A DNA stretch of 36,556 bases from Nitrospirota bacterium. Its GTDB lineage: Bacteria > Nitrospirota > Thermodesulfovibrionia > UBA6902. The stretch spans positions 1-36,556 of the forward strand of contig JACRPZ010000078.1 of the NCBI GenBank assembly GCA_016222905.1, read 5' to 3'. Under the pieces are notes generated by a model. That model worked only from the letters and a program-made list of their open reading frames with translations. It did no database searches and was not told the origin of the DNA. Position numbers and translations under genes: made by a program. This document shows, piece by piece, positions 1 to 36,556 of this stretch. Numbering within the stretch: the stretch's first letter is position 1; each line of letters opens with the position of its first letter.

Positions 1-87
1 GGTAACAGCTCCGGCCCCATCGCAAAGAAACAGAGAAAATATAAACCAGATTATAGCAAGCGTTATTTTTTCTCTATTATAGGTCAT
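1..87 (-). CDS. N-terminus of an exported protein (partial, runs off left edge)
   Basis: On the minus strand an ATG at 87 opens a frame that stays open to the window edge (29 codons). The peptide begins MTYNREKITLAIIWFIFSLF and continues LCDGAGAV: a short charged start, a hydrophobic core of about 14 residues, then small residues. This is what a Sec signal peptide looks like, and a cysteine at residue 22 could make it a lipoprotein, though the lipobox is poor. An in-frame stop lies 24 bases upstream, so this ATG is the first possible ATG start. The Shine-Dalgarno is weak (GGCGAGAC). The mature protein is outside the window, so its function cannot be said. Confidence 0.45.
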   Translation of the reverse strand, partial: MTYNREKITLAIIWFIFSLFLCDGAGAVT

Positions 88-268
88 TGTCTCGCCGAGC
101 CAATACTTTTAGTGGTTATCATACTAATCTTCATTAGCAATTCCCCAGCAAATTTCTTTGTTCTGCTTAAACCTATAACTGAAGTGTAGCTTATACATTA
201 AGTTGCTATTTGTCAATAGTTTTTTTGCGATAGGACGCCATTCAAAGCAAGGCGCAACTCATTAGAAT

Positions 269-299
269 TTCACACCTGAAAGCCGTAATCAGGTATAAT
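269..299 (+). promoter_or_regulatory. Possible promoter of queF
   Basis: A perfect TATAAT lies at 294-299 and a TTCACA (-35-like, 5/6) at 269-274, with a long 19-base spacer. Transcription would begin around 306, at or next to the queF ATG at 308, which has no Shine-Dalgarno. I looked for a preQ1 riboswitch in the leader and saw none; there is no room for one if this promoter is used. Confidence 0.35.
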
Positions 300-307
300 A
301 CTTTCGT

Positions 308-667
308 ATGAAATACGGCGAAAAGAATATATCCAGGGCAAAACTGCAGCGGTGGGCCAATCCTACCCCTGACAGGGATTATACAATCGAGATTAGTTTT
401 CCAGAATTCACCTGCCTCTGCCCGCGTTCGGGTTATCCCGACTTTGCAACGATCAAGATCAACTACATCCCCGATAAATATATTGTTGAGCTCAAGTCAT
501 TGAAACTCTATCTGAATAACTTCAGAGACCAGCACATATCTCATGAGTCTGTAACAAATTGTGTATTTGACGATCTGAAGAAATTCCTCAAGCCGAGGAG
601 TCTTGAAGTGATCGGAGACTTTAACCCACGGGGGAATGTTAAGACGGTTATAAGGGTTTCAACGTAA
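308..667 (+). CDS. queF: NADPH-dependent 7-cyano-7-deazaguanine reductase QueF (type I)
   Basis: Reduces preQ0 to preQ1 in queuosine biosynthesis, a cytoplasmic tRNA-modification pathway. The 119-residue length matches the short, single-domain (YkvM-like) QueF class. The segment [14 protein letters not shown] (residues 33-46) carries the cysteine that forms the thioimide with preQ0 and the following Asp. The family signature ELKSLKLY (61-68) is the NADPH/substrate motif. The gene is monocistronic here and converges on nusB. No Shine-Dalgarno precedes the ATG, and a TATAAT ends 8 bases upstream, so it may be translated from a leaderless message. No other queuosine gene is in the window. Confidence 0.93.
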
Positions 668-713
668 TCCTGGAAGCAGTCTACAAAATAATTGCCCTGA
701 AGCCTTTAATCTG

Positions 714-1160
714 CTAATCCTTTTTCTTCCTGACAGGCTTTTTCTGTTTACCTGCGGTTTTTTTCTCTTTAGCGATCTTGTCCAGTATGCCGTTTAGAAA
801 AGATGCAGATTCTTCTGTGGAGTATTTCTTGGCGATCTCGAGGGCTTCGTTTATTACTACTGACGTTGGAATATCCGCTCTATATACGAGTTCGTAAGCG
901 GCTGCCCTTAAAATATTCTTATCAATAACCGCCATTCTGTCAAGCGACCAGTGCTCTGCAGCATTTTTGATAATCTCATCCAATGAAGCAATATTCTCTA
1001 ATGTACCTATGACAATTGACTGGGTAAACTCTTTAACTTCCTGGGCTTCGTCCTTTCCCTTCCAGAACTCTTTTAACTCGTCATCACTTAGTTTATTGCC
1101 TGTGATCTCAAGCTGGAAGAGTATCTGCAGGACATATTCTCTTGCCCGTCTGCGTTTCAT
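714..1160 (-). CDS. nusB: Transcription antitermination factor NusB
   Basis: NusB binds boxA RNA with NusE (S10) in antitermination complexes on rRNA operons. The protein starts [18 protein letters not shown], the usual NusB opening, and continues with the helical-domain signature around LDRMAVIDKNILRAAAYEL and VVINEALEIAKKYS. I chose ATG 1160 (148 residues) rather than an upstream in-frame start at 1214, because the extra 18 residues do not belong to the family and would lie inside ribH. The ATG shares one base with the ribH stop (TGATG), suggesting translational coupling. The C-terminus is a Lys-rich tail (about the last 20 residues). It is the last gene of the rib-lep run, the common ribH-nusB arrangement. 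Confidence 0.93.
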   Translation of the reverse strand: MKRRRAREYVLQILFQLEITGNKLSDDELKEFWKGKDEAQEVKEFTQSIVIGTLENIASLDEIIKNAAEHWSLDRMAVIDKNILRAAAYELVYRADIPTSVVINEALEIAKKYSTEESASFLNGILDKIAKEKKTAGKQKKPVRKKKD

Positions 1161-1621
1161 CAAAGCTTTTTCATAAGCTGCGCCATCTCTATAGCTGCCA
1201 TTGCAGCGTCCCATCCTTTGTTGCCGCTCTTTGAGCCTGCCCTTTCAACAGCCTGTTCAATGGTGTCGGTTGTCAAAATGCCGAATGATATAGGGACGCC
1301 GGTTTCAAGGGATGCGGAAGAGATTCCCTTTGTCGCTTCTGCCGCAACATATTCAAAGTGGGCCGTTGCTCCCCTTATTATTGTTCCGAGGCATATGACC
1401 GCGCTGCATGACTTCTTTGAAGCAACCTTTTTGGCTGCAAGCGGGATCTCAAAGGCGCCGGGGACCTTTATCACCTCTATATTTTTCTCCTCAGCGCCGT
1501 GCCTCAAAAGCGCGTCAACAGCTCCGTCGAGAAGTTTCTTTGTGATGAAGTCGTTAAAACGGCTGACAACTATACTGAACTTTAGTCCTGCTGCCTGAAG
1601 ATCGCCTTCATATGTTTTCAT
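1160..1621 (-). CDS. ribH: 6,7-dimethyl-8-ribityllumazine synthase RibH
   Basis: Condenses 3,4-dihydroxybutanone phosphate with the ribitylamino-pyrimidinedione to give lumazine, the penultimate step of riboflavin synthesis. Family motifs visible are SRFND (near 20), [28 protein letters not shown] with the catalytic His region, and [17 protein letters not shown]. The start is ATG 1621 (153 residues). GGAGG lies 6-10 bases upstream, whereas an in-frame TTG at 1633 would place that GGAGG inside the gene. Upstream neighbour ribBA is 29 bases away and downstream nusB overlaps by one base. Confidence 0.94.
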
Positions 1622-1650
1622 AACATCCTCCAATGGTTTTTATAGCTTGT

Positions 1651-2868
1651 CTATATATTATCCAGCAGATGCCCCAGTTTCTTCTTCTTTACATTAAGAT
1701 ATCCGATATTTTTCTTATGAGGTTTTGTCTCAATGGGAATCCTCTCGCTGATATGCAGTCCATACCCCTCAAGCCCGATGATCTTCTTCGGGTTGTTTGT
1801 TATGAGACGCATATTGCGTATCCCGAGATTTACCAGTATCTGAGCCCCGATCCCGTAATCCCTCAGGTCAGGCTTAAACCCGAGTTTTTCATTAGCTTCA
1901 ACAGTATCAAGTCCCTTATCCTGAAGCTCGTATGCCTTTATCTTGTTGGCAAGCCCTATGCCTCTGCCTTCCTGCCTCATATAGAGAAGCACGCCCTTGC
2001 CCTCCTTATTTATCATCGCCATAGACTTATGAAGCTGTCCGCCGCAGTCGCATCTCCTTGAACTGAATACGTCTCCGGTAAGACATTCTGAATGCACCCG
2101 CACAAGCACCTTATCATCAGGAGAGATATCACCCTTTATAAGCGCTACGTGTTCAGCATGGTCAACCATATTGCCGAAAACGATTGCCGTCATATCTCCG
2201 CCGTACCTTGTTGGTACCTTTGCTGTTGCAAGCCTTGTAACAAGGCTTTCGTTATGCATCCTGTACCGGATCAGGTCTTTTATCGTCACCATCTTTAATT
2301 TATGTTTTTGAGCAAACTTTGCAAGCTGCGGGACCCTTGCCATGGTGCCGTTGTCATTCATTATCTCGCAAATAACTCCGGCAGGATAAAGTCCGGCTAT
2401 CCTTGCAAGATCAACAGAGCCCTCGGTCTGTCCTGCACGCTGAAGAACTCCGCCGGGCTGCGCCCTTAAAGGGAATGTATGGCCGGGTCTTGCGAGGTCT
2501 TCGGGTTTCGACTTCGGATCAATGGCTGTTTTGATAGTCTTTGCCCTGTCAGCAGCAGATATGCCGGTTGTTACGCCTTTTTTTGCTTCGATGGATATGG
2601 TAAAGGCTGTGCCGAAGCGTGAAGTATTCAGATCCGCCATCATTGGAAGTCTCAGTTCCTCAACCCTCTCATGAGTTAAAGAGAGGCATATAAGGCCGCG
2701 GCCGAATTTAGCCATGAAATTTACAGCCTGCGGCGTTGCCTTGCTTGCTGCTATTGTGAGGTCGCCTTCATTCTCCCTGTCCTCATCATCAACAAGGATG
2801 ATCATCCTGCCTCTCTTTATATCCTTAATAGCTTCTTCGATAGTGTCGAATTTAAATTTGCTTCGCAT
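1651..2868 (-). CDS. ribBA: Bifunctional RibBA: DHBP synthase / GTP cyclohydrolase II
   Basis: Supplies both riboflavin precursors. The N-terminal DHBP synthase domain (about residues 1-200) has the acidic Mg-binding motif [11 protein letters not shown] at 27-37 and [10 protein letters not shown] near 127. The C-terminal GTP cyclohydrolase II domain (about 205-400) has [20 protein letters not shown], holding the three zinc-binding cysteines, and then [11 protein letters not shown]. Length 405 is normal for the fusion and both active sites look complete. GGAG lies 7 bases before the ATG. It sits in a ribE-ribBA-ribH order. ribD (deaminase/reductase) is missing from the cluster and must be elsewhere if the pathway is complete. 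Confidence 0.96.
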
Positions 2869-2900
2869 AAAGAACTCCGGTTTTTACTGACGCGTTTTTG

Positions 2901-3536
2901 TTAATCCGTAAACCCTTTTTCCCTTAACAGTTCTCCGAGATTTAAGGAACTCTTATTTCCAACAAGGAGCTTTTCAACATACTTGCCGATAATATCAACT
3001 TCTATATTTACTTTATCTCCCCTTTTTTTCTCACCGATGTTTGTTGCGGTCAGAGTATGCGGAATAATAGATACGCTGAATGACTGATTATCAATACCCG
3101 TTACTGTAAGGCTTATGCCGTCAATCGCAACAGAACCTTTCTGCACTATATATTTCAGCGTTTCAGGAGAAGCGCTGAATGTGTAAAGCGTGTATTCTCC
3201 GGCCTGTCTTCTATCTTTGATCGTTCCGACAGTGTCTACATGTCCGGTCACCATATGTCCGCCGAGCCTGTCGGAGAGCCTGAGCGCCCGCTCAAGATTT
3301 ACCCTTTCATTTGCCTTAAGCTCTCCAAGGTTTGAGCTCTTCACAGTCTCAGGAGAGAGGTCAAAAAGAAGCGTCCTGCCGTCTGTTGTGGCTGTAAGGC
3401 AGACACCATTAACAGAGACGCTGTCGCCTATCTGCACCTCCATCTCTGATAATGGTTTTACGTATAGCTTCATGCCGTTCGCGCTCCTTTTAGCAGAAGC
3501 AATAATGCCAAGGGTTTCGATAAGCCCGGTAAACAT
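2901..3536 (-). CDS. ribE: Riboflavin synthase alpha subunit RibE
   Basis: Dismutates two lumazine molecules into riboflavin. The protein begins MFTGLIETLG, the canonical start, and has two lumazine-binding repeats: first with VNGVCLTAT (about 48-56), second beginning near GGHMVTGHVDTVG and carrying IDGISLTVTG. I use ATG 3536 (211 residues). An in-frame TTG at 3569 adds 11 non-family residues and overlaps the preceding gene. The ATG lies 4 bases after that gene's stop, so the two are probably translationally coupled; no strong Shine-Dalgarno is visible. Confidence 0.95.
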   Translation of the reverse strand: MFTGLIETLGIIASAKRSANGMKLYVKPLSEMEVQIGDSVSVNGVCLTATTDGRTLLFDLSPETVKSSNLGELKANERVNLERALRLSDRLGGHMVTGHVDTVGTIKDRRQAGEYTLYTFSASPETLKYIVQKGSVAIDGISLTVTGIDNQSFSVSIIPHTLTATNIGEKKRGDKVNIEVDIIGKYVEKLLVGNKSSLNLGELLREKGFTD

Positions 3537-3540
3537 CGGT

Positions 3541-3867
3541 TCAGTCTTTTTGAGAAGTATCAACCGCAAACTGAAAGGTTTTTTGATAAATACTGAGCCA
3601 ATTGACGGTCTCTTCCCATAAGACTTCTATTTTATAAGTGCTGTCTCGGGTCAATTTGATATTTTTATCCTTGAGCGGAATATTCATATCACGCGCCATC
3701 TCCTGAACCTTCAACATCATCTCCCCTTGCCTGAATTGATTGCTGTTCATTCTCGAGAGCTCTTTTAAATCGCTCTTAAATGCCAGGTAATGATAAAACG
3801 GGACCCCGAACTGATATGCTGAAAAAAGCGCCAAACCGACCACAAGCAGATTTAAAAACTTTTTCAT
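3541..3867 (-). CDS. Small membrane-anchored protein downstream of lepB (possibly DUF4845-like)
   Basis: A 108-residue protein with an N-terminal hydrophobic segment (about residues 4-26) and a short soluble domain predicted to face the periplasm. The soluble part ends in a strand-rich stretch (STYKIEVLWEETVNWLSIYQ then KTFQFAVD). The layout of one anchor plus a small alpha/beta domain, immediately downstream of lepB, resembles the DUF4845 proteins next to lepB in proteobacteria; that match is inference from layout. A clear GGGAGG lies about 8 bases before the ATG, and the stop is 4 bases before ribE. Function unknown; not a recognisable enzyme. Confidence 0.75.
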   Translation of the reverse strand: MKKFLNLLVVGLALFSAYQFGVPFYHYLAFKSDLKELSRMNSNQFRQGEMMLKVQEMARDMNIPLKDKNIKLTRDSTYKIEVLWEETVNWLSIYQKTFQFAVDTSQKD

Positions 3868-3880
3868 GATTTTTACCTCC

Positions 3881-4603
3881 CTAATGAATTAGGCTGCCTA
3901 TTCTGCCCCATCTGACTTTGTTATACCATAAATCACTGCCGTCCCATGACCAATAAATTACAAATGCCTTGCCCTTAATATCGTTCATATCCACAAAGCC
4001 CCAGAACCTGCTGTCATAGCTCTGATCCCTGTTGTCTCCCATAACAAAAAATTTTCCGTGAGGAACAGTAACCGGGCCGAAGTTGTCTCTATTGGTGATA
4101 TCTTCATTTTCAACATGGGTGTCTTTATGTATCTTGTACGGTTCATTCAGGGGAATATCGTTAACATATACTTGTTTGTTTTTTATCTCAACCTTGTCCC
4201 CGCCTACGCCTACTACCCTCTTTATAAAATCTTTGCAGTCATCTTTAAAAAGGTAAGAAGGGTCGACGTTGCTTAATGTATTGCTTAGCCTTGTTTTAAT
4301 ATTCTTTGTGATGCTCCCGCATTCCTCCACATCCCTGTTCTTTGGAAAGGAGAATACTATAACATCTTCTCTTTTAGGCTGCTTTAAGATAAGAGACCTG
4401 CCGTCTGAAAAAGGGAGATTCAGACCGTAGATAAACTTATTTACAAGTATATGATCGCCTATTACCAGCGTGGGAATCATGGAGCCCGAAGGTATTTTAA
4501 AGGCCTGCACAACATAAGCCCTTATCAGGAGAGCCAGCATCACGGCTATGACTATAGCCTCTGCATATTCCCTGAGCTTTGATTTCTTTCTATTGGCTGC
4601 CAA
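3881..4603 (-). CDS. lepB: Signal peptidase I LepB
   Basis: Membrane serine/lysine protease that removes Sec signal peptides. A single N-terminal membrane segment is followed by the box with the catalytic serine (IPSGSMIPTL, Ser41 with the start used here), the catalytic lysine in FIKRVVGVGGD (Lys128), and GDNRDQSYDSR. I propose TTG 4603 as start (240 residues) because AAGGAG sits 7 bases upstream. A further in-frame TTG at 4645 has no such site and would add a basic 14-residue leader. Between the serine and lysine boxes there is an insertion-like loop with two cysteines (about residues 95 and 123) that could form a periplasmic disulfide. Lies between lepA and the small membrane protein. Confidence 0.92.
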   Translation of the reverse strand: MAANRKKSKLREYAEAIVIAVMLALLIRAYVVQAFKIPSGSMIPTLVIGDHILVNKFIYGLNLPFSDGRSLILKQPKREDVIVFSFPKNRDVEECGSITKNIKTRLSNTLSNVDPSYLFKDDCKDFIKRVVGVGGDKVEIKNKQVYVNDIPLNEPYKIHKDTHVENEDITNRDNFGPVTVPHGKFFVMGDNRDQSYDSRFWGFVDMNDIKGKAFVIYWSWDGSDLWYNKVRWGRIGSLIH

Positions 4604-4653
4604 ATTATTTCTCCTTTGTCTTATACGGCTGTCAGAACTCCGCAAACTAATGT

Positions 4654-6444
4654 CTATTTTACCTTAAGAACAGCAAGAAAAGCTTCCTGCGGGATCTCGA
4701 CCCTCCCGAACTGCTTCATTCTTCGCTTGCCTTCCTTCTGTTTCTCAAGGAGTTTCCTTTTTCTGGTAATATCGCCGCCATAGCATTTTGCAAGCACATT
4801 CTTCTTCATCGCCTTTATGCTTTCTCTTGCTATTATTTTGCTCCCTATGGCCGCCTGGATAATGACCTCAAACATCTGTCTGGGGATAACCTCCTTAAGC
4901 TTTTCAGTAATCTGCCTTCCCTTAAGGTAAGCGCTGTCAGCATGGACTATCATCGAAAGAGCATCAACAGGTTCGCCGTTTAGAAGCACATCAAGCTTTG
5001 TCAGCTTTGATACCCTGTGTCCGATAAACTCATAATCCATCGAGGCATAACCGCTGGACGAAGATTTCAACTTATCATAAAAATCCCATAAGATCTCGCT
5101 TAAGGGAAGCTCATACGTCACCCTTATCCTCTCTTTTCCGATATAATCAAACTCTTTCTGCACGCCGTGTTTTTCCTCACAGAGCGCAAGGATAGGGCCG
5201 ATATATTTTGACGGGACAAAGATCAGGGTCTTAACAAAAGGCTCTTCAATCTTTTCATAGTTCTGCGGCAATTTCGCCGGGCTGTCAATATAAATAATAC
5301 TTTTGTCTGTTTGCGTAACTCTGTAAACGACTGTAGGAGCAGTGTTCAGAAGGGAGAGATTAAACTCTCTTTCAAGCCTCTCTTTCACTATCTCCATATG
5401 GAGAAGTCCCAGAAAACCGCACCTGTAACCAAAGCCGAGCGCGGTTGAACTCTCAGGCTCGTAACTAAAGGAAGAGTCATTAAGCTTAAGTTTTTCGAGG
5501 GCATCTTTCAATTCAGCATACTGGTTAGGCTCTGTTGGATAAAGACCGGAAAATACCATGGGCTTGACATCCTTGTAACCGGGGCACGGCTCCTGCGTCG
5601 GGTTTTCCGCATCTGTTATAGTGTCGCCGACCTTTGTATCCGCAACATTCCTTATGCCCGCAATTATATAACCCACCTCGCCTGATTTTAGTTCTTCAAC
5701 AGCCTTTTTATGCGGCGTCAGCACGCCTATCTCAAGAACCTCATATGATTTTTGAACAGCCATGAGAAGGATCTTGTCGCCCTTTTTTATTGTGCCGTCA
5801 AAGAGTCTCACAAGCACAATAACCCCCTGATAATTATCAAACCATAGATCAAATATCAATGCCTTTAAGGGAAGGCTGCTGCTTCCTTTCGGCGGCGGCA
5901 GCCTTTTTACCACCGCCTCCAGGGCATCCCTGATGCCGATGCCCTCTTTTGCGGAAGTGATAATAACGTCACTGCAGTCTATGCCTATTGATTCTTCGAT
6001 CTGTTCTTTTACCCTTTCAGGTTCCGCGCCAGGGAGGTCTATCTTGTTTATCACGGGTATTATTTCGAGATGATTCTCGGAAGCTAAATAGGCGTTGGCA
6101 AGGGTTTGGGCCTCAACACCCTGAGTGGCGTCAACTACAAGCAGGGCGCCCTCGCATGAGGCAAGACTGCGCGAGACTTCATAGGAAAAATCTACATGAC
6201 CCGGCGTGTCTATGAGGTTGAGTATATAATCTTTCCCGTCCAAGGCCTTATAATTAAGCCTGACGGCATGGGCTTTTATGGTTATCCCGCGCTCTTTTTC
6301 AAGGTCCATGGAGTCCAGAACCTGCTTTGACATCTCCCTCAGCGACAGCGCTCCGGTAAGTTCGAGTATACGGTCGGCTATGGTAGATTTACCGTGGTCT
6401 ATATGAGCGATAATGGAGAAATTTCTTATATTATTGCTGGACAT
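4654..6444 (-). CDS. lepA: Elongation factor 4 (LepA), ribosome-associated GTPase
   Basis: A translational GTPase with the EF-G-like core and the LepA-specific C-terminal domain. The G1 motif AHIDHGKST is at residues 13-21. [17 protein letters not shown] (G3) and NKIDLPGA (G4) follow. [19 protein letters not shown] belongs to the domain III/V region, and the Lys/Arg-rich tail ([20 protein letters not shown]) is the CTD signature. ATG 6444 gives 596 residues, close to the family's roughly 600. An in-frame TTG at 6489 would overlap the ROK gene and add a non-family leader. lepA-lepB adjacency is widespread. Confidence 0.96.
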
Positions 6445-6460
6445 CTCTTTATACAGCGGA

Positions 6461-7441
6461 TTATTTTGCAGCTTCGGAATGAAGCGCAAGGCCTGCAGCG
6501 CCTAACGAACCGCAATCTGTGCTTAATATGGTTTTCAGTATCTTTACATTTGTAGCAAGGGGTTTCAGCGCTCTTCTCGAAACCTCTTTTTTCACTTCAT
6601 CAATAAAAAGGTCCCATGCGCCCACAAGTCCTCCCCCAATAATTACAGCTTCCGGGCTTAAGATATTTATAAGGTTTGCAATGCCTATGCCCAGATAGTG
6701 TCCAAACGGCCTGAAGAGTTCTCTGCTGAAGCTGTCGCCTTCCAGCGCGGCCTTAAATATATCTTCAGGTGTTATCTTGTAATAATTGCCGTCGCAGAAT
6801 TGCGTTAATATGCTCTCCGTTCCCTTCTCCAATGATGACGTTGCAATATCAACAATGGCCCTGCCTGAAGCGTATGATTCAAGACATCCGGAACTGCCGC
6901 AGGTGCAGGGGCGTCCGTTCGGTTCAATGACCATATGTCCGGCCTCTATAGCGCCCTCATAAGGTTTGCCCTTATAGATCAGCCCGCTGCCCAAACCTGT
7001 TCCGAGCGTAAGCACGATAAAATTATCAAAATCTTTCCCGGTTCCGACCCATTTTTCTCCATAGGCGCAGGCATTCGCGTCATTCTCCACTACAACATGG
7101 AGGGAGAACTCCTTCTCAAAGATATCTTTTATCTGGAGTTTATTTATAGCCGGAATATTAGGCGAATAAATAACAGTTCCGCCTTTTCTGTCTATGATGC
7201 CTGCAATGCCAAACCCGATGCCTGCAATACCATTCACTCCTGCACGGCCCGACGAAAAAGTCCTGAGAGCATCTTCATTAATAATACCTTTTAAGACCCT
7301 GAATAGCAGGTCTTTTATATTAACGTTATGTCCTTCAGAAGGCGTTGGATATGACTGGCTTGTCAGCACTTTGCCGTCTTCTGAGACAAGAACAACCTTT
7401 ATATTTGTCCCGCCAATATCAATGCCGATCGCCATTTTCAT
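6461..7441 (-). CDS. ROK-family sugar kinase, probable glucokinase
   Basis: 326 residues with the ROK layout. The N-terminal phosphate-binding loop is [12 protein letters not shown] (5-16). [16 protein letters not shown] holds the catalytic Asp region. The zinc-binding motif is [15 protein letters not shown] (three spaced Cys with a preceding His in GHMVIEP). The C-terminal GGGLVG motif follows. Such ROK kinases usually phosphorylate glucose or another hexose with ATP; the substrate cannot be told from sequence alone. AGGAG lies 11 bases before the ATG. It is the first gene of the minus-strand run, and its stop is 16 bases before the lepA ATG. Confidence 0.9.
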
Positions 7442-7685
7442 AGAGGTTCTTCTCCTGTTGGAAAAAATGCAGTAATTACTTGGAATGATTATAATATCAC
7501 AACCAAAAAAAATATGCGTAAGTCATGTAAAGACAAGACTTATAGAGAACAATCCGTGTGAGACAAACGGATGGTGGCCTCAGTGGGCATAGCCCATTTC
7601 GTCGATCTGCTTTTCGAGAGCGGAGATAACACCGTGCTGCTTGAAAAAATTAATTATAATAAGGATAATATTGAAGGGTTTGATT

Positions 7686-8018
7686 ATGAAATTACAAAGT
7701 ATCGCAACAATAGTCGTCCTTTTGCTCTTCCCGCTTTTCACGCAGGCCGAGGACCCCATGAATGCAGTTCAGGTGCATGTCAATAAAGTACTTGACGTCC
7801 TTCGTGACAAGAGTCTAAAAGAAGAGGCAGCTACATCAAGTAAGAAAAGAAATAGATTACAAAGTCGTTCTGAAAGACAATGGATGGAAAGTTTATGACA
7901 TCAGCATTGAGGGGTCAGCCTGGTAAGCAACTATCGGACCCGGTTCAAAGAAATCCTTATGAATAAATCTTCCGCAGAATTTCTTGAAATTCTGCGGAAA
8001 AAAGTAAGCACTATATAA
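7686..8018 (+). pseudogene. mlaC: mlaC remnant: internal deletion plus frameshift
   Basis: The ATG at 7686, preceded by AAGGG, opens with a signal peptide (MKLQSIATIVVLLLFPLFTQ, cut after AEA-like residues) and about 30 residues resembling the mature start of MlaC (VNKVLDVLRDKSLKEEA). From about 7849 a different frame encodes an MlaC C-terminus: IDYKVVLKDNGWKVYDISIE. At 7911-7914 a run of four G, where five are expected, shifts the frame again. The next frame reads SLVSNYRTRFKEILMNKSSA and EFLEILRKK, ending at TAA 8016. Roughly 90-100 central residues of a normal ~200-residue MlaC (periplasmic phospholipid shuttle) are missing. Read as it stands, the first frame stops at 7898. It lies just upstream of mlaA. 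Confidence 0.82.
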
Positions 8019-8044
8019 TAGATGTGCCTGATGGTGTTAAAAAA

Positions 8045-8890
8045 ATGAAACCTGTCACAAACACGATCTTTTCTGCTTTTTTCATTGCTCTTTTTTTTGC
8101 GTGCTTGTTTGCGGGCTGTGCGCATCAAAAACATGCCAATATCGCTTCTGCTGAAACAGTCTCATCATCCACCCAGAAGCAAGACTTGCAATCTACCTCA
8201 ACCGAGCACGCCGCAGATGGTGGAGAGGGTGTGAATCAGGAGACCTATGATACAGATAATGAGGCTGCTGACGAAACAGAGGATGTTCAGATTGCAGACC
8301 CTTTGTCTTTCTTTAATAGAGGCATGTATAACTTTAATGATAAGCTGTATTTCTGGATACTGAAGCCTGTGGCAAAAGGCTATGCATCTATCGTTCCGGA
8401 AAAAGGAAGGATTTCAGTAAGGAATTTTTTTAATAATCTTGCGTTCCCGGTACGGTTTGTCAGCAATGTCATGCAGGCGAAGGGGAAATCCGCAGTAATT
8501 GAATTTGCACGCTTTGGCGTAAATTCAACAATTGGAATTGTCGGGCTCAATGACATTGCAAAAAAAGGGCTGAATCTTGAAGTCCCGGATGAAGACATTG
8601 GACAAGCCCTTGGTTACTATAAGATCGGGCACGGCTTTTATATCGTATGGCCTCTGTTAGGCCCCTCTTCTTTGCGCGACACGATTGGATTTATTGGCGA
8701 CATATTCTTATATCCGGTGAGTTATATTAATCCGGCAGAAACCTCCGCAGGCATATCCGCGTACGAAAATGTTAACAACGTCTCATTGCACATCGGAGAT
8801 TATGAGTCTCTTAAGGAAGCGGCTATAGACCCTTATACTTCAATCCGAAATGCTTACATACAGAATAGAAAAAAGAAGGTCGAAGAATAA
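8045..8890 (+). CDS. mlaA: MlaA (VacJ) outer-membrane lipoprotein
   Basis: Outer-membrane component of the Mla phospholipid transport system. A lipoprotein signal peptide ends in LFAGC (Cys about residue 23). An acidic, Ser/Thr/Glu-rich linker of about 60 residues follows. The MlaA domain starts at DPLSFFNRGMYNFNDKLYFW, with VRNFFNNLAFPVRFVSN, RFGVNSTIGIVGL, DIGQALGYY and YIVWPLLGPSSLRDTIG. The linker is longer than in the Escherichia coli protein. I use ATG 8045 because it gives a normal lipoprotein leader; GTG 8024 is an alternative. It begins 26 bases after the mlaC remnant ends and converges on the cNMP-domain gene, 4 bases away. Confidence 0.92.
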   Translation: MKPVTNTIFSAFFIALFFACLFAGCAHQKHANIASAETVSSSTQKQDLQSTSTEHAADGGEGVNQETYDTDNEAADETEDVQIADPLSFFNRGMYNFNDKLYFWILKPVAKGYASIVPEKGRISVRNFFNNLAFPVRFVSNVMQAKGKSAVIEFARFGVNSTIGIVGLNDIAKKGLNLEVPDEDIGQALGYYKIGHGFYIVWPLLGPSSLRDTIGFIGDIFLYPVSYINPAETSAGISAYENVNNVSLHIGDYESLKEAAIDPYTSIRNAYIQNRKKKVEE

Positions 8891-8894
8891 AAAA

Positions 8895-9362
8895 TCAGAA
8901 TATCTCAGCGAACCTCTCCACAGCCTTTCGAAGCCGTATAGATAAAACCCTGTTCAAACCCTGTAACACTTTTATTCCTACATAAGGATATTTCTGAACA
9001 AAATCATCAAATGCGCCTCTCCTCAGGATAAGCAGGTCAGAATCTTCCGTTACAAAGACAGTTGCCGACCTGGGCCGTTCATCAAAAAAATTGAGTTCTC
9101 CTACGAAAGAACCCTTTGTCAGCAGGGCAAGCACTACTTGCCGTCCTTTAAACTCGGTTTGTTTTCTTACCTCCAGCTTGCCACAGACAATAAAACCCAA
9201 AAAGTTTCCGGAGTCACCTTCTTTAAATACTATTGAGCCGGCAGGAAAGTGAAGCAATTCAAAGGAAGGGGCTAACTGATTCAGTTCCTCATCAGAAAGT
9301 GAATAAAGTATATTTAAGGCTTCCCTTTGTTCGTAAATTATTTTTTTTATGTCATTTTCCAT
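8895..9362 (-). CDS. Cyclic-nucleotide-binding-domain protein without DNA-binding domain
   Basis: A 155-residue protein consisting essentially of one cNMP-binding beta-barrel domain (about residues 15-135). It has FPAGSIVFKEGDSGNFLGFI and the phosphate-binding-cassette region GSFVGELNFFDERPRSATVF, where the Glu-Leu and Arg-Ser-Ala pattern is typical. There is no C-terminal helix-turn-helix, so it is not a Crp/Fnr transcription factor. It follows mlaD by about 56 bases on the same strand, so it may modulate the MlaEFD transporter in response to a nucleotide; that role is inference from position. Confidence 0.85.
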   Translation of the reverse strand: MENDIKKIIYEQREALNILYSLSDEELNQLAPSFELLHFPAGSIVFKEGDSGNFLGFIVCGKLEVRKQTEFKGRQVVLALLTKGSFVGELNFFDERPRSATVFVTEDSDLLILRRGAFDDFVQKYPYVGIKVLQGLNRVLSIRLRKAVERFAEIF

Positions 9363-9418
9363 AAAAAGCTCCTGATAGCAGCGATTATCAGGCTATATTT
9401 CAGGTAATAACTCTTCTT

Positions 9419-9859
9419 TTATTCTTTATTGAAAATGTACTTGCTTACTAACTCTTCCAGTTCCACTGATGATTCTGTTTCAGATATTTCACCGCCGGAT
9501 ACGATATATTGTTCGGAGCCGCCCGGCTGAATCTTAACATATTTGTCACCGACTATCCCCTTTGTCCTGATAGAAGCCATCGCATCATCCTGGAGTTTTA
9601 CGTCAGGGTTGATCATCATTTCCACAAATGCCTCATAATTATTCAAATGAATTCTGCTTACCTCGCCCACTTCCACCCCCGCTATTTCTACGAGTGCCCC
9701 TTCCTTGAGTCCTGAGATGTTTGCAAAGCGCGCCGTTACCGGATACTGTTTTGAGCTGAAAAGTTTTACATCACCTAATTTAACAGAGAGATAGGCTAAA
9801 CAGAGAAGACCGAAAATGAGCAATATCCCCACACCCGTTTCAATATTAATTTTTTTCAT
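9419..9859 (-). CDS. mlaD: MlaD-type MCE-domain substrate-binding protein
   Basis: Periplasmic, inner-membrane-anchored component of an MCE lipid transporter. An N-terminal membrane helix lies at about residues 8-27, followed by one MCE domain (about 38-118). ARFANISGLKEGALVEIAGV and EVGEV form the conserved MCE core. DDAMASIRTKGIVGDKYVKI holds the conserved GIxGxKY-like strand. The length of 146 matches single-MCE MlaD proteins. It starts 2 bases after the mlaF stop, so it is co-transcribed and probably translationally coupled. Partner MlaE and MlaF are encoded immediately upstream. Confidence 0.94.
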   Translation of the reverse strand: MKKINIETGVGILLIFGLLCLAYLSVKLGDVKLFSSKQYPVTARFANISGLKEGALVEIAGVEVGEVSRIHLNNYEAFVEMMINPDVKLQDDAMASIRTKGIVGDKYVKIQPGGSEQYIVSGGEISETESSVELEELVSKYIFNKE

Positions 9860-9861
9860 AG

Positions 9862-10638
9862 CTATTCACCCTCCATTTTTTCACTGATAAATAATGATCC
9901 CATAGTTGTTTTCACATAATCTTTGATTACCGGATTTTCCGACATCTGGAATTCTTCCGGGGTCACACAATCCTGAATAGTTCCTTTATGAAGGAGCGCA
10001 ACATAATCAGCCAACTTGAATATCTTAGGAGCATCATGGCTTACAATAACGGATGTGTAACCTATTTGTGATTGACTCCTGAAAAACACACGGTATATTT
10101 CATTGCTCTTGGCCGGATCAAGTCCGGTTGTCGGCTCGTCAAAAAAAACTATTTTAGGATCTAACACGAGTGCGCGCGCAAGGCCAACCCTTTTCTTCAT
10201 TCCGCCGCTTAACTGAGCCGGGTACTTATCGTCACTGCCCTCAACATCCATCATGGCAAGTTTCTCATTCACTATCTCCCGGATCTTCTTTTCAGGAAGG
10301 CCTGTCCGCTCTCTAAGCGGAAAGGCAACATTATCGAATACCGTCATTGAATCAAAAAGCGCCACATTCTGAAATAGTACGCCAAAACTTGTCCTTACGT
10401 TTCTCAACTCTTTCCTGCTGATTTTGTTAATATCCGCCCCGTCTACTATAATTTCTCCGCTGTCGGGCTTTGCAAGCCCCAAAATAAGTTTGATGATCAC
10501 GCTCTTCCCCTGCCCGCTCTCTCCGACAATGACTGTTGTCTTGCCCGTTTCTATGGAGAGATTGACCCCATTGAGAACCTGCTGTGGACCAAATGATTTT
10601 TTTACATCAATGAGCCGTATAGCGTATTCTTTGTTCAT
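9862..10638 (-). CDS. mlaF: MlaF-type ABC transporter ATPase
   Basis: Cytoplasmic ATPase of the MCE-type lipid transporter. Walker A GESGQGKS at residues 39-46, signature LSGGMKKRVGLARAL, Walker B KIVFFDEPTTGLDP, and the switch His in VIVSHD are all intact. The Gln in Walker A (SGQGKS) is typical of the MlaF/Ttg2A subfamily. Length 258 is normal. Its ATG overlaps the mlaE stop as ATGA, and the stop is 2 bases before mlaD. Confidence 0.95.
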   Translation of the reverse strand: MNKEYAIRLIDVKKSFGPQQVLNGVNLSIETGKTTVIVGESGQGKSVIIKLILGLAKPDSGEIIVDGADINKISRKELRNVRTSFGVLFQNVALFDSMTVFDNVAFPLRERTGLPEKKIREIVNEKLAMMDVEGSDDKYPAQLSGGMKKRVGLARALVLDPKIVFFDEPTTGLDPAKSNEIYRVFFRSQSQIGYTSVIVSHDAPKIFKLADYVALLHKGTIQDCVTPEEFQMSENPVIKDYVKTTMGSLFISEKMEGE

Positions 10639-11423
10639 AAAAGTACCGATGTTAAAAAATAATCAAAAAGCAATATTGCTATTGAAGACATAACTACCGC
10701 ATTCGTTGTTACCCTGCTGACTCCCTCGGCGCCAAATCCTCCGTTTCGTTCCAGGTGCATAAAATAACCTTTTGCTGCGCAAATCCATATAATAAGCACG
10801 CCAAAACATAAGGACTTTACAATCCCCATATAAATATCATCAAAAGCAACATCCTTGTACATGCTCGTAAAATATGCGCCCTTGTTTGCTCCCAGCAAAC
10901 CCACACCTATGATGTAACCGCCGCCTATCCCGACAACATCAAAAATTGCGGTCAGCAGCGGAAGGGAAATTATTCCGGCAATGAATTTTGGAGAGACGAT
11001 ATATTTGATTGGGTCAATGGCCATACAGTCAAGGGCATCAATCTGTTCTGAATTGCGCATAATGCCTATTTCCGCGCAAACCGCAGAGCCTGCGCGCCCT
11101 GTTACCATAAGCGCCGTTAAAACAGGGCCTAATTCTCTGATGAGACCGAGGGCAACAGCAGACCCGAGAAGTCCCACAGCGCCAAATTTCCGCAGTGTAT
11201 TGTAACCCTGAAGTCCAAGCACCATACCTGTAAAAGTGCCAGTGAAAATAATAACGAAGATTGAGAGCGTCCCGATTACATATATCTGCTTAATAATCTG
11301 TGAAATTTTGTGGGGAGGTTTGAATATAGCGATAAGAGAGGAGAAAAGAAATATTCCCATTCTTCCGGCCTGATTCAAATAATATAAAAAATCTTCTCCG
11401 ATTTTTTCGAAAAACCTGAGCAT
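10635..11423 (-). CDS. mlaE: MlaE-type ABC transporter permease
   Basis: Inner-membrane permease of the Mla/MCE system. 262 residues with about five to six hydrophobic segments. It carries the family core GLIRELGPVLTALMVTGRAG, SAVCAEIGIMRNSEQIDALD and LERNGGFGAEGVSRVTTNAV. It is the first gene of mlaE-mlaF-mlaD-cNMP on the minus strand. A small STAS protein (MlaB) is not found next to it. An imperfect palindrome at 11452-11471 lies in its upstream region; a TATAAT on the minus strand at 11491-11496 might be its -10 box. Confidence 0.95.
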   Translation of the reverse strand: MLRFFEKIGEDFLYYLNQAGRMGIFLFSSLIAIFKPPHKISQIIKQIYVIGTLSIFVIIFTGTFTGMVLGLQGYNTLRKFGAVGLLGSAVALGLIRELGPVLTALMVTGRAGSAVCAEIGIMRNSEQIDALDCMAIDPIKYIVSPKFIAGIISLPLLTAIFDVVGIGGGYIIGVGLLGANKGAYFTSMYKDVAFDDIYMGIVKSLCFGVLIIWICAAKGYFMHLERNGGFGAEGVSRVTTNAVVMSSIAILLFDYFLTSVLL

Positions 11424-11451
11424 TTTATTTATCTAAAAGTTCCTAATTTTT

Positions 11452-11471
11452 CTCCGGACTAAAGTTCGGAG
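11452..11471. promoter_or_regulatory. Imperfect 20-bp palindrome upstream of mlaE
   Basis: CTCCG and CGGAG flank an inner ACT-AA-AGT, so almost the whole 20 bases are dyad-symmetric with only two internal bases unpaired. It sits about 30 bases before the mlaE ATG and just downstream of a minus-strand TATAAT (11491-11496). It could be an operator or a leader hairpin. No T-run follows on either strand, so I do not call it a terminator. Confidence 0.35.
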
Positions 11472-11625
11472 TTTCATGATTTCGGCGAGAATTATAAAGT
11501 TTATTTTTTGATCTCTGGAATACGTTAATTTTAGAACAAGTTTGAATAATTCAGCAATAGAAAAATAATTCAGTAGAAGGTTAAAAAAGGGGGTGGAATC
11601 CTAAAATAACTTGCACATCGGTTAT

Positions 11626-14286
11626 TTACTGCAATACAAAATCACTGATCGTTACAGTGCCGCTGATAATGTTAAGATTCCCGTTCAGTATTGTCTTTCC
11701 GGTAACCGCCGTGTAAGCATTGTTATAACCACCCTGAAGAGTAACAGACTTGTCTAAATTAATAATTAAATTTTCAGTAAAGTTCGTCGTCTGGCTCTCG
11801 ATAGTGTCGCCATTATCTGAAGCAATGTAAGCAGACTGTAGGGTAGAATAATATGTCGTACCTGTTCCTGTAGCTCTTATTTTAGGGTAAATATTCGGGT
11901 CATCGTCGTTTATATCGCCTGATGTGGCTGTCAGCTCTGATGATACTTTGTATCCCGCAGGTCTTGTGCATGAGATTGCGATGGTTATGCCGTCTGAGAA
12001 GCCGTCTCCATCTGCATCTTTATACCATGTCTGGCCAGGATGCTCATTTATATCATTGTCATTGCAGTCGCCTGATGTGGCTATTAATTCTGATGCAACT
12101 TTATCACCGGTAGGTCTTAAGCATTGCACAATAAAATCGCCGCTTGAATACAGATCATTGTCTGTGTCTTTATACCAAGTCTGATTTGGATGTTCTAAAG
12201 GATCATTGTCATCACAATCGCCCTGTTGTATTGAATAGCCATCACCGTCAGCGTCATCGTCAAGAGACGCGTTTGTTGCATATTTAAGGTCTTTTTTTGA
12301 AGAATCGTAATAACTGATATGGACGTTGTTGTTTAGATCTACGGCTAAGGACATTGAACCAGCATAACCAGCGTATCCAGTCGAATCAATTATAGACGTA
12401 GCCCATAATCCTGAAACATTAGTGGCATATTTAATGTCGTTATTCGTAAAGTCATAATAATTGATATGAACCTTGTTGTTTGAATCGATGGCTATATAGG
12501 GATATCGTCCGACTGACCCTGCAGAATCAATCGTAGACGACACCCATGAGCCAGATGTGTTGGTAGCATATTTGAGATCGGCTGTACTGTTATTATAGTA
12601 ACTGATATGCGCCTTGTTGTTTGAATCAATTGCTATGGAATCATACATTTCTCCCAACGAATCTATAGAGGTAGCGACCCATAAGCCTGAAACATTCGTT
12701 GCATATTTTATGATGCTGCTATAATCATAACTAATATATATCTTGTCATTTGAGTCAACTGCTATAGATGTATAACCGGAATTTTGATCCGCATATATTG
12801 AATAATCTATTAAAGAAGCAACCCATGAGCTTGAGGCGTTTGTTGCATATTTAAGGCCATACTCATTATAGCCAATGTAACTAATATGAACCTTGTTATT
12901 TGAATCTACTGCTATAGCAGGATATGACCCTGTATCTATTGATGTTATCACCCATGTACCTGAGGCATTAGTGGCGTATTTTATGTAATATGGAAAGATA
13001 TAATAAGCAATATGTATCTTATTATTTGAATCTATAGCAATAGATGGATTTCGTACAGTTCCTGTTGAATCTATTGAGCTTGTTACCCATGAACCTGAGG
13101 CATTATTGATATATTTCAGGCCGTTCCCGACATAACCAATGTGCACTTTATTATTTGAATCGATGCCTACAGATGAGTAGGTTCCCGCATTTTCTGATGA
13201 ATCAACAGTTGATTTAATCCATGAGCCAGATGTGTTGGTAGCATATTTGAGATCGGCTGTACTGTAGTAACTTATATGTACTTTGTCGTTTGAGTCAAGG
13301 GCTATTGAGGTATAATATCCCGAATCAATTACAGAAGTAACCCATGAGCCTGAGGCATTTGTGGCGTATCTAAGATGAAATATGGGCTTGCCACCGGAGG
13401 TGGCATAAGATGAATAACTAACATGCACCTTATTGTTTGAATCTATGGCGATAGAAGTATATTCCCCTGTAGTTCCTGATGAATCCACTGTACAAACGTC
13501 CCAAGAGCCTGAGACATTTGTAGCATATGTCAAATAAGCGCTTGTGCCATAATAACTGATATGGGCTTTGTTGCTGGAGTCTATTGCTATGGAAGTGTAT
13601 TTCCCAAAAGCACTCCCCCTTGGATCCACTGCGGATATAACCCATGAACCTGAAGTATTAGTTGCATAGTAAAGACCGCTACCAGTATGATAGCTGATAT
13701 GCACCTTATCGTTTGAATCGAGGGCTATTGACGTATAATCTCCTGCTGAATCTACTGTGGACGTCATCCAAGAGCCCGAAGCATTAGTTGCATACTTAAG
13801 ACCGATGCCGCTGTAACTAATATGTATTTTATTGTTTGAATCTATTGCAATAGAAGTAAAAGTCCCTACATCCCCTGCTGAATCAATTGTAGAAGTAACC
13901 CAGGAACCTGAGGCATTGGTTGCATATTTCAAGTCAGCATTGTTGTTATCACGATAACTTATGTGCACCTTGCTGTTTGAGTCTATGGCAATAGAAGGAA
14001 AATAACCTACATCTGCGGAATCATCTACTGTTTCATACTGCCACTGTACTCCGTCAAAATATGTGTGATATAAATTATCGCCGCCGTATGCAATATGGGG
14101 CTGGTTTGTGACCTTTTCAATAGCTATAGACCTCTGGTAGAAGTTGATAAAATATACGGGTGCGTCAATGTCTTCTATAATCCAATCGGCAGAAGCAGTT
14201 TCGGGCATGCATATTAGTAAAAACAGTGGTAATAAAAGCAGGTAAAATCTTTTGGATCCGGTCTTCCTAAAGATTCCCTCTTTCAT
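11626..14286 (-). CDS. Large secreted repeat protein: 14 propeller-like repeats plus MopE-type metal-binding motifs
   Basis: 886 residues. It has an N-terminal signal peptide (hydrophobic YLLLLPLFLLICM, cleavage near ASA-DW at about residue 33). About 14 tandem repeats of 40-48 residues follow, with the pattern SIAIDSNNKVHISYY, then LKYATNASGSW, then a TS-IDS tail (about residues 50-680). The spacing and Trp/Tyr positions suggest beta-propeller-like blades; that is inference. The C-terminal part has three Asp-rich motifs: GDCDDNDPLEHP, GDCNDNDINEHP and GDINDDDPNIYP. They are spaced by QTWYKD-D-D segments and resemble MopE/thrombospondin-3-like calcium or metal-binding modules. About 75 beta-strand-rich residues follow. 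AAGGGGGC precedes the ATG. A cell-surface or secreted role is likely; the ligand is unknown. Confidence 0.85.
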   Translation of the reverse strand: MKEGIFRKTGSKRFYLLLLPLFLLICMPETASADWIIEDIDAPVYFINFYQRSIAIEKVTNQPHIAYGGDNLYHTYFDGVQWQYETVDDSADVGYFPSIAIDSNSKVHISYRDNNNADLKYATNASGSWVTSTIDSAGDVGTFTSIAIDSNNKIHISYSGIGLKYATNASGSWMTSTVDSAGDYTSIALDSNDKVHISYHTGSGLYYATNTSGSWVISAVDPRGSAFGKYTSIAIDSSNKAHISYYGTSAYLTYATNVSGSWDVCTVDSSGTTGEYTSIAIDSNNKVHVSYSSYATSGGKPIFHLRYATNASGSWVTSVIDSGYYTSIALDSNDKVHISYYSTADLKYATNTSGSWIKSTVDSSENAGTYSSVGIDSNNKVHIGYVGNGLKYINNASGSWVTSSIDSTGTVRNPSIAIDSNNKIHIAYYIFPYYIKYATNASGTWVITSIDTGSYPAIAVDSNNKVHISYIGYNEYGLKYATNASSSWVASLIDYSIYADQNSGYTSIAVDSNDKIYISYDYSSIIKYATNVSGLWVATSIDSLGEMYDSIAIDSNNKAHISYYNNSTADLKYATNTSGSWVSSTIDSAGSVGRYPYIAIDSNNKVHINYYDFTNNDIKYATNVSGLWATSIIDSTGYAGYAGSMSLAVDLNNNVHISYYDSSKKDLKYATNASLDDDADGDGYSIQQGDCDDNDPLEHPNQTWYKDTDNDLYSSGDFIVQCLRPTGDKVASELIATSGDCNDNDINEHPGQTWYKDADGDGFSDGITIAISCTRPAGYKVSSELTATSGDINDDDPNIYPKIRATGTGTTYYSTLQSAYIASDNGDTIESQTTNFTENLIINLDKSVTLQGGYNNAYTAVTGKTILNGNLNIISGTVTISDFVLQ
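12280..14020 (-). repeat. Coding tandem repeats of about 120-145 bp inside the 886-residue protein
   Basis: The DNA repeats the same two blocks through this region. One reads (plus strand) as variants of CTTGTTGTTTGAATC...GC(T/A)AT, encoding the DSNNK core. The other is variants of CATGAGCC(T/A)GA, encoding the SGSW core. Copies have diverged by many synonymous and some non-synonymous changes, so the array is old rather than freshly amplified. Two adjacent stretches near 12554-12590 and 13225-13262 are almost identical, which points to a more recent internal duplication or conversion. Such DNA is prone to assembly collapse. Confidence 0.8.
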
Positions 14287-14354
14287 AAATGCCCCCTTAA
14301 TATAAATGTAGGTCAGTTCTTTGTCTAAGGCTGCGTTTTAATATTTTATTATGA

Positions 14355-14388
14355 AATAAAGAACCCTTCAGCTTGGGTGTTCTTTATT
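14355..14388 (-). terminator. Hairpin terminator after the fibre-like gene
   Basis: AATAAAGAA (14355-14363) pairs with TTCTTTATT (14380-14388), with an inner CCC/GGG pairing, a two-base bulge and an 8-base loop. It begins 4 bases after the stop codon of the minus-strand gene at 14392-15153 and is followed by a T/A-rich run. That fits a rho-independent terminator, although the stem is AT-rich. Confidence 0.55.
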
Positions 14389-14391
14389 AGT

Positions 14392-15153
14392 TCATATTAC
14401 CACGCGCTCAATTGCGGCGTCCTTTTCCATCCCACTGTTGTCTTTACGTATTGTCTTTACGTATAAATAATCATCATCCCACGCAAAATCACCAACATTG
14501 CCGTTTGTGTCGCTTGTGCCGGTCGGTGTATATTGCGTCCTAAGTCTCAACTGATTGTACCCGGTTGAGCTGTTAACATCGAGCTTGGCTGAAGGAGTAT
14601 TTGTTCCAATGCCAAGCTTTTTATCAAAATAAAAAGCATCTTCATCTTCCATGTAACCCATAATGCCGTTGTTGCTTTGACCATCAAATAATATTTTTAA
14701 ATCCTTTTTGGTTTCCGGTATGGCATTATGTCCATTCTTAAATACCCAGAAATAATCATTAGAAGTCATTGTGCCTGTGTAATCTGCACAATTTATCCAT
14801 GTGGCCGCGTCCGTTATTCCTTCACAATACGCCCACGCGCCATCTCCATTGGTATCCCATCTAATTTCAGAAATGTTGCCGTCTCTTCCTACAATTAAAC
14901 TGTCAGAGTTAAGCGCCACGCTTCCGTAAGCGCTTCTCCATATGAGTCCTCTTGTGCCACTTCCGAGAAATAGCAGGCCTTCCCAGTCTGAGCGGGGCAC
15001 GCCTACACTGCCGTTAACATCTACTTTCTGTTGTGGGGTCTCTGTCCCAACGCCTATATTGCCATTCACAATCAGATCTCCGGCTTCCAACTGAAGGTTA
15101 ATGCCAAACAATAACAATACTATCATTGCCGATATTGCGAATATTTTTTTCAT
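14392..15153 (-). CDS. Secreted protein with fibre-stalk-like motifs
   Basis: 253 residues with a signal peptide (residues 1 to about 24, ending LEAG). It has two copies of a motif seen in phage tail-fibre and trimeric-stalk proteins: NGNIGVGTETPQQKVDVNGS (about 30-49) and LGIGTNTPSAKLDVNSSTGY near 185-205. Between them lies a Trp/Gly/Asp-rich region (WDTNGDGAWAYCEGITD) with two cysteines. The end (KDAAIERVVI) looks like a complete C-terminus. A strong GGGAGGG sits 6 bases before the ATG. It lies upstream of the 886-residue repeat protein on the same strand but is separated from it by a hairpin. I do not recognise a specific function; a surface or exported structural role is inferred. Confidence 0.75.
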   Translation of the reverse strand: MKKIFAISAMIVLLLFGINLQLEAGDLIVNGNIGVGTETPQQKVDVNGSVGVPRSDWEGLLFLGSGTRGLIWRSAYGSVALNSDSLIVGRDGNISEIRWDTNGDGAWAYCEGITDAATWINCADYTGTMTSNDYFWVFKNGHNAIPETKKDLKILFDGQSNNGIMGYMEDEDAFYFDKKLGIGTNTPSAKLDVNSSTGYNQLRLRTQYTPTGTSDTNGNVGDFAWDDDYLYVKTIRKDNSGMEKDAAIERVVI

Positions 15154-15180
15154 CTTTGCCCTCCCGTTTGATAAATTTAA

Positions 15181-15214
15181 AAGGGCGTCTTTTGAATTAA
15201 GAGAAGACGCCCTT
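15181..15214 (-). promoter_or_regulatory. Perfect 11-bp inverted repeat in the leader of the fibre-like gene
   Basis: AAGGGCGTCTT (15181-15191) and AAGACGCCCTT (15204-15214) are exact inverted copies with a 12-base loop. The element lies 27 bases upstream of the ATG of the minus-strand gene and just before its Shine-Dalgarno, so it would form a strong hairpin in the 5' leader. No T-run follows on the minus strand. It could stabilise the message, act as an operator or be an attenuator. Confidence 0.5.
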
Positions 15215-15414
15215 CGATTGTAATGTAAAAGTTCTTGTAAATTTTAAAAAGTGAGTGAGTAGTTTTTGAGCAAATGCCTTTGTTGGCTGTCATGATAATC
15301 TTTAGAAGCAACTTGACAATAATATCAGCATTAATCTGCACCATTGAAATCTATCATAAAGGTCATTTTGTATTATAGAATATCAGATAATCGGCCAATT
15401 TCAAGTTCAAAACA

Positions 15415-15436
15415 TTGGAATCATATATGATTCCAA
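15415..15436. promoter_or_regulatory. Perfect 22-bp palindrome, possible activator binding site
   Basis: The 22 bases are exactly dyad-symmetric; the left half-site is TTGGAATCATA. Its centre lies about 120 bases before the transcription start expected from the sigma-54-like element at 15519-15535. That is the usual distance for an enhancer-binding-protein site. Identity of the binding protein cannot be told. Confidence 0.5.
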
Positions 15437-15518
15437 ATTATGGTTCAGGAATTCTTCCCTGGGGTTACTGTTGTTATCTTTCAAAATTGTTTAACCCTCA
15501 AGAATAAATCTTTTACAC

Positions 15519-15535
15519 TTGGCATATTTTTTGCC
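15519..15535 (+). promoter_or_regulatory. Sigma-54 (-24/-12) promoter-like element before lptC
   Basis: TTGGCATATTTTTTGCC matches the sigma-54 consensus TTGGCACRNNNNTTGCW. The invariant GG (15521-15522) and GC (15533-15534) are at the exact 10-base spacing; only the C7 and W17 positions differ. The start site would be near 15546, about 16 bases before the GTG/ATG region of lptC. A weaker sigma-70-like pair (TTGCCG 15531, TATACT 15556) overlaps it with a 19-base spacer, so the region may have two promoters. Confidence 0.45.
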
Positions 15536-15561
15536 GTCAGCCTTTACAAGGCTAATATACT

Positions 15562-16095
15562 GTGATAAAATATTGCCAGATGAAAGCTAAATTCTTCTTC
15601 TTTTTTTCTCTGGTTCTGGCTCTTGGTGTGCTTGCCGTTCTGGGTCATAATGATGCTGAGGTTACTGTAAATCCCCTTTATAAAACCTCCTCAATGGACG
15701 GGCTGCATATAACCCATAAGGAAGGCAGCATAATTAAGTGGGAGCTTACTGCTGATGACGCAGTTTTACCAAGCGGGAATGAGCAGGTTATTGTTAAGTC
15801 GTTAAATCTGAAAATTTACAATGATCCGGTTATACATCTTACAGGAGGCAGCGGTATTTACAATATTGAGGAAGGAGATCTGGCAATCAACGGCATGGTA
15901 AAGGTAAATATTAAAGATCTGCAATTCACAACGGATTCTCTTGTATGGAGCGGTAAAGATGAAATTCTCTCTACAAGAGACAGCGTTAGATTCACGGGGA
16001 ATAAATTTCTTATTGAGGGGAAAGGCCTCTCTGCTAAAATAAAGGACCAGAAGATGAAGATTCTTGATAATGTCAAAGGCACTTTTTACCTTTAA
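15562..16095 (+). CDS. lptC: LptC, inner-membrane LPS transport protein
   Basis: Bitopic periplasmic protein that links LptB2FG to LptA in lipopolysaccharide export. It has an N-terminal membrane helix (about residues 8-28), then an OstA/LptC-like beta-jellyroll. The start may be GTG 15562, with AAGG 10 bases upstream, or ATG 15580; the two give 177 or 171 residues and I cannot decide firmly. Characteristic strands include VKSLNLKIYNDPVIHLTGGS, GSGIYNIEEGDLAINGMVKV and LQFTTDSLVW. It overlaps lptA by 26 bases. It is the first gene of lptC-lptA-lptB-rpoN-hpf-rapZ. Confidence 0.88.
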   Translation: MIKYCQMKAKFFFFFSLVLALGVLAVLGHNDAEVTVNPLYKTSSMDGLHITHKEGSIIKWELTADDAVLPSGNEQVIVKSLNLKIYNDPVIHLTGGSGIYNIEEGDLAINGMVKVNIKDLQFTTDSLVWSGKDEILSTRDSVRFTGNKFLIEGKGLSAKIKDQKMKILDNVKGTFYL

Positions 16096-16549
16096 GGCCG
16101 CTGCGGCGGTTTTGATAATTTGCCTCATTGCATCTGCTGCTGCTTTCTCTGAGGAGCCCGGGGTTAGAGAGATAGTTATAACCTCGAAATCATTAATTAC
16201 GGACAACAAGAACAGTACGGCCCTCTTTGAGGGATCTGTTGTTGCCATAGCCGATTCCGTAACAATTTATTCAGACAGCATGAAAGTATCTTACAGCAGC
16301 GCTGAGAGCAGAGTTGTAGAAATTCATGCCTCTGGAAATGTAAGGGCGCATAACAATGGAAAAGCTATATTCTCGAAGGAAGCAACGTACAGCGCCAATG
16401 AGGGGAAGATTACTTTTACCGGCTCTCCAAAGGTTGTTGACGGAGAAAACATAATAACAGGGGAAAAGATCGTTTATTTCATAAAGGACGACCGGGCTGT
16501 AGTGGAAGATAGCAGGGTGATCCTGAAGAACAGGAAAAAAGAGGAATAA
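16070..16549 (+). CDS. lptA: LptA, periplasmic LPS transport protein
   Basis: Periplasmic bridge component of LPS export. A signal peptide (about residues 1-22, AAAVLIICLIASAAAF) is followed by an OstA-like domain with repeated strands: ITSKSLITDNKNSTALFEGS, YSDSMKVSYSS, EIHASGNVRAHNNGKAIFSK and KITFTGSPKVV. ATG 16070 is used (159 residues); a TTG six bases earlier is less likely. It overlaps lptC upstream, and its TAA shares one base with the lptB ATG (TAATG). Confidence 0.9.
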   Translation: MSKALFTFKAAAAVLIICLIASAAAFSEEPGVREIVITSKSLITDNKNSTALFEGSVVAIADSVTIYSDSMKVSYSSAESRVVEIHASGNVRAHNNGKAIFSKEATYSANEGKITFTGSPKVVDGENIITGEKIVYFIKDDRAVVEDSRVILKNRKKEE

Positions 16550-17271
16550 TGCACTCCCTGGAAGTTACTGAACTGAAAAAGAGCTATAACGGGAAAACTA
16601 TCGTCTCTGATATAAGCATGAATATCAGTTCGGGTGAGGTGGTTGGACTGCTCGGCCCGAATGGGGCAGGGAAGACCACTACTTTTCATATGATACTCGG
16701 ACTCGTCACATCTGATGCCGGGACAATCTATCTTGACGGCGAGGATCTGAAAAACTTTCCTATGTATAAGAGGGCCCGAAAGGGGATCGGATACCTGCCC
16801 CAGGAGACTTCAATCTTCAGAAGGCTGAGCGTTAAAGACAATCTCAGGGCAGTGCTTGAAATGACGGAAATCAGCAAAGATGAGAAAGAGCATAAACTTA
16901 AAGGCATTCTTGAAGAATTTAACCTTATGCCTTTTGCCGAAAGATACGGGCACCAATTATCCGGCGGAGAATGCAGAAGAGCGGAGATAGCCAGGGCATT
17001 GGCGCTGGATCCGCTCTTTATACTGTTAGATGAGCCGTTTGCCGGCATAGATCCTATTGCTGTTATTGAGTTGAAAAAGACATTTAGACAGCTTAAGGAC
17101 AAGGGGATCGGACTTATAATAACAGATCATAATGTCCGCGAGACTCTCTCAATAACAGACAGGGCGTATATAATAAGTGACGGGCGGATACTGGCCCACG
17201 GGGTGCCCGATGAGCTTGTTTCAGATGAACTGGTAAAGAAGAGCTATCTTGGAGAGGAGTTCAGATTGTAA
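16549..17271 (+). CDS. lptB: LptB, LPS export ABC ATPase
   Basis: Cytoplasmic ATPase that powers LPS extraction with LptF/LptG, which are not in this window. Walker A GPNGAGKT (36-43), signature LSGGECRRAEIARALA, Walker B FILLDEPFAGIDPIAV and the switch His in ITDHNVRETL are all present. The ECRR signature and the FAGIDP sequence are typical of LptB rather than other ABC ATPases. 240 residues. AGAGGA precedes the ATG. Start and stop both overlap neighbours by one base (TAATG), indicating tight coupling to lptA and rpoN. Confidence 0.96.
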   Translation: MHSLEVTELKKSYNGKTIVSDISMNISSGEVVGLLGPNGAGKTTTFHMILGLVTSDAGTIYLDGEDLKNFPMYKRARKGIGYLPQETSIFRRLSVKDNLRAVLEMTEISKDEKEHKLKGILEEFNLMPFAERYGHQLSGGECRRAEIARALALDPLFILLDEPFAGIDPIAVIELKKTFRQLKDKGIGLIITDHNVRETLSITDRAYIISDGRILAHGVPDELVSDELVKKSYLGEEFRL

Positions 17272-18713
17272 TGGCACAGGGACAGAGACTCGAACTTAAG
17301 ATGTATCAGAAGCTCATACTGACTCCTCAACTCCAGCAGTCAATAAAGCTTTTGCAGCTGCCTCTGCTTGAGCTCTCTCAGAATATAACTCAGGAGCTTA
17401 TGGAGAATCCCATGCTTGAAGAGGCTCTTGAGAGGGAGACTGGCGACAAGGATGAAGTGACAGGTTCTGCAGTTGAGGAGGAGGCGTATCATGAACAATC
17501 CGATGATACTGAGGCCCCTCTGGAGAAGATATTCGGTTTTACTACTGATAATTACTTTGAGGAAAGGGGGAGTGATGGAAGAGACCTCGGTTATTTTAGT
17601 GACGGAGCAGAAGTCTTCTCTCCTTTTGAACGGAATACGAAAAGACCTGACCTGTATGAACATCTCCTATGGCAGTTAAGGCTTTCACGCATACCTGGCC
17701 CCTCCGCTTCTGTAATTGAACTCCTTATTAACAATCTGGATGAAGACGGTTATCTTCAGGCATCACTGGATGAGATCGCAGCAACTGCCAAGACTGATGC
17801 AGGAGTGGTTGAGGAAGCCCTGTCGTTTATGCAGGAATTTGATCCCTCAGGGGTCGGGGCCAGGAATCTGCAGGAATGCCTGCTGTTACAGATGAAGGCT
17901 TTAAAGCTTGAAGGGTCGCTTGTGGAGAAGATACTCAGAGATGGTTTTGATCTGCTTGAAAAGAACAAATACAAGCAGCTCGCTTCCAGATTTAAAGCAT
18001 CAATTGAGGATATTTTAAGAGCCGTAAATGTGATCAAAGGGCTTGAACCTAAGCCGGGCAGCAGCTATTCAAGCGAAGAGGCTGTTCATGTAATTCCCGA
18101 TGTATACATTGAGGAGTCGGACGGAAAATTTATCGTACTCTTAAATGACGAAGGAATTCCGAGGGTGAAGCTGTCAAACTACTACAGAAAACTTCTGGCA
18201 AATAAAAAAACACTCGGTGCTGAAGAGAAGCACTTTTTAGAAGAAAAACTGCGGTCGGCGGTCTGGCTGCTTAAGAGCCTTGATCAGAGAAACAAGACTA
18301 TATACAGGGTGGCAGAGAGCATCCTGAAATTTCAGGAGGACTTTTTCAGGCGGGGACTGGAATATCTCAAACCTCTTAATCTGAAAAATGTTGCTGAAGA
18401 CCTGGATCTGCATGAAAGCACAATAAGCAGGGTGACATCCAATAAATATCTTCAGTGCCCTCAAGGCCTTCTGAGCTTCAGATTCTTCTTCAGCAATATG
18501 GTTCCTTCGGCAACAGGAAGCATGTCCTCAACCATTGTGAAGAATGTCATGAAAGAGATTATTTCCAAGGAAAATCACCAGGACCCTTTCAGCGACCAGA
18601 AGATAGTCGAACTTCTTAACAGCAAATCTATAAATATTACACGCAGGACAGTGGCAAAATACAGGGAGGTGCTGAAAATCCCATCACACTTTAAACGCAA
18701 AGAATGGGATTAA
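17271..18713 (+). CDS. rpoN: RNA polymerase sigma-54 factor RpoN
   Basis: 480 residues and complete. Region I (about 1-50) has LILTPQLQQSIKLLQLPLLE, the activator-responsive Gln/Leu-rich segment. An acidic region II (about 55-115) and the core-binding region follow. The helix-turn-helix lies around NVAEDLDLHESTISRVTSNK. The C-terminal RpoN box is read as TRRTVAKYREVLKIPSHFKR, which recognises the -24 element. Its start overlaps lptB by one base. A sigma-54-like element lies upstream of the whole operon (15519-15535), so autoregulation is possible. lptB-rpoN-hpf-rapZ is a widely conserved order. Confidence 0.97.
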   Translation: MAQGQRLELKMYQKLILTPQLQQSIKLLQLPLLELSQNITQELMENPMLEEALERETGDKDEVTGSAVEEEAYHEQSDDTEAPLEKIFGFTTDNYFEERGSDGRDLGYFSDGAEVFSPFERNTKRPDLYEHLLWQLRLSRIPGPSASVIELLINNLDEDGYLQASLDEIAATAKTDAGVVEEALSFMQEFDPSGVGARNLQECLLLQMKALKLEGSLVEKILRDGFDLLEKNKYKQLASRFKASIEDILRAVNVIKGLEPKPGSSYSSEEAVHVIPDVYIEESDGKFIVLLNDEGIPRVKLSNYYRKLLANKKTLGAEEKHFLEEKLRSAVWLLKSLDQRNKTIYRVAESILKFQEDFFRRGLEYLKPLNLKNVAEDLDLHESTISRVTSNKYLQCPQGLLSFRFFFSNMVPSATGSMSSTIVKNVMKEIISKENHQDPFSDQKIVELLNSKSINITRRTVAKYREVLKIPSHFKRKEWD

Positions 18714-18769
18714 GTGACATTAAACTAATACGCATAGTTTTATAAATTATAATCAAGAGGAGGAGCATA

Positions 18770-19285
18770 ATGAACGTAATCATCAACTGCCGGCATATGG
18801 ATTTGACAGAGAACCTGAAGACTTACGCAGAGGAAAAGATAGGTAAATTCAGCAAGTATCTTGGGAACATCACGGAAGCAACAGTAACGCTGAGTGTCGA
18901 AAAATACAGGCACAAGACAGAGGTTCTTATGAAGGTCAACGGGTTAATGATACAAGCAGAGAGTATTACCGCTGATATGTATTCATCCATAGACGAGGTG
19001 GTGGAGAAGCTGGAGCGGCAGGTTAAAAAGTACAAAGAAAAGACAGTCTCTCACAGGAAAAACAAGAAGACTCCTGAATCCGCCGGCTCAACCGAGAAAG
19101 CAGCTCCCATGATTATAAAGAGGAAATTCTATGACACTAAACCTATGACTGTTGATGAAGCGGCAATGAACATGGACCTGCTGGATAGACCATTTTTTGT
19201 ATTCACGAACGCGTCTTCAGGCGATATTAATGTTCTTTATAAAAGGAAAGATGGTCATCTTGGTCTTATAGAGCCTGTAAAATGA
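18770..19285 (+). CDS. hpf: Ribosome hibernation promoting factor, long form
   Basis: 171 residues with both domains of long HPF. The N-terminal S30AE ribosome-binding domain (about 1-100) has INCRHMDLTENLKTYAEEKI. The C-terminal dimerisation domain (about 118-170) has IIKRKFYDTKPMTVDEAAMN and DRPFFVFTNASSGDINVLYK. The long form drives 70S dimerisation into 100S particles. Strong GGAGG precedes ATG 18770. A TATAAT at 18748-18753 in the 56-base gap after rpoN hints at an extra internal promoter, but no good -35 accompanies it. The stop overlaps rapZ as ATGA. Confidence 0.94.
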   Translation: MNVIINCRHMDLTENLKTYAEEKIGKFSKYLGNITEATVTLSVEKYRHKTEVLMKVNGLMIQAESITADMYSSIDEVVEKLERQVKKYKEKTVSHRKNKKTPESAGSTEKAAPMIIKRKFYDTKPMTVDEAAMNMDLLDRPFFVFTNASSGDINVLYKRKDGHLGLIEPVK

Positions 19286-20154
19286 AGGGTGTCAGTAAAG
19301 ACCGGCTTTTCACAATTATCCTGACCGGACTTTCAGGGTCAGGCAAGTCAGTTGCGCTTAATGCCCTGGAAGACAGCGGTTTTTTTTGCGTGGATAACCT
19401 GCCGGTCAAACTTATTAAGGCATTTGTCAGCTTATCTCAAAAAACACCCGCTATATCCAAAACGGCTGTTGTAGTAGATATCAGAGAAAGAAAGTTTTTA
19501 GCTGATTTTTCAGATACGGTCTCTGACTTGAGAGAGACCAGCATGATAGAGGTTGTTTTTCTTGAATCAAAAGATGACATCTTGGTAAGAAGATTCAAGG
19601 AGACAAGGCGACCCCATCCGCTTGGTTATCGGGATCTCAAAAAGGCTATTCAAAGAGAGGCGAAACTTCTCCAGTCAATCAGGCTGGAGGCGGACAGAAT
19701 TATAAATACATCTTCATTAAGCCCGCATCAGCTGCGTAATCTCATAACGAACTCTTATTCGGCCAGAAAGAAAAAAGGAATGGCTATAACCCTCATCTCT
19801 TTTGGCTATAAATACGGAATACCTTCAGAGGCAGACCTACTCTTTGATGTGAGGTTTCTTCCGAATCCTAATTTCATAAAGAGACTCAAAGACTTTCCCG
19901 GGACATCAAAGATTGTAAAGAACTTTGTTCTATCTCAGCAGGCCACAGGAGAATTTCTCGGCAAGCTATACCCGCTTCTTATGCACACCATTCCTCTCTA
20001 CAAACAGGAAGGGAGGAATTATCTTACAATAGGAATCGGATGCACTGGCGGCAGGCACAGGTCGCCGGCTATTGTCGAAGAGATAAGGAAGAGACTTGCA
20101 AAAGAGAAGATGGATGTCTCTGTAGTGCACAGGGATTTAACTGACTTATCGTGA
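19282..20154 (+). CDS. rapZ: RapZ-family RNase adapter / nucleotide-binding protein (YvcJ-like)
   Basis: 290 residues, normal for the family. Walker A GLSGSGKS is at 16-23, followed by ALNALEDSGFFCVDNLPVKL. FLESKDDILVRRFKETRRPH is in the N-terminal P-loop domain. SFGYKYGIPSEADLLFDVRF and IGIGCTGGRHRSPAIVEEI mark the conserved C-terminal domain. In enterobacteria RapZ directs RNase E to GlmZ; in other phyla the role is less clear, so the name here denotes the family. Overlaps hpf by 4 bases (ATGA) and is the last gene of the operon. Confidence 0.93.
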   Translation: MKGVSKDRLFTIILTGLSGSGKSVALNALEDSGFFCVDNLPVKLIKAFVSLSQKTPAISKTAVVVDIRERKFLADFSDTVSDLRETSMIEVVFLESKDDILVRRFKETRRPHPLGYRDLKKAIQREAKLLQSIRLEADRIINTSSLSPHQLRNLITNSYSARKKKGMAITLISFGYKYGIPSEADLLFDVRFLPNPNFIKRLKDFPGTSKIVKNFVLSQQATGEFLGKLYPLLMHTIPLYKQEGRNYLTIGIGCTGGRHRSPAIVEEIRKRLAKEKMDVSVVHRDLTDLS

Positions 20155-20197
20155 TGCAGTAAATGGTTTTGTAAGCAGCAAACAGAGGGCGGGAATA

Positions 20198-21454
20198 TTA
20201 TTGCTGCAATGTGTTCAGATAGTTTATATCCTCTTCTCTTACATTCCCATAGATTGTCATCGCAAAGGGATTATCTCCGGCAAGCCTTTTGGAAAGGCTC
20301 CTCAAGTCTGCAAGCGTAACAGCTTCCACAGCTTTTATGATCTCTTCAGGAGAAAAATATCTGCCGTAATATATCTCCTGCTTTGCCAGATTGGACATCT
20401 TGGTACTTGTTGATTCAAGCGCAAGGATGAGGCTGCCTTTAAGCTGATTCTTGGCCCTCCGGAGTTCATCATCTGAAATTGAATCTGAGAGACCTCTGAT
20501 TTCCGAGGCGATAATACCAATAACCTCCCTGACGTGTCTTTTCTCTGTGCCTGCGTATACACCCCAGAGAGCGGTGTCAAAGTAGGGCTGGTTAAAAGAG
20601 TATATAGAGTACGCGAGCCCTCTCTTTTCCCTCACTTCCTGAAACAGTCTTGAGCTGAAGCCTGCGCCAAGTATTGTATTAAGCAGGTACATTGAGTACC
20701 GGTCATCGCTTCCATATGGTATGCCCTTAAGTCCAAGACATATGTGCGTTTCTGAAAGTTCTTTGGGCACGATATTCAGTCTGCTTCTGAATTCCGGCAA
20801 GGAAAGAGATGTCATCTGAGAACTTCTTTTCAGACTGCCGAGACCGGAATTGAGGCGGTCAATCATAGCGTCCACTTTAAGGTTTCCGCTGCAGGAAATG
20901 ATGATGTTCTCAGTGCCATAATATTTTTGTATATGATTAAGCATGTCATCTCTTTTGAATGACTCAACAACCTCTTTCCTGCCGAGAACAGAGAGCCCAG
21001 GCCCTGCATCTCCCCATATGCTTTTGCTGAAAAGCTCGTGAATATAGTCGGAGGGGGTATCCTCAACCATATTTATCTCTTCTGTTATAACCCCTTTCTC
21101 TTTCTCAATCTCAGCTTCCTGAAAAGTGGAGTTCAGAAATATATCTGTCAAAAGCTCCAGTGCCTTATCCAGATATTCATCGAGGACTTTAATGTAAAAT
21201 GTTGTATTTTCGCATGATGTAAAAGCGTTAAGCTCCCCGCCTATGGAATCTATCTCCATGGCGATATCTTTTGATGTCAGACTGTTAGTTCCTTTAAAGA
21301 ACATGTGCTCAAGGAAATGGGAGATGCCGTTCTTCTCAATTGCCTCATTTCTTGCCCCTGCTTTTACCCATATGCCGATGCATGCAGAGCGTACATCATT
21401 AGTAGTTTCTATGACCACGGGGATATTGTTTTTAAGAGTTATTTTTCTGTACAT
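20198..21454 (-). CDS. M16-family zinc peptidase (processing-protease-like)
   Basis: 418 residues. The inverted zinc motif HFLEHMFFKG is at 46-55 (His46, Glu49, His50), and the third ligand Glu lies in EKGVITEEINMVEDTPSDYI near residue 126, so this is the catalytic type. The C-terminal half has the Arg/Tyr segment GFSSRLFQEVREKRGLAYSI typical of M16B/PqqL-like proteins. Predicted cytoplasmic, since no signal peptide is seen. Located 103 bases downstream of pnp, an arrangement common in many bacteria. No good Shine-Dalgarno precedes the ATG. Confidence 0.92.
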   Translation of the reverse strand: MYRKITLKNNIPVVIETTNDVRSACIGIWVKAGARNEAIEKNGISHFLEHMFFKGTNSLTSKDIAMEIDSIGGELNAFTSCENTTFYIKVLDEYLDKALELLTDIFLNSTFQEAEIEKEKGVITEEINMVEDTPSDYIHELFSKSIWGDAGPGLSVLGRKEVVESFKRDDMLNHIQKYYGTENIIISCSGNLKVDAMIDRLNSGLGSLKRSSQMTSLSLPEFRSRLNIVPKELSETHICLGLKGIPYGSDDRYSMYLLNTILGAGFSSRLFQEVREKRGLAYSIYSFNQPYFDTALWGVYAGTEKRHVREVIGIIASEIRGLSDSISDDELRRAKNQLKGSLILALESTSTKMSNLAKQEIYYGRYFSPEEIIKAVEAVTLADLRSLSKRLAGDNPFAMTIYGNVREEDINYLNTLQQ

Positions 21455-21557
21455 TGGATAAGAAAAAATAAGATTTTTAAGGGTTATTTTTTTATGTCTG
21501 CATTAAGCGGGAGAATACTCTGGAATTTACAGCAGAAATCTAAGGCGACCTGGAAAA

Positions 21558-23645
21558 CTACGCTTTACTCATCTCTTTATCAGCATCTTTTTTACTGAGG
21601 CGTATCTTCCCTGTCTTGTCTATCTCTATCACCTTGACTGATACCTCTTGGCCTTCCGTCAGCTCATCTTTCACATTTGCAACCCTCTGGTCGGATATTT
21701 GCGATATGTGAAGCAACCCGTCTTTGCCAGGCAAAATCTCAACAAAAGCTCCGAAATCAACTATCCTCATAACCTTGCCGGTATAGATCCTGCCGATCTC
21801 AGGTTCTGCTATTATTCCTTTTATAATATCAATAGCCTTCTGCGCCGACTCTTCATCTGCTGATGCAATGCTGATAATGCCGGTATCCTCAACATTTATC
21901 TTTGCTCCTGTCGCTTCAATTATGCCCCGTATGACTTTGCCGCCGGTTCCTATTACGTCTCTGATCTTATCGATCGGCACCTGTATTGTGAATATTCTTG
22001 GAGCATATTTTGCAAGACTACCTCTCGGCTCTTTTAGTATACCCTTCATTTTATCAAGAATATACAGTCTTCCCTCTTTTGCCTGTTCGAGCGCCTTCTG
22101 CATTATCTCCTGGCTTACGCCGCTTATCTTTACATCCATCTGAAATGCGGTTATGCCATTTTCAGTCCCTGTCACCTTGAAGTCCATGTCCCCAAGATGA
22201 TCCTCAAGGCCGAGTATATCCGTAAGCACAACAGTCTTTTCGCCTTCTTTTACAAGCCCCATCGCAATACCGGCAACAGGTGCCTTTATAGGCACACCTG
22301 CATCCATCAGGGCGAGAGTTCCGCCGCATACAGTTGCCATTGATGATGAGCCGTTAGACTCAAGTATATCGGAGACTATTCTTATAGTGTAAGGGAATTC
22401 CGTCTTCTCAGGAAGCATCGCCTTAAGCGCTCTCTCAGCAAGCATGCCGTGCCCTATCTCTCTGCGGCCTGCGGAGCGGAGGAATTTCACCTCTCCCACA
22501 CTGAAAGGCGGGAAGTTATAATGAAGCATAAAAGTCTTTTTGGATTCCCCTTCAAGCGCATCAATCCTCTGTTCGTCATCTGCCGTGCCAAGCGTAACTA
22601 CGGCAAGCGCCTGGGTCTCTCCTCTTAAAAAAAGCGCTGAACCGTGAGCCCTTGGAAGTATCCCAACATCCGCGCTTATCTTTCTTATCTCATTTGGTCT
22701 GCGGCCGTCTGCTCTAATTCCTTTTTCCAGGATCATGTTCCTTACAAGGTCTTTTTCTATCTTATTGAAAGCAGCGGCGATATTTTTTGATATATCATTC
22801 TCTTCCGTACTCAATTTATCAATAATGCTCTTGAGAATCTCATCAAGCGCATCCTGCCTTCTCAATTTATCAGGTATTATAATGGCCTCTTTTATCTTCT
22901 CAAGTGAAAATTCGGCAACAGAGTTTGCCAGATCTTTATCCGGCTGAGGAGGCGTTACGGGCCTCTTCTTTTTCCCGGCTAAGGAGACAAGCTCTTTTTG
23001 GAGGTCTACAAAGCGGCGTATCTCTTTATGCGCAATATCAAGCGCTTCAAGCAGTTTTGACTCGGATATCTCAATCCCTCCGCCCTCAACCATTAAAACA
23101 GCTTCTTCAGTGCCTGCAACAACGATATTAAAGTCACATTCTTCAATCTCGCGCAGGTCAGGATTGATGATAAGGGATTCTCCCTTTACGCCGATTCTTA
23201 CAGCTCCTACAGGACCTTCAAAGGGGATATCGGAAATGCTCATGGCAGCGGACATACCTATTATCCCGATGATATCCGCGACATTCTCCTCTCCAAATGA
23301 AAGCACCGAGACTATGCCTTGGGTTTCTGAATAAAAGCCGTCAGGAAATAGAGGTCTTATAGGCCTGTCAATAAGCCTGGAGACAAGTGTCTCTTTCTCT
23401 CCGGGTCTGCCCTCTCTTTTGAAGAAGCCTCCCGGGATTTTACCGGCTGCGTAGGCCTTTTCCTGATAGTCTATGGTAAGGGGGAAAAAATCGATGTCTT
23501 CTCTTGCTTCTTTTTTGGCGACTGCTGTTGCAAGAACAATGGTATCGCCGTATTTGACGATTACCGAACCGTCGGCCTGTTTTGCAAAACGTCCTGTTTC
23601 AAGTATAAGAGACTTTTCTCTAACTTCAAGTTGAACACTTGTCAT
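21558..23645 (-). CDS. pnp: Polyribonucleotide nucleotidyltransferase (PNPase)
   Basis: Phosphorolytic 3'-5' exoribonuclease of 695 residues. Two RNase PH domains (about 10-210 and 300-530) are joined by an alpha-helical linker. The first carries GGFFKREGRPGEKETLVSRL (RNA-channel loop). The second carries DHLGDMDFKVTGTENGITAF with the catalytic Asp residues. A KH domain follows (IRDVIGTGGKVIRGIIEATG, about 555-610), then an S1 domain (GKVMRIVDFGAFVEILPGKD, about 618-690). Start ATG 23645 has AGGA 12 bases upstream. It lies 7 bases after rpsO, the classic rpsO-pnp pair. Confidence 0.97.
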   Translation of the reverse strand: MTSVQLEVREKSLILETGRFAKQADGSVIVKYGDTIVLATAVAKKEAREDIDFFPLTIDYQEKAYAAGKIPGGFFKREGRPGEKETLVSRLIDRPIRPLFPDGFYSETQGIVSVLSFGEENVADIIGIIGMSAAMSISDIPFEGPVGAVRIGVKGESLIINPDLREIEECDFNIVVAGTEEAVLMVEGGGIEISESKLLEALDIAHKEIRRFVDLQKELVSLAGKKKRPVTPPQPDKDLANSVAEFSLEKIKEAIIIPDKLRRQDALDEILKSIIDKLSTEENDISKNIAAAFNKIEKDLVRNMILEKGIRADGRRPNEIRKISADVGILPRAHGSALFLRGETQALAVVTLGTADDEQRIDALEGESKKTFMLHYNFPPFSVGEVKFLRSAGRREIGHGMLAERALKAMLPEKTEFPYTIRIVSDILESNGSSSMATVCGGTLALMDAGVPIKAPVAGIAMGLVKEGEKTVVLTDILGLEDHLGDMDFKVTGTENGITAFQMDVKISGVSQEIMQKALEQAKEGRLYILDKMKGILKEPRGSLAKYAPRIFTIQVPIDKIRDVIGTGGKVIRGIIEATGAKINVEDTGIISIASADEESAQKAIDIIKGIIAEPEIGRIYTGKVMRIVDFGAFVEILPGKDGLLHISQISDQRVANVKDELTEGQEVSVKVIEIDKTGKIRLSKKDADKEMSKA

Positions 23646-23652
23646 TCAGATG

Positions 23653-23922
23653 TCACTTCCTGATCCCGATCTCTTTGATGAGTTTTTCGTATCTGCCCTG
23701 GTCGCTCTTTTTGAGATATGACAGGAGCCTGCGTCTCTGCCCGACGAGTATCAAAAGACCTCTTCTTGAATTGAAATCCTTTTTGTGGGTCTGAAAGTGT
23801 GCGTTCAGGGAGGCCAGCCTTTCACTTATGAGTGCTATCTGAACTTCAGGAGAACCTGTATCGCCTTCATGCAGCTCGAATTGTTTGATAATTGTCTCTT
23901 TCTTTTCCTTAGCTAATGCCAT
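23653..23922 (-). CDS. rpsO: 30S ribosomal protein S15
   Basis: 89 residues, the standard length. Family motifs [40 protein letters not shown] and LLSYLKK are all intact. S15 binds 16S rRNA early in 30S assembly. A strong AAGGAAGG sits 7 bases before the ATG. First gene of the rpsO-pnp unit. Confidence 0.97.
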
Positions 23923-23956
23923 GACAATTCCTTCCTTTGCCTAAAAAATATAATGA

Positions 23957-23986
23957 AGTGTAGCATAAGAGAAAAGAATATGTAAA
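23957..23986 (-). promoter_or_regulatory. Possible promoter of rpsO-pnp
   Basis: On the minus strand TTTACA (23986-23981) and TACACT (23962-23957) are spaced by 18 bases, giving a start near 23950 and a leader of about 28 bases that includes the rpsO Shine-Dalgarno. Matches are 5/6 and 4/6 to the sigma-70 consensus. Confidence 0.35.
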
Positions 23987-24100
23987 GGTTTTTTTGTGAT
24001 TCCAATGAGCCTCATAAAATGTTACCGAAGGTATGAAATTCACTTATTAACATGAAACTATGGGAATTAAATTGAGATTCCTGCGACCAGTTGAATTTAT

Positions 24101-25225
24101 TCACTTAATGTTGGGACAGCCGTGCACGGAATTATAAAACGAATCCCGCTCAACAGGAACTTTTCCGGCTTTTTCAATCAGATTCACTAATTGCGCGCGT
24201 GTCATCGCGTTTTCAGAGAGAGCGCCAGCTGAGTGCGTGATCTTTTCTTCAATGATCGTGCCGTCAAGGTCGTCCGCGCCAAACATTAGGGCAAGCTGGG
24301 CTATCTTCTCGCCAAGCATTATCCAGTAGGCTTTTATGTGCTGGAAATTATCAAGAAAGAGCCTTGAAATCGCAATTGTCTTAAGATCGTCAATGCCCGA
24401 TGTATAACTTGCGCCTTCAATCTTTGTATTCAGCGGATGAAAGGCGAGCGGGATAAATGCCTGAAATCCGCCTGTCCTGTCCTGAAGCTCCCGCAGCTTC
24501 CTCATGTGCTCAACCCTGTGCTTAAATGTTTCAAGATGCCCGTAGAGCATAGTGGCGTTAGTTTTGATCCCCACATTGTGCGCCGCTTCCATTATCTTAA
24601 GCCATCTCTTGCCGGGGATCTTTTCAGGACAAATTTTATTTCTCACTCGTGCATCAAATATTTCCGCGCCGCCGCCGGGCATCGAGTCAAGCCCGGCATC
24701 TCTTAATTCGCTCAAGGTATCAGCAAGAGATAGTCCGCTTATCTTTGAGAAATAATCAATCTCAACAGCGGTGAATGCCTTTATATGAATATGCGGGAGC
24801 GCTTTCTTGATCTGCCATAACATCTCCAGATAGAAATCAAACGGCCAATCAGGATGCAGCCCTCCGACAATATGGACCTCTGAAAAAGACGGGGACAAGT
24901 GGGTTGATTTTATTCCTGACCGCTGACCCCTGACCCCTGGCCTTTTAAGTTTCTTAATTATCTCTTTGATGCTCAACTCATACGCGCCCTTTTCGCCTTT
25001 TGAACGGCTGAAGGCGCAGAACTTGCATCGGTTAACACAGATATTTGTCGGGTTTATATGGCGGTTTTGAATAAAATACGCGTTCTTGCCGTTCTTCTTT
25101 TCAGCAATGATATTGGCAAGCCGGCCCATGGTGAAGATATCATCGCTCTGGAAAAGGAAAAGGGCATCGTCTGTGCTTAAACAATGCCCTGATAGTACCT
25201 TTCGCTCGATTTTGTTAATACCCAC
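24101..25225 (-). CDS. mqnE: Aminofutalosine synthase MqnE (radical SAM)
   Basis: Radical-SAM enzyme that joins 3-[(1-carboxyvinyl)oxy]benzoate and SAM in the futalosine route to menaquinone. The 4Fe-4S cluster motif is CVNRCKFC (Cys63, 67, 70). MqnE-specific segments are [59 protein letters not shown] and [13 protein letters not shown]; these distinguish it from MqnC. The start is GTG 25225, overlapping htpX by 11 bases. A stretch at about residues 95-113 ([20 protein letters not shown]) is extra relative to the family and arises from short tandem repeats in the DNA. mqnA, mqnC and mqnD are not in the window. Confidence 0.92.
24915..24941. repeat. Short tandem repeat (CTGACCC-like) inserted in mqnE
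   Basis: The plus strand reads CTGACCG, CTGACCCC, TGACCCCTGG in succession, i.e. about three copies of a 7-8-base unit. It lies in frame within mqnE and encodes the RGQRSG part of the extra loop. Confidence 0.65.
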
Positions 25226-26057
25226 GTCTCATAGCTTCCAGTCTTGCCACCCTCTCTTCCATCGGAGGATGGGTGCTGAAGAGGTTCGCAAACCCCTTGC
25301 CTGAGAGAGGGCTCACGATGAACATATGGGCAGTGGCAGGCTCCGCCTGCATTGGTATCTGCTTTGATGCGGCATCTAATTTCTTGAGCGCGCTTGCGAG
25401 ATAAAGCGGATTTCCGGCTATCTTTGCGCCTCCTTCATCAGCAACGTATTCTCTTGAACGCGATATCGCCATCTGAACAAGCATCGCGGCTATAGGCGCA
25501 ACGATCATCATCACGATGCCGACAATGGGATTCCCGCCCTCATCATCATCCCTGCCGCCGAATATCATAGCCCATTGCGCCATGTGCGCAAGGTAACTTA
25601 TGGCTCCTGCGATGGTTGCCGCTACTGTTCCTATCAGGATATCCCTGTGCTTTACATGCGCAAGTTCATGCCCTATAACACCTTCAAGCTCTTCAAAGTT
25701 GAGGATCCTCATTATTCCTGTGGTCACTGCAACCGCCGCATGGTCCGGATTTCTGCCTGTTGCAAATGCATTAGGCTGGGGCTGGTTGATGATATAGACC
25801 TTCGGCATGGGGAGCTGCGCTCTCTGCGCAAGCCTCCTCACCATCGAGAAGAGTTCCGGTGATTCAGCCTCGGTTGTCTCCTTAGCCTTGTACATCTTAA
25901 GCACTATCTTGTCGCTGAACCAATAGGTAAAGGCATTCATCCCAAAGGCAAATATGAGCGCCATTGTCATGCCGCTCCTGCCGCCAAGGTACGCGCCTCC
26001 GTAAACAAGTATCAGTGTAAGCCCTGTCATCAGGACTGCTGTTTTAAGCATATTCAT
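25215..26057 (-). CDS. htpX: HtpX-like M48 zinc metalloprotease
   Basis: Inner-membrane protease involved in membrane-protein quality control. 280 residues with two N-terminal membrane segments (about 5-25 and 29-47). The zinc motif HELAH (His130, Glu131, His134) lies in [15 protein letters not shown]. Two more membrane segments (about 140-165 and 175-195) follow, then [17 protein letters not shown] with the third zinc ligand. The C-terminus [20 protein letters not shown] is typical of HtpX. GGAGG lies 12 bases before ATG 26057. The stop overlaps mqnE by 11 bases. Confidence 0.95.
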
Positions 26058-26181
26058 CTAATTTGTTGCCTCCGTTTTGTTAAGTCTTATGTATATTTTA
26101 CTTAAGATTCTTTGATAAAAGCAATAAACCTGCGTGATCCCGCGTTGACTTACTGCTGAGTTATCTTTAAACTTATTAATC

Positions 26182-27837
26182 ATGAAAAACGAAGTTATCA
26201 AGGCGGTCAGAGAAGCCCTTAAAAGCCTTAATCTGGAGAACATTCCCGATATAGAAGTCGAGATCCCAAAGGATGAATCACACGGAGATGTCGCGACTAC
26301 AATCGCCTTGAATCTGGCAAGGCCGCTTAAAAAAGCGCCGAGGAAGATCGCTGAAGATATCCTCATTAATATAAAAGAAGCTCCGGGCCCATTTGAGAAG
26401 ATAGAGATAGCAGGACCGGGGTTCATCAATTTCACTTATAAAAAAGAGTATTACATCAAGAGGCTTGAAGAGCTCCTTCAAAAAGGGCATGAATTCTTCA
26501 GGATAGACATCGGCAAGGGTAAAAGGGTGCAGATAGAATACGTGAGCGCCAACCCTACCGGGCCTCTTCATATCGGCCACGGAAGGGGCGCGGCAGTGGG
26601 TAACGCGCTATGCAATCTTCTCTCATCCGCGGGGTATGACGTTGAAAGAGAATTTTATGTCAATGACGCTGGAATGCAGGTGAAGCTTCTCGGCCTTTCA
26701 GTCTACACAATCTACCAACAGATGTCAGGGAATGACATTCCATTCCCTGAAAACGGTTACAAAGGCGATTATGTCAAAGATATCTCAAAAGAGATAAATG
26801 ATAAGGCAGGCAATAAATATCTTAGTAAACCATTTGAGGAATGCGAAAAGGTCTTTACCGGATTCGCCTATAAAAAGATGCTTGCAAACATATCACACGA
26901 CCTCAGGGAATTCGGGATCGGGTTTGATAGATGGCAGAGCGAGAAGGAACTCTTTGATAAAGGCACTGTAAAGGATGCGATGGAGCGCCTGAAGGAGAAA
27001 GGCTTTTCGTATGAAAAGGACGGCGCTCTCTGGTTCAGATCAACTGATTTCGGCGATGACAAGGACAGGGTCGTTGTTAAGAAGGACGGTGAGTTCACAT
27101 ACTTCGCCTCAGATATCGCCTACCACAAAGAAAAGCTCGACAGGGGGTTTGGAACTATAATAGATATCTGGGGAGCTGACCATCACGGGTATATACCAAG
27201 GATAAGGTCTGTCTTAAGGGCGTTCGGCCTGCCCGAAGAGAATTTTAAGGTCATACTTGTTCAGATCGTCTCTCTCTTAAGAGAAGGCCAGCCGGTGCAG
27301 ATGTCAAAGAGGTCTGGTGAATTCATAACGCTCCGCGAAGTTATGGATGAGGTTGGCGCGGATATCGCTAAATTCATCTTCCTTACAAGACGCTCTGACA
27401 GCCATCTTGATTTCGACATTGAGACAGCAAAGAGGGAGTCCTCTGACAATCCTGTCTTCTATGTCCAGTATGCCTTTGCAAGGATATCGAGCATATTCAA
27501 ACAGGCGGAAGAAAGAAGAATTCAAGGATTCAGGAGTTCAGGAGTTCAGGATATTGACCTGACACATTTAAAAGAGGATGACGAGATATCATTGATAAAG
27601 AAACTGCTTCACTACCCGATGATATTTGAAGGGGCGGTATTGTCATATGAACCGCACAGGATAACCTTCTATCTTCAGGAGCTTGCGCGGCTCTTTCACT
27701 CATATTACAATAAACACAGGGTACTTTCAGAGGACAATAAGCTGACTTCAGCAAGACTTTATCTATGTAAAGCAGTCCAAATTGTTCTTGAAGAGGGACT
27801 TAATATTCTTGGGGTAAGAGCTCCGGAAAGGATGTGA
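26182..27837 (+). CDS. argS: Arginyl-tRNA synthetase
   Basis: Class Ia synthetase of 551 residues. The N-terminal Add1 domain (about 1-100) is followed by EYVSANPTGPLHIGHGRGA with HIGH at 130-133. The KMSKS-equivalent QMSKRSGEF is at about 373-381. The DALR anticodon-binding domain is at the C-terminus (about 440-551, ending LGVRAPERM). Around residues 446-457 a hydrophilic loop (RRIQGFRSSGVQ) is encoded by tandem DNA repeats and looks inserted. Divergent from htpX across a 124-base gap. The downstream small membrane gene follows directly. Confidence 0.97.
   Translation: MKNEVIKAVREALKSLNLENIPDIEVEIPKDESHGDVATTIALNLARPLKKAPRKIAEDILINIKEAPGPFEKIEIAGPGFINFTYKKEYYIKRLEELLQKGHEFFRIDIGKGKRVQIEYVSANPTGPLHIGHGRGAAVGNALCNLLSSAGYDVEREFYVNDAGMQVKLLGLSVYTIYQQMSGNDIPFPENGYKGDYVKDISKEINDKAGNKYLSKPFEECEKVFTGFAYKKMLANISHDLREFGIGFDRWQSEKELFDKGTVKDAMERLKEKGFSYEKDGALWFRSTDFGDDKDRVVVKKDGEFTYFASDIAYHKEKLDRGFGTIIDIWGADHHGYIPRIRSVLRAFGLPEENFKVILVQIVSLLREGQPVQMSKRSGEFITLREVMDEVGADIAKFIFLTRRSDSHLDFDIETAKRESSDNPVFYVQYAFARISSIFKQAEERRIQGFRSSGVQDIDLTHLKEDDEISLIKKLLHYPMIFEGAVLSYEPHRITFYLQELARLFHSYYNKHRVLSEDNKLTSARLYLCKAVQIVLEEGLNILGVRAPERM
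27526..27550. repeat. Tandem repeat (TTCAGGAG units) inside argS
   Basis: ATTCAGGAG, TTCAGGAG and TTCAGGAT follow each other, i.e. three near-identical 8-base units. The array lies in frame and encodes the FRSSGVQD part of a surface-like loop. Confidence 0.65.
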
Positions 27838-27839
27838 AT

Positions 27840-28283
27840 ATGGAATATATCACAGCACTGATAATTCACGTTATTTCAATTGTAATATGGATAGGCGGCG
27901 TCGCATTTGTAACGATGATAATCTTCCCCATGATACAGAGGACACAGAGCTCCCTTGAGCAGGTGATGATGTTCCAGGGTGTCGAGCACAGGTTCTCAAA
28001 GATTGCGAAGGTAATGGTTATCGTAGCGGGCATTTCAGGACTTTACCTAATAACACTGAAAGGCATGAGCGTAGGCGCATGGATAATGATAACAGTCTGG
28101 ACGGTTTATGCCTCCCTCCTTTTCTTCCTCGAGAAGATAATCTTCAAAAGATTATTTTCTAAACCCTCAGGTGAATCGCTTGATACAAAAGAGGTATTCT
28201 ACAGACTTCAGGTATTTCACTGGGTGGTGCTCGCTCTCAGCTTCACAGCAGTAGCCGCAGGCATCGTGGCCGGGCATTATTAG
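27840..28283 (+). CDS. Small four-helix membrane protein (CopD/DUF2269-like)
   Basis: 147 residues with four predicted membrane helices (about residues 3-29, 55-75, 80-100 and 122-145). Polar positions stand out: a His in ALIIHVISIVIWIGG (helix 1), His near HRFSKIAK after helix 1, His in QVFHWVVLAL and a C-terminal His. This spacing resembles CopD- or DUF2269-type integral membrane proteins that may bind haem or copper; that is inference, not a firm call. AAAGGA lies about 9 bases before ATG 27840, preferred over GTG 27834. The argS stop is 2 bases upstream, so co-transcription is near certain. Confidence 0.8.
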   Translation: MEYITALIIHVISIVIWIGGVAFVTMIIFPMIQRTQSSLEQVMMFQGVEHRFSKIAKVMVIVAGISGLYLITLKGMSVGAWIMITVWTVYASLLFFLEKIIFKRLFSKPSGESLDTKEVFYRLQVFHWVVLALSFTAVAAGIVAGHY

Positions 28284-28355
28284 AAATAAGCAGAGGAGAA
28301 GAAATAATCTTCCTCAAAAAAGTACTCAATTTGACATATAATTGCCCAAACAATC

Positions 28356-28395
28356 GGCTGGTGCTGAGTTCGCTTCGCTCTCAGCACAGCCTTTT
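28356..28395 (+). terminator. Hairpin terminator after argS and the membrane gene
   Basis: GGCT-G-GTGCTGAG (28356-28368) pairs with CTCAGCAC-AGCC (28380-28391). The loop is 11 bases rich in TTCGC, and TTTT follows at 28392-28395. The stem is 12 pairs with one bulge. It serves the plus-strand unit; the minus-strand side has no T-run. Confidence 0.65.
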
Positions 28396-28422
28396 ACCGT
28401 TGACCCGTTGGAGTTTACATCC

Positions 28423-30873
28423 TCACAGCTTTACCCGGCGCAACCTTAATGCATTACTCACCACAGAGACCGAACTGAAGCTCATAGCTGCCGCGGCAAT
28501 CATTGGACTCAGCAGGATTCCGAAGAAAGGGTAAAGAACGCCCGCGGCAATCGGAACGCCGAGGGAATTATAAGCAAAAGCAAAAAACAGGTTCTGTTTT
28601 ATGTTGCGCATCGTTGCCCTGCTAAGAAGCCTCGCCCTGAGTATGCCTCTGAGGTCTCCTTTTATCAGGGTAACACCAGCGCTCTCCATCGCAACATCAG
28701 TGCCCGTTCCCATGGCTATTCCGACATGCGCCTGTGCAAGTGCAGGAGCGTCGTTGATGCCGTCTCCCGCCATGGCAACAAACCTTCCTTTGCTCTGCAG
28801 GTCTTTGACAACATTCGCCTTCTGGTCAGGGAGCACCTCTGCGATTACATCGTCAAGGCCGAGCTTCTTTGATACGGCCTCCGCTGTGGTGCGGTTGTCT
28901 CCTGTAAGCATTACGATCCTGATGCCTTCTTTATGGATGGACTCAATCGCCTCCGGTGTTGTTTCCTTTATAGGATCAGCTACGCCTAACAATCCGATGG
29001 CCTTTTCATCTAATGAAACAAACATTGCCGTCTGCCCTTCTCTCCGCATTGACTCGGCATTCGGGAAGAGTCCGGTTGTATCAATCTTAAGATCATCAAA
29101 GAGTTTGAGGTTCCCAAGCGCAACTTTATGCCCTTCGATCATACCTGTAACCCCTTTGCCAGTCACAGATTCAAATGTCTCAACATTTGCAAGGCTTATA
29201 TTCCGCTTCTCAGCTCCTTTAACAATTGCCGCTGCGAGCGGATGTTCGCTGCCGCGTTCAAGGCTTGCCGCAAAACGGAGCAATGTTTTTTCATCTGTCC
29301 CGGCGGCTGGAATTATGCTAACAAGTTCAGGTTTGCCTACAGTGAGCGTTCCGGTCTTGTCCACTACCAGTGTATCTATCTTTTTCATTATCTCGATCGC
29401 CTCTGCATTTTTGAAGAGCACGCCTGCTGACGCGCCTTTCCCCATTGCAACCATTATGGACATAGGCGTTGCAAGGCCGAGGGCGCATGGGCAGGCGATT
29501 ATCAAGACAGCCACTGCATTTATGATCGCATGCGCCATTCTCGGTTCAGGCCCTATCCATGCCCATACAGCAAAGGTGAGGATTGCCGCTGTCATAACTA
29601 TCTGGACAAAATATGCAGCAACAATATCCGCAAGCTTCTGAATGGGAGCTCGGCTCCTCTGCGCTTCTGCAACCATAAGGATGATCTGTGAGAGCAGGGT
29701 ATCCGCTCCAACCCTCTCAGCCTTCATTATGACCATGCCTGTTCCGTTAACAGTCGCGCCGATAACACGGTCTCCTTTCTGTTTCTGAACGGGGATCGGT
29801 TCTCCTGAAACCATTGATTCGTCAACGGAACTCGTCCCTTCAATGACCACGCCGTCAACAGGAATCTTCTCGCCTGGCCGCACCCGGATAATATCATCTA
29901 TCTTTACATGTTCGAGAGGAACATCTTCTTCTTTTCCGTCAGATATTTTCCGTGCAGTTTTGGGAGCAAGGCCCAAAAGCGCCTTTATTGCAGCCCCTGT
30001 CCTGCTTCGCGCCCTTAGTTCAAGAACCTGACCAAACAGTACGAGGGTTACAATAACGGCGGCGGCTTCAAAATATACACTCACTTCACCACTTTCACCA
30101 CGAAAAGATTCCGGGAATATGTCCGGGAAAAGCGCGGCGATGACGCTGTAAATAAAAGCAACGCCTGTGCCGAGCCCGATCAACGTAAACATATTGAGGT
30201 TGCGGGTCACGAGAGACTGCCAGCCGCGAACAAAAAAAGGCCAGCCGCCCCAGAGGACAACAGGTGTGGCAAGGATTAACTCAAGCCATTTAAGAATATC
30301 CGGCGCGACTATGTGCTCAACGGCGGTCATGCCGGGGATGAGGTGTCTCATTGCGATCAGAACTAAGGGAAGAGATAAAACAAGACTGACCCAAAAACGC
30401 CTGTTCATATCGATAAGTTCAGGGTTTTCTTCATCAGCCGTTACGGTACGGGGTTCAAGCGCCATTCCGCATTTCGGACAGTCCCCGGGTTTATCGCTGA
30501 CCACTTCAGGGTGCATCGGACATGTCCATTCTGTTCTGTAAGCGGGTAATAAAGGAACGAGCGGCTCAAGCGCCATGCCGCAAATAGGACAAGAGCCCGG
30601 TTTATCCTGAAGAATCTCCGGGTCCATTGGACATGTATATTTTGTCCCTTTCGGAGCCGGAGCCTCTGCCCGTAATTTTTTTTCTCCTAAATAAGCTTCA
30701 GGCTCAGCGTCAAATTTCTTTTTGCAATTAAGAGCGCAAAAATAGTAAGTCACGTCTTTGTATACGGATGAACCCGCGGCATTCTTTGGGTCTATGGTCA
30801 TCTTGCAGACAGGGTCAACAACCTGCTCTGTTTTAGGCAGTCCGCCGATGCTCAGCTTTATTGGTTGCTGCAT
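28423..30873 (-). CDS. copA: Copper-type P1B ATPase with YHS and two heavy-metal-binding modules
   Basis: 816 residues. The N-terminal YHS domain (DPVCKM at 20-25, FCALNC near 45-50) is followed by two Cys/Met/His modules, YTCPMDPE...[10 protein letters not shown] and WTCPMHPE...[10 protein letters not shown] (about 78-142). There is no classic HMA (GMxCxxC) domain. The core has the metal-binding CPC (Cys461, Cys463), phosphorylation site DKTGTLT (Asp505), [10 protein letters not shown], and [11 protein letters not shown]. The last helices hold [11 protein letters not shown] and [15 protein letters not shown], the signature of Cu(I)/Ag(I) exporters. The ATG shares one base with the stop of the Met-rich gene (TAATG). 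Inner membrane, exports metal to the periplasm. Confidence 0.95.
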
Positions 30874-31373
30874 TACTTCTTCATCTCCATGTCAGACATC
30901 TTTTCCTGCATGTTGTTCATCTTTTCCTGCATGGTCTTCATCTCCATTTCCGTCGCCATGTTCTTTTCCATCATCCGCGACATCTCCATCATCTGAATTG
31001 ACATATCTTTCATCATCTCGGACATGGAGTTCATCCTGTCAGCAGGCATATCCTTCATCATATCCTGCATATTGCCCATCATGTCCCGCATCTGATTTGT
31101 CATTCCCATCATGTTATTCATCATCTGCTCATGTTCCATCATGCCCTGATGCTGCATCATTTGTCCCTGTTGTCCGCTTCCCATCTGACCGCCTGTCATG
31201 CCTCCGCTTGGCTGTCCACCGGTCATACCTCCGCTCCCACTCATGCTACCGCCAGACATGCCTCCGCCCATCTGCCCGCCTGACATTCCGCTTCCCCCGT
31301 GTCCGCCGGCAAAGCTGTATGAAACGGCAAATACCAAAACCAGAACGCAACATATTGAAAATATCTTTTTCAT
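30873..31373 (-). CDS. Met-rich periplasmic protein, probable copper binder
   Basis: 166 residues with a signal peptide ([20 protein letters not shown], cleaved near SFA-GG). A Gly/Ser/Met-rich region (about 23-75) precedes a helical Met-rich region with heptad-like MM pairs ([20 protein letters not shown] and similar). I count 43 methionines, about 26% of residues. Met-rich exported proteins commonly bind Cu(I)/Ag(I). Overlap by one base with the Cu-ATPase gene supports this role. ATG 31373 with GGAGG 6 bases upstream is chosen over an in-frame TTG at 31424. Could be a metal sponge or chaperone; no enzymatic motif is seen. Confidence 0.85.
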
Positions 31374-31431
31374 CTTGACCTCCGTAATGATGCTTTTTTG
31401 TTGAAATAATTCTTGCTTTTCCAAAGAACGG

Positions 31432-31455
31432 TTATATTATCATGAATCACCTCCT
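31432..31455 (-). promoter_or_regulatory. Perfect Shine-Dalgarno with a three-codon upstream ORF
   Basis: On the minus strand AGGAGGTGAT (31455-31446) is fully complementary to the 16S anti-Shine-Dalgarno. At ideal spacing it is followed by ATG ATA ATA TAA (31443-31432). This lies about 60 bases before the Met-rich gene's own GGAGG/ATG. ATA is a rare codon in many bacteria. It may be a regulatory uORF or ribosome standby site, or the remnant of a lost gene start. Confidence 0.45.
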
Positions 31456-31592
31456 CTCAGACTTGATCCATTTCATCCTTACTTTTATCTTTTTTTAACT
31501 ATAGTCTTTAATGTTGAAATAATTGTGAATCTTCCCCATGAATTTTAATGGATTGAAAATGAACCTGCCATGAATCTATGCTCATATGATGC

Positions 31593-32909
31593 TTATCGTT
31601 TATCTATCTTCTCTTTATTCTCCATCAGAGCCTGAACCGGCTTTAACCCGTAGGGGCTTCCCTCTTCTATTGCGGTAAGCACTGTGCCGCCGCCTGTAAA
31701 AAAGTAGTACTTTGCATTATCGAGAACAGACAGATATAGACCGGGGCAGAGGTTCTTGAATTCCTGAAGCGTATCACCTCCACCGTACATTTTCAGCGCG
31801 GTGGTATTTTCATCAATCGCCTCATCCAAAGCTTTTGAGCCGAGGGGGAAATGAGGGGTAAATCCCATAACAGCATTTACAAAGATGGTCTTTGCGTTGA
31901 GTATAGCCTCTGAAATCCTCTTGTCTTTGAAAGACGCTGGATCAATATCAAGGAAGTATTCATACTTATCTCCTTCCCTGAAATCCTTCACTGAAACAGT
32001 CCTGTATTTGCCTTCTATCTTCCCTTCAATACTCTCCGATTCAACAACAAAGGGAAGCTCCGCTATCTTTCCGGCCTCTTTGTCCATACTGACAAGTTCT
32101 TTCGCGGCATCAACATCCTCTTTTGACACGCCCTTTACAGTGATGCCGTACTTTGCGCAGAGATAGGCATTATAAATAATGCCGCCCAGTATCAGGCTGT
32201 CGGCTTTTCTGTAAATTGCATAAAGAGGGCCTATCTTGGTGTCGTACTTGGCCCCGGCGACAACAGCAAGAAAAGGCCTCTCAGGATCTAGGACACGGTT
32301 CAGGTTCTCTATCTCCTGCTGCATCAGAAAGCCTGCATATGAAGGGATAAATTTCGTTACATCATAAGTTGAAACATGCGGCTGCCACGAACCGAAGGCA
32401 TCGTTAATATAGACATCCGCAATATCCGCAAGCTGGACAGCAAAGCTGTTCCTGTAGAAACCATCGTCCTCTTCGCCGTGAAACCATCTGGTATTGGGCA
32501 GATATATCCCGCCGATCTTTCTATTCCTTAAATCCTCGACAACAGCATGCAGAGAATCGTCTATGCCTGCTATGCCGTCATCGCCCCGGATATTAAACTC
32601 AGGAACATATAGATCAGTGTGAAGCTTCTGCTCCAGATATTCAACGACAGGTTTTACGGAATTGCCGGGATCACAAGAAATCTTGCCGGTCTTTTTATCC
32701 CTCGGCCTCCCAATATGTGTCATAAGGATTGGCCTTCCACCGCGCTCCACAATGTTGTATAGGGTGCCGAGTGTCCGGTCTATTCTGTAAGGGTCTCTTA
32801 TAACTCCTTTCTTTGCAACATTATGATCAAACCTGACAAGAACGATCTTTCCGTCAAGGTCTGCTTCCTGCATAAGAGGGAGTCTTTTGCTGAGAGTGCC
32901 CGGCTTCAT
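31593..32909 (-). CDS. pgk: Phosphoglycerate kinase, divergent form
   Basis: 438 residues, longer than the usual 390-417. PGK landmarks are recognisable but altered: VLVRFDHNVAKKG (usual RVDFNVP), LMTHIGRPRDK (usual SHLGRP), YLPNTRWFHGEEDD (usual ENLRF), YINDAFGSWQPHVST, VVAGAKYDTKIGPL (usual GGAKVSDK), AVMGFTPHF and FFTGGGTVL. The substrate residues Asp28, Asn30, His65 and Arg68 equivalents are kept, so it is probably active on 3-phosphoglycerate or a related acyl phosphate. No Shine-Dalgarno is visible before ATG 32909, and a TAAAAT lies 6 bases upstream. Divergent from the APS-kinase-like gene. Confidence 0.88.
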   Translation of the reverse strand: MKPGTLSKRLPLMQEADLDGKIVLVRFDHNVAKKGVIRDPYRIDRTLGTLYNIVERGGRPILMTHIGRPRDKKTGKISCDPGNSVKPVVEYLEQKLHTDLYVPEFNIRGDDGIAGIDDSLHAVVEDLRNRKIGGIYLPNTRWFHGEEDDGFYRNSFAVQLADIADVYINDAFGSWQPHVSTYDVTKFIPSYAGFLMQQEIENLNRVLDPERPFLAVVAGAKYDTKIGPLYAIYRKADSLILGGIIYNAYLCAKYGITVKGVSKEDVDAAKELVSMDKEAGKIAELPFVVESESIEGKIEGKYRTVSVKDFREGDKYEYFLDIDPASFKDKRISEAILNAKTIFVNAVMGFTPHFPLGSKALDEAIDENTTALKMYGGGDTLQEFKNLCPGLYLSVLDNAKYYFFTGGGTVLTAIEEGSPYGLKPVQALMENKEKIDKR

Positions 32910-32915
32910 AAAACA

Positions 32916-32984
32916 ATTTTAGCAGAATAATGGGTATAGATAAAGGCAATATTATTATCGACTTGGATTAAATTTCAGTATAAT
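32916..32984. promoter_or_regulatory. Divergent pgk / APS-kinase promoter region
   Basis: Two -10-like boxes face outwards. TAAAAT on minus (32921-32916) ends 6 bases before the pgk ATG, and TATAAT on plus (32979-32984) ends 6 bases before ATG 32991. Neither gene shows a Shine-Dalgarno, so both messages may be leaderless. Matching -35 boxes are weak. Confidence 0.35.
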
Positions 32985-32990
32985 AAAAAT

Positions 32991-33518
32991 ATGGCGTGGG
33001 TTATATGGATAACGGGACTGCCGGGAAGCGGTAAAAGCACCATCGCTCTTGCCCTGGAAAAGAGAGTCACGGACGCCGTAATACTGCAATCCGATGAGAT
33101 CAGAAAATATATGACACCCGAACCTGACTACTCTGATAGTGAAAGAGACCATGTCTACAGGGCCGTGGTCTTTACGGCGATGACCCTTTATAAATTGGGA
33201 CATAATGTAATAATTGATGCCACAGGAAACAGGAGCTCATGGAGGGAGCTTGCAAGAAAGTCTATCCCGCATTTTTATGAAATATATCTCAAATGCTCTC
33301 TTGAAATATGCGCTGGACGGGAAAGAGACAGGATAGAGACGCATGGAGCACCAAAGAATATTTATGAAAAAGGGGGAGAGGGCGCGCCTGTTCCGGGAAT
33401 CAATGTTCCGTTTGAGCTGCCTGAAAGCCCTGAAATTATAATCAACACAGAAGAAGAATCACCTGCCGATGCAGCAGAGAGGATACTAAAATTTTTGAGC
33501 GGGAAGGGGAGCAGTTAA
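32991..33518 (+). CDS. Adenylylsulfate-kinase-like P-loop kinase
   Basis: 175 residues. Walker A GLPGSGKS at 9-16, SDEIRKYM (equivalent of the APS kinase DGDxxR region), VVFTAMTLYKLGHNVIIDAT, and EIYLKCSLEICAGRERDRIE. GINVPFELPESPEIIINTEE matches the APS-kinase lid/C-terminal pattern. CysC phosphorylates adenylylsulfate to PAPS. Standard CysC has DGDN and RNIGFVAKL-type motifs that are altered here, so it may act on another substrate; no sulfate-assimilation genes are adjacent. Convergent with the PilZ gene, overlapping by 4 bases (33515-33518). Confidence 0.8.
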   Translation: MAWVIWITGLPGSGKSTIALALEKRVTDAVILQSDEIRKYMTPEPDYSDSERDHVYRAVVFTAMTLYKLGHNVIIDATGNRSSWRELARKSIPHFYEIYLKCSLEICAGRERDRIETHGAPKNIYEKGGEGAPVPGINVPFELPESPEIIINTEEESPADAAERILKFLSGKGSS

Positions 33519-33868
33519 TAAACAATTGGTGACAGAGAGTCATTGAAAAATCTTTTGTACATTATCGAGGGGTTTATAATTTTTGCGCCGATATGTTTTT
33601 TTTGAGAAAGAGATGAAAGTTCCGAGAGCCATCTTATCTCACAGTTCAGGCTGAGAGTGTTTTTTGAAGGAGTCAGCAAAATAAGGCTGACTAATCTTCC
33701 GGCAGCAAAATCTTTTGTCTCGTGAATAAAATCCGATATGATGCATCCGATGCCTTCCTCGGAGATATTGCTTATATATCCTGTATATTTCTTGCTGCCG
33801 GAAATAATTACCGCGTTCAGGCTGGTTTCAAATCTTTTAAAACGTCTTTCTGTCATATAGTTCAACAT
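33515..33868 (-). CDS. PilZ-domain protein
   Basis: 117 residues, essentially one PilZ domain. The N-terminal ERRFKRFE supplies the RxxxR cyclic-di-GMP-binding arginines and SNISEEGIGC the (D/N)xSxxG motif. Both halves of the ligand signature are present, so it probably binds cyclic-di-GMP. ATG 33868 is used; an in-frame ATG at 33856 is possible. A CRP-like palindrome lies 54 bases upstream of the start. Target process (motility, surface) cannot be told from context. Confidence 0.85.
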   Translation of the reverse strand: MLNYMTERRFKRFETSLNAVIISGSKKYTGYISNISEEGIGCIISDFIHETKDFAAGRLVSLILLTPSKNTLSLNCEIRWLSELSSLSQKKHIGAKIINPSIMYKRFFNDSLSPIVY

Positions 33869-33921
33869 GGTATTTTTACTTGGCTGACTGTCCTACACTA
33901 AAACATAATTTGTTAGAACTA

Positions 33922-33937
33922 TGTGATTTGAATCACA
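33922..33937. promoter_or_regulatory. Perfect CRP-type site TGTGA-N6-TCACA
   Basis: TGTGATTTGAATCACA matches the CRP half-sites exactly. It lies in the 165-base gap between the PilZ gene and the CDF transporter gene, 54 bases upstream of the PilZ ATG on the minus strand. A minus-strand TATGTT (33907-33902) about 14 bases downstream of the site could be the -10, placing the site near -35 to -41. Confidence 0.5.
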
Positions 33938-34033
33938 AGGTGAGGATTGCAAAAATGGCGACGCTGCTTAAGATGGGCTCAGCCTTTATTCTTGATTTCG
34001 GCTTAATTGTTAGAGCAGGAAGACCTTAGCTGA

Positions 34034-35011
34034 TCAGAAGAGAAGCGGATTATCCTTATCTTTTTCCTTCGTCTTCGCAGGTGATTTTTCACAGCGGTCC
34101 AAATTCAGGTCTTCATATGAAGCAGGATCATGCAGTGACTCTAAATGCGTAAATACGCTGACATTCGGCAAGGCGCTGCGTATGTCGGCCTCTATACATT
34201 CCAAAAGCTTATGTCCCCGCTCGACGGTCCACAAGCCTGGAACGAGCACATGGAGCGATACAAATTTGCGCGACCCTGCCTGACGGGTCCGTAAGGCATG
34301 ACATTCCACACCGTCATGTATATACGGCTTCAGAGCCTTATTCACTATTTTCAGTTCCTCAGCAGGCAGCGCTGTATCCATCAGCCCAAGCATGGACTCC
34401 CTTACAATGCGTACACCTGCCCAGATGATATTTCCGGCGACCATTAAGGCCGCAACAGGGTCTAATCGTTCCCATCCGGTCAGCGCTACTGCGCCGACTC
34501 CGGCTAACACCCCGGCAGACGTCCACACATCTGTCAGCAGGTGATGCGCGTTTGCTTTGAGAGTGATCGAGTGATGCCGTTTACCCGCTTTTAGCAGGAT
34601 AATCGCGACGAATAAGTTGACGAGAGAAGCCGCAATCGAAACAATCAGTCCCAATCCGATCTGCTCAAGAGGCCTTGGTGTAATAAGTCTTTGTACAGCC
34701 GCGATAGCGATGCTTACAGCCGCGATAAGGATCAGGGTGCCTTCGACACCGCTTGAAAAGTACTCGGCCTTGCCGTGTCCGTATGCATGGTCCTCATCAG
34801 CAGGCCGGGCGGCTATCGTCAGCATAGCTAAAGCCATGAGCGCTCCGGCAAGGTTTACAAGCGACTCCATCGCATCTGAAAGCAGGCCTACCGAATCTGT
34901 CAGAAGGTACGCTATAGTCTTGAGCGTCATGGTGACAATCGCGGCGGCAATCGAAAGCCATGCAAAGCGCTTAAGAGATGAACGGTCCGTAGTTGTATTA
35001 ACCTGTGTCAT
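34034..35011 (-). CDS. Cation diffusion facilitator (CDF) metal transporter
   Basis: 325 residues with six predicted membrane helices and a cytoplasmic C-terminal domain. The metal site in helix 2 is SDAMES, followed by the CDF loop [17 protein letters not shown]. The helix 5 site is [16 protein letters not shown] (His...Asp). C-terminal HVLVPG and VFTHLES are the usual regulatory metal positions. The family exports Zn, Fe, Mn or Co by proton antiport; the His/Asp mix does not settle the substrate. A Lys/Asp-rich tail ends the protein. The gene is transcribed alone. Confidence 0.93.
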
Positions 35012-35097
35012 GGTTCAGGCTGACATTTTAACATACAAATTGCCGGAGGCGGGAAAACGATTGTCCCATATAATATAGAGACAAATAAAACATTGTA

Positions 35098-35125
35098 TTG
35101 ACAATAGGCACACATAAAGTATTAT
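35098..35125 (+). promoter_or_regulatory. Promoter of the toxin-antitoxin pair
   Basis: A perfect TTGACA (35098-35103), a 16-base spacer, then TATTAT (35120-35125, 5/6). The start would be near 35132, only about 3 bases before the GTG of the toxin gene, so the message may be nearly leaderless. Confidence 0.45.
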
Positions 35126-35134
35126 TATACTATC

Positions 35135-35416
35135 GTGATCTTTGACTGGGACAATGACAAAAATGAACAGCTCAAAATGGGGAGAGGTATTTCCTTTGAG
35201 CAGATAGTCTTTTTCATTTTAAATGACTGTGTCCTTGATATACTGGAACATCCCGGCAAGACAAAATACAAAAATCAAAGACTGTATGTTATTAATGTTA
35301 ACGACTACGCATTTATCGTCCCCTTTGAAGACATAAAAGGAGTGCGATTTTTAAAGACAATATTCCCCAGCGTAAATATACAAGGCAATATCTGCAGGGA
35401 AGGAGAGCATAAATGA
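35135..35416 (+). CDS. BrnT-like toxin of a type II toxin-antitoxin pair
   Basis: 93 residues starting GTG (IFDWDNDKNEQLKMGRGISF), matching the BrnT-family opening F-WD--KN----K-GISFE. It continues with a short strand-rich core (QRLYVINVNDYAFIVPFE) and LKTIFPS near the end, as in small RelE-fold ribonuclease toxins. The catalytic residues of this family are not certain enough to name. The next gene, a ribbon-helix-helix protein, overlaps by 4 bases (ATGA), which is the main support for a toxin-antitoxin reading. The toxin comes first, as in BrnTA. Confidence 0.78.
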   Translation: MIFDWDNDKNEQLKMGRGISFEQIVFFILNDCVLDILEHPGKTKYKNQRLYVINVNDYAFIVPFEDIKGVRFLKTIFPSVNIQGNICREGEHK

Positions 35417-35685
35417 AACTAACAAAGGAAGAAAAAGAATTACTGGAATCAGTTGAAAAGGGTGAATGGAAGTCCATACCTAACCTTAAAGGGGAGATAA
35501 AAAAGTCAAAAATGTACGCAAAGGCTACTATTGCAAAAGACCAGCGTATGAACATACGGATAGCGAAAAAAGACCTTAATGCCCTGAAGATAAAGGCTGT
35601 TGAGGAGGGGCTGCCCTACCAGACACTGGTGTCGAGCATTTTACACAAATATTTATCAGGAAGACTTGTGGAGAAGCACTCGTGA
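35413..35685 (+). CDS. CopG/ribbon-helix-helix antitoxin
   Basis: 90 residues. The N-terminal half is acidic/basic and helical (KLTKEEKELLESVEKGEWKS), probably toxin-binding. The C-terminal half is an RHH domain: strand MNIRIAKKDLNALKIKA, then VEEGLPYQTLVSSILHKYLS. AAGGAG precedes the ATG, and the start overlaps the toxin stop (ATGA). Antitoxins of this type repress their own promoter, here probably the one at 35098-35125. Confidence 0.85.
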   Translation: MKLTKEEKELLESVEKGEWKSIPNLKGEIKKSKMYAKATIAKDQRMNIRIAKKDLNALKIKAVEEGLPYQTLVSSILHKYLSGRLVEKHS

Positions 35686-35814
35686 ATGACGCATTTAACT
35701 GATAGCATTATGCTGGAAGGACTGTTTCAATAGCGTTAAGTTTTTTCATTGACCACAATTTAAATTTATACTACCGCTCCCAGAATAACTGGTTGATATC
35801 AAAACGGAGCCACC

Positions 35815-36426
35815 ATGTTTGACGATGATAGATTTGATAAATATGAATATGAGAACATACCGATAGATAGAGATTCTTATCTTGTTGATGAAAAATACGC
35901 TGCAGAATATGAAGCGATGTACTTAAAGGTCTTCCAAGGCCAAGAATTCGAGCCGGTAGGATATATAAGTCGGATTGCTGTAAGGGCAGTGCATGAAAAA
36001 TCGATTGAACTGTCTTGGTACGCAAATATATTTGATCGGTTCCATGAAATGTGTATTTCTTTACCACGGAGTGAGATAAAGCAGTGTGTAGGATGTTGGC
36101 AATGGGATTGGGATCCTACGATTTTTGTTACCTCAAATTGGATAGAAAACCTCTATGCGAAATCATTTTCAGTATTTGGAATAGTAGATGCGGTTGGAGT
36201 AAAACAAGCGATACAAGACCAACTCTTAACTCGAGAAAACCTGCTGAAACTTAGATCAAAAATTGACCATTTATCAACTAAATATCCTGATATCACATTT
36301 ATTTCATTTGGCGATAGTATCTTGATCAAGAGTAACTGGACAGTTGGGTCTGTGCACAACCACCTATCTTACACTTATCGACCAGAGTCTTTTATTGAAA
36401 TTGCTCAGCTACTCTTGACAATTTGA
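35815..36426 (+). CDS. Unrecognised 203-residue protein next to an insertion sequence
   Basis: Starts at ATG 35815 with GGAG about 6 bases upstream. The N-terminus is very acidic (MFDDDRFDKYEYENIPIDRD). The core has YISRIAVRAVHEKSIELSWY, a C-x-x-C pair (CVGC), and FGIVDAVGVKQAIQDQLLTR. A strand-turn-strand FISFGDSILIKSNW at about residues 163-176 weakly recalls the FxDS motif of nucleotide-cyclase-fold proteins. I would not assign that function. There is no signal peptide or membrane helix. The stop codon lies exactly where the probable IS end begins, so the C-terminus may be truncated. Confidence 0.7.
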   Translation: MFDDDRFDKYEYENIPIDRDSYLVDEKYAAEYEAMYLKVFQGQEFEPVGYISRIAVRAVHEKSIELSWYANIFDRFHEMCISLPRSEIKQCVGCWQWDWDPTIFVTSNWIENLYAKSFSVFGIVDAVGVKQAIQDQLLTRENLLKLRSKIDHLSTKYPDITFISFGDSILIKSNWTVGSVHNHLSYTYRPESFIEIAQLLLTI

Positions 36427-36556
36427 GACTGCTGAAAAAGACTGGCATTAAGTTTGCATAAATAAAGCAAACATAAAGTCAGGAGGGACGATGATAAAGA
36501 AGGATTACGGGCAGGTCAGTTTCTACAGCTATATATACGACGCGGTAATACCGAAA
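36425..36556 (+). mobile_element. Left end of an insertion sequence (incomplete)
   Basis: From 36425 the sequence GAGACTGCTGAAAAAGACTG looks like a terminal inverted repeat of the kind seen at IS ends. A small hairpin follows (GTTTGC 36452-36457 / GCAAAC 36467-36472), then AGGAGGG and the start of a transposase-like gene. The other end is outside the window, so the repeat, target duplication and family cannot be verified. Confidence 0.5.
36491..36556 (+). CDS. Transposase N-terminus (partial, runs off right edge)
   Basis: 22 codons from ATG 36491, preceded by AGGAGGG. The peptide opens MIKKDYGQVSFYSYIYDAVI and continues PK to the edge. The IYDAVIPK pattern (Y-D--IP-DH in complete proteins) resembles the N-terminus of IS1182/IS5-like DDE transposases. 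Catalytic residues are not in the window. Confidence 0.6.
   Translation, partial: MIKKDYGQVSFYSYIYDAVIPK

Follow-up and report, generated by a model that had tools for sequence, protein, structure and literature searches.

A relic of mlaC in front of mlaA in a Nitrospirota draft genome: probable decay of a redundant copy

The mlaC sequence at positions 7686–8018 of the DNA analysed here is most probably a recently broken, redundant type-2 mlaC that lies before its old operon partner mlaA, while the pathway would be served by an MlaC encoded on a different contig, C6. The stretch analysed, hereafter the window, comprises 36,556 nucleotides (bases 1–36556 of contig C59) of a Nitrospirota draft genome of 2.84 Mb in 90 contigs, estimated to be 100% complete with 1.5% contamination. 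Plain decay of a spare mlaC is the most likely account of this locus, and a missing middle step in the lipid pathway the less likely one, because the same genome has an intact mlaC, its only one, within a further operon for lipid transport.

We read the relic by three-frame translation of 7641–8100. The initial annotation had described an MlaC signal peptide and N-terminus joined out of frame to an MlaC C-terminus, with about 90–100 central residues missing and a second frameshift in a G run at 7911–7914, and each of these points was recovered in the following parts of the relic.

7686..7832, + strand: 5' piece in frame 1, encoding the signal peptide and the N-terminus (translation; tblastn against C6 MlaC E = 7e-12, 51% identity)
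7833..7851, + strand: approximate junction of the central deletion, with a frame change (ends placed to within a few codons)
7852..7910, + strand: middle piece, frame 2, IDYKVVLKDNGWKVYDISIEG (PF05494 positions 114–137, E = 0.001)
7911..7914, + strand: GGGG at the second frame change, which is on a one-base scale
7911..8018, + strand: 3' piece, frame 1, to the stop (64% identity to C6 MlaC, E = 1e-9)
7970..7999, + strand: perfect inverted repeat of 13 bp (loop CTTG) within the 3' piece (sequence; single copy in the genome)

From the ATG at 7686, frame 1 reads MKLQSIATIVVLLLFPLFTQAEDPMNAVQVHVNKVLDVLRDKSLKEEAA, a signal peptide and MlaC N-terminus, and continues until a stop closes an ORF of 70 aa. 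From about 7840, VRKEIDYKVVLKDNGWKVYDISIEG is read in frame 2, and frame 1 after the GGGG gives GVSLVSNYRTRFKEILMNKSSAEFLEILRKKVSTI, a good MlaC C-terminus ending at the stop 8016–8018. Measured against C6 MlaC, about 92 residues of the core (about 58–149) are absent. No full-length PF05494 frame is present: the domain matches only at positions 114–137 and 136–165, in two frames and with the core missing, and a PF05494 search of the organism's own genome recovered these two C-terminal pieces with E = 0.001 and 0.012. With the intact C6 MlaC as query, the N-terminal piece matched with E = 1e-10 and the C-terminal piece with E = 8e-6. Judged by sequence comparison, the match to MlaC is far above chance, and the central deletion and frame changes, absent from homologues, are those expected of a pseudogene; relatives' mlaC frames are open and encode about 190–240 aa. 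We also considered the inverted repeat as a dispersed element and rejected this, as it occurs once in the genome.

The other Mla genes of the window, reported as intact in the initial annotation, are full length by Pfam, as are the neighbouring genes for a cNMP-binding protein and a ROK-family kinase.

6461..7441, − strand: ROK-family kinase, upstream neighbour, outside the Mla system (PF00480)
8024..8890, + strand: mlaA, intact (PF04333, E = 3e-67)
8895..9362, − strand: cNMP-binding domain protein (PF00027; directly downstream of mlaC in relatives, by synteny)
9363..9418, − strand: gap of 56 bp that separates mlaD from the cNMP gene, the slot of mlaC in relatives
9419..9859, − strand: mlaD, short form, 146 aa (PF02470)
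9862..10638, − strand: mlaF (PF00005)
10635..11423, − strand: mlaE (PF02405, E = 2e-74)

The lipoprotein start of MlaA is probably the ATG at 8045, and a search of the genome with MlaA matched the window copy only. Immediately before mlaE, and in the same orientation, lies an 886-aa ORF (window 11626–14286) with a weak match to RCC1 repeats, and contig C87 carries a further MCE system, distinct from these, in which one frame is 483 aa long.

The suggestion in the initial annotation that another MlaC might exist elsewhere proved correct. A PF05494 search of the genome returned a single gene over the cut-off (C6:8427–9041, 204 aa, E = 1e-46), whose product is related by sequence to solved MlaC/Ttg2D structures and which is the last gene of a separate operon, mlaE'F'D'C'. 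This operon is intact and without mlaA; its MlaD is 166 aa long, and its MlaE' shares 53% identity with the MlaE of the window. Contig C6 was placed in the genome by binning, which may be in error, and the support available here is compositional: its tetranucleotide profile correlates with that of the window at r = 0.944, compared with r = 0.913 between the window's own halves. The Mla parts list is thus complete in this genome, though split across two contigs, with intact MlaA, MlaD, MlaE and MlaF on C59 and MlaC, MlaD', MlaE' and MlaF' on C6.

Several features of C6 are worth recording. In the type-2 MlaF', an ABC ATPase is fused at its C-terminus to a GGDEF-like domain whose signature motif looks degenerate (L092:9511-10761 on C6, by Pfam; L118-L120, L149 and L150, by similarity), and this architecture is also present in Desulfobacteraceae loci. 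An AsmA/YhdP-family gene (L092:11840-13522) adjoins mlaE'F'D'C' divergently, so that candidate genes for lipid export and lipid retrieval are adjacent. The contig also bears restriction and mobile-type genes, a point against the redundancy account, and the setting of the mla operon looks island-like, with genes for BRO-N, DUF4411, an HTH-M78 peptidase and type I restriction specificity beside it (L092:13747-17624).

Sequence and position both assign the relic to a second, type-2 Mla lineage. Over shared columns it is 55% identical to C6 MlaC, 43–44% identical to the type-2 MlaCs of genome G020 and less than 40% identical to all type-1 MlaCs; to any full-length MlaC other than that of C6 its identity is at most 44%. 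In the tree, the relic, C6 MlaC and the G020 type-2 MlaCs form one clade (support 98/96), within which the relic pairs with C6 MlaC (94/57, the SH-aLRT value of 57 being weak). The 55% identity and the type-2 clade identify the relic, at the sequence level, as a descendant of MlaC; its grouping with type 2 led us to reject the idea of a displaced type-1 mlaC. The relic lies on the opposite strand to mlaEFD and directly before mlaA, and a matching C-A order is seen in G012 and G020, whose type-2 operons have the order E'F'D'C'-mlaA. On these grounds we regard relic and mlaA together as the putative end of a second, type-2 operon. This operon end was perhaps acquired, and may have come by duplication or by transfer. 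The clade of stand-alone MlaAs that is usual in the family does not include the window MlaA, which lies nearest to Desulfobacteria (moderate support, 88/89), and a database contig scan with the window MlaA matched only Desulfobacteria, Planctomycetota and one gammaproteobacterium, in a search from which records of the organism's own species were possibly excluded.

The codons of the relic also speak to the timing of its breakage. Across 82 codons alignable with C6 mlaC, identity is 59/82 (72%) at first, 66/82 (80%) at second and 24/82 (29%) at third positions, so that third positions approach saturation in a protein that has stayed conserved. This pattern indicates that the relic was long constrained as a protein and broke late, so both mlaC copies would have been under constraint for a long time and the breakage would be recent.

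A further mlaC is missing from the locus. In relatives with a window-type mlaE (64–80% identity), mlaC lies downstream of mlaEFD at 22 loci, 12 of which have an orthologue of the window cNMP gene after mlaC. In the window, the cNMP gene follows mlaD after 56 bp, giving the relatives' mlaEFD-C-cNMP arrangement minus mlaC, and the type-1 mlaC is accordingly absent; inspection of the gap by eye revealed no remnant of it. Separation of mlaEFD from mlaC is, from these gene orders, not unique to the window: genome G016 (78% complete) keeps mlaEFD with no MlaC detected, its MlaE being 95% identical to that of G004 and its sequence departing from G004's just after mlaD, and in G008 mlaC sits on a separate contig from mlaEFD. 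Contig G036:C177 encodes an MlaE' and MlaF' 89% and 87% identical to their C6 counterparts and ends inside mlaF'; no MlaC was found in genome G036. The order ROK-mlaC-mlaA was not found among the 37 family genomes, none of which is of the same genus. The ROK gene itself occurs in 35 of the 37, adjoining lepA where inspected, with no mla genes nearby within the stretches taken at those loci.

In 11 relatives the slot between mlaD and mlaC holds a TolC-family gene (L096, L101 at 6257–7642, L106, L107, L109, L144, L145 and L214-L217; PF02321 for L101, tblastn for the rest), and none of these 11 genomes has an MlaA at least 43% identical to the window's, G034 having a distant one at 36%. Genomes with mlaEFDC minus the TolC-family gene have MlaA (in G011 a contig-end piece only), and in G054 (L113) mlaA itself occupies the slot. 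From this distribution, it looks as though either the TolC-like protein or MlaA acts as the partner in the outer membrane. We found no literature directly on point for mlaC pseudogenes or for MlaC with TolC-like proteins beyond a study of Veillonella (PMC10665443).

Set against known systems, the genome encodes the same parts as the Mla systems of E. coli and Pseudomonas (Ttg2), namely MlaA, MlaC (one, on C6), MlaE, MlaF and MlaD. As in E. coli, whose mlaA is not part of the mlaFEDCB operon (PMC10665443), mlaA is apart from the intact mlaC operon. Unlike the E. coli/Ttg2 type, there are two dissimilar mlaEFD sets alongside a single MlaC and a single MlaA, a GGDEF-like domain at the C-terminus of the C6 MlaF', and a broken second mlaC before mlaA. 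The type-2 mlaE'F'D'C'A operons of G012 and G020 are closer in having mlaC directly before mlaA, in the MlaC clade and in the ABC-GGDEF-like MlaF found on C6, but the window has only the C-A end, with C broken, and E'F'D'C' lies intact on C6, where no mlaA accompanies it.

Among other explanations, it is unlikely that the Mla genes of the window are remnants in decay, mlaA and mlaEFD going the way of mlaC while the genome relies on the C6 system. Two mlaC losses bearing on one locus (that of the type-1 gene and that seen in the relic) would fit such a course, but none of mlaA, mlaE, mlaF, mlaD and the cNMP gene is interrupted or shortened, the window MlaE is 75–80% identical to that of many relatives, and the genome has no mlaA but this one. 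Decay of the locus, as raised in the initial annotation, holds for mlaC alone, the frames of mlaA and mlaEFD being open. It is distinctly unlikely that the window mlaEFD functions without any MlaC, even though MlaEFD of Veillonella parvula works without MlaA and MlaC (PMC10665443) and G016, at 78% completeness, has mlaEFD and no detectable mlaC. The window set resembles that of Veillonella in having no intact mlaC beside it; there, however, MlaD is elongated, with a beta-barrel end, and spans the periplasm (PMC10665443), whereas neither MlaD of this genome is of that bridging form, the longer MCE protein on C87 belongs to another system, and the genome has both MlaC and MlaA. Two MlaC-independent halves, a further proposal of the initial annotation, are conceivable but not needed as an explanation.

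We consider it very improbable that the species really has a full-length mlaC here and that the relic is an artefact of assembly or sequencing. Errors of one base are frequent in G runs, but about 92 codons are gone in mid-contig between intact neighbours, and a chimera with the C6 copy is unlikely since the two sequences differ at most third codon positions. Least plausible of all is a function of the relic's own, as a 70-aa secreted product or as an RNA with the inverted repeat (e.g. a leader of mlaA): the 5' piece does have an open frame that starts with a signal peptide, and the repeat is perfect, but the repeat lies, in single copy, within normal MlaC coding sequence, and the short form was shown by no relative among the genomes searched.

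Under decay of a redundant copy, C6 MlaC would carry phospholipid between the window MlaA and MlaE'F'D', and would perhaps also serve the window MlaEFD. With the pathway so served, loss of the copy at 7686–8018 would have cost little and the gene could decay, while the adjoining mlaA would have stayed under selection. Counting the missing type-1 mlaC of relatives, the lineage appears to have gone from up to three mlaC genes to one. We put forward only tentatively that this one MlaC may serve two unlike MlaEFD complexes in trans, via a single MlaA of the other lineage; these complexes would be its own, with the GGDEF-like domain on MlaF', and an older, family-typical one whose mlaC has been lost.

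Overall, the locus most likely shows nothing out of the ordinary, a spare mlaC in decay where two Mla lineages form a mosaic, and it cautions that a single window of a draft genome can mislead on a missing pathway step. If MlaC is indeed shared, the arrangement would be a natural swap of MlaC partners, and two Mla lineages with one MlaC and one MlaA offer a natural experiment on the specificity of MlaC for its MlaD and MlaA partners.
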